A stretch of 29,764 nt of DNA from IMG/VR virus record IMGVR_UViG_3300042939_000785, positions 1 through 29,764 of that record, one strand, 5' to 3'. The notes beneath the pieces are model-generated. The model was not told where the DNA came from. It saw nothing but the letters and a program-made list of their open reading frames with translations, and searched no databases. The stretch comes from a virus. Within the stretch, counting starts at the first letter, position 1; the number at the start of each line of letters is the position of its first letter. This document shows, piece after piece, positions 1-29,764 of this stretch. The translations under genes were made by a program, and so were the position numbers.

Positions 1-1
1 G

Positions 2-640
2 GTCGACCCGCTCAAAGACGTGCAGGCCGCCATCATGGCCATCGACAACGGCCTGGGCACCGTCACCGACTACAACGCCCGCAACGGCGTCGACATCGAA
101 GACGTGCTCGCCACCAAGCAGCGCGAGAAGCAGCTGGCCGACGAGTTCGGCGTCAGCCTGCGGCCGCCGGCTGCGCCCGCCCCGCGGCCGGCACGGCCGG
201 CGCCAGGCGACGGCGCCGAGCCCGATGACGACGACGCCGAAGACCCCGAAGACGACCAGCCCGCCGCGCGCCGGCGCGCTGCCCAGCCGGCTGTGGCCGG
301 CAACCCCGACGTGGAGAACGCCATGCGCATGACGCGCGGCTACGTGGCCGAAGGCAAGACAGTCGAGCTCGCGCTGCGCGTCGAGGCGCCGGCCCCTGCG
401 CCGGTGATCAACGTGGCCGCGCCGGTGGTCAACGTGGCGCCGGCTTCGGTGACGGTGGTCAACGAAGTGCAGCCCGCCGCCGTGCAGGTGGACGTGGCCG
501 CGCCGCAGGTCAACCTCGAGGCGCAGATGCCGGCGCCGGCCATCAGCGTGGCGCTGGAGATGCCGGCCCGCACCAGCACCACGCGCATCGAGCGCGACAG
601 CGCTGGCCGCATCAGCAGCAGCACCACCACCGAGGTCTAA
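2..640 (+). CDS. Phage portal protein, C-terminal part (truncated by window edge)
   Basis: The frame is open to the left edge, so only the last ~212 residues are present. The first ~50 visible residues (DPLKD, then GLGTVTDYNARNG, then EDVLATKQREKQLADEFG) resemble the C-terminal end of lambda-type portal proteins, which form the dodecameric DNA gate at the capsid vertex. Next come a disordered Pro/Ala/Asp-rich linker and a low-complexity Val/Ala/Pro tail of alternating residues ending in RIERDSAGRI and a Ser/Thr run. The position directly before capsid genes agrees with this. The role of the repetitive tail is unknown. The portal identification rests on a short stretch and on gene order. Confidence 0.65.
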   Translation, partial: VDPLKDVQAAIMAIDNGLGTVTDYNARNGVDIEDVLATKQREKQLADEFGVSLRPPAAPAPRPARPAPGDGAEPDDDDAEDPEDDQPAARRRAAQPAVAGNPDVENAMRMTRGYVAEGKTVELALRVEAPAPAPVINVAAPVVNVAPASVTVVNEVQPAAVQVDVAAPQVNLEAQMPAPAISVALEMPARTSTTRIERDSAGRISSSTTTEV

Positions 641-643
641 GCC

Positions 644-1129
644 ATGTCAAACATTCCGGCCAAAGACGCCAACGATGCGCTGGTGCCGCTGGCCACGCAT
701 CTGATCGGCGGCGAGCATCACGGGGCCTATCTGCCGTCCGACCCGGGCACGGGTGCGCCGTTCAAGGCGGCTGACGATGCCACGCTGGCGGCGCTGAGCG
801 CCAAGCTGCCGGCGCTGGGCCAGAAAGACCGCGAGGGCTCCGTGTCGTTCACGCTGTCGAGCGAGGACGAGGCCCTGCTGGGCAACATCCTGCAGGCGCT
901 GGCGCCGCTGATGTCGGCCCGCGGCGTCGATGGCTCGCTGCGCATCCAGTCGCAAGGCGGCACTATCACCACGATCACCACGGTGGGCACCGTCACCACC
1001 GTGACGACCGTTACAACGGTCGGCAACGTGGCCAACCAGACCGCGATCGGCGGTCTGCAGGCTACCCCTCAGATCCCCGCGCTGATGAACCTCGCGGCGG
1101 CTTCCAACATCGACCGCATGGTGGGCTAA
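644..1129 (+). CDS. Phage head-region protein of unknown function with Thr/Val/Ile repeat
   Basis: This 161-residue protein begins 3 nt after the preceding stop codon. It has no recognisable enzymatic motif. Residues ~105-130 are a run of Thr alternating with Val/Ile and Gly, a pattern likely to form a beta-rich fibrous or trimeric stretch. Similar low-complexity Thr/Val proteins occur between portal and capsid genes in other tailed phages, which makes a structural or decoration role plausible. That role is inferred from position and composition only. Confidence 0.6.
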   Translation: MSNIPAKDANDALVPLATHLIGGEHHGAYLPSDPGTGAPFKAADDATLAALSAKLPALGQKDREGSVSFTLSSEDEALLGNILQALAPLMSARGVDGSLRIQSQGGTITTITTVGTVTTVTTVTTVGNVANQTAIGGLQATPQIPALMNLAAASNIDRMVG

Positions 1130-1132
1130 GAC

Positions 1133-2545
1133 ATGGCAACGCAGAACAACAAACCCCTGCTGCACCGCAAAGAGTGGCAGTTCATGACGCCCGCGCCAGC
1201 CGCAACGGTGGCCGCAGCCTTCATCGCCTACGACCCCAACGACGTGGACAACCTAGCGCTGTACGTCGTCAGCAACACCCTGGCCTACCTGTACCACCAC
1301 GACGAAGACGCCTGGGTGCAGATCGCCAGCCCGGCGCTGGCCGGCACCTTCGGCGCTGGCGCTTGCGGCACGGCTTATCGGTGGAGCAACACGGTCACGG
1401 CCAACGGCGGCAGCACCACGACGGCCACGACCACGGCCACCATCACCGGCCTGTGCATCGGCCGCACCGTGCGGTTCCTGACCGGCGCCAATGCCGGCGT
1501 GGAAGCCACGATCACGGGCGCCATCATCGTGCCGGGCGGCACCAGCACCATCCAGTTCGCGGCGCTGGGCTCCGCGGTGGTGAACACCGACACCTTCATC
1601 GTGGACACCGGCCTGTTCATCGTGCTCGGCGCCGGCACCCTGGCGGCGGGCAGCTTCCGCAGCTACGACCCGCTGACCGCGACATGGACATCGCTCACCA
1701 TCACTGGTTTACCAGCAACTTGGGGCACCGATGGCGCGATGGTTGCTAGTTCAGGCATCAGCCAGTTCGCTACCGGCACGGCAACGTCGGGCACGGCGAC
1801 GACGCTGGTCAACAGCGGCAAGGCCTGGACGGCGAACCAGTGGACGAACTTCCAAGTTCGCATCACCGCAGGCACGGGCCGGGGCCAAATCCGCAACATC
1901 TCCAGCAACACCGGCACCACGCTGACCGTGCCGACGTGGACGACGAACCCCGACGCCACCAGCGTCTACGCCATCGAGGCCAACCAGGACTTTGTGTATC
2001 TCGTCGGCAACAACGCGGTGACGATGTACCGCTACAGCCGAAGCGCGAACACCTGGACGACGATGGCCCCGACCACGGCGCGAGCGGCTGCGCCCGGCAC
2101 GGGTGCAAGCCTCAACTGGGTGGGCAAGACGGGCGACGCGAACTGGGCCAACGAGAACGCCATCCTCGACGGCCGCTACCTCTACAGCCTGCGCGGTGGC
2201 GCTTCGGCCGTGATCGACCGCTTCGACATTGCAGGGGGTACTGCTGGCGCTGGCGCTTGGCTGGCGCTCACCTACCCTGGAGCTACCGAAACATTCACCA
2301 CCGGCTCGTCGGCCGACTGGAGCGGGCGATACCTCTACATCCGCAAGGACGCCACCAACCGCTTCTTCAAGTTTGCCCTGCGCGGCAACTACCTCGAGCC
2401 CCTGAGCACCAACCTCTACCCCGACGGCGCCGCGCTGCTGGGCAAGAAGGTATGGGTGCGGGACTACGACGGCACCGACACGCTGAAGTGGGCCTACGCG
2501 CTGCGCAGCACGGGCACCGAGCTGCACCGACTGCCGCTGTTCTAA
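1133..2545 (+). CDS. Putative virion-associated beta-propeller (Kelch-like) protein
   Basis: The 470-residue protein starts 3 nt after its upstream neighbour. It contains repeated short blocks such as DDAWVQIASPA, SYDPLTATWTSL, YRYSRSANTWTTMAP and GRYLYIRKDATNRFFKF. These are spaced like blades of a Kelch-type beta-propeller, with the typical aromatic-Trp-Thr strand endings. Two internal Ser/Thr/Gly-rich segments (residues ~85-150 and ~205-265) could be inserted beta domains. The gene sits in the head module between portal and capsid, so it may be a head fibre, decoration or minor head protein. The base composition appears less GC-rich around 1690-1860 than in flanking genes. Function is inferred. 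Confidence 0.6.
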   Translation: MATQNNKPLLHRKEWQFMTPAPAATVAAAFIAYDPNDVDNLALYVVSNTLAYLYHHDEDAWVQIASPALAGTFGAGACGTAYRWSNTVTANGGSTTTATTTATITGLCIGRTVRFLTGANAGVEATITGAIIVPGGTSTIQFAALGSAVVNTDTFIVDTGLFIVLGAGTLAAGSFRSYDPLTATWTSLTITGLPATWGTDGAMVASSGISQFATGTATSGTATTLVNSGKAWTANQWTNFQVRITAGTGRGQIRNISSNTGTTLTVPTWTTNPDATSVYAIEANQDFVYLVGNNAVTMYRYSRSANTWTTMAPTTARAAAPGTGASLNWVGKTGDANWANENAILDGRYLYSLRGGASAVIDRFDIAGGTAGAGAWLALTYPGATETFTTGSSADWSGRYLYIRKDATNRFFKFALRGNYLEPLSTNLYPDGAALLGKKVWVRDYDGTDTLKWAYALRSTGTELHRLPLF

Positions 2546-2551
2546 GCACGC

Positions 2552-2743
2552 ATGCTGCCGCTGTACTACCTGCTGCTGTTGCAGCCGCGCTCAGTGCCCG
2601 CCCCGCCGCCGCCGTCCATGGCCGGCGGCACCAACCTGCCGCGCCGCCGGCGGCCGCTGCTGAGCACGCCTGCGCCTGACTTCAGCGAGTTCATCAACCG
2701 CGAAGAGGAAGAGGCGCTGATCCTCTGCCGAGCGCTGGGCTGA
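2552..2743 (+). CDS. Small phage protein of unknown function
   Basis: A 63-residue ORF begins 6 nt after the preceding gene and ends 44 nt before the capsid fusion gene. It has a short hydrophobic N-terminus (LPLYYLLLL), a Pro/Arg-rich middle, and an acidic C-terminal helix with FSEFINREEEEALI. Tight spacing and co-direction support it being a gene in the head operon. No family is recognised. The short length and Pro/Arg content leave some chance that it is not translated. Confidence 0.5.
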   Translation: MLPLYYLLLLQPRSVPAPPPPSMAGGTNLPRRRRPLLSTPAPDFSEFINREEEEALILCRALG

Positions 2744-2787
2744 TAGCGCGGCCGTTTGCCTTATCGGCCGCGCCGGGTCTGGCGAGC

Positions 2788-4683
2788 ATGCCAGGCATGG
2801 ATGATCAAGCCCTCGAAACCCGCTACGCACCCGGCACACGCGCAACCCGCGCGCTAAGCCTCGGCGGCGACCGCGCCGCGGTCGACCAAGAGGCGCGCAC
2901 CGTCACGCTGGCCTTCAGCAGTGAAGAGCCATACGAGCGTGGCTGGGGCATCGAGGTGCTCGACCACCAGGCCAGCAGCATCAAGATGGACCGCCTCACC
3001 AATGGCGGCCCGTTGCTGATGGATCACGACAGCCGCGACCAGGTCGGGGTGATCGAACAGGTGCAGATCGGCAAGGACCGGGTGGCCCGCGCCGTGGTGC
3101 GTTTCGGGAGAAGCGCGCGCGCCAATGAGGTCTTCCAAGACGTGATCGACGGCATCCGCCGCAACGTGTCGGTGGGCTACGTGATCCACGACGCCGTGCT
3201 CGAAGAAGAGCACGACGGTGTCGGCACCTACCGCGTGAAGTCGTGGGAGCCCTACGAGGTCTCGCTCGTCAGCGTGCCGGCCGATCCCACCGTCGGTGTC
3301 GGCCGCAGTGCCGAAGCCGCAGCTGTTGGTGCTGCCAGCCCCGCTACCCAACCCAAGGCCGGCGCACCGCTGGCCGCCACCCGTGGAGTGACCACCATGT
3401 CCGAGCAAGTCATCGACGCCGCCGCCGAGCGGCAGCAGGGCGCCACCGCCGAGCGCGGCCGCGTCGACACCATCATCGCCATCGGCGAAGAGTTCCGCGC
3501 CCAGGGCGTGGACAAGCTGGCCCAGGCCGCCGTGCGTGCGGGCACCCCGCTCGACGAGTTCCGCGCCCAGGCCATGGCCCACCTGGCCAAGGCCACCAAG
3601 CCCAACACCGACATCGGCCTCACGCAGAAGGAAGTGCAGCGCTTCAGCTTCGTGCGCGCGCTCAACGCCCTGGCCAACCCCGGCCACCGCAGCGCGCAAG
3701 AGGCGGCGGCCTTCGAGATCGAAGTCGGCCGCACCGCTGCCGAGAAGTCGGGCAAGGCCTCGCGCGGCATCATGGTGCCCACCGACGTGCTGCGCCGCGA
3801 CCTGCTGGTCGGCACCTCGACGGCGGGCGGCCACACCGTGGCCACCGATCTGCGTGCCGGCGACTTCATCGAGCTGCTGCGCAACCGCATGGTGCTCATG
3901 GGCATGGGCACGCAGATGCTCACGGGCCTGTCGGGCAACATCGCCATCCCGCGCGCCACCGGCGCCGGCGGTGCTTTCTGGGTGGCAGAAAACGCCGCCC
4001 CGACCGAAAGCCAGCAGGCCTTCGATCAGGTGACGATGTCGCCCAAGACGATGGGCGCGTTCACCGACATCAGCCGCAAGCTGCTGCTGCAGTCGAGCCT
4101 GGACGTCGAGGCCTTCGTGCGTGGCGACCTGGCCACGGTGCTGGCGCTCGAGCTGCAGCGTGCCGGCATCAACGGCTCGGGCTCGGGCGCTGAGCCGCGC
4201 GGCATCCTCAACGTCGTGGGCATCGGCTCCGTGGCAGGTGGCACGAACGGCGCGGTTCCGTCGTTCGCCAACATCGTGGCGCTGGAGACCGAGGTCGCGC
4301 AAGACAACGCCGACATCGGCACGCTGGGCTACCTCACCAACGCCCGCGTGCGTGGCCGCCTCAAGACGGTGGAGAAGGCTTCGTCCACGGCGCAGTTCCT
4401 GTGGGAAGCCGGCAACACGCCGCTGAACGGCTACCGCGCCGAAGTCACCAACGCGGTGCCCAGCAACCTGGTGAAGGGCAGCTCGGGCGCTGTGTGCTCG
4501 GCCATCATCTTCGGCAACTTCGCCGACCTGATCATCGGCATGTGGGGCGGCCTCGACCTGATGGTCGACCCCTACACCGGCAGCACCGCCGGCACCGTGC
4601 GTGTGGTCACGCTGCAAGACGTGGACATCGCCGTGCGCCGTGCCGAGAGCTTCTCGGCCATGGTCGACGCGCTCACCACCTGA
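2788..4683 (+). CDS. Fused HK97-type prohead protease and major capsid protein
   Basis: The 631-residue ORF joins two normally separate proteins. Residues ~30-175 are a U35/S78-type prohead protease: H80 in LLMDHDSRD and S128 in NVSVGY are the likely catalytic pair, followed by the conserved PYEVSLVSVPADPTVGVGR end. Residues ~204-631 form an HK97-fold major capsid protein, with a scaffold-like N-arm to ~residue 320 and a core containing IAIPRATGAGGAFWVAE and, near the end, DVDIAVRR. The protease would cut the delta domain during head maturation. An internal ATG at 3397 (M204) with its own Shine-Dalgarno site could also give free capsid subunit. Confidence 0.9.
   Translation: MPGMDDQALETRYAPGTRATRALSLGGDRAAVDQEARTVTLAFSSEEPYERGWGIEVLDHQASSIKMDRLTNGGPLLMDHDSRDQVGVIEQVQIGKDRVARAVVRFGRSARANEVFQDVIDGIRRNVSVGYVIHDAVLEEEHDGVGTYRVKSWEPYEVSLVSVPADPTVGVGRSAEAAAVGAASPATQPKAGAPLAATRGVTTMSEQVIDAAAERQQGATAERGRVDTIIAIGEEFRAQGVDKLAQAAVRAGTPLDEFRAQAMAHLAKATKPNTDIGLTQKEVQRFSFVRALNALANPGHRSAQEAAAFEIEVGRTAAEKSGKASRGIMVPTDVLRRDLLVGTSTAGGHTVATDLRAGDFIELLRNRMVLMGMGTQMLTGLSGNIAIPRATGAGGAFWVAENAAPTESQQAFDQVTMSPKTMGAFTDISRKLLLQSSLDVEAFVRGDLATVLALELQRAGINGSGSGAEPRGILNVVGIGSVAGGTNGAVPSFANIVALETEVAQDNADIGTLGYLTNARVRGRLKTVEKASSTAQFLWEAGNTPLNGYRAEVTNAVPSNLVKGSSGAVCSAIIFGNFADLIIGMWGGLDLMVDPYTGSTAGTVRVVTLQDVDIAVRRAESFSAMVDALTT
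3385..3399 (+). promoter_or_regulatory. Internal ribosome-binding site and start for separate capsid subunit
   Basis: Within the protease-capsid fusion gene a GGAG at 3385-3388 precedes an in-frame ATG at 3397 by 8 nt. The ATG falls exactly at the junction between the protease's low-complexity end and the capsid domain (MSEQVIDAAAERQ). A nested start would supply many capsid subunits per protease-capsid fusion, as nested genes do in lambda (C/Nu3). Use of the site is inferred. Confidence 0.5.
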
Positions 4684-4711
4684 TCAGCAGCAGGCGCAGC
4701 AGGCAGCGGCC

Positions 4712-4987
4712 ATGCAGGGCGAGAACCTCAGCGCCTACTTCGACGCATTCGCCAGCACTGCGGTGCTGGCGGGCGTTGCGGTGCGGGGCATTCTCGATCT
4801 GGAGAGCGTCGACGAGTTCGACACCCTCACGCAGCGGCCCACCTTCCTGCTCGAGCCCACCACCGCGGTGGGCCCGGCCCCGGGCCAGCAGCTGCTGGTC
4901 GCGGGCTCCGAAACCTACACCGTGCGCCAAGTGGTGCAAGAGCCGCCAGACGGCGTCTTGCTGCGCCTGGTGCTGGCCCGGGCCTGA
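4712..4987 (+). CDS. Head-tail joining protein (lambda FII-like position)
   Basis: This 91-residue protein starts at the ATG at 4712, 28 nt after the capsid stop. It carries FDAFASTAVLAGVAVRGILD near its N-terminus and ends with a beta-rich half (GQQLLVAGSETYTVRQVV, then GVLLRLVLARA). This is the layout of the small head-tail connector or stopper proteins found after the capsid gene in lambda-like siphophages. The longer frame upstream of 4712 overlaps the capsid gene and is not phage-like. The assignment combines sequence shape and gene order. Confidence 0.65.
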   Translation: MQGENLSAYFDAFASTAVLAGVAVRGILDLESVDEFDTLTQRPTFLLEPTTAVGPAPGQQLLVAGSETYTVRQVVQEPPDGVLLRLVLARA

Positions 4988-4990
4988 GCC

Positions 4991-5422
4991 ATGGCGCTGG
5001 CAGCTGCTCAAGTGGTCGACGCTCTGGCCGCGCGCCTGGCGCCGCAGGCCCTGGGCACCGGCGGCGTGCGCACCAGCCGCCTCTGGCCCTGGGCCGAGGC
5101 TGAGCTGCCCGCGGTGCGCCTGTTCGCGGCCGACGAGCAGGTCGAGATCAGCACCATCGGCGAGCAGATCAACCGCCACACGCTGGCGGTCGATGCCCAG
5201 TACACCCTGCGCGCCGTGGCCGACGCCGACGACGCCATGCACACGCTGGCCGAGGCCGGCCTGGCGCTGCTCTTTGCCGAGCCGCTGCCGCACGGCCTGC
5301 AGCTCGCCGGCATCAACCGCGAAGCCGCCACCGAGGGCGAAGCCGCGGTCACCCGAATCACGCTGCAGCTGCAGTGCGTCTACTTCGTCGCCCCGGCTGC
5401 GCCGGGCGTCATCTTGAGCTGA
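4991..5422 (+). CDS. Minor tail / tail terminator-like protein
   Basis: The protein has 143 residues and starts 3 nt after the head-tail joining gene. It has an alpha-beta layout with ARLAPQALGTGGVRTSRLWPW near the start and a beta-rich LAVDAQYTLRAV core. It lies immediately before the tail tube gene, where lambda-like phages encode the tail terminator (gpU) or a related tail completion protein. The tail terminator caps the tail tube and contacts the head connector. The family match is by position and size; alternatives are another head-tail completion protein. Confidence 0.6.
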   Translation: MALAAAQVVDALAARLAPQALGTGGVRTSRLWPWAEAELPAVRLFAADEQVEISTIGEQINRHTLAVDAQYTLRAVADADDAMHTLAEAGLALLFAEPLPHGLQLAGINREAATEGEAAVTRITLQLQCVYFVAPAAPGVILS

Positions 5423-5438
5423 AAAGGAGCGCCACACC

Positions 5439-6089
5439 ATGGCCATCACCCGTTCAACAGGCACCCTGGTCGCCATCGCAAGCACCTACGGCTCGGCGTC
5501 CAACATGACGGCGATCACCAACGCCGCCGCGGCGGTGGCCACCATCGCAAGCGGCCACGGCATCGTCGTGGGCGACTTCCTCGAGGTCAATTCGGGCTGG
5601 GACCGCCTCAACGGCCGCATCGTGCGCGTGAGCAACGTCGCCACCGACAACATCACGTTCGAGGGCATCAACACCACCAGCACGGCGTTCTATCCCACGG
5701 GCACGGGCACGGGCACCGTGCGGCGCATCACGGCCTGGACTTCGATCTCTCAGATCACCGCCGGCCTCAGCGTCAGCGGTGGTGATCCGCAGTTCGCCGA
5801 CATCACCACGCTCACCGACACCATCCAGAAGCAGATCCCGACCACCCGCACCCCTGTGCAGGTGACGCTGCCCGTGTTCTATGACCCGGCGCTCGGCTGG
5901 TGGGCGCCGGTGCTGGCGGCGAGCGACGGCGCCACGCCGGTGGCGCTGCGCATGATCTTCAGCAACGGCAGCCGCATCGTGGCCAACGGTTACTGGAGCC
6001 TGCGCCAAGTGCCCACGGTGGAAGACAGCACGCTGCGCGGCGAGATCAGCGTCAGCTTCTTCAGCGACCCGACCACCTACGCCACCTGA
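5439..6089 (+). CDS. Major tail tube protein
   Basis: The 216-residue protein follows a strong Shine-Dalgarno AAAAGGAG at 5423-5430. Its N-terminal half (MAITRSTGTLVAIAS, GDFLEVNSGWDRLNGRIVRV) is a small beta domain. The C-terminal half (LTDTIQKQIPTTR, VALRMIFSNGSRIVANGYW, LRGEISVSFFSDPTTYA) is typical of siphophage major tail proteins (lambda gpV type), which stack as hexameric rings to form the DNA-conducting tube. It is followed by the tail assembly chaperone pair, as expected. Confidence 0.85.
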   Translation: MAITRSTGTLVAIASTYGSASNMTAITNAAAAVATIASGHGIVVGDFLEVNSGWDRLNGRIVRVSNVATDNITFEGINTTSTAFYPTGTGTGTVRRITAWTSISQITAGLSVSGGDPQFADITTLTDTIQKQIPTTRTPVQVTLPVFYDPALGWWAPVLAASDGATPVALRMIFSNGSRIVANGYWSLRQVPTVEDSTLRGEISVSFFSDPTTYAT

Positions 6090-6099
6090 AGGGGCCGGC

Positions 6100-6462
6100 A
6101 TGCTGATCAGCCGCGAGGCCATCGCGCCGGTGGTGCTGCCCGAAGAGCAGGTCGACGTGCCCGAGATAGGCGGCACGGTGCTGGTGCGGGGCATGGACAT
6201 GCCGCGGCTGGCGCGATTCGACGCCACGCGGCGGCGCTACAGCGAGGCGCAGCCGGGCGAGGCTGAAGAAGACGCAGCCCAGCGCGCCGCACTCGAGGTG
6301 CTGCCGCTGGTGCTGCACCTGTGCGTGCTGGCGGCTGACGAGCAGCCGGTCTACAGCGCTGCGCAGTGGGCAGCGTTCGTGCAGCTCCACCAGGAAGCCG
6401 GCCTGCGCCTGGCCGACTGTGCGCTGCGCCTCACTGGCCTGGATGCCCCAAAAAACGGCTGA
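6100..6462 (+). CDS. Tail assembly chaperone, zero-frame product (gpG-like)
   Basis: This 120-residue acidic, helical protein begins 10 nt after the tail tube gene and ends at a stop just downstream of a slippery sequence. In lambda-like phages gpG and its -1 frameshift product gpGT coat the tape measure protein and recruit tail tube subunits. The first segment (LPEEQVDVPEIGGTVLVRGM) is a beta-rich entry; residues ~60-118 are helical. The order tail tube, chaperone, overlapping second frame, tape measure is the diagnostic arrangement. Confidence 0.75.
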   Translation: MLISREAIAPVVLPEEQVDVPEIGGTVLVRGMDMPRLARFDATRRRYSEAQPGEAEEDAAQRAALEVLPLVLHLCVLAADEQPVYSAAQWAAFVQLHQEAGLRLADCALRLTGLDAPKNG

Positions 6463-6791
6463 AGGCCAGCCCGCAGCGCCGCGCGCTCTACGAGCTGGCC
6501 AGTCACCTCAGATGCACCGTCGCATGGCTCGAACGCAACCTCAGCGCGCAGGAATTCCACGAGTGGCACTCCTGGCTCGACGCGCACCGCATCGGCCCGC
6601 GCTGGGATGCGTTGCGCCACGCCGAGCTTCTGGCGGCGGCCACCAACGGCGCGCTGCGCCGGCGCGATGCGCGCACCTGGGCGCCGCGCGACTTTATGCC
6701 GCCCGACCCCTGGGACGACGCGCCTGCCGACCCCGGCATCAATTCGGTGGACGACTTCATGGCGCTGCTGCCGGGAGGGCCTGACGCATGA
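6366..6791 (+). CDS. Tail assembly chaperone, frameshift extension (gpT-like frame)
   Basis: The open frame runs from 6366 to 6791, but translation most likely enters it at 6456 by -1 frameshifting from the gene starting at 6100. The frame upstream of the shift site is only a shadow of that gene. The extension (PKKRLKASPQRRALYELA, then AWLERNLSAQEFHEWHSWLD) is ~111 residues and has the Trp-rich helical character of gpT-like segments that bind the tape measure. Its stop overlaps the tape measure start in ATGA. The frame lacks a good independent start codon with a Shine-Dalgarno site, which supports frameshift entry. Confidence 0.75.
   Translation: MGSVRAAPPGSRPAPGRLCAAPHWPGCPKKRLKASPQRRALYELASHLRCTVAWLERNLSAQEFHEWHSWLDAHRIGPRWDALRHAELLAAATNGALRRRDARTWAPRDFMPPDPWDDAPADPGINSVDDFMALLPGGPDA
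6450..6456 (+). promoter_or_regulatory. Programmed -1 ribosomal frameshift slippery heptamer
   Basis: In the zero frame of the gpG-like gene the codons read gcc cca aaa aac ggc tga. This contains the classical A AAA AAC heptamer, overlapped by a second possible heptamer C CCA AAA, six bases before the zero-frame stop. Slipping back one base places the ribosome in the frame that ends at 6791. Position and direction match the lambda G/GT system. Confidence 0.85.
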
Positions 6792-8764
6792 CCCGCGCAC
6801 GCATTGCCATCGGCGCCACCGACGAGACCGCTGGCGCGTTCCAGGCCGTTCGCGGTCGGCTGCAGCAGCTCAGCGGCCAGGCGCAAGCCCTCACGGGCAG
6901 CTTCTCAGCGGTCGCCAGCGGCCTGGCGGCTGTGCTCGGTGGCGTGTCGCTCACGGCCTACTTCAAGCAGGTGGTCGACGGCATCGACCGGCTCAACGAC
7001 CTGAAGGACGCCACCGGTGCCAGCATTGGCAACCTCAGCGCGCTCGAGGACGTGGCGGCCCGCACGGGCACGAGCTTCGAGACGGTGCAGGCGGCGCTGG
7101 TCAAGTTCAACCAGGCGCTGGCCGGCGCCAAGCCTGGCAGCGCCGCGGCCGAGGTGTTCCGGCGCCTGGGCTTGAGCCTCGCGGATCTGCGAGACCAAGA
7201 CCCGGCCGAGGCTCTTCGCCAGACGGCCGTGGCGCTGGCGCGCTTCCCGGACGACGGCAACAAGGCCCGGGCCAGCATGGAGCTGTTCGGCCGCAGCCTT
7301 GGCCAAGTGGCGCCGCTGCTGGCCGATCTGGCCAAGAGTGGCGAGCTCAACGCCACCGTCACCGAAAAGCAAGCCGCCGAGGCCGAGGCCTTCAACATCA
7401 AGCTGGCGCAGTTCGCCAAAAACGCCACCGACGCGGGCCGTGCGGTGGCGGGCGCGCTGCTGCCGTCGATGAACAGCCTGTTGGAAGTGCTGAATCAGGC
7501 GGCCCGCAACCCGGGCGGCTTCTTTGCCGGCCTTGCCAAGCAGGCCGACCTGGGCGCACTGCGCGGGCAGATCGACGGGCTCAGGACGGCCGCCGAGCGC
7601 ATGGAGCCTGCTGTGGCTCGCGCACGTGCCACCTTGGCCGGCGGGCAGGGCAGCTTCCTGGCCCAAGACTCTGCGCGCCAGACCATCCGCAACTACGAGC
7701 GCCTGCAGTCGGCCGCCGCCGACTATCTGGCGCAGCTCGAGAAGATCACGCTGGCCGACAAGAAAGGCCGGCCGGCCAACGAGGGGGGCGGACGGCTGCG
7801 CCAGACGGAGAGCCTCGGCTTCATCGACGATGCAGCGCTGGCCCGCCAGCGGCAACAGGCGGCCGCGGTGCAACAGTACGGGCAACAGCTGCGCGACCAG
7901 ATCCTGGCCACGCAGCAGCTCAGCGAAGAAGAGAAGGCCCGCATCGCCATCAACCGCGGCCTGCTCGGCGTGCTCGACGCCAGCACCAAGGCCCAGGTGC
8001 TGGGCCTGGCCTCGGCGCTGGACAGCATCCGCGCGCAGCAGTCATCGGCGCGCGCCTTCGAGGCGCTGCAGCAGGAGGGCCTGGCCGTCACGCGCAGCTT
8101 GCAGACCGAGCAGGAGCGCCTGGCCGAGCAGGTGGCCCGAGCCGACGTGCTGGTGGCCGCCGGTGCCATCACCTGGGGCACCTACGGCCGCGCGGCCGTC
8201 GAGGGGCTGCAGCGGCTCACGAAGGAGGTCAACTCCATCCAGCTGCCGCGCCTGGAGGCGCTGGCCGAGCCGCTGCGTCAGGTGAGCGAGTTCGCCAGCC
8301 AGGCCGCCCGCAACATTGAGGACGCGCTCGGCGACAGCGTGCTGCAGGTCATCAAGGGCAACGCCGACGACATCGGCCAGATCTGGCAAGACCTGCTGCA
8401 GCGCATGGTGGCCCAGGCGCTGGCCGCCAAGCTGGGCGAGGCGCTCTTCGGCAACTACGGCAAAACCGGCGAGTTCGGCGGCCTGCTGGGCTTTCTGGGC
8501 TCCAGCGTGTTCGGCGGCGCGCGCGCCAACGGCGGCCCGGTGTCGGCCGGCCGCGCCTACCTGGTGGGCGAGCGCGGCCCCGAGATCGTGATGCCGGCGT
8601 CGGCCGGCACCGTGGTGCCCAACCACGCGCTGGGCGGCATGGCCGTCACCGTCAACGTGGCGGCCGGCGTCACCCGCGGCGAAGTCACCAACGCCGTGCA
8701 GCTGGGCATGCAGCACGTCGAATCCACCATCATGCAGCGGCTGCGCGCCGCCCGGGTGCTGTAG
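6788..8764 (+). CDS. Tape measure protein
   Basis: The 658-residue protein overlaps the chaperone frame by ATGA. Residues ~1-110 carry the IGATDETAGAFQAVRGRLQQL start and the SLTAYFKQVVDGIDRLNDLKDATG block common to tape measure proteins. The middle is long, helical and coiled-coil-like. The C-terminus has FGGARANGGPVSAGRAYLVG and ERGPEIVMPASAGTVVPN, the signature near the end of many siphophage tape measures, and ends in a helix (MQRLRAARVL). The protein sets tail length and enters the host on infection; at about 0.15 nm per residue the tail would be near 100 nm. Confidence 0.9.
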   Translation: MTRARIAIGATDETAGAFQAVRGRLQQLSGQAQALTGSFSAVASGLAAVLGGVSLTAYFKQVVDGIDRLNDLKDATGASIGNLSALEDVAARTGTSFETVQAALVKFNQALAGAKPGSAAAEVFRRLGLSLADLRDQDPAEALRQTAVALARFPDDGNKARASMELFGRSLGQVAPLLADLAKSGELNATVTEKQAAEAEAFNIKLAQFAKNATDAGRAVAGALLPSMNSLLEVLNQAARNPGGFFAGLAKQADLGALRGQIDGLRTAAERMEPAVARARATLAGGQGSFLAQDSARQTIRNYERLQSAAADYLAQLEKITLADKKGRPANEGGGRLRQTESLGFIDDAALARQRQQAAAVQQYGQQLRDQILATQQLSEEEKARIAINRGLLGVLDASTKAQVLGLASALDSIRAQQSSARAFEALQQEGLAVTRSLQTEQERLAEQVARADVLVAAGAITWGTYGRAAVEGLQRLTKEVNSIQLPRLEALAEPLRQVSEFASQAARNIEDALGDSVLQVIKGNADDIGQIWQDLLQRMVAQALAAKLGEALFGNYGKTGEFGGLLGFLGSSVFGGARANGGPVSAGRAYLVGERGPEIVMPASAGTVVPNHALGGMAVTVNVAAGVTRGEVTNAVQLGMQHVESTIMQRLRAARVL

Positions 8765-8766
8765 CC

Positions 8767-9882
8767 ATGGCCACCATCGACTGGCCGGCAGGCCTCATCC
8801 CCCAGGCGGCCGAGCTGTCGCTGCGCAAGGCCGGCGCGCAGTTCGCCAGCCCGTTCAACGGCACGCTGCAGGCTGTGGACTTCATCGCCGAGCGCTGGGT
8901 GCTCAGCTGCAGCCTGGCGCCGCAGTTTCAGCACGACCCGCGGGGTGTGGGCCCCTTTGCCAACACCCTGGCCGGCGGCGTGGAGCGCGTGCGCGTGTGG
9001 CCCTTCCATACCGGCGGCGCGCCGCGGGGCAGCTTGCGCGGCACGCCTACGCTGTCGGCGACCGTGAACCGCGGCGCCACCACGCTGCAGCTTGCCGGCG
9101 CGCGCAACGCCATCAACCTGCTCAACCGCAGCAGCTTCGAGCTCGACAGCAACGTCGATGGGCTGGCTGACGGCTGGGCCACCTACACCAACGGAACCAC
9201 GGGCACGGTCACGCCCAGCGCCGTGGTCGGGCTCAACAGCCCAGCAGCGCAACGGCTCGACGCGACAGGCCTGGGCACGGCCGCATCGGATCAGGTCGGG
9301 CTGCGCTACCTGGCCGACGCCGACGTGGTGGCCGGCACGTCCTACTCGCTCAGCGCCGACACGCGGGACAGCGGGGTCTCCGTGCGCCTGTCGATCGACT
9401 GGTTCAACGTCTCGGCCACTTACCTCGGAACAACGGGCGCCGTAGGGGCTTCTTCCGGCGGCGTCTGGACGCGGCGGGCCGTCTCCGGCGTCGCCCCCGC
9501 CGGCGCTGTCGTCGCAAAGGTGTACGTGTGGATGGAAGCCCGGCCCACCAGCGCTGGTGCTGCGGCCCTGGAAGTCGACAACGTGCAGTTCGAACGCGCC
9601 GCGGCTGCCACGCACTACAGTGGCCCGGCCACGCTGCTGGCCGGCGACTTCATCGGCGCCGGCGGCCAGCTCTTCCAGGCCGCTGCCAACGCTACGGCGG
9701 CCGACGACGCGAGCATGGCGGTGCCCATCGTCAACCGCGTGCGCGGCACCATCGCCAGCGGCAGCGCGGTCACGTGGTATCGGCCCACGTGCGAGATGGT
9801 GCTGCCTGCCATGCAGGCCGGCCCCGTGCGCCGCCCGGGCCTCATCGAGAGCACCGCGCTCGACTTCGTGGAGGTGTGGTAA
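8767..9882 (+). CDS. Distal tail protein with inserted carbohydrate-binding-like domain
   Basis: The 371-residue protein starts 2 nt after the tape measure stop. Residues ~1-115 and ~295-371 (ATIDWPAGLIPQAAELSLRK, then RVRGTIASGSAVTWYRPTC) form a tail-associated frame. They flank an insert at ~118-280 that reads like a CBM-type beta-sandwich (NLLNRSSFELDSNVDGLADGW, SLSADTRDSGVSVRLSIDW, LEVDNVQFERAAAATHY). Such modules decorate distal tail proteins and may bind surface glycans of the host. The stop overlaps the next start (TAATG). The function of the insert is inferred from sequence layout. Confidence 0.7.
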   Translation: MATIDWPAGLIPQAAELSLRKAGAQFASPFNGTLQAVDFIAERWVLSCSLAPQFQHDPRGVGPFANTLAGGVERVRVWPFHTGGAPRGSLRGTPTLSATVNRGATTLQLAGARNAINLLNRSSFELDSNVDGLADGWATYTNGTTGTVTPSAVVGLNSPAAQRLDATGLGTAASDQVGLRYLADADVVAGTSYSLSADTRDSGVSVRLSIDWFNVSATYLGTTGAVGASSGGVWTRRAVSGVAPAGAVVAKVYVWMEARPTSAGAAALEVDNVQFERAAAATHYSGPATLLAGDFIGAGGQLFQAAANATAADDASMAVPIVNRVRGTIASGSAVTWYRPTCEMVLPAMQAGPVRRPGLIESTALDFVEVW

Positions 9883-10448
9883 TGCGCAGCGTGGCCGCGC
9901 CCGCGCAGGCGGTGCTGGCCGGGCCGGTGGTGCCCATGGCGCTGCTGCTCGATCTGGCCTTCGACCCCCCGGTGCGCTTGTGCACCGGCAGCGTGGCCAT
10001 CTCGTGGGCGGGCAATCTCTACTTCGGCACCGGCACGCTGGGCGCGGTGGAGGCCGTCACCGACGAAGTGCAGAGCACCCAGGGCCTGCGCTTCACCCTC
10101 AGCGGCGTGCCGCTCGACAGCATCGCCCTGGCGCTGAGCGAGCAGGTGCGCGGCACCGGCTGCGTGCTGCGCCTGGTGGTGCTCGACCCCGCCACCCACG
10201 CGGTGCTCGACGCGCCGGTCATCTTCACCGGCACGCTCGACAGCATGCCCATCAGCCACGGCGCTGAAGACTGCACCATCGGCGTGGTGGCCGTGCACCG
10301 CGGCGACACCTTCCGCCGCCCCAAGCCGCTGCGCTACACCGACGGCGACCAGCAGCGCCTGCACCCCGGCGACACCAGCCTGCGCTACGTGCTCAGCCAG
10401 GCCCAGGTGCAAGACCGCTGGCCCGCCGCGGCCTACTTCCGCCAATGA
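9882..10448 (+). CDS. Minor tail protein (tail-tip hub assembly)
   Basis: The 188-residue protein starts at the ATG at 9882, overlapping the upstream stop by one base. It contains VPMALLLDLAFDPPVRLCTG, then TLSGVPLDSIALALSEQVRG, then a beta-rich C-terminal half. This pattern is common in short tail-tip proteins that precede the NlpC/P60-like protein, in the place of lambda gpL. The longer open frame upstream is antisense-like shadow coding within the previous gene and is rejected as the start. Confidence 0.7.
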   Translation: MRSVAAPAQAVLAGPVVPMALLLDLAFDPPVRLCTGSVAISWAGNLYFGTGTLGAVEAVTDEVQSTQGLRFTLSGVPLDSIALALSEQVRGTGCVLRLVVLDPATHAVLDAPVIFTGTLDSMPISHGAEDCTIGVVAVHRGDTFRRPKPLRYTDGDQQRLHPGDTSLRYVLSQAQVQDRWPAAAYFRQ

Positions 10449-10897
10449 GCCCGCACCTGCCCACCCAGCGCCTGCGCGACTGGCCCGAGCGACTGGCCGC
10501 CCTGTTCGCCGCGCGCGAGGCGCAGCCCTTCGAGTGGGGCGTGCACGACTGCTGCCTGTTCGCCGCCGACGCCGTGCTGGCCGTGACGGGCCACGACCCC
10601 GCTGCCGACCTGCGCGGCACGTACAGCACCGCCGCCGAGGCCGCGCGCGTGCTGGCCCGCTTCGGCGGCGTGGCGGGTGTGGCCATCCGCCGCGCCGGGC
10701 GCGTGGTGCCCGTGGCGCTGGCCCAGCCGGGTGACGTGGGCTTGAGCCAGCACGACCCCGAGCGCCCCGCGCTTGCCGTGTGGGGCGGTGCTGCCTGGCA
10801 CGCTGCGGCGCCGCTGGGCGTGGTGGCCGTGCCGGCCGATGCCGTGGTGCGCGCCTGGCGCTGCACCGCGCAGCCGATGGAGATGCCCAGTGCCTGA
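10445..10897 (+). CDS. NlpC/P60-like tail-tip protein (DUF6950-type)
   Basis: The 150-residue protein overlaps its neighbour by 4 nt. It has FEWGVHDCCLFAADAVLAVTG at residues ~31-51, the Cys-containing helix of an NlpC/P60-like cysteine peptidase fold, and a later LAQPGDVGLSQHD block in which a conserved Gly-Asp precedes a candidate His. In lambda-like tails the equivalent (gpK) is a tail-tip component with peptidase features. It may locally open peptidoglycan during entry. The catalytic triad is not fully demonstrable by eye. Confidence 0.7.
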   Translation: MSPHLPTQRLRDWPERLAALFAAREAQPFEWGVHDCCLFAADAVLAVTGHDPAADLRGTYSTAAEAARVLARFGGVAGVAIRRAGRVVPVALAQPGDVGLSQHDPERPALAVWGGAAWHAAAPLGVVAVPADAVVRAWRCTAQPMEMPSA

Positions 10898-13800
10898 AAC
10901 CGTCGCAGTCTGGCTGGCCACCAACACCGCCATCACCTCGGCGGGCTACATCGCCACGGTGGGCCAGCTCACCGCCCTCACCACGGCCGCGTTCGCGGCG
11001 GCCAGCATCGGCTACGGCAACCACCAGCGCCGCAAGCAGCAGCGCGCCGCGCGCGATGCCTTCAACGCCCGCGTGCAAGACCGCCTGGTGATGACCGCCA
11101 CCGCCCAGGCCGCGCGCAGCCGCGTCTATGGCCGCGTGCGCAACGTCGACGGCGTGCTCTTCAAGCAGACCCACGGCACCAACAGCGAGTTCTACACGCT
11201 GGTGGTGGCGGTGGCCGGCCACCAGGTCGACGCCATCGAGGAAATCTGGTTCGACGACAAGCCCGTCACGCTCGACGGCTCGGGCAACGTCACCAGCGCT
11301 CCGTACTCCATCACCACGCGCGAATCGCTCACCGTCACGATGCCGGTGTCGAGCGGCTCGGGCAGCGTGGTGCTGCCCGGCGTGCCTGTGGCGGGCACCA
11401 CGCCGGTGGCGGTGTTCACCACCAACCCGGGCACCGACTCGGCCACCGACATCACCCTGGCCGGCTCGCTGGCCGGCACCACCTTCAGCGTGAGCGGCGC
11501 GCCGATCGACGGCGACTGGCGCGTGTCGTTCGAGCTCGAGACGACCAGCAGCAAGGCCCGCGTGCGCGCCTTCACCGGCGCCCCGGGCCAGAACCTCTAC
11601 CCCGACCTGCAGGCCCTGGTGGGCTCGGCCGTGCAGACGTCTGACCGCTTCGAGGGCATTGCCTGCCTGCTGGTAACCCTGCAGTTCGATCAAGACGCCT
11701 TCCCGGGCGGCGTGCCCAGCATCACCGCCGTCATGCGCGGCGCGCGCGTGTTCGACCCGCGCACCAGCACCACCGCCTGGACGGAGAACCCCGCGCTCAT
11801 CGCCCGCGACTGGGCCCTCTACGCCTACGGCGGCGGCTGCGTCACGGCCGAGATCAACGAGCCCGCCTTCGCGGCCGCGGCCAATGCGTGCGACGTGTCG
11901 ACCACCTTTGCGCTGCCCAGCGGCGGCCCCGTGGTGCTGCCGCTGTACCAGGCCGGCATCGTCATCCCGCTCGACAGCAACCCCGACGAAGCGCTGAGCG
12001 AAATCTGCGAGGCCATGGCCGGCCAGTGGGGCTGGGCCGGCGGCCGGCTGAGCGTGCGGGCGGGCGCGTACCGCGCGCCGGTGGCCAGCATCACCGAAGA
12101 CTGGGTCACCAGCGCCGAGGCCATCCAGGTGACGCCCGGCGCCACCACGGCCGACGCCGTGAACATCATGCGCCCCACCTACGCCGACGCGGCCCAGGGC
12201 TGGGTGCAGACCCCCGGCCCCGAGGTGCGCGCCGACAGCTACGTGGCCGCCGACGGCCGCGATCTGCCCACCGAGCTGCAGCTGGGCGGCGTCACCCGCG
12301 CGGTGCATGCGCAGCACGTGTGCGGCGTGCTGCTGCGCGAGGCGCGCGAGGGCCTCACGCTGACGCTGCCGTGCAACCTGCGGGCCTACTCGCTAGAGCT
12401 GTTCGACGTGGTGTCGGTCACCTTGCCGCGCTTCGGCTGGAGCGGCAAGCTCTTCGAGGTGATGGGCTGGCGCTTCAGCCTCACGGGCGGAGTGCTGCTC
12501 ACGCTGCGCGAAACCGCCAGCGCCATCTACACGCCCGACGCCGTCTTCGACCTGCTCAACACGTCGCCCAACACCGGCCTGCCGCGGCCCACGGCGCCGC
12601 CGGCCATCACCGGCCTGGCCGCCACCAGCGGCGGCGTGGCGCAGGTCGACGGCTCGAGCATGGCGCGCATCCGCGTCACGTGGGACGCCGTGGCCAGCGA
12701 GGCCGTGCGCCAGAGCGGCAGCATCGAGGTGCAGGTGGCCGAGGTGTACGGCGGCCTGCCCACCGGCGACTGGCCCACCATCGCCCCGCTGGCCGGCCGG
12801 GCGGTGGCGGCGGATGTCTTCGGCCAGCGCATCGGCCGCCTGGTGGCGATCCGCGCGCGCGCCGTCAACACGCTGGGCATGCGCAGCCCGTGGCGGCAGA
12901 TCACGCACCTGGTGAGCGGGCGGCGTGCGCCCATCATCTGGCGCCAGGCCAGCGCGCCCAGCGGCAGCAGCGTGCAAAACGGCGACGAGTGGGTCGACAC
13001 CGACGACGGCAACCGCCGGTACGTGCGCGAGGGCGGGACGTGGGTGGACGTGCGCGATGCCGGCATCGCCGCCGCCCTGGCCAGCGCGGCTGCCGCGCAG
13101 GCCACCGCCGACGGCAAGATCGACAGCTTTTGGCAGACCACCGCGCCCGGCTCGGCCAGCGAGGGGGACATCTGGTTCGACACCGACGACGGGCTGCGCC
13201 AGTACCGCTACACCGGCGGCAGCTGGGTGGTGGCTGCCGACACGCGCATCGGCACCGCCATCGGCAACGCCGCCACCGCGCAGGCCACGGCCGACGGCAA
13301 GGTGCGCACCTTCGTCGGCACCAGCGCGCCCACGGCTGAGGCGGTGGGGGATCTGTGGATCGACACGGACGATGGAAACAAGATCTACCGCTGGAGCGGC
13401 GCGGCGTGGGTCGCGCTGGCTGCAGGCACTGGGGCGATCGCGCCCAACGCGGCCACCGAGATCGGCACCATGACCGTGGACTCGGACGTCTACAACTACC
13501 CCAGCGCCGTCGGCGTTCAGGATCGGACGTTCAGCCCCTTGGACTACGCGAACAGCAGCGGAGCGGCGGTTGATGTAGAGGTCACGGTTACCAGCGTCCG
13601 AAGGATGGCCATGTCGTCGGGGCTCTCTGGCACCGGCACCTTCAGGGCCTGGGTGTCGATCTTTAATGTCACCGACAGCCTTCTGGTGGCGTCCATTCAG
13701 GACTTCATGCCGAATCAGCTTTCAGGCTTGGCGGCCTCGCAGTCGGCGCAGTTCGTGGAGTCAACATCGTTTGTGCTGTCTGTGCCGGCTGGCAAGACCT

Positions 13801-13907
13801 ACCGACTAACGCCGTTTGGGCGGCTCACCACCAATGTCGGGTCGACCGGCACGCACACCCTTACGACTTCGGCCTACTCGCTTCGGTATGCCGCGGTGAA
13901 GCGCTAA
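10890..13907 (+). CDS. Central tail-tip / host specificity protein (gpJ-like)
   Basis: The start is taken as the GTG at 10890, with GGAG at 10879-10882 seven bases upstream, giving 1005 residues (PETVAVWLATN...). The N-terminal third includes a hydrophobic segment (AGYIATVGQLTALTTAAF) and a baseplate-hub-like region; the middle has the NPALIARDWALYAYGGGC and ISEICEAMAGQW-type blocks typical of gpJ-family tip proteins. A fibronectin-like domain follows at ~615-690. Three copies of a WxDTDDGxxxYxxxGxxW repeat lie at ~690-845. The last ~150 residues look like a separate beta-sandwich, probably the receptor-binding end, with less GC-biased codons. Confidence 0.85.
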   Translation: MPETVAVWLATNTAITSAGYIATVGQLTALTTAAFAAASIGYGNHQRRKQQRAARDAFNARVQDRLVMTATAQAARSRVYGRVRNVDGVLFKQTHGTNSEFYTLVVAVAGHQVDAIEEIWFDDKPVTLDGSGNVTSAPYSITTRESLTVTMPVSSGSGSVVLPGVPVAGTTPVAVFTTNPGTDSATDITLAGSLAGTTFSVSGAPIDGDWRVSFELETTSSKARVRAFTGAPGQNLYPDLQALVGSAVQTSDRFEGIACLLVTLQFDQDAFPGGVPSITAVMRGARVFDPRTSTTAWTENPALIARDWALYAYGGGCVTAEINEPAFAAAANACDVSTTFALPSGGPVVLPLYQAGIVIPLDSNPDEALSEICEAMAGQWGWAGGRLSVRAGAYRAPVASITEDWVTSAEAIQVTPGATTADAVNIMRPTYADAAQGWVQTPGPEVRADSYVAADGRDLPTELQLGGVTRAVHAQHVCGVLLREAREGLTLTLPCNLRAYSLELFDVVSVTLPRFGWSGKLFEVMGWRFSLTGGVLLTLRETASAIYTPDAVFDLLNTSPNTGLPRPTAPPAITGLAATSGGVAQVDGSSMARIRVTWDAVASEAVRQSGSIEVQVAEVYGGLPTGDWPTIAPLAGRAVAADVFGQRIGRLVAIRARAVNTLGMRSPWRQITHLVSGRRAPIIWRQASAPSGSSVQNGDEWVDTDDGNRRYVREGGTWVDVRDAGIAAALASAAAAQATADGKIDSFWQTTAPGSASEGDIWFDTDDGLRQYRYTGGSWVVAADTRIGTAIGNAATAQATADGKVRTFVGTSAPTAEAVGDLWIDTDDGNKIYRWSGAAWVALAAGTGAIAPNAATEIGTMTVDSDVYNYPSAVGVQDRTFSPLDYANSSGAAVDVEVTVTSVRRMAMSSGLSGTGTFRAWVSIFNVTDSLLVASIQDFMPNQLSGLAASQSAQFVESTSFVLSVPAGKTYRLTPFGRLTTNVGSTGTHTLTTSAYSLRYAAVKR
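12962..13425 (+). repeat. Three tandem protein-level repeats in tail-tip gene
   Basis: Three copies of about 60-70 residues each contain D(E/I/L)W(V/F/I)DTDDG, then RxY or IYR, and a closing GxxWV. The linkers carry near-identical AAxAQATADGK helices. The repeats precede the divergent C-terminal domain and probably form a shaft or adaptor for the receptor-binding end. Confidence 0.75.
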
Positions 13908-13922
13908 CCCTGGAGCCCTCCC

Positions 13923-14069
13923 ATGATCGAAACCCTGCTCTTCCTGTCCGGCGCCGTGGCCGGCATCCTGTCAGCCGCCTGGCGCATGCGCGTGCCCGGT
14001 GAGCCCTGGCTCGACACGCTGCTGCGCCCGCTCAGCGGCGGCGGCCCGCGCCCGGGTACGCCGCGATGA
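13923..14069 (+). CDS. Small membrane protein, 48 residues
   Basis: The short ORF starts at the ATG at 13923 with a purine-rich GGAG at 13911-13914, and its stop overlaps the next start in ATGA. Residues 2-21 (IETLLFLSGAVAGILSAAW) form one hydrophobic segment; the rest is a short Pro/Gly-rich tail. It opens the lysis region. It may be a small structural or lysis-associated membrane protein; no family is recognised. Confidence 0.55.
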   Translation: MIETLLFLSGAVAGILSAAWRMRVPGEPWLDTLLRPLSGGGPRPGTPR

Positions 14070-14470
14070 CGCCGGCACGCCGCTACCTGCCAGAGGCTGC
14101 CGGCCTGCTGTTGGTGGGTGGCGTGGCCCAGTACGCCTGGAAACAGGCCGCCATCGACGCGCAGGTCGACGTCTGGAACATCAGCCAGGCCATGGTGGTG
14201 CTGGTGCTGCTGGGCATGGTGTGCAACGCCTACCGCAGCGGCTGGGTGTGGGCCTGCGCCGCGCTGGTGGCAGTGTGGCAGGCGCTCACCGTCGGCTGCT
14301 CGCTGCTGTGGCTGGCCGCGCCGTGGCCGGTGCTGCCGGGGCAGGAGCAGTGCAGCGCCCGCTTCGACGTGCCCCTGGGCGCCATCGGCCTGTGGCTGCT
14401 GCTGCTGCTTGCCGCGGCCATGTCGCAGCGCCTTGAACAACCAAATGGAGGTGGCCATGGCGCCCGATGA
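14066..14470 (+). CDS. Phage membrane protein, candidate lysis-region protein
   Basis: The 134-residue protein overlaps its upstream neighbour by ATGA and the next gene by 14 nt. It has about four hydrophobic stretches (AGLLLVGGVAQYAW, AMVVLVLLGMVCNAY, WACAALVAVWQALTVG, IGLWLLLLLAAAM) and a hydrophilic C-terminus. It lies between tail genes and the peptidase, which suggests a holin, an antiholin or an accessory membrane protein, but there is no specific family match. Confidence 0.6.
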   Translation: MTPARRYLPEAAGLLLVGGVAQYAWKQAAIDAQVDVWNISQAMVVLVLLGMVCNAYRSGWVWACAALVAVWQALTVGCSLLWLAAPWPVLPGQEQCSARFDVPLGAIGLWLLLLLAAAMSQRLEQPNGGGHGAR

Positions 14471-14876
14471 ACAAGTGCCCGGCATCGTGTCGGTGGCCGT
14501 GCTGCTGGCCACGGCCGCCCTGGGGCCCGACTTCGCGCTGGCCGTGGGTGCCTATGGCGCCATCATGCTGGGCTGGTTCGGCGGCGTGATGGTGGGCGTG
14601 TGGCGCATGCCGCCGGTGTCGCGCGGGCACCTGGCCTCCTTCGTGGTGGCCTCGCTGGTGGCCACCCTGGGCATCACCGTGCCCACGGCGCAGGTGCTGA
14701 CCGGCGTGCTGAGTTCCATGGTCCCGGCGGCTGCAGTCGTGCAGCCCACGGGGCTGCTGCTGCCGGTGGCGTTTTTGCTGCCGGCGATCGGGCATAGCTG
14801 GGTAGACGTGGCGCGATGGGTGTGGAGCCTGCGACGCCGCGCGGAACCCCGGCGCAATGAGGGCGATTCACCATGA
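14457..14876 (+). CDS. Phage membrane protein, candidate holin
   Basis: The ATG at 14457 is chosen because GGAG at 14447-14450 lies six bases upstream; an in-frame ATG at 14445 lacks such a site. The 139-residue product has three hydrophobic spans (IVSVAVLLATAALG to MLGWFGGVMVGVW, HLASFVVASLVATLGITV, and GLLLPVAFLLPAIG) and a charged C-terminus (SLRRRAEPRRNEG). Three spans plus a basic tail are compatible with a class I holin. Its stop overlaps the next start. Confidence 0.6.
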   Translation: MAPDEQVPGIVSVAVLLATAALGPDFALAVGAYGAIMLGWFGGVMVGVWRMPPVSRGHLASFVVASLVATLGITVPTAQVLTGVLSSMVPAAAVVQPTGLLLPVAFLLPAIGHSWVDVARWVWSLRRRAEPRRNEGDSP

Positions 14877-15169
14877 CCATCACCGTGTGCACGGCCCTGC
14901 TGCTGATGGCGGGCCTGTGGAGCGTGCTGTGCCGCGTCAATCAGATGCAGCGCGGCGTCACAGACCCGGCCGTCTTCGGCTCGCACCTCGTCATAGGCCT
15001 GGGGCTGGCCGGCGGCCTGTTCCTACCGGGTGAGGCGGGCAAGTTCGCCCTGGCGCTGGGCGTGGCCGTGTACCTGCTGGCCGGCGCCTGGCGGTGGCGC
15101 TACGCGGCGCCGGCGGGTACGCGCGTGGACTCGGCGCACGGTGAGCTGCAGGAGGCAGAGAAATCATGA
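14873..15169 (+). CDS. Phage membrane protein, candidate holin or antiholin
   Basis: The protein has 98 residues and overlaps both neighbours by 4 nt. Three hydrophobic segments are visible (TVCTALLLMAGLWSVL, HLVIGLGLAGGLFL, KFALALGVAVYLLAGAW), with a short polar C-terminus. It sits immediately before the M15 peptidase. Size and topology fit a class I holin, so this gene or its upstream neighbour is the more probable pore former; the sequence does not decide between them. Confidence 0.6.
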   Translation: MTITVCTALLLMAGLWSVLCRVNQMQRGVTDPAVFGSHLVIGLGLAGGLFLPGEAGKFALALGVAVYLLAGAWRWRYAAPAGTRVDSAHGELQEAEKS

Positions 15170-15588
15170 TCACCCTGGCCGACTACTACATGGGCCGCGA
15201 CAGGGCGCACGGCCACCTGCTGGGCAGCGATCTGCGGGCCAACGCGGCGCGCACCGTCGAAACGGCCAACGCCCTGCTGGTGCTGGCCAAGACGGCCGGC
15301 GTGAGCCTGGAGAGCAACCCGCGAACGGGCAGCATCGTCAGCAGCGGCTGGCGGCCGCCTGAGATCAACGGCGCCACGCCCGGCGCGGCAGCGCGCAGCC
15401 TGCACATGCAGTGCCTGGCCATCGACCTGTACGACGCCGATGGCGACCTCGACGAGTGGCTGCTGGCCAACGCCGACACCGTGCTGCGGGATCTGGCCTT
15501 GTGGCTGGAGCACCCGGCGTCCACAAAGGGCTGGGCGCACGTGCAACTGCGGCCGCCGCGCAGTGGGCGGCGCGTGTTCTACCCATGA
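15166..15588 (+). CDS. M15-family peptidase, phage endolysin
   Basis: The 140-residue protein carries the zinc-peptidase signature of M15 enzymes: SSGWRPPEIN at ~60-69, then SLHMQCLAIDLYD, with the metal ligands His and Asp in the SxHxxxxAxD motif, and a third ligand His in GWAHVQL. The compact length matches single-domain phage endolysins of the M15 peptidase_M15_3 type that cleave peptidoglycan stem peptides. No signal peptide is visible, so export would depend on the holin. It overlaps the Rz gene by ATGA. Confidence 0.85.
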   Translation: MITLADYYMGRDRAHGHLLGSDLRANAARTVETANALLVLAKTAGVSLESNPRTGSIVSSGWRPPEINGATPGAAARSLHMQCLAIDLYDADGDLDEWLLANADTVLRDLALWLEHPASTKGWAHVQLRPPRSGRRVFYP

Positions 15589-15920
15589 CGCTGCCCTGGT
15601 CGCTGCTGCTGGCCGCTGTGGTGGCGGGCGGCGCCTACTGGCAAGGCCGGCAAGACGGCCGGGCCGGCTGCGAGGCCGAAGAGGCCCGCGCCGAGCGCCT
15701 GGTGCAGCAGGCCGGGCAGGCCAGCGCGACGGCAGCCGCCGAGGCCATCGCCCGCATGCAGGTGCGGCACACCACCATCCGCCAGGAGGTCGAGCGTGAG
15801 ATCGAAGTGCGCACTGTGTACCGTGACTGCCGCCATTCTGCTGAGCAGCTGCAGCGCATCAATGCCGCGCTCGGCCCAGCCAGCGCAGGCAGCGCCGCTG
15901 GTGGTGGCAGCATGCCCTGA
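15585..15920 (+). CDS. Rz: Inner-membrane spanin (Rz-like)
   Basis: The ATG at 15585 overlaps the endolysin stop. The 111-residue product has an N-terminal membrane anchor (LPWSLLLAAVVAGGAYWQG) followed by a long Glu/Ala/Gln-rich helical periplasmic region. This is the classical Rz topology. An out-of-frame lipoprotein ORF is nested in its 3' half, as in lambda Rz/Rz1. The pair would fuse inner and outer membranes at the last step of lysis of a Gram-negative host. Confidence 0.8.
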   Translation: MTLPWSLLLAAVVAGGAYWQGRQDGRAGCEAEEARAERLVQQAGQASATAAAEAIARMQVRHTTIRQEVEREIEVRTVYRDCRHSAEQLQRINAALGPASAGSAAGGGSMP

Positions 15921-16029
15921 GCTCACGCCGCTGTCGGGCGACAGCTTCGGCGACACCACGCGCAAGCTGCTCGAGGTGGTGGCGCTGTACTGGCAGTGCA
16001 GGGCGGCGGCGCTGGCGGCTGTGCCGTAG
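15796..16029 (+). CDS. Rz1: Outer-membrane spanin lipoprotein (Rz1-like)
   Basis: This 77-residue ORF begins with a GTG at 15796 inside Rz in another frame and extends past it. The N-terminus is a lipoprotein signal (VTAAILLSSCSA) with the lipobox Cys at residue 19. The mature protein is Ala/Pro-rich and short, as usual for Rz1. The embedded out-of-frame arrangement supports the assignment. The exact start is uncertain. Confidence 0.75.
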   Translation: MRSKCALCTVTAAILLSSCSASMPRSAQPAQAAPLVVAACPELTPLSGDSFGDTTRKLLEVVALYWQCRAAALAAVP

Positions 16030-16071
16030 CTGCGCCCGGGTGTGCCGGCCTGTGCCGGAGTTGTGCCGAGG

Positions 16072-17364
16072 TCAGGCCGCTTTCGGCTTGCGGCGGCGCT
16101 GCAAGTCCTTGATCTGCAACACCTCGGCAGCCCGAGAACGTCTTGTGATTCTGGTCGTCGTGGGTTCGAGTCCCATCAGCCACCCCATCGGTTCCCCCTC
16201 GTAAGCGGCCTCTTCGGAGGCCGTTTTCGTTGGTGCCGCCGGCGCAGGTTGTGCCAGAGTTGTGCCACCGCCCGCCAGGTTGCCCGCCCACTGCGCCACG
16301 TGGCTGCGGCCCAAGTGGGCGTAGCGCTGCACCATGGCCAGGCTGGCCCAGCCGCCCAGCTCCTGCAGCACCGCCAGCGGCGTGCCCGATTGCACGTGCC
16401 AGCTGGCCCAGGTGTGGCGCAGGTCGTGGAAGCGCAGCCAGGGCAGCCCGGCGCGGGTGCAGGCCTTGCGCCACGCGGCGCTGCTGATCTTGCCGGTGGG
16501 CGTGTCGGCCACCTGGCGCGGCTTCTCTTCGGGCTTCTCGGCCGGCTCCCAGCGCGGCACCGGGAAGACCCAGCGCTTGTGCTGGCCGTGCTGCAGGGCC
16601 AGCACCTGCAGCGCCTCGGCATTGAGCGGCACGCTGTGGGCCTTGCCGGCCTTCATCTCGTCGCCCTCGAACCAGGCGACCGCGCGCGGCAGGTCGACTT
16701 GCTGCCACGTGAGCAGGCGGATGTTGGTTTCGCGCAGCCCGGTGGCCAGCGCGAAGGCCGCCATGGCGCGCAGGTGCGGCGGCAGCTCGGCCAGCAGATC
16801 GGCGGCCTGGTCGTGGGTGATCCAGGCCACGCGCTTGGCCGGCTCGGCGGCCTTGGTGATGGGCGGCACGGCGTCGAGCCACCCGCGCTTGTGGGCGTAG
16901 TGCAGCACGGCGCTGAGCTGGGCCATGTGCCGGTTGACGGTGGCGCCGCTGGTGGGCTTGGGTTCCGGCGGCGTGCGGCCAGCGGCCACAGCGCGCGCGA
17001 TCTCGCGGCGGTTGACGGCCTCAGCCTTGCGGGCCTTGCTGAGCTGGCGGATGACGGGATCGGTGATCTCGGCCAGCATGCGGCCGCGCAGGTGGGCGCT
17101 GAGCCAGCGCAGGACGCGCTTGATCTCTTCGATGCTGCGGCGGTGCTGGTGTTCCTCGAGCCAGGCCACGACGGCCTGGTCCCACGTCACCGCGGGGGCT
17201 TCGCCGAGCCGCCGGGCCCGCCAGAGATCGCGCGCAAGGGTGGCGGCGTATTCCGCCGCCGCGGCGCGGTCGCTGGTGCCAGTGCTGCGTCGAGCGCGCT
17301 GGCCTGCGATCTCGCCGAGGTCAACCCACCACGTGCCTCGTTGGCCGCGCTGATAGAGCCGCAT
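16072..17364 (-). CDS. int: Phage tyrosine-recombinase integrase
   Basis: The 430-residue protein starts with [16 protein letters not shown], the N-terminal beta domain typical of phage Int. A SAM-like core-binding region follows, and a catalytic domain shows R211 (TGLRETN), K at ~238-241, H313-x-x-R316 (FHDLRHTW), W339 in LGGW in place of the usual second His, and nucleophile Y348 (VQRYAHL). Residues 393-408 are encoded by the tRNA-His attP core (including [10 protein letters not shown]) and 409-430 by sequence beyond it, so the tail changes on integration. It is the last gene of the leftward unit, after the HTH gene. Confidence 0.93.
16143..16187 (+). other. attP core: 3' 45 nt of a tRNA-His gene
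   Basis: The segment starts with the anticodon loop TTGTGAT (GTG anticodon) and continues through the T arm GTGGG-TTCGAGT-CCCAT. It ends with the acceptor strand CAGCCAC, discriminator C and CCA. C at the discriminator position is peculiar to tRNA-His. No 5' half of a tRNA is present upstream, so this is an attachment core and not a gene. It lies between the lysis genes and int, within the int coding region, as expected for attP. Confidence 0.88.
16206..16227 (+). terminator. Rho-independent terminator beside attP core
   Basis: CGGCCTC, a TTCG tetraloop and GAGGCCG form a perfect 7-bp stem, followed by TTTT at 16224-16227. It would stop rightward transcription from the lysis genes. After integration it would lie just downstream of the restored tRNA-His gene, replacing the host terminator. 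Confidence 0.75.
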
Positions 17365-17546
17365 GAGTCCCCCTGAAACCTGCCGTATTGGGTGCGAACC
17401 CAGGCAATGACGTCTTCGTCGACCAGCACGTAAGCGCGCCCGATGCGCGCCGCCGGCAGGCCGCGATTGTGGATGCAGTCGCTCACCGTCTCGGCGCTGG
17501 TCTTCAGCGCCGCGGCGGCTTCGTCGAGCGACCAGGTGCTGGGCAT
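17187..17546 (-). CDS. Excisionase-like helix-turn-helix protein
   Basis: The 119-residue protein starts 2 nt after the intI stop. Residues 1-60 ([39 protein letters not shown]) have the winged-helix layout of small excisionase or MerR-like DNA-binding proteins, with a candidate recognition helix and an RIGRAYV wing. The remaining half is low complexity and overlaps the start of int by ~178 nt, an unusually long overlap; that part may be dispensable. Position directly upstream of int suggests a directionality factor (Xis). Confidence 0.7.
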
Positions 17547-17548
17547 GC

Positions 17549-18658
17549 TCAGGTGGCCAGTGTGTCCAACGGGCTGAGCACGCCGCGGCCGCCCTGGGTG
17601 GCGGGCAGCACGTGGGTGTAGATCATGGTCGTCTCGACGTCTGCATGGCCCAGCAGCTGCTGAATGGTGCGGATGTCGTAACCCGCCTGCAGCAGGTGGG
17701 TGGCGAAGCTGTGGCGCAGGGTGTGCGGCGTGGCGGTCTTGTGGATGCGCGCCGCCTTCACGGCCTTGGCCATGAGGCGCTGGATGCCGTCTTCGTGCAG
17801 GTGGTGGCGGCGGATGGCGCCGGTGCGCGGGCAGGTGACGTAGTCCTCGGTGGCGAAGAGGAACTGCCAGCCCAGCTGCCGCGGCGCGGCCGGGTACTTG
17901 AGGTGCAGCGCGTGCGGCAGCTCCACGTCGGCGTGGCCGGTGGCCAGATCGACGGCGTGCCAGCGTTCGCGCTCGGCCAGCACCTCGCGCAGCTCGGGTG
18001 CCAGGCTCTGCGGCAGCATCACGGTGCGGTCTTTGTCGCCCTTGCCGGCGCGCACGGTGATGCTGCCGGTGGCGAAGTCGACATCCTTCACGCGCAGGCG
18101 CAGGCCCTCGAGCAGGCGCATGCCGGTGCCGTACAGCAGGCGCAGCACCAGGCCGCGGCGCGAGGCCTGCGGGATCTGCAGCCAGAGGCGGGCGATCTCG
18201 TCGCGGGTGAGCACGACGGGCAGGCGCTGGGGTTGCTTGGCGCGCACGATGTCGTCGACCCAGGGCAGTTCGATCTGCAGGGCGCAGCGGTACAGGAACA
18301 GCAGCGCCGCCAGGGCTTGGCGCTGGGTGCTGGCGCTGACGTTGCGCTCGGTGGCTAAGTGGCTGAGGAACTGGCCGATCTCGGGCGCGCCCATGTCGAT
18401 GGGGTGGCGCTTGCCGCTCCACAGCACGAATTGCCGCGTCCAGTGCCAGTAGGCCTGCTCGGTGCGGCGGCTGTAGTGGCGCGTGCGGATGGCCGACACC
18501 AGCAGGTGCTGCAGGTGGCCGCGCTGGCCAGGCTCGGGCGTGATGCTCGGCCTGGGCAGCGGGACATCCAGGCGCGCGCTGGCCGGCTCGCGGCTCAACG
18601 CGGCGCTGGTGCGGCGCGTAATGCTCGTGCTGGTGGGCGGTGCCTGGGTGATCGGCAT
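17549..18658 (-). CDS. intI: Integron integrase IntI
   Basis: The 369-residue tyrosine recombinase has the ordered catalytic residues R181 (GTGMRLLE), K206 (RAGKGDKDR), H312-x-x-R315 (PHTLRHSF), H338 (LLGHADV) and Y347 (MIYTHVL). It also has the IntI-specific extra segment at ~245-295, with LHLKYPAA, then [15 protein letters not shown], which separates integron integrases from XerC/D. The N-terminus is ~40 residues longer than usual ([13 protein letters not shown]), so the true start may lie downstream. It catalyses attI x attC and attC x attC exchange using the folded bottom strand of attC. It is intact and immediately upstream of xis. Confidence 0.95.
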
Positions 18659-18660
18659 GG

Positions 18661-18707
18661 CTGGTCGGTGTTACGCCGCGGTTCCTGCGGTCGAATTGAC
18701 GTTAGGC
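18661..18707 (+). other. Integron attI site
   Basis: The sequence between the intI start and the first cassette contains GTTACGC at 18670-18676 and ends in GTTAGGC at 18701-18707. GTTAGGC is the canonical GTTRRRY core where cassettes insert, between G and TT. GTTACGCCGYGG-type boxes occur in known attI sites. The exact left limit is not defined. Confidence 0.8.
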
Positions 18708-18989
18708 AGCGCCAACAGCCGCAGCCGTGGCGTCGTTCATCGTCTTCTCCAGCGACTCGGCTTCGTCGGCCAGCTCGATCAGCCGCTGCGCCGTCTCGCG
18801 CAACGCTTTGTGCCCGGCCAGCACGCGGAAGCTGGAAACCTCGCGGTCGCGCGTCAACCCTTCAAGGCCGTAGCCGAACACGGGCTCACTGCAGATCATC
18901 ACCAACTCCACGCGGGCCTTTACCTTCGGCGGCGCGTCCAGGTCGGGCGCCAAGATCAGGTTGCTCGCGTGGCCTAGTAGCTCTTTCAT
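18702..18989 (-). CDS. Integron cassette 1 protein, unknown function
   Basis: The 95-residue ORF starts with ATG at 18989, preceded by AAAGGA with six bases spacing. Its TAA stop is formed by the core site itself (GCC TAA C at 18707-18701). The protein has LGHASNLILAPDLDAPPKVK, then a hydrophobic strand VELVMICSEPVFGYG, and a helical C-terminal half (ETAQRLIELADEAESLEKTM) that may form a coiled coil. It reads like a small soluble protein of phage accessory type. It runs toward intI, opposite to the usual cassette orientation. Confidence 0.75.
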   Translation of the reverse strand: MKELLGHASNLILAPDLDAPPKVKARVELVMICSEPVFGYGLEGLTRDREVSSFRVLAGHKALRETAQRLIELADEAESLEKTMNDATAAAVGAA

Positions 18990-19017
18990 GTCTGTCCTTT
19001 GTGCGCCACCAGGCGCT

Positions 19018-19076
19018 GCCTAACTACTCGCTCAAGTTGACCCGCCGCAGCGGGCAACTTAGCTCGAACGTTAGGC
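19018..19076 (+). repeat. attC1 recombination site
   Basis: R'' GCCTAAC (19018-19024) and R' GTTAGGC (19070-19076) bracket a 59-bp imperfect palindrome. The left arm has GCTCAAGTTG against GCTAAGTTG on the complement of the right arm. The extra C in the left arm is the extrahelical base that fixes orientation, and it matches the standard polarity for an array to the right of attI. Confidence 0.93.
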
Positions 19077-19313
19077 CCCAAGCGCCTCTCGCGCCAGCGC
19101 GCGCATGTAATCACGCTCGCCGTTGCTGCCGTAGGCTGCGCCGTAGCTCATGGGCTCGCCTGTGGGCCAAGTCTTGCCCGTAGGCGGAAACTCGCCGTGC
19201 CACTTCGCCACGCGCTCCAGTGCGCGGCGCATGCGCTCGTTTTCGCTGCGCAGCTCTGCAATCACAGCCACATCACAATCCCGCACCAAACTTGCTGTCA
19301 GTTGGTCATACAT
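19071..19313 (-). CDS. Integron cassette 2 protein, phage-type small protein
   Basis: The 80-residue ORF starts at 19313, preceded by GGAGGG five bases upstream, and its TAA stop lies in the attC1 R' core. The sequence contains a helical ELRSENERMRRALERVAKWH, then GEFPPTG and an ERDYMRALAREAL end. This pattern is familiar from small early-region phage proteins (Ea22-like or EaA-like), where the helix and WHGEFPxTG are combined. Function is unknown. The orientation is opposite to attC polarity. Confidence 0.75.
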   Translation of the reverse strand: MYDQLTASLVRDCDVAVIAELRSENERMRRALERVAKWHGEFPPTGKTWPTGEPMSYGAAYGSNGERDYMRALAREALGA

Positions 19314-19348
19314 CTTTGCCCTCCAAGTTGTTCACGCTTCGGAACCAG

Positions 19349-19409
19349 GCCTAACTACTCGCTCAAGGCCGACCCGCCTGCGGCGGTCGGCTTAGCTCGA
19401 ACGTTAGGC
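19349..19409 (+). repeat. attC2 recombination site
   Basis: R'' GCCTAAC (19349-19355) and R' GTTAGGC (19403-19409) enclose a 61-bp hairpin-forming site. The left arm has GCTCAAGGCCGAC and the right-arm complement GCTAAGCCGAC, with an extra C on the left arm as in attC1. It is nearly identical to attC1 in the outer arms. Confidence 0.93.
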
Positions 19410-19730
19410 CCCACGAAGTTGCGCCACAGCAAGCAGCACGCGGGCCTGTGCGATGTCGTTGCCGCTTACGGGCGGCTCGTTGGCAATGCGCTCCAGAATC
19501 TGCGCGCACCGCTCGCGGGTTGTCGCCATCGCGGCGGACCAGGCGCACCAAGCCAAGTCAACGTCCAGCTCGCGGTAGTTCCCGGGCCATGCGCTGTTTT
19601 CGCCGAAGCGCTCCACTTCCCGCTCGTAGGGCGGCGAGCTTATCCACGCCTCGAACGCCGCGCGGAGCCTAACTGGCGTTTCGAGCCGACCTTCGTCGGC
19701 AGGGGCGCTGTCGCGCTTCGGTTCATTCAT
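19404..19730 (-). CDS. Integron cassette 3 protein, unknown function
   Basis: The 108-residue ORF starts at 19730 with AGGAGG five bases upstream; the TAA stop lies in the attC2 core. The first ~21 residues are encoded within attC3. The rest is a Trp-rich alpha-helical domain (LRAAFEAWISSPPYEREVER, NYRELDVDLAWCAWSAAM, TRERCAQILERIANEPP). FEAWxxxxPxxxxxERF and WxAWSAA patterns occur in many small phage-associated proteins of unknown role. Direction is opposite to attC polarity. Confidence 0.75.
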   Translation of the reverse strand: MNEPKRDSAPADEGRLETPVRLRAAFEAWISSPPYEREVERFGENSAWPGNYRELDVDLAWCAWSAAMATTRERCAQILERIANEPPVSGNDIAQARVLLAVAQLRGA

Positions 19731-19765
19731 CTCGGCCTCCTTGTCGGCTCAAACTATCGTTCTAC
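19667..19765 (+). repeat. attC3 recombination site with non-canonical outer core
   Basis: R'' GCCTAAC is at 19667-19673, and the left arm GTTTCGAGCCGAC pairs with the right-arm complement GTTTGAGCCGAC, again with one extra C on the left. The R' position holds GTTCTAC (19759-19765), which keeps GTT but deviates from GTTRRRY. This R' belongs to the next cassette, whose own R'' is GTAGAAC, so the pair matches once cassette 4 is circular. Confidence 0.75.
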
Positions 19766-19768
19766 GGC

Positions 19769-20575
19769 TCACGCGGCAGCGCGGAGCGCATAGTCCTTTG
19801 TCACGGTTCCACCTCCGCGCCCTGCGGCAACGACGGTGGCATTCACCCAAACTCGGCGCCCATCTGTCAGCCGCCGAATGTGGCCGCGCCGCAGGTGTTC
19901 GCGGGGCGACCGGTGCGCGCCCCCGATGCCGCCAGCACCGCCAGCGCGGCCGGGAACATCGATGGTCAGCACGTGGTACGCATCGAACGGGAGCGCGGCC
20001 TTAATCTTCCTGCCAGCCTTCCGCGGGTCGCTCCTGGCCACGTGCACGTTCGAGCACGCGAGCGCATTCAGGAAGCACATGAAGACCTTCAGGTACAGGG
20101 GGTAGCAGTCAGGCCCGGCCTCCCATGGCGCCAGCGGCCGGAATCGCACGGTGGCTCGCCCGCTAGGGTCCGTTCGGTCCAGGTAGTCCTGCATCGGAAT
20201 GGCGCACTCCGGCAGCCATGTCCACACAGCATCGTGCGTAGGGCATCCAGCGCCAGAGAGGTGCACGAACTGGTCGCGCTCACGCGCGAAGACAATGCGC
20301 TTCGTCAGCAAGTCCGGGCGCTCTTCATCGTCCGCGTGCAAGAACTCCAAGGCCAAGAACTGGTGTGGCAGCCTCAGTGGCAGCGTGCCGTCAATGGCCC
20401 GCAGCTCGGGGTCATCCATCAGCAGGCCGCCATCCGGCAGCAGAAACTTCTGTGAAGCCGCGGCCAGGTCCATCGCGTGGTTCATGCGCGCCCGCTCTGT
20501 CGCATCCAGGCCGGGCACTTCCACCATGGCGGCAAACTGCTTCGTCAGGCTGCGGCAAAAATTCAGGTGTTCCAT
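19769..20575 (-). CDS. Integron cassette 4 protein, phage-related, unknown function
   Basis: The 268-residue ORF is taken from the ATG at 20575 with GGAG six bases upstream; an adjacent ATG lies at 20578. The N-terminal part is helical (MEHLNFCRSLTKQFAAMVEV). The C-terminal part contains SPREHLRRGHIRRL, then RRVWVNATVVAAGRGG and VTKDYAL. This is a combination I associate with phage and plasmid accessory proteins of unknown function. It is the largest cassette. The TGA stop lies 4 nt inside the cassette. The orientation is opposite to attC polarity. Confidence 0.8.
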   Translation of the reverse strand: MEHLNFCRSLTKQFAAMVEVPGLDATERARMNHAMDLAAASQKFLLPDGGLLMDDPELRAIDGTLPLRLPHQFLALEFLHADDEERPDLLTKRIVFARERDQFVHLSGAGCPTHDAVWTWLPECAIPMQDYLDRTDPSGRATVRFRPLAPWEAGPDCYPLYLKVFMCFLNALACSNVHVARSDPRKAGRKIKAALPFDAYHVLTIDVPGRAGGAGGIGGAHRSPREHLRRGHIRRLTDGRRVWVNATVVAAGRGGGTVTKDYALRAAA

Positions 20576-20590
20576 CATGGTCTCCAAGCC

Positions 20591-20650
20591 GTAGAACTGG
20601 TCGCTCAACCGGACCGCCTGACGGCGGCCCGGTTAGCTCCAACGTTAGGC
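20591..20650 (+). repeat. attC4 recombination site
   Basis: R'' is GTAGAAC (20591-20597) and R' GTTAGGC (20644-20650). Inner arms GCTCAACCGG and complement GCTAACCGG again show the extra C on the left arm. The 60-bp site closes cassette 4; its unusual R'' exactly complements GTTCTAC at the cassette's other end (19759-19765). Confidence 0.88.
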
Positions 20651-20651
20651 C

Positions 20652-20972
20652 TCAAAACCCGTCGTGCTCGGGCAGGTCTTCAAACTCGCGCTCGCTGAGC
20701 CACACGTCGCGCACCACGTAGCGCTCCCAATCGGGGTCTCCAGCGTTGCGTGCTTCCTCCACGTAGCAATCGCCCTCGCTCGGCTCCATCACGCAATGGC
20801 TGCCGTTCAGCGAAACCCGCACGTAGCGGGTGCGCGGCTCTCCGAATGCGTCGAACTTCAGGCCATCGGGTTGGCACAGTTCTGCACGCTCCGGCGCCAG
20901 GCCTAACCCTGCGCTCGAACCGACCCCAAGGGGCTGGGTTGCGCCGTCTGTGCTCGTGTGTTCAGCGGTCAT
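20652..20972 (-). CDS. Integron cassette 5 protein, unknown function
   Basis: The 106-residue ORF starts at 20972 with AGGAG five bases upstream; both site and start lie in the variable loop of attC5. The first ~24 residues are attC-encoded and Ser/Thr/Gly-rich. The remaining domain has beta-strands (RTRYVRVSLNGSHCVMEP, CYVEEARN) followed by an acidic end (YVVRDVWLSEREFEDLPEHD). The TGA stop immediately follows the core. No family is recognised. The orientation is opposite to attC polarity. Confidence 0.72.
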   Translation of the reverse strand: MTAEHTSTDGATQPLGVGSSAGLGLAPERAELCQPDGLKFDAFGEPRTRYVRVSLNGSHCVMEPSEGDCYVEEARNAGDPDWERYVVRDVWLSEREFEDLPEHDGF

Positions 20973-21020
20973 CGTTGCTCCTGTGCAGCCCCTTGGGGCG
21001 GTTCAGCTTCAGCGTTAGGC
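20901..21020 (+). repeat. attC5 recombination site, last in array
   Basis: R'' GCCTAAC (20901-20907) and R' GTTAGGC (21014-21020) flank a long site of 120 bp. Left arm GCTCGAACCG pairs with GCTGAACCG (extra C on the left), followed by a 13-bp perfect continuation CCCCAAGGGGCTG. It abuts the stop codon of the first phage early gene to the right. Confidence 0.93.
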
Positions 21021-21021
21021 C

Positions 21022-21231
21022 TCACAGCAGCGCCTCATCATCCCGCGGCACCTGCCCGTGCAGATACCGCGACGGCATCCTCTCGCAGATCCTGCGCGCT
21101 GCCACCTCGGCCGGCGCCGGAAACGGCCAGCCCGGCACGATCGGCGCCACGCGCAGCAGGCCGCCGCGGCTGCCGTCGAGCTCGATGGCTTCGCGGCCGT
21201 CGGGCAGTTTCCAGCGGTCGCCTGCGCTCAT
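21022..21231 (-). CDS. Small phage early-operon protein, last before the integron
   Basis: The start at 21231 overlaps the methyltransferase stop in ATGA, giving 69 residues (MSAGDRWKLPDGREAIELDG, WPFPAPAEVAARRICERMPS). The beta-rich N-terminus and RRICERMPSRYLHG end resemble small phage proteins located beside methyltransferases. The TGA stop is adjacent to the last attC core, in the same TGAGGCCTAAC context as cassette 5. It may be the native operon end, or a cassette that lost its outer attC. Confidence 0.7.
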   Translation of the reverse strand: MSAGDRWKLPDGREAIELDGSRGGLLRVAPIVPGWPFPAPAEVAARRICERMPSRYLHGQVPRDDEALL

Positions 21232-22766
21232 GCTGCAGCCTTCAGCGCCACGCGCTCGACGAAGTTTGCACGCACGATGGCCGCAGCCACCGGCGGGCAG
21301 ACGCTGTTGCCGCACATGCGCACCTGGGCGGCCTTGCTCAACTGGCGGCCGTCGGCGCCGCGGTCGATCGCGTAGCTCTCCGGGAAGCCCTGCGCGCGGT
21401 ACAGCTCGCGCGGCTGCAGCATGCGCATGCCGATGTCGGCGATCACGTAGTCCTGGCCGGCCACGGTGACGAGGCCGAAGCGGTCGTGCGTGGTGGCCGT
21501 GGGCAGCGGCTTCGTGAGCTGGGCCGCCTGGTCGGTGCCGTAGTAGGCCAGCAGAAGCGCGCGCACTTCGGCGTGGTGCATGCCCTGCGCGCTGACCGTT
21601 CCCAGCGGCTCGCCGCTGTCGGCGCTGTTGCTGGTGCCGCGCAGCTTGGCGAGGTGTGACGTCACCAGCGAGTGGTGGTCGACGCTGGTGACGGTGCCGA
21701 TCGCATCGCTCAGCTTCGAGCCCACCACGCCGCCGTAGTGCTTGGCCAGGAACGCCGCCACCAGGCCGTGCTTCTGGCCGCTCACTAGGGTTCCGATGGG
21801 CTTGTCCAGGCCCGGCACGCGGGGCGCCTGGCCTTCGCGCTCGCCGTAGCCCGTCTGCACAAGCGTCGGCACCGCCAGGCAGTGCTCGGCCTTGCTGGTG
21901 ATGGTCGACAGCGGCTCGGTGGCCGGCTTGTCCTTGCCGGCGTCACCGTGCCCGGTGTGGCCGATGCGCACGATGAACGGCTCGGCGGCCTCAAGCACGA
22001 AGCGCTTGATGCCGTGGGCGATGCGGCGCAGCGTGGCGTCGGCCAGCGGGCGCTGGCGCTCGAAGATGCTCGGGCAGTCTAGGCTCCAGTCGATGCAGTC
22101 GGCCGCGGTGCGCCAGGGCTTCAGACCATTTCCGTGACGCCGCGAAAATGGTGCTCCGTGCGTGGGCTCGGGCCATGCGATCGGCTGGCCGTCGCGCCGC
22201 GCCACCAGAAACAGGCGCTTGCGGATGGTGGGCGCACCGAAGTCGCACGCGCGCAGCTCGCGCCACTCGACGGCGTACCCCAGGTTGCGCAGCTGCGCCA
22301 CCCAGCGCTGGAAGGTGAGGCCCTTGCGGTCAGGGCAGGGCCGGCCGTCGTCGCCGAGCGGGCCCCAGGTCTGGAACTCTTCGACGTTCTCCAGGCAGAT
22401 GATGCGCGGCTGCACTTCCTTGGCCCAGCGCACCACCACCCAGGCCAGGCCGCGAATCTTCTTCGACACGGGCTTGCCGCCCTTGGCCTTGCTGAAGTGC
22501 TTGCAGTCGGGCGACGCCCACAGCAGGCCCACGGGCCGGCCCTCGGTGACGGTGTGCGGGTCGACCTCGAAGACGTCGCTGACAAAGTGCCGCGTCTGCG
22601 GGTGGTTCGCCTGGTGCAGGCTCACCGCCTCGGGGTCGTGATTGATGGCGATGTCGACGTGCCGGCCGGTGGCCAACTCGATGCCGGTGCTGGCACCGCC
22701 GCCGCCGGCGAACAGGTCGACCATGAGCTCGTCGGCCAGCGGCAGGATGAACTGGCGGGCGATCAT
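21228..22766 (-). CDS. Phage DNA cytosine C5-methyltransferase
   Basis: The 512-residue protein has the ordered C5-MTase motifs: motif I DLFAGGGGASTG (17-28), motif IV SPDCKHFS with catalytic C88 (PDC in place of PPC, a phage variant), motif VI ENV (126-128), motif VIII RKRLFLVA (~182-189), and motif X near GNSVCPPVAAAIV. The region ~285-430 contains at least four repeats of the form KP(I/L)xTxxxxxxxLV, a modular target-recognition-like region. It transfers methyl from SAM to cytosine, probably to protect phage DNA from host restriction. It is coupled to both neighbours by ATGA. Confidence 0.92.
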   Translation of the reverse strand: MIARQFILPLADELMVDLFAGGGGASTGIELATGRHVDIAINHDPEAVSLHQANHPQTRHFVSDVFEVDPHTVTEGRPVGLLWASPDCKHFSKAKGGKPVSKKIRGLAWVVVRWAKEVQPRIICLENVEEFQTWGPLGDDGRPCPDRKGLTFQRWVAQLRNLGYAVEWRELRACDFGAPTIRKRLFLVARRDGQPIAWPEPTHGAPFSRRHGNGLKPWRTAADCIDWSLDCPSIFERQRPLADATLRRIAHGIKRFVLEAAEPFIVRIGHTGHGDAGKDKPATEPLSTITSKAEHCLAVPTLVQTGYGEREGQAPRVPGLDKPIGTLVSGQKHGLVAAFLAKHYGGVVGSKLSDAIGTVTSVDHHSLVTSHLAKLRGTSNSADSGEPLGTVSAQGMHHAEVRALLLAYYGTDQAAQLTKPLPTATTHDRFGLVTVAGQDYVIADIGMRMLQPRELYRAQGFPESYAIDRGADGRQLSKAAQVRMCGNSVCPPVAAAIVRANFVERVALKAAA

Positions 22767-23116
22767 GCGAAGAGCTCCATCTGCGGCGCGGCCTGGCGCG
22801 GCTGGGCGGCTGGCTGCGGCGCCTCGTCTTCCTCGGGCTCTACGGCGCGCGGCCGAGCCGGCTGCATGTCGTCCTCGGCCCAGCGGTGCCCGAAACCCGG
22901 CGGCGCGTCGCTACAGTCGCCGCGCACCGTGTAGAGGCGCGAGCCGAAGTGCTCGCAGTCGTACACGCGGATGACGGTGCCGGTGTACCAGCGCGTTTCG
23001 ACCCGGTCGCCCTCGGCGAAGCGCGGCGGCGGCAGGTTGTGCGGCGGGTAGGCCTCCCACCAGGGCCCGGTGTCCTGGCCGGGGAAGGGCCAGATGGGGA
23101 CGTTGCGGTCGGCCAT
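22763..23116 (-). CDS. Phage early-operon protein, unknown function
   Basis: The start is placed at the ATG at 23116, with GAGGTG five bases upstream (117 residues). The protein has IPW/PFPGQDTGPWWEAY followed by a compact beta domain (FAEGDRVETRWYTGTVIRVY, RLYTVRGDC) that looks like a small Tudor- or SH3-like barrel. It ends with a disordered acidic/Pro/Gln tail finishing QMELFA. The final motif resembles a short C-terminal docking peptide. The stop overlaps the methyltransferase start. Role unknown. Confidence 0.65.
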   Translation of the reverse strand: MADRNVPIWPFPGQDTGPWWEAYPPHNLPPPRFAEGDRVETRWYTGTVIRVYDCEHFGSRLYTVRGDCSDAPPGFGHRWAEDDMQPARPRAVEPEEDEAPQPAAQPRQAAPQMELFA

Positions 23117-23118
23117 GT

Positions 23119-23310
23119 TCACCTCGGCTCCGGGTTCAGCCGAATCACCGCCATGCGCCCCTGAGTCGGGAACGCTTCGAGCGTGCATTCGAGGGTGAAG
23201 TGGTACTCGGTGTCGGCGCCGCCGCCGCTGCCGTCAGCCGGCACCTCGACGTGCACCGGCACGTGGCCGGGCATCGTGGCCAGGGCCTCGCGGAGTTGAT
23301 CGACGGTCAT
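23119..23310 (-). CDS. Small phage early protein, unknown function
   Basis: The ATG at 23310 gives 63 residues beginning MTVDQLREALATMPGHVPVH, a helix then VEVPADGSGGGADTEYHF, and a beta C-terminus ending MAVIRLNPEP. The TVDQLREALxxMPxxxPV pattern is common in small phage proteins. The gene is coupled to the upstream gene by an overlapping ATGA. No biochemical function is evident. Confidence 0.68.
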   Translation of the reverse strand: MTVDQLREALATMPGHVPVHVEVPADGSGGGADTEYHFTLECTLEAFPTQGRMAVIRLNPEPR

Positions 23311-23585
23311 GCCGCCGGCCCTTCCGGCTGCGCCCACGCCACCACCTGGCCGTCGGGCGCGGCGCCGCACCAGTCGAGAATCCAATCGGCGCCCGTCCAG
23401 TGCCCGACATCCCAGTCGCAGCTGCCATCAGCCTGGCGCAGCCACAGCAGCACACGCACCTCGGCGTCGGGCAGGTCCCGCGCTGGCGGAACCCACTCGA
23501 GCAGCTCGGCGCGGTCCACCGGTGCCGGTGTGATGCCGGCCAGGGCTGGCCAGGGCTTGTCGAGGTCGAAGTCTTCGGTGCTCAT
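23307..23585 (-). CDS. Phage early protein, DUF551-like
   Basis: The start at 23585 gives 92 residues. It contains LPDAEVRVLLWLRQADGSCD, then VGHWTGADWILDWCG, and ends with VVAWAQPEGPAA. This is the order of DUF551-like modules found in phages, in which a small beta-rich domain ends with a Trp-containing loop. Function is not known. It overlaps both neighbours by 4 nt in the leftward operon. Confidence 0.6.
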   Translation of the reverse strand: MSTEDFDLDKPWPALAGITPAPVDRAELLEWVPPARDLPDAEVRVLLWLRQADGSCDWDVGHWTGADWILDWCGAAPDGQVVAWAQPEGPAA

Positions 23586-24094
23586 CCTGCCTGCCCTCCC
23601 AGCTGCCCAATGCACACCCGCGCATCGCGCGGGGCGTTGCCTGCCAGCGCCTGCGCCACGCGCCGCTGCACGGCCTGGATGGCGTCGTGCAGTTCGCCCT
23701 GGGTGCAGTGTTCGAGCTGCACGCGGTGGAAGAAGGCGCCGTCGTCCAGCGCGCGCAGCTCTTCGGCGCGCAGCGTCCAGCTGCCAGTGGTGGCATGGCG
23801 GGCATGCAGCGCCTGCAGCGCATCCTGCGCGAGCTGGATCTCGGGCATGCGGTCGCTGGCGATGCCGGCCAGCGCCAAGCGCTCGGCCACGTTCATGGCG
23901 TCGGCCATGCCGCGCCAGGCCGGCCAGCCGCCGGTGGCTGTGCGCAGCCCGTCGAGCGCCTGCTGCACCGGCCGCACCAGCGTCGCGCGCTGCGGCGGCG
24001 GCACCAGCGCGGCGCGGGCGATGGCCAGCTGGGTGGGGTCGACGTCCACCGGGCGCGGCCGGTAGGCTTTGCGGGGCTTGCTGCTGGCGGGCAT
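23582..24094 (-). CDS. Phage early-operon protein of unknown function
   Basis: The protein has 170 residues from the ATG at 24094. It has a basic N-terminus (MPASSKPRKAYRPRPV), then an all-helical body (LVRPVQQALDGLRTATG, WRGMADAMNVAERLALAG, LRAEELRALDDGAFFHRVQL). It matches the kind of conserved helical protein frequently present in Burkholderiales phage early operons. No enzymatic motif is visible. It begins 2 nt before the stop of the preceding gene's end region in a tightly packed operon. Confidence 0.7.
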   Translation of the reverse strand: MPASSKPRKAYRPRPVDVDPTQLAIARAALVPPPQRATLVRPVQQALDGLRTATGGWPAWRGMADAMNVAERLALAGIASDRMPEIQLAQDALQALHARHATTGSWTLRAEELRALDDGAFFHRVQLEHCTQGELHDAIQAVQRRVAQALAGNAPRDARVCIGQLGGQAG

Positions 24095-24096
24095 GG

Positions 24097-24420
24097 TCAG
24101 CACCCGGGCCGTGCCACGCGCACCCAGTGCGGGTGCTCTTCGTGCCGCACCAGCAGGCCGGCGTCGATGCCGTAGGCGATGGCCTCGCGCGCCATGTCGA
24201 CGACCTGGGGCGCATGCTCGCGCTCGTCGAGCATGGGGCGCACGTCGTACCACGTCACGCGGCCGCAGGGGCTGCGCAGCGCGGGGCAGTTGCTCTCGAC
24301 GTCGGCCACCACCGCCTGGTTGGCGATGCGGATGGCGGATTGCAGCCGCTCGTACAGGTGGCGCGCCACGGGCACGGTGGCTGGCTGTGTGGAGGGGTTC
24401 GGTTGGGTCAGCACGTGCAT
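24097..24420 (-). CDS. Phage early-operon protein of unknown function
   Basis: The 107-residue protein has an N-terminal helix (VARHLYERLQSAIRIANQAV), two Cys (NCPALRSPCG) and a C-terminal helix-turn region (DMAREAIAYGIDAGLLVRHE). The last portion could be a wing of a small DNA-binding fold, but nothing decisive is visible. It is 3 nt from the upstream gene and 2 nt from the next, so it is clearly part of the operon. Confidence 0.65.
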   Translation of the reverse strand: MHVLTQPNPSTQPATVPVARHLYERLQSAIRIANQAVVADVESNCPALRSPCGRVTWYDVRPMLDEREHAPQVVDMAREAIAYGIDAGLLVRHEEHPHWVRVARPGC

Positions 24421-24423
24421 GGC

Positions 24424-24819
24424 TCAATCCTTCGTGTCGTTGGCAGCGCGGCGCTTGAAGTCAGCCCCGGGCAGATGGCTGGCCCCGCGCCGCGGAAAGC
24501 AGCCCAGGCTGGTGGTGCCGGGCGCGTGCGGCCCGTCGCGCAGCGGGCCCCTGGCGCGCTCCACCTTCGGCGGCTCGGCCGGCGTGGGCGGCACGGTGGC
24601 GCCGTTGTTCACCAGGTGCAGCGGGCGCGGCTGCGCCGTCCAGGCCGGGCGGCTCATGCGGCGCGCCAGGCCGGTAATGCAGATGCGGTAGTGGTGCACC
24701 TGCAGCGCGGCATCCAGCGTGCTCGGCCAGCCCGGGCGGGCCATGTGGCGATAGGCCAGCGCGAGCTGCTCGCGCGTGGGCTCGGGCGCCGTGGGTTCGT
24801 TGGCAGCGGTGCGGGCCAT
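24424..24819 (-). CDS. Phage early-operon protein of unknown function
   Basis: The ORF encodes 131 residues. The N-terminal part is helical and has REQLALAYRHMARPGWPSTL, then QVHHYRICITGLARRM, a pattern recurrent in small phage proteins. The C-terminal half is Pro-rich and probably disordered, ending with KRRAAND. It starts one base before the stop of the upstream gene and lies in the leftward operon. No functional motif is found. Confidence 0.65.
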   Translation of the reverse strand: MARTAANEPTAPEPTREQLALAYRHMARPGWPSTLDAALQVHHYRICITGLARRMSRPAWTAQPRPLHLVNNGATVPPTPAEPPKVERARGPLRDGPHAPGTTSLGCFPRRGASHLPGADFKRRAANDTKD

Positions 24820-24820
24820 G

Positions 24821-25258
24821 TCAGCGCACCCGGCCGTCGAGTTCGTCGCTCATGATCTGCACGCGCAGCGCGTCGATCAGTGCGCGGCGGTACTGGATGA
24901 CGCCGGGCGCGGCGGCCACCCATGCCTGAGCGGCTTCGAGGTCTTCTTCGAGCCCGCGCACGTCGTCCTCGGCCCAGCGGATCTTCCACAGCCGGAAGTA
25001 GTGCCGCACCGCGCGCAGCAGCCGCTGCCACAGGTTGCGGCGGGTGGGCGTGATGGCCATGGTGCACATGGCGGCGCCGCTGGCGGTGCAGTCGGCCCAG
25101 GTAAGCAGGGCCCACACCAGGCCCAGGGCCACCAGCACGGCCAGCACGCCGCCCAGCACAGCGTTGGTGGCGGTGCGTTCGTGGCGCTGCACCTGGCGGG
25201 CGTGGTAGTCGGCCAGCGCGTGGGCGGCTTCGATCTGGCTTGCGGTGGGGCGGTTCAT
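24821..25258 (-). CDS. Membrane-anchored phage early protein with helical C-terminus
   Basis: The 145-residue ORF starts at 25258, overlapping the lipoprotein stop by ATGA. A hydrophilic helix (ASQIEAAHALADYHARQVQR) precedes one transmembrane segment (AVLGGVLAVLVALGLVWALL). A basic stretch and an amphipathic helical region follow (DDVRGLEEDLEAAQAWV). The layout suggests an inner-membrane protein of the early operon, with unknown role; immunity or exclusion functions are possible from position only. Confidence 0.65.
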   Translation of the reverse strand: MNRPTASQIEAAHALADYHARQVQRHERTATNAVLGGVLAVLVALGLVWALLTWADCTASGAAMCTMAITPTRRNLWQRLLRAVRHYFRLWKIRWAEDDVRGLEEDLEAAQAWVAAAPGVIQYRRALIDALRVQIMSDELDGRVR

Positions 25259-25476
25259 GAGCAGCGCTCCGGGTGGGTGGTGCAGTTGGGCGGGGTGATG
25301 CGCAGGCGGCCGTCGGCCGGGCACAGCGGCAGGTGCTCGAGGCCGGGCGCGGGCGGGCCGACGAAGTCGTCGCGGCACAGGTCTTCGCCGCCGCCGCAGC
25401 CGGCCAGCCACAGCAGGGTGGCCAGCAGCATCAGCAGCACGGCGGCGCGCAGGGCTACGCGGGTGAGGGGCGGCAT
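25255..25476 (-). CDS. Small phage lipoprotein
   Basis: From the ATG at 25476, 73 residues: a lipoprotein signal peptide (ALRAAVLLMLLATLLWLAGC, lipobox LAGC, Cys27) and a short Cys-containing periplasmic part (GGGEDLCRDDFVGPP, CPADGRLRITPPNC). A longer frame starts with a GTG at 25584, but that lies upstream of the predicted transcription start, so the shorter start is preferred. It is the second gene in the leftward operon. Phages often encode lipoproteins for superinfection exclusion, which is only a possibility here. Confidence 0.65.
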   Translation of the reverse strand: MPPLTRVALRAAVLLMLLATLLWLAGCGGGEDLCRDDFVGPPAPGLEHLPLCPADGRLRITPPNCTTHPERCS

Positions 25477-25541
25477 CACAGCACGCACCCGCTGGGCGTT
25501 ATGCGCAGGGCTGCTGCGCGGGGCTCGGCTTGTGTGGGCAT
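25476..25541 (-). CDS. Possible 21-residue leader peptide upstream of lipoprotein
   Basis: An ATG at 25541 has a perfect GGAGG at 25552-25548 with six bases spacing. The ORF (MPTQAEPRAAALRI... ending GCVL) stops with TGA overlapping the lipoprotein ATG (TGATG), while the lipoprotein lacks its own good ribosome-binding site. It starts ~23 nt after the predicted pL start. Translational coupling is inferred. Confidence 0.45.
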   Translation of the reverse strand: MPTQAEPRAAALRITPSGCVL

Positions 25542-25570
25542 CTGGCGCCTCCGTCGTGTTGACGGCGCGC

Positions 25571-25590
25571 AGTTTATGAACCACTCAACC
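25571..25590. promoter_or_regulatory. Operator-like site at leftward promoter
   Basis: The minus strand reads GGTTGAGTGGTTCATAAACT. It matches the reverse complement of the site at 26021-26040 at 16 of 20 positions and covers the promoter -10. It is a candidate binding site for the repressor or the Cro-like protein. Confidence 0.5.
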
Positions 25591-25599
25591 CAAAGTCAA
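25571..25599 (-). promoter_or_regulatory. Leftward early promoter (pL-like)
   Basis: On the minus strand TTGACT (-35, 25599-25594), a 17-bp spacer and TAAACT (-10, 25576-25571) precede the leader peptide gene. It would drive the early operon, the cassette ORFs, intI, xis and int if read-through continues. The spacer and -10 overlap a 20-bp operator-like sequence shared with the rightward promoter. Confidence 0.65.
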
Positions 25600-25652
25600 G
25601 CGAAAACTTAACCTGTGACATCCTCACATGCGTGGGATGCCAGGATGCTTGG

Positions 25653-25964
25653 TTAGGGTTTCGGTGCTTCGTCGCCCAGCATGGCGACGAGAGCTTCCCA
25701 CTTGGCCTTCATCGGCTCGGGAAGCTGATTGAAACGCATGGCCAGCTGCGCGGTGCGCTCATCCATGGTCTCGAAGTAGTCCTCAGGCAGCTGCAGCCGC
25801 AGCGCAAGCTCACGCGCAGCCCTTTCGCCGAAGGGGTAGCTGTCGCTCATAAGTTGCGACAAGCGTGATTTATTAAGGCCTGTTTCCGCCATGAACTTCT
25901 CCCTGCTCCCGCTGAATCGATCAGCGATGAGGTGGCGCAGTTTTGCTCGGCGGAAGTGTTGCAT
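25653..25964 (-). CDS. Short XRE-type repressor (CI-position)
   Basis: The ATG at 25964 gives 103 residues. The HTH lies at ~residues 18-45 (EKFMAETGLNKSRLSQLMSD), followed by FGERAARELALRLQLPEDYF, the usual XRE continuation. There is no S24 peptidase domain, so RecA-stimulated self-cleavage is not expected; induction must work another way. It diverges from the Cro-like gene at 26041 across a ~76-bp switch region, which is the standard place of the lysogeny repressor. A longer TTG start at 26012 is less likely. Confidence 0.78.
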   Translation of the reverse strand: MQHFRRAKLRHLIADRFSGSREKFMAETGLNKSRLSQLMSDSYPFGERAARELALRLQLPEDYFETMDERTAQLAMRFNQLPEPMKAKWEALVAMLGDEAPKP

Positions 25965-26003
25965 GACAGGTGAGATTGTCCCAAAGCGGTGTTCATGGAC
26001 CGC

Positions 26004-26032
26004 TTGACGCAAGGGTCAGCGGTTTATAAACT
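26004..26032 (+). promoter_or_regulatory. Rightward early promoter (pR-like)
   Basis: TTGACG (26004-26009), a 17-bp spacer and TAAACT (26027-26032) predict a start site at ~26038-26040. That is immediately before the Cro-like ATG at 26041, leaving almost no 5' leader. The element layout mirrors the leftward promoter. Confidence 0.6.
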
Positions 26033-26040
26033 CCTCAACC
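26021..26040. promoter_or_regulatory. Operator-like site at rightward promoter
   Basis: GGTTTATAAACTCCTCAACC covers the -10 and the start site of the rightward promoter. GGTT/AACC ends and an internal GTTTATAAAC palindrome give dyad character. Its reverse complement resembles the site at 25571-25590. Confidence 0.5.
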
Positions 26041-26271
26041 ATGCGACTACATGACTACCTTTCAGCCGCGCCGGGCCGGGCGACTGCGATGGCGGCCCAC
26101 TTTGGTGTGGGCAAGGCTGCGATAAGCCTGTGGCGTAAGGACGGCCCTCCGGTTGAAGAGCTGCGGCGCATCGTCGAGTGGACGGGTGGCGCGGTTCTCG
26201 TCGAGGAGCTGCTTGAAGACATTGAAAAGCGGAAGCAGCGCAATCGCTCCGACGTGCAGGTGGCCGCCTGA
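26041..26271 (+). CDS. Cro-like / YdaS-type HTH regulator
   Basis: The 76-residue protein starts MRLHDYLSAAPGRATAMAAH. It has the helix-turn-helix GRATAMAAHFGVGKAAISLW and the following PPVEELRRIVEWTGGAVLVEEL, typical of YdaS/Cro family phage regulators. It is divergent from the repressor and opens the rightward operon. The ATG lies within 1-3 nt of the predicted transcription start, so the mRNA may be leaderless. The stop overlaps the next start (TGATG). Confidence 0.82.
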   Translation: MRLHDYLSAAPGRATAMAAHFGVGKAAISLWRKDGPPVEELRRIVEWTGGAVLVEELLEDIEKRKQRNRSDVQVAA

Positions 26272-26552
26272 TGCTTCCCCTCGATGTCCGCCGGTGCGCC
26301 GGCTTCTTGCCGTACACGCAACACGACCGCTGCCCTCGCAGGCCCGAGTGCGCGCGCTACCTCAGTCGCGCAGGCCACCAGACGCCCATGGACTGGAGCG
26401 CGTGCGAGGGTGGAGACGCCTTTGTGCATGTCGACACTGTCGCAGCCCAGGCCGCCGCAGACCATCCCCAATGCCTGTCGCCCAACGGGGTGCTGTGGTC
26501 AAACACACTGCGCACAGTTGGCCTGCTAGGCCAGCCGCTCGAGGCGGCTTGA
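26271..26552 (+). CDS. Cys-containing phage early protein, unknown function
   Basis: The 93-residue protein is coupled to the Cro-like gene by TGATG. It has LDVRRCAGF and HDRCPRRPECARYLSRAG, then an ACEGGDAF; the Cys-rich spacing could bind zinc. Proteins with such a CxxRxxCARYL segment directly follow Cro-like genes in other phages. The C-terminal half is variable. Role unknown; the gene order indicates an early function. Confidence 0.68.
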   Translation: MLPLDVRRCAGFLPYTQHDRCPRRPECARYLSRAGHQTPMDWSACEGGDAFVHVDTVAAQAAADHPQCLSPNGVLWSNTLRTVGLLGQPLEAA

Positions 26553-26725
26553 TGGCGGCGCGCGTGAGTTCCCCTCTTCACGGTTTGCCCCTTCTTGGCG
26601 CAGCGATGCGCTGCACTCGGCCTGGCTGGTCGATCACTCCTGTCGGCCTGGCGCGGGCGAGCGTGCCGAGGCTGGGCCGGGTGCGGGGCTTATTTCTTCT
26701 GCCTTCAGGTGATCGCCATGAGTGA
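26552..26725 (+). CDS. Short ORF of uncertain coding status
   Basis: An ATG at 26552 overlaps the preceding stop (TGATG), and the frame runs 57 residues (MAARVSSPLHGLPLLGAAMR...). The composition is Arg/Leu/Gly-rich without recognisable domain features, so it may be a chance ORF. If it is not translated, the 26553-26717 stretch carries no evident gene. Confidence 0.3.
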   Translation: MAARVSSPLHGLPLLGAAMRCTRPGWSITPVGLARASVPRLGRVRGLFLLPSGDRHE

Positions 26726-26792
26726 ACTGTCAGCCGCCATGCCTGGAATGGCACGCAAAGCGCCGCAGTTGATCTGGGAAGCTGACGCTTAA
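26718..26792 (+). CDS. Possible 24-residue peptide before the helicase gene
   Basis: The ATG at 26718 has AGGTGA six bases upstream and encodes MSELSAAMPGMARKAPQLIW plus four residues, ending 12 nt before the helicase start. The good ribosome-binding site supports translation. The sequence is too short to classify. Confidence 0.35.
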   Translation: MSELSAAMPGMARKAPQLIWEADA

Positions 26793-26804
26793 GGCGCCGG
26801 GCCC

Positions 26805-28325
26805 ATGTCCCCTGCAGTGAGCGAAGCCCCGCAAGACACGAAGCGCCCGGCCGAGCCGCCATGGTCGCGCGAGGGCGAGCAGGCCGTGCTCGGCGCGCTG
26901 CTGCTCGACAACGGCGCCATGGCCATGGTGTCCGATCTGGTCACGCCGGCCAGCTTCTACCTGCACGAGCACAAGCAGGTGTTTCGCGCCATCGTCGAGC
27001 TGCTGAATGCGCGGCAGCTGGCCGACGTCATCACGGTGTGGGAGAAGCTCAAGTCGCTGGAGATCAACGACGAGGGCGTGGCCGATCTGCCCTACCTCAA
27101 CCAGCTGGCCCAGTGCGTGCCCTCGGCGCGCAACGCCAGGCGGTATGCCGAGATCGTGGCCGAGCTCGCCGCAGAGCGGGCGCTCATCGCCAGCCTGGAC
27201 GAAGCCACACGCATCGGCCGCGACGGCAAGCTCACGCTGGATGCCCGCTTCGAGCGCATCAGCGCCGAGCTGCGCAGGGCCGAGGCGCTGCGCCAAAACC
27301 CGAGCGGCAGCCGGGTGCCCATGCTCACGCTGCCCGCGCTGCAAAAGGCCGCCGCGGCCGTGCGCTGGCTGGTGAAGCACGTGGTGCCCTCCGACAGCAT
27401 CGGCATGCTGTTTGGTGGCTCGGGCACGTTTAAGTCGTTCATTGCGCTCGATGCCGCGCTGCACGTGGCTCACGGCCTGCCCTGGATGGGGCGTAAGACG
27501 ACACGCGGCTCGGTGATCTACATCGCGGCCGAGGGCGGCGCAGGGCTGTGGTCGCGCATCGACGCATGGCACCGACAGCGCAACCTCAGCGTCGACCATG
27601 CGCCGGTGCACGTGGTGCCCGTGGCTGTGGACCTGACAGTCGACGCCTGGCGTGTGGTGGAGGCGGCCCAGATGGCGGGCGTTGAGCCTGCGCTGGTGGT
27701 GGTCGACACGCTGAGCCAGACCTATGCCGGCGAAGAGAACAGCGCCAATGAGATGGCCGCCTATCTGCGCGAGCTGGGCGGGCGCTTCCGCCAGCTGTGG
27801 CAGTGCAGCGTGCTTCTCATCCACCATTCAGGCCACCAGGCCACCGAGCGGCCGCGGGGCAGCAGTGCCATCAGGGCGAACCTCGACTTCCTGCTGGGCG
27901 TGTTCCGAGACGAGCGCGAGATGCTGGCCACGGTGTCGTGCGTCAAGCAGAAGGACGGCGAGCTCTTCGACGATGCGGTCTTCAAGCTCACGGTCGAGCA
28001 GCTGGGCTTCGACGAAGACAACGACAAGGTCACGTCGCTTGTGGCGCGCCACCTGGGCACGCAAGACGCCATCCAGGACGCGCTGGCCGATGAGGCTGCA
28101 GCAGGCAGGGCAGGGCGGCAGAGCACCTTCATGTCGCTGGTGCAAAACGGCATGCTCGAGAAGGAGCTGCGCAAGCTGTTCTACGACACGCTGGTCGACC
28201 TCGATGCAGAAGCCCGTCGCAAGGCCTATGGCCGCGAACGCAAGCGGGCCGAGCAACGGGGCGACTTCGAGGTGGCCGAGGGCTTCATCCTCGACCTGCG
28301 CGGCATGAAGAAGAGGGGCGCGTGA
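26805..28325 (+). CDS. Replicative helicase: DnaB-N domain fused to RepA-type AAA_25 ATPase
   Basis: The 506-residue protein combines two families. Residues ~20-125 are a DnaB N-terminal domain (EGEQAVLGALLLDNGAMAMV, HKQVFRAIVELL, LPYLNQLAQCVPSARNARRY). Residues ~185-410 are a RecA-fold RepA/AAA_25 ATPase with Walker A GGSGTFKS (204-211), IYIAAEGGAG, Walker B ALVVVDTLS (D301) and HHSGH (~340-344). The hexameric helicase would load at the phage origin; DnaB-N normally contacts primase. It is followed by a GTCCCGG repeat cluster that may be its origin. Usual RepA proteins lack DnaB-N, so the fusion is noteworthy. Confidence 0.88.
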   Translation: MSPAVSEAPQDTKRPAEPPWSREGEQAVLGALLLDNGAMAMVSDLVTPASFYLHEHKQVFRAIVELLNARQLADVITVWEKLKSLEINDEGVADLPYLNQLAQCVPSARNARRYAEIVAELAAERALIASLDEATRIGRDGKLTLDARFERISAELRRAEALRQNPSGSRVPMLTLPALQKAAAAVRWLVKHVVPSDSIGMLFGGSGTFKSFIALDAALHVAHGLPWMGRKTTRGSVIYIAAEGGAGLWSRIDAWHRQRNLSVDHAPVHVVPVAVDLTVDAWRVVEAAQMAGVEPALVVVDTLSQTYAGEENSANEMAAYLRELGGRFRQLWQCSVLLIHHSGHQATERPRGSSAIRANLDFLLGVFRDEREMLATVSCVKQKDGELFDDAVFKLTVEQLGFDEDNDKVTSLVARHLGTQDAIQDALADEAAAGRAGRQSTFMSLVQNGMLEKELRKLFYDTLVDLDAEARRKAYGRERKRAEQRGDFEVAEGFILDLRGMKKRGA

Positions 28326-28486
28326 TGCAGGTGCTGAAGTGTCCCGGTTGTTACAAATCTGTCCCGGAAAGCGGGACAAAAGGGGCGGGACGGGACTCGC
28401 GCGCGCATAAGGAAACCGGGACATTGTCCCGTCCCGGTTTCTGTCCCGGTTGGGCTGTCCCGGTGTCCCGGTCTTGGGGTGGGTGA
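28325..28486 (+). CDS. Possible 53-residue ORF across repeat cluster
   Basis: An ATG at 28325 overlaps the helicase stop (TGATG), and the frame (MQVLKCPGCYKSVPESGTKG...) includes CPGC at its start. The rest is largely composed of the GTCCCGG repeats read in frame. The coding signal is weak; the stretch is better explained as a non-coding repeat region. Confidence 0.25.
   Translation: MQVLKCPGCYKSVPESGTKGAGRDSRAHKETGTLSRPGFCPGWAVPVSRSWGG
28341..28472. repeat. GTCCCGG/CCGGGAC repeat cluster, candidate replication origin
   Basis: GTCCCGGTT or close variants occur at 28341, 28361, 28431, 28443, 28457 and 28465, with inverted CGGGAC copies at ~28373, 28391 and 28417. AAACCGGGAC (28413-28422) and GTCCCGGTTT (28431-28440) form a 10-bp perfect inverted repeat. 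Iteron-like arrays next to a replicative helicase gene often mark phage origins; this function is inferred. Confidence 0.6.
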
Positions 28487-28493
28487 GGCAGGC

Positions 28494-29105
28494 ATGCGCA
28501 TCACCATCGAGACTAACTTCCCCCAGGTGCAGCGTGCACTGCAGGGCCTGCAGCGTGAGGTGGCCCAGCAGGCCACAGCGCGGGCTCTCAATGCCACCAT
28601 CGCCCAGGCCCGCACGCAGATGAGCCGGGAGATCCGGCGCGAGTACATGGTGGACAGGCGCTTCATAGGGCAACGGCTGCGGCTCAAGAAGGCCACGTTT
28701 CGCAATGGGCGGCTCGGCCTTGAGGCAGCGCTCGACGCTCAAGAGAAGCCCAGGTCTGCCAACGTGATCCGCTTTGCGGTCAAGAAGAAGAAAGGCAAGA
28801 AGGGGAAGGACGGCGTGCTGGTCAAGGTCAAGCGCGGCGAGCCCGCCAAGCTCATCCGCAACGCATTCATCGGCAACAAAGGGCGCACGGTGTTCAGCCG
28901 AGTAGACGGCACGAAGATGGCATCGCGCAGTGGCAGCAAGGGCGCCAAGCACCGCGAGCAGATCGAGCCGGTGCAGACGGTGGACGTGCCCCAGATGTTT
29001 AACGCCAGGCGCATCAAGGCGGCGGTGGTGGCGGCGATGGAGGCGCGCTTCCCTGCCATCTTCGAGCGCGAGCTGGCCTTCCTGCTCGGGCGGTTCAACC
29101 GATGA
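28494..29105 (+). CDS. Phage tail protein gpZ-like
   Basis: The start is placed at the ATG at 28494 (203 residues; an in-frame GTG lies at 28479). The N-terminus (ETNFPQVQRALQGLQREVAQ, ATARALNATIAQARTQMSRE) is the gpZ-type minor tail signature. A very basic segment (VKKKKGKKGKDG) follows, then a C-terminal VVAAMEARFPAIFERELAFL helix. In lambda gpZ is needed to position DNA and join tails. Here it lies after the replication gene and before an HNH gene, at the likely start of the late region, away from its usual tail location. Confidence 0.75.
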   Translation: MRITIETNFPQVQRALQGLQREVAQQATARALNATIAQARTQMSREIRREYMVDRRFIGQRLRLKKATFRNGRLGLEAALDAQEKPRSANVIRFAVKKKKGKKGKDGVLVKVKRGEPAKLIRNAFIGNKGRTVFSRVDGTKMASRSGSKGAKHREQIEPVQTVDVPQMFNARRIKAAVVAAMEARFPAIFERELAFLLGRFNR

Positions 29106-29764
29106 AGACGATTCAGCTTAGTGGCAAGCACGCAGTGGGAAAGCATGCCTATTGCATGGTTGACGATGACGTCTACGAAAGGCTTTCTCAGCACGCCTGG
29201 AAAGCAAAGCCGAATGGCAGCGGCACCCATGTGTACGCGGTGCGCAACGTGTGGAGGAATGGCGTCTGCACCATGGTTCGAATGCACCGCGCCGTTCTTG
29301 AGTACGACGGAGAACTAGACGTTGACCACATCAACGGCAACACCATGGACAACCGGCGGGTCAACCTTAGAGCCGTTCCCAGGGCGTGGAACGTTAGGAA
29401 CACAGAGTTCTATAGGTCCGTCGGTGGCCCATACACGCCATGGCCACCGAAAGACAGATCGGCTTACAAGCGTGTGTCTCTGCCAAAGCCTGATGTCTTC
29501 GGTGTCTGTGCGCACTGTGCTGCCCAGTTTGTGAAGAAGGCGGAGCGTCACCTCTACTGCTGCGAGTCCTGTAAAGACGCGGCGCGCAAGTTTGTGCCAA
29601 TGCAGAAAGTGTGTCAGGGGTGCGCGGGCCTGTTCACTGCCAATCGCAGCGACAAGATCCACTGCAGCGCCAAGTGCAAGAACGCCAGCAACCGGCGCAA
29701 GGCAGCAGATGTGCAGCCCGCAAAAGGTACTTCCCAGCCCCTCCCAACGCGGGTGCGAAACGAC
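29102..29764 (+). CDS. HNH homing endonuclease with two zinc-ribbon modules, truncated at window end
   Basis: The ATG at 29102 overlaps the gpZ-like stop (ATGA), and the frame is open to the right edge (221 residues visible). The HNH core shows MHRAVLEYDGELDVDHINGN, then DNRRVNLRAV, with the His and Asn ligands. A C-terminal region has two Cys knuckle pairs (CAHCAAQF...CCESCKDAARKF and CQGCAGLF...CSAKCKNASNRRK) that may bind zinc. Base composition appears less GC-rich than in the phage genes. HNH genes near terminase are common; the downstream gene should be terminase. Alternatively it could be a free-standing mobile endonuclease. Confidence 0.82.
   Translation, partial: MKTIQLSGKHAVGKHAYCMVDDDVYERLSQHAWKAKPNGSGTHVYAVRNVWRNGVCTMVRMHRAVLEYDGELDVDHINGNTMDNRRVNLRAVPRAWNVRNTEFYRSVGGPYTPWPPKDRSAYKRVSLPKPDVFGVCAHCAAQFVKKAERHLYCCESCKDAARKFVPMQKVCQGCAGLFTANRSDKIHCSAKCKNASNRRKAADVQPAKGTSQPLPTRVRND

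Follow-up and report, generated by a model that had tools for sequence, protein, structure and literature searches.

An 885-bp gene cassette with its own core pair in a phage-borne integron with cassette genes oriented opposite to attC

Cassette 4 of the array described here is very probably a mobile 885-bp cassette that carries its own core pair, GTTCTAC and GTAGAAC, and that entered a phage-borne integron by an IntI-type crossover at G/TT. The reversed genes of the array would most likely be read from the leftward operon of the phage. The core pair itself is standard. The larger find is the setting, a phage integron family in which arrays turn over and the cassette genes are reversed. Comparisons between related sequences demonstrate the cassette boundaries, the rule that the core moves with its cassette, exchange between phages and the reversed coding strand.

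The window, meaning the whole 29,764-nt stretch that was analysed, is an IMG/VR virus record in which head, tail and integration genes surround the array, as in a temperate tailed phage. Around the array are matches to portal, tape measure and major head proteins, to distal tail and tail fibre J proteins, and to an integrase. The integron is located with the phage integrase gene on one side and leftward phage genes on the other (Table 1). intI and the cassette genes share this leftward direction, as does a cytosine methyltransferase gene (21228-22766) that abuts the array. DNA methyltransferase genes are found as cassettes in other arrays (L009 cassette 2 and L025 cassettes 2-3). Beside the phage integrase gene, positions 16130-16186 resemble the 3' end of a tRNA gene and are likely attP; ARAGORN found no complete tRNA. 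An Rfam scan gave no match.

Table 1. Features of the integron and its surroundings, in window coordinates.
Feature	Position	Strand	Basis
Phage tyrosine integrase gene	16072-17364	-	phrog_1 match, 3.4e-62
intI, integron integrase, 369 aa	17549-18658	-	TIGR02249, 428.2 bits (cut-off 265); GTGMRL and HTLRH motifs
attI region ending in core GTTAGGC (18701-18707)	18660-18707	+	family-conserved motif, homology breakpoint
Cassette 1 body	18702-19018	-	ORF 18702-18989 (-), 95 aa
attC1, GCCTAAC / GTTAGGC	19018-19076	+	attC anatomy; fold z -4.8
Cassette 2 ORF, 80 aa	19071-19313	-	ORF, coding-strand scoring
attC2, GCCTAAC / GTTAGGC	19349-19409	+	attC anatomy, folding
Cassette 3 ORF, 108 aa	19404-19730	-	relatives in L074-L077, third-position substitutions
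attC3, hybrid: R'' GCCTAAC from cassette 3, R' GTTCTAC after G from cassette 4	19667-19765	+	homologs
Cassette 4 left core GTTCTAC	19759-19765	+	R' of attC3
Cassette 4, 885 bp, G/TT to G/TT	19760-20644	.	core pair, homolog comparison, folding
Gene of cassette 4 (269-aa phage protein, no named family)	19769-20578	-	relatives L001-L003
Cassette 4 R'' GTAGAAC	20591-20597	+	R'' of attC4
attC4, GTAGAAC / GTTAGGC; part after G from cassette 5	20591-20650	+	anatomy, folding
Cassette 5 ORF, 106 aa	20652-20972	-	relatives in L080 and L081, 80-87% identical
attC5, final site of the array	20901-21020	+	anatomy, folding; L014 homology restarts at 21013

The intI gene is intact, and its product has the GTGMRL and HTLRH motifs as well as a third motif of 11 residues. 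Relatives of the window IntI were found at 27 loci in IMG/VR and at 42 in assemblies of bacterial genomes. The element that hosts the integron is a temperate phage, and the 27 IMG/VR loci, many of which are contig ends, make up the integron family. A phage tyrosine integrase gene adjoins intI in L004, L007-L009, L014, L018, L028 and L029 as well. The supported clade that holds the window in the IntI tree consists of 18 viral and 4 Burkholderiales genome rows; it may not be exclusive to phages, as the bacterial integrases in the tree are those found by search as close relatives. The site adjoining the start of intI is a putative attI. Its motif, GTTACGCCGCGG...GCGGTCGAATT...GTT, is kept in most of the family, and in many related phages homology to the window stops at 18703-18707.

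Right of the attI core at 18701, five attC sites, all forward, close five cassettes. The sites were found with a home-made, anatomy-based finder that looks for R'', a 5-nt spacer, L'' with an extrahelical base, L', a 5- to 6-nt spacer and R', with a small bonus for same-site matches and for common cores. This full anatomy is present at each of the five sites. For attC1, attC4 and attC5, none of 200 shuffles folds as well as the bottom strand; for attC2, 2 of the 200 do as well or better, and for attC3, 5 do. The Shine-Dalgarno sequence and ATG of cassettes 3 and 5 fall within the loops of attC3 and attC5, respectively. Searches of cassettes 1-5 against Pfam, NCBIfam and PHROGs gave no significant match.

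The initial annotation placed GTTCTAC at the start of cassette 4 and GTAGAAC at its attC end, and the two are exact reverse complements at those positions. The predicted 885-bp unit is likewise confirmed, running from the first T of TTCTAC to the G of the next core, and its left core departs from the GTTRRRY / RYYYAAC consensus by a C in place of R. Both attC3 and attC4 have a 5-nt R''-L'' spacer, an L'-R' spacer of 5 or 6 nt and an extrahelical base in L''. With the GTT/AAC part fixed, the chance that the four free bases match in one cassette is ~1/256. Folding agrees with the pairing. With its own core, the attC4 bottom strand pairs end to end (-22.4 kcal/mol), whereas with the core of the neighbour the four outer pairs are gone (-18.3 kcal/mol). 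For attC3, the energies are -20.0 kcal/mol with the core of its own cassette and -16.9 kcal/mol otherwise, and the outer boxes are fully paired only with the former.

Homologs of the flanking cassettes locate the junctions. Cassette 3, whose relatives in L074-L077 are 78-96% identical, is found in L074 and L077 (92%) and in L076 (81%). Over the 92 nt preceding the core, attC3 of L074 and L077 differs from that of the window by one base; the L076 version has diverged. After GTT, the window continues with CTACGG, L074 and L077 with ATGCAG, and L076 with AGGCTC, so the homologous sites end in GTTATGC (L074/L077) and GTTAGGC (L076). Because the homologs agree up to GTT and then diverge, CTAC belongs to cassette 4. 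The proposal that attC3 is a hybrid junction is thus borne out, the homologous sites switching sequence exactly at GTT. On the other side, homologs of cassette 5 occur in L080 and L081 without a preceding cassette 4, and the L081 homology starts at the core. In L075 (4040-4337), the cassette 3 body is 97% identical, and homology ends at R'' (window 19673) and is followed by a different attC, which looks as though the cassette 3 gene and its attC had reassorted.

The initial annotation had taken the core pair as proof that cassette 4 is a unit. That it is a unit is borne out by the attC3 and cassette 5 comparisons, but "proves" is too strong a word for excision, which is a prediction. The predicted excision scar is ...GGCTCAAACTATCG joined to TTAGGCCTCAAAACC, and the predicted circle junction is ...GGTTAGCTCCAACG joined to TTCTACGGCTCACG. 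The suggested search for GTTCTAC/GTAGAAC cassettes in other integrons found none in IMG/VR under the patterns tried; nor did these return another copy of cassette 4 or a match to the R'' form GTAGAAC paired with GTTAGGC. The single match to the R' form GTTCTAC (L073) was taken as chance, as the finder did not confirm an attC there.

That a core travels along with its cassette is textbook knowledge and holds for every cassette. It is also standard that the end of each attC derives from the downstream cassette, with crossover between G and TT (PMC3518468). The related phage integrons follow this rule. Among 41 cassettes lying between two detected sites, the left core equals the cassette's own R'' at 4 of 4 free bases in 37; when R'' was shuffled among cassettes, the mean was 7.0 and the maximum 15 in 20,000 trials. 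Within single attC sites, complete agreement of R'' and R' is limited to 14 of 65, and the same-site bonus of the finder biases against the own-R'' result. Some of the four cassettes that fall short probably reflect missed sites. GTTRRRY is broken in 18 of the 41 cassettes, and 17 of these are still self-complementary. Even GTTR is broken in six (one in the window, two in L009 and one each in L014, L018 and L034), all of which match at 4 of 4 bases. The clearest case is L009, whose cores GTTAGGG, GTTAGCC, GTTCGGC, GTTATGC, GTTAGCC and GTTCGGC are each the exact complement of the sequence at their own cassette end. In L018, the neighbouring cassettes 1 and 2 share one best ORF, probably a duplication. 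The GTTCTAC/GTAGAAC pair is ordinary cassette behaviour and no exception. The earlier suggestion that the integrase tolerates a divergent core here holds insofar as divergent cores are common in the family, a pattern from which tolerance may be inferred; it fails insofar as it was thought special to cassette 4.

Judging from their breakpoints, cassettes and whole arrays are exchanged among related phages as units, at the G/TT crossover. Compared with the window, L014 has 96.8% identity on the left flank, which ends at 18705, and 95.8% on the right flank, which starts at 21013. The 3.4-kb array between the flanks (L014 4551-7955 versus window 18705-21013) is unrelated, and the two breakpoints fall on the attI core and the final R'. 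The last core of L014 is GTCAGGC, a broken GTT. L016 and L017 show 100% identity across both the 1,060 bp of intI and attI and a 580-bp cassette, whose core is GTTAGCC in both; L017 has one additional cassette at attI. Recurring cassettes at other positions include one shared by L008, L009 and L017 (88-93%) and one shared by L004 and L032 (94%).

Cassette 4 would have joined the array between cassettes 3 and 5, or cassettes 3 and 5 would have come to flank it. An IntI-type crossover at G/TT would then give attC3 an R' that comes from cassette 4 after the G, and attC4 an end that comes from cassette 5. The IntI of the window phage would catalyse the exchange, with a single-stranded bottom-strand attC as the presumed substrate.

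It is hardly credible that the two 7-mers match by chance and that cassette 4 is a phage gene lying between degenerate repeats. GTTCTAC occurs five times in the window versus 0.36 expected, and since three of these occurrences are at unrelated positions (11189, 15576 and 28178), the presence of the 7-mer alone is not evidence; relatives of cassette 4 also occur outside cassettes, in L001-L003. Against this, the 7-mers coincide exactly with the R' of one structurally sound attC site and the R'' of another, and the own-R'' rule together with the switch of the attC3 homologs at GTT refutes a chance match for practical purposes.

Two other readings accept past movement or an integron, and both are improbable, the second more so. 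The array could be a frozen relic, in which cassettes once moved and the integron is now silent. This reading draws on L028 (5369-5512) and L029 (8001-8144), where intI is cut to its last 48 residues and attI-like sequence is retained, and in L085 (1-1340), a phage 97% identical to the window in which the phage integrase has no neighbouring intI in the stretch examined and an attC cassette array is present. The window intI, however, is intact with all motifs present, L014 combines a 99% identical IntI with a wholly different array, and the only difference between L016 and L017 is a single cassette at attI. These array differences point to recent activity in the family and make a relic unlikely. 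It is less probable still that part of a bacterial chromosomal integron was caught in a prophage here, as has been reported for Vibrio phage p16 (PMC9892861). The layout of intI, attI and phage integrase repeats in several related phages, IntI falls in the mixed viral and Burkholderiales clade described above, and the cassette genes run opposite to attC, unlike those of the annotated Shewanella phage integron.

The reversal of the genes, which like the phage host goes unmentioned in the initial annotation, extends across the family. Scored by the codon use, start codon and ribosome site of their ORFs, with a codon model trained on the window phage, 43 cassettes are coded on the minus strand (against attC), 5 on the plus strand, and 12 are unclear. 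The annotated Shewanella and Vibrio phage integrons served as controls; Holophagaceae integrons were set aside as a control, the codon model being derived from the window phage. Differences between homologs are mostly at third positions of the minus frame in cassettes 3, 4 and 5, and the same holds for two cassettes from other arrays. Relative to attI, the attC sites are oriented normally, and the genes alone lie on the opposite strand, pointing to intI (18702-20972); insertion of cassettes upside down via the top strand was rejected on these grounds. Genes running in the attC direction, away from intI, are typical of integrons and are not required for membership. Because the genes point to intI and against attC, the phage leftward operon, not a Pc promoter in intI, would most likely drive their expression.

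The cassette 4 protein has relatives in three viral contigs (L001-L003, 45-56% identity), with no convincing attC nearby, and had no match among named phage records. Its predicted structure (mean pLDDT 51) was too poor for a structure search. In L002 (3240-4264), the cassette 4 homolog is followed by a weak cassette 3 homolog (36% over 61 aa) in a plain phage operon, the same gene order as in the window array. The relatives lacking a convincing attC and the L002 gene order hint that cassette genes may derive from phage operons.

Phage integrons have been reported before, 3 complete ones among 10,705 genomes (PMC9892861). Qi et al. 2023 described those of Vibrio phage p16, Shewanella phage M16-3 and P1 L-II, as well as CALINs in virulent phages, and interpreted the p16 array as a subset of its host chromosomal integron (PMC9892861). 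As in these cases, intI, attC and cassettes lie within a phage genome. Unlike them, the window platform recurs in related phages, arrays turn over and genes are reversed; in the M16-3 integron, the cassette genes as annotated point away from intI, which is the usual layout. With classical integrons, the window shares a TIGR02249 intI, an attI core, attC sites with inverted cores, spacers and an extrahelical base, and the G/TT crossover. It differs in that the genes run against attC, a Pc in intI would miss them, and start codons can sit inside attC. In inverted-integrase integrons of Spirochaetota, the intI gene itself is turned around. Such integrons, whose occurrence in that phylum is mentioned in PMC9668308, likewise have intI and cassette genes in one direction, whereas in the window the intI/attI layout is usual and it is the genes that face the opposite way to their own attC. 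The symE gene of Xanthomonas integrons also lies opposite to the Pc direction, but it is one recurrent reversed cassette (PMC12444791), whereas nearly all scored cassettes of the phage family are reversed. The virus Rctr41k (KX853513, L082; 4680-9434) has an integron-integrase-like xerD, attC-like sites beyond the 3' end of that gene and genes all in one direction, and possibly carries another unusual phage integron. A literature search, which covered non-subscription sources, found no paper on a phage integron family with reversed cassette genes, and such genes have hardly been described in phage integrons so far.

Both within a single array and between phages, the core pair of cassette 4 is a clean natural proof that the core moves with the cassette, and it fixes the cassette boundaries to a single base. 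These phage integron loci also make the origin of gene-reversed cassettes testable. There is about an even chance that, in a lineage of temperate phages of Burkholderiales, a resident integron serves as a library of small, exchangeable phage genes, including DNA methyltransferases, which are reversed relative to attC for expression from the leftward operon and form a pool separate from that of bacterial integrons. Bacterial integrons have recently been reported to store anti-phage defences (works cited in PMC12444791). The phage library would perhaps be a counterpart to these, and a phage integron that shuffles accessory genes would represent the opposite side of the contest between bacteria and phages.

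Follow-up and report, generated by a model that had tools for sequence, protein, structure and literature searches.

Immediately behind the gene for a DnaB-type helicase, the window (the whole stretch analysed here, a 29.8-kb virus record) carries a dense array of short repeats. These repeats are probably iterons for the helicase encoded upstream of them, and the array is most likely the replication origin of the phage, with the helicase as its own initiator, a reading held with considerable confidence. To judge from alignments and a structural model, the helicase itself very probably reads the repeats through a C-terminal winged helix, since residue 473 of this domain covaries with the repeat word in 48/48 near relatives. 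The unexpected part, as far as comparison of relatives indicates, is that a single residue covaries with a single base, and that whole arrays are rewritten in step. No paper on this array-helicase pair was found among open-licence PMC papers.

The features of the locus are given in Table 1. GTCCCGG occurs seven times in 131 bp (28341-28471), six times forward and once in reverse, and the shorter core GGGAC/GTCCC at 11 sites between 28341 and 28469, in both orientations. An earlier sequence-only reading, which had claimed at least six direct copies within 132 bp together with inverted copies, is borne out by these counts. The array clustering is far beyond chance: seven copies per 132 bp are observed, while 500 dinucleotide shuffles never gave more than 3. 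Elsewhere in the window there is one further copy only (at 14721), and the window total of 8, against a shuffle mean of 6.95, is unremarkable for such GC-rich DNA. The densest 7-mer of the window is CGGGACA/TGTCCCG, with 8 non-overlapping copies (3-5 in 60 shuffles). A 10-bp perfect palindrome, also claimed for this place, is absent; the longest contiguous palindromes of the array are of 8 bp (CGCGCGCG and GCGCGCGC, at 28398-28406), and 11-bp inverted repeats with a spacer exist. The array begins 15 bp behind the helicase stop, which ends at 28325, so that the two do adjoin, as had been stated. The next gene, which is tail-completion/minor-tail-like, starts with GTG at 28479 or ATG at 28495. 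The array has a GC content of 63% with one short AT-rich spacer, and no clear AT-rich unwinding element was seen in it. DnaA-like boxes show no enrichment (allowing one mismatch, 6 were found where 7.6 were expected), and there is one terminator-like match at the array, against 0.9 expected.

Table 1. Positions of the repeats, the helicase gene and its predicted C-terminal domain in the window
Feature	Position	Strand	Basis or remark
DnaB-type phage helicase, 506 aa	26805..28325	+	Pfam, profile, AlphaFold model
C-terminal winged helix (about aa 438-497), proposed iteron-binding domain	28116..28295	+	AlphaFold
Predicted winged-helix elements	H438-445, H452-462, H468-485, strands 488-491 and 494-497 (aa)		AlphaFold of aa 392-506
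Codons of R472 (linked to word base 1) and K473 (word base 2)	28218..28223	+	third helix, the putative recognition helix
Iteron array	28341..28471	.	11 GGGAC cores, 7 in full GTCCCGG/CCGGGAC
GTCCCGG copies	28341, 28361, 28431, 28443, 28457, 28465	+	exact matches
GTCCCGG copy	28416-28422	-	exact match
Cores as GTCCC	28341, 28361, 28426, 28431, 28443, 28457, 28465		
Cores as GGGAC	28373, 28387, 28392, 28418		
AT-rich spacer TTGTTACAAATCT	28348..28360	.	separates iterons 1 and 2
Alternating TCGCGCGCGCA tract within array	28397..28407	.	
Perfect 11-bp inverted repeat, 8-nt loop	28412-28422/28431-28441	.	GAAACCGGGAC...GTCCCGGTTTC, built from iterons and flanks
Perfect 11-bp inverted repeat, 29 nt between arms	28386-28396/28426-28436		

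By profile and predicted fold, the window helicase has both a DnaB N-terminal domain and a RecA-like ring-helicase fold. Its only Pfam matches are DnaB_N (aa 18-120; PF00772, 6.6e-26) and AAA_25 (aa 179-345; PF13481, 9.9e-33), with no primase domain among them. In the family profile the N-terminal part matches DnaB chains in the PDB and the helicase part matches RSF1010 RepA (PDB 1g8y, 8.1e-5). The full-length AlphaFold model (pLDDT 91.7) resembles DnaB with an extra C-terminal domain, and each of the 50 listed Foldseek matches is a DnaB-type helicase. When aa 392-506, comprising this domain and the end of the helicase core, were modelled separately (pLDDT 90.4), three helices and a beta hairpin were predicted. 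In a second look, structure matches of the domain were mostly to winged-helix proteins (Z 9.3 for the ORC chain 4xgc_C), a common fold that permits no family call. For the C-terminal domain, Foldseek found nothing below 0.001, and a PDB sequence search with it gave six weak matches only (two designed proteins at 0.0011; ribosomal L10e at 0.14 or worse).

A first helicase search returned 23 viral and 2 bacterial-contig loci, most with a repeat array behind the helicase stop, and with differing words (GTCCCG, GTCCCT, GCGTGACA, GGTGACA and others). The set was enlarged by further scans, keeping loci with a helicase-profile score >250 (265 loci), and arrays were called by a Poisson criterion on NNNACA hexamers. 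In earlier steps L043 had been left out, and L077 and L107 showed no stop. For a non-redundant set, one locus per 85%-identity cluster was retained, namely that with the strongest array, a choice that favours array-bearing loci; one exception to the rule described below, L149, was dropped by this step and is treated separately. An array is found behind the helicase in 55 of the 76 non-redundant loci, window included, and is built from one of five words: GGGACA (31 loci), GTGACA (17), CGGACA (4), GGCACA (2) and CGCACA (1), with others farther out. The remaining 21 loci have no array by the Poisson criterion, and 19 of these score under 400 on the helicase profile. The other two do have arrays, which the criterion missed: L029 shows 12 GGGAC cores and its word ends in G, and in L203 the array begins 380 bp behind the stop. 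Comparison across related phages, which had been suggested as a check, shows that many keep the array in the same place while the words differ. Distant loci with Q in the helix yet no array by the criterion are L104, L108 and L180, and further such cases are L351 and L368.

The arrays share a common design. Their median copy number is 12, and the first two copies, if in the same orientation, lie 20-22 bp apart in 38/50 arrays, which is about two helical turns; in the window the distance from start to start is 20 bp, the family mode being 21. Multiple short copies in helical phase beside a helicase gene, a feature of iteron type, are thus present. CGCGCGC or GCGCGCG occurs in 35/55 arrays, the density being 8.2 per kb in arrays and 1.4 per kb in the rest of the loci. 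Among named phages, Idiomarinaceae phage 1N2-2 has 11 copies of GGTACA and Alteromonas phage PB15 has 13 copies of GGTTCA behind their helicase-family genes, which are annotated as a primase-helicase and a TOPRIM protein, respectively; the array lies at about 34.2 kb in the 1N2-2 record and at about 19.75 kb in that of PB15. No array was seen behind the helicase in Vibrio phage 1.210.O, Caulobacter phage GB2A or MW202475, and none was detected by simple count behind the Salmonella houtenae gene. In bacterial genomes, no match at 1e-60 was found among the other 398 drawn from the order of G002 or the other 397 drawn from the order of G001. A third set of 71 distant loci gave a hexamer score of at least 6 behind the stop in 46/71 regions, against 0/67 inside the gene and 0/62 further downstream, with many different words.

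Several distant loci deserve mention in their own right. Distant RepA-like helicases (L375-L448) are followed by other arrays, e.g. AAATGG, GTAACA, GAGACA and ATTCCG. A more distant AAA_25-type helicase with a different C-terminus (L028) has a TTCGCC array of 11 copies behind its stop at 7017. The same design is seen in L295 (NZ_CP031350, 32094-37867), where a helicase RepA-family gene is followed by 6 copies of AAGTGAG; the surroundings include SSB, PerC-like and major capsid genes, and the element is presumably a capsid-forming satellite.

In 14/14 longer records, the word forms one cluster behind the helicase (3 to 11 exact copies), other copies being scattered; occurrence of the repeats elsewhere as regulatory sites, which had been named as an outcome that would speak against an origin, was thus not seen. 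GC skew, proposed earlier as a check, does not change sign at the array of the window and leaves the origin undecided. In the two complete relatives, PB15 and 1N2-2, detrending places the skew minimum immediately upstream of the helicase gene, at a distance of 2.1-2.5 kb from the array. GC skew does not mark the array and was set aside as uninformative.

The link between protein and repeat comes from covariation, which was computed over the helicase columns. Among 48 arrays (31 GGGACA and 17 GTGACA, window included), the column of K473 (K477 in stop-to-stop numbering) separates GGGACA (K/R) from GTGACA (Q) arrays in 48/48 cases by leave-one-out, the best of 338 helicase columns, the next best reaching 39/48. 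K473 sits in the third helix of the winged helix, a domain that is confidently predicted. The neighbouring column, residue 472, has K/R in 50/50 G-first arrays and S, A, Q, Q or Y in 5/5 C-first arrays of the non-redundant set, with exceptions outside it. When the winged-helix columns were left out of the tree, parsimony counted 12 changes of the two-state word. Residue 473 matches the word in 7/7 pairs on well-supported branches (p 0.016), and residue 472 agrees with the first base in 5/5 tree pairs (p 0.0625, too few for significance). The arrays are also homogenised: the 31 GGGACA arrays hold 290 copies of GGGACA and none of GTGACA, and the 17 GTGACA arrays hold 168 of GTGACA and none of GGGACA. 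Within the near family, the alignments suggest that residue 473 pairs with base 2 (K/R with G, Q with T), while residue 472 tends to go with base 1. This comparison gives good support to the earlier proposal of the repeats as binding sites of an initiator.

The rule relating residues to bases was fixed before new loci were examined. It is written for A followed by Y, F or W after X, another pair being present in L135, L143, L162, L169, L173, L176, L205 and L259, of which L169, L173 and L176 are close relatives of one another. A second set comprised 273 parsed loci, 47 of them new; 250 bp behind the stop and an unseen sequence of the last 60 residues were needed, and the residues were read by eye from the protein tails. 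An array was present in 17/47 new loci, and the rule was right in 16 of these 17 (15 GGGACA, 1 GTGACA), where a constant guess of GGGACA would score 15/17. The single miss is L149, with R-K and CGGACA; its array (3010-3160) is mixed, containing some GGGACA and AGGACA besides CGGACA, and may be an intermediate of a word change. The rule also fits both plasmid-collection records with a readable helix, from Pseudorhodobacter (Q, GTGACA) and Azospirillum (K, GGGACA).

Among the distant loci of the third set, the rule was right in 12 of 26 with a readable helix covered by it and a word score above 4. Where K follows K or R, base 2 is still G in 14/14 cases (12 GGGACA, 2 CGGACA). The misses L344 and L374 have R-K with CGGACA as the top word, and L446 has N-K with TGGACA. 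D-K occurs with GAGACA in 3/3 cases (L392, L433, L436), so that K here meets A at base 2. V or M goes with GTAACA in 8/8, not with the predicted GGCACA, and GTGACA arrays were absent from two loci with Q. Mixed arrays were seen in L371-L374, L378, L380 and L381. A single universal base-residue code was rejected on the 12/26 result. Since 16/17 closer loci were predicted correctly as against 12/26 distant ones, the simple code is limited to the near family, judging from these alignments; distant residues and words still form recurrent pairs.

The most straightforward mechanism would be as follows. The winged helix would use its third helix to read the hexamer GGGACA (TGTCCC on the complementary strand), and helicase subunits would gather on the array, where the median of 12 sites would suit two hexamers. 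We infer that the helicase would then open the duplex at the array and load without a separate initiator. A word changed in all copies together with residue 473 would leave each phage with an origin that answers only to its own helicase. Of the earlier proposal of a phage origin at the array, the initiator-site part is well supported, while origin activity is suggested by the putative helicase binding, the phasing of ca. 21 bp, the position behind the helicase gene, and the precedent of the SaPIs as described in the available part of PMC7581432. Counting against this account are the GC skew, the lack of a clear AT-rich unwinding element and of surplus DnaA-like boxes, the poor fit of the rule in distant loci, the mixed arrays, and the 21 non-redundant loci in which the criterion finds no array.

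An unlikely alternative is that the array is an operator, bound by the helicase or a neighbour in order to regulate downstream genes rather than replication. Binding alone would yield the same covariation, and the array does lie upstream of the next gene. However, it stands behind the helicase gene, not before it, and a consensus scan of 28000-28900 found no sigma-70-like promoter. Moreover, the gene behind the array varies while the array persists (tail completion/minor tail in the window, L007 and L030, RusA-like resolvases in L018 and L022).

Very improbable is a role of the element as a transcribed or single-stranded structure, i.e. a hairpin for priming, termination or packaging, with the iterons as its stems. 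Perfect stems of at least 7 with a loop of 3-8 are found in 43/55 arrays, above the controls (8/53 stretches inside genes and 32/275 shuffled arrays), and in pRN1 a stem-loop origin lies behind the rep gene (available part of PMC4234260). These stems follow in part from the word being present in both orientations, though, many copies are plain direct repeats, and the strongest signal is the match between base and amino acid; the origin may well include a hairpin as a further part. That some other host or phage protein binds the array, the helicase residue merely hitchhiking, is equally hard to credit: covariation was computed in helicase columns only and the locus flanks are of limited length, yet the word has switched repeatedly and independently together with residue 473, that residue lies in the predicted recognition helix, and apart from the helicase no protein is common to all 26 loci compared within these flanks, the commonest occurring in 13/26.

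The proposed initiator-origin pair combines features of several known systems. In RSF1010 (IncQ), a separate protein, RepC, binds the iterons; RepA of this plasmid has a related RecA-like helicase domain, whereas the window helicase carries the putative DNA-binding domain within its own chain. Bacterial DnaB has a similar N-terminal domain and ring-helicase fold, to which the window protein adds the C-terminal winged helix and a linked iteron array. The alpha protein of phage P4 combines a helicase with an origin-binding domain and has short iterons, an arrangement that is predicted here as well. It differs in its fused primase, a Toprim domain according to the available part of PMC4234260, no primase domain being found in the window protein.

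A close parallel is provided by SaPI Rep (and SCCmec Cch2), an initiator helicase with short repeats directly downstream of its own gene, where the window array is likewise placed. In the available part of PMC7581432, the C-terminal domain of Rep is described as recognising these iterons, which Rep appears to bind as two hexamers. The same part gives the Rep/Cch cores as DUF927 or Primase_Cterm/D5-like helicase families, while the core in the window is DnaB_N plus RecA-like AAA_25, and it presents no residue-level code for SaPIs. By analogy, the best reading is that the array would work like SaPI Rep/ori on a DnaB-type core. Initiator DNA-binding domains and iterons also covary or diversify together in PLE RepA/ori facing ICP1 Odn and in geminivirus Rep (available parts of PMC8263062 and PMC12548392). 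There the initiators belong to other families (RepA_N in PLE RepA; geminivirus Rep), and in PLEs the exchange affects an entire RepA_N domain along with the origin, instead of a single residue. An origin-directed nuclease is thought to drive the origin swaps of PLE satellites (PMC8263062, same part), and geminivirus iterons are described as diversifying (PMC12548392, same part); both offer precedents for the change of the word.

With slightly less than even confidence, a wider reading can be proposed. Phage helicases of DnaB/RepA type may include a large group, undescribed to date, with its own origin-reading winged helix and ca. 12 downstream iterons, in which origin identity would be set by a few recognition-helix residues and whole arrays would have been rewritten with the protein many times. 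Its code would depend on context, since positions 472-473 pair with other words farther out (D-K with GAGACA; K-V and K-M with GTAACA). Confidence in this reading was lowered slightly because the simple rule fails in distant relatives. The pressure for array rewriting would perhaps come from satellites, origin-directed nucleases or rival phages.

If true, the replication start of phages in this helicase group would be predictable from sequence, as would, in the near family, the word read by the helicase. There would then be a naturally occurring set of initiator-origin pairs that differ in one residue and one base, with mixed arrays (L149, L371-L381) as possible intermediates. How a replicon changes its origin specificity without loss of function, when every copy must change, would become directly testable. 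It would also suggest that a DnaB-type helicase need not rely on a separate initiator.

Among the other genes of the window are a C-5 cytosine-specific DNA methylase (21228-22766, minus strand; PF00145, 2.4e-35) and two neighbouring genes for phage integrases (tyrosine recombinases; 16072-17364 and 17549-18658), both on the minus strand. An HNH endonuclease-like gene (29102-29764, plus strand) lies beside the minor tail-like gene downstream of the array and runs off the end of the record.
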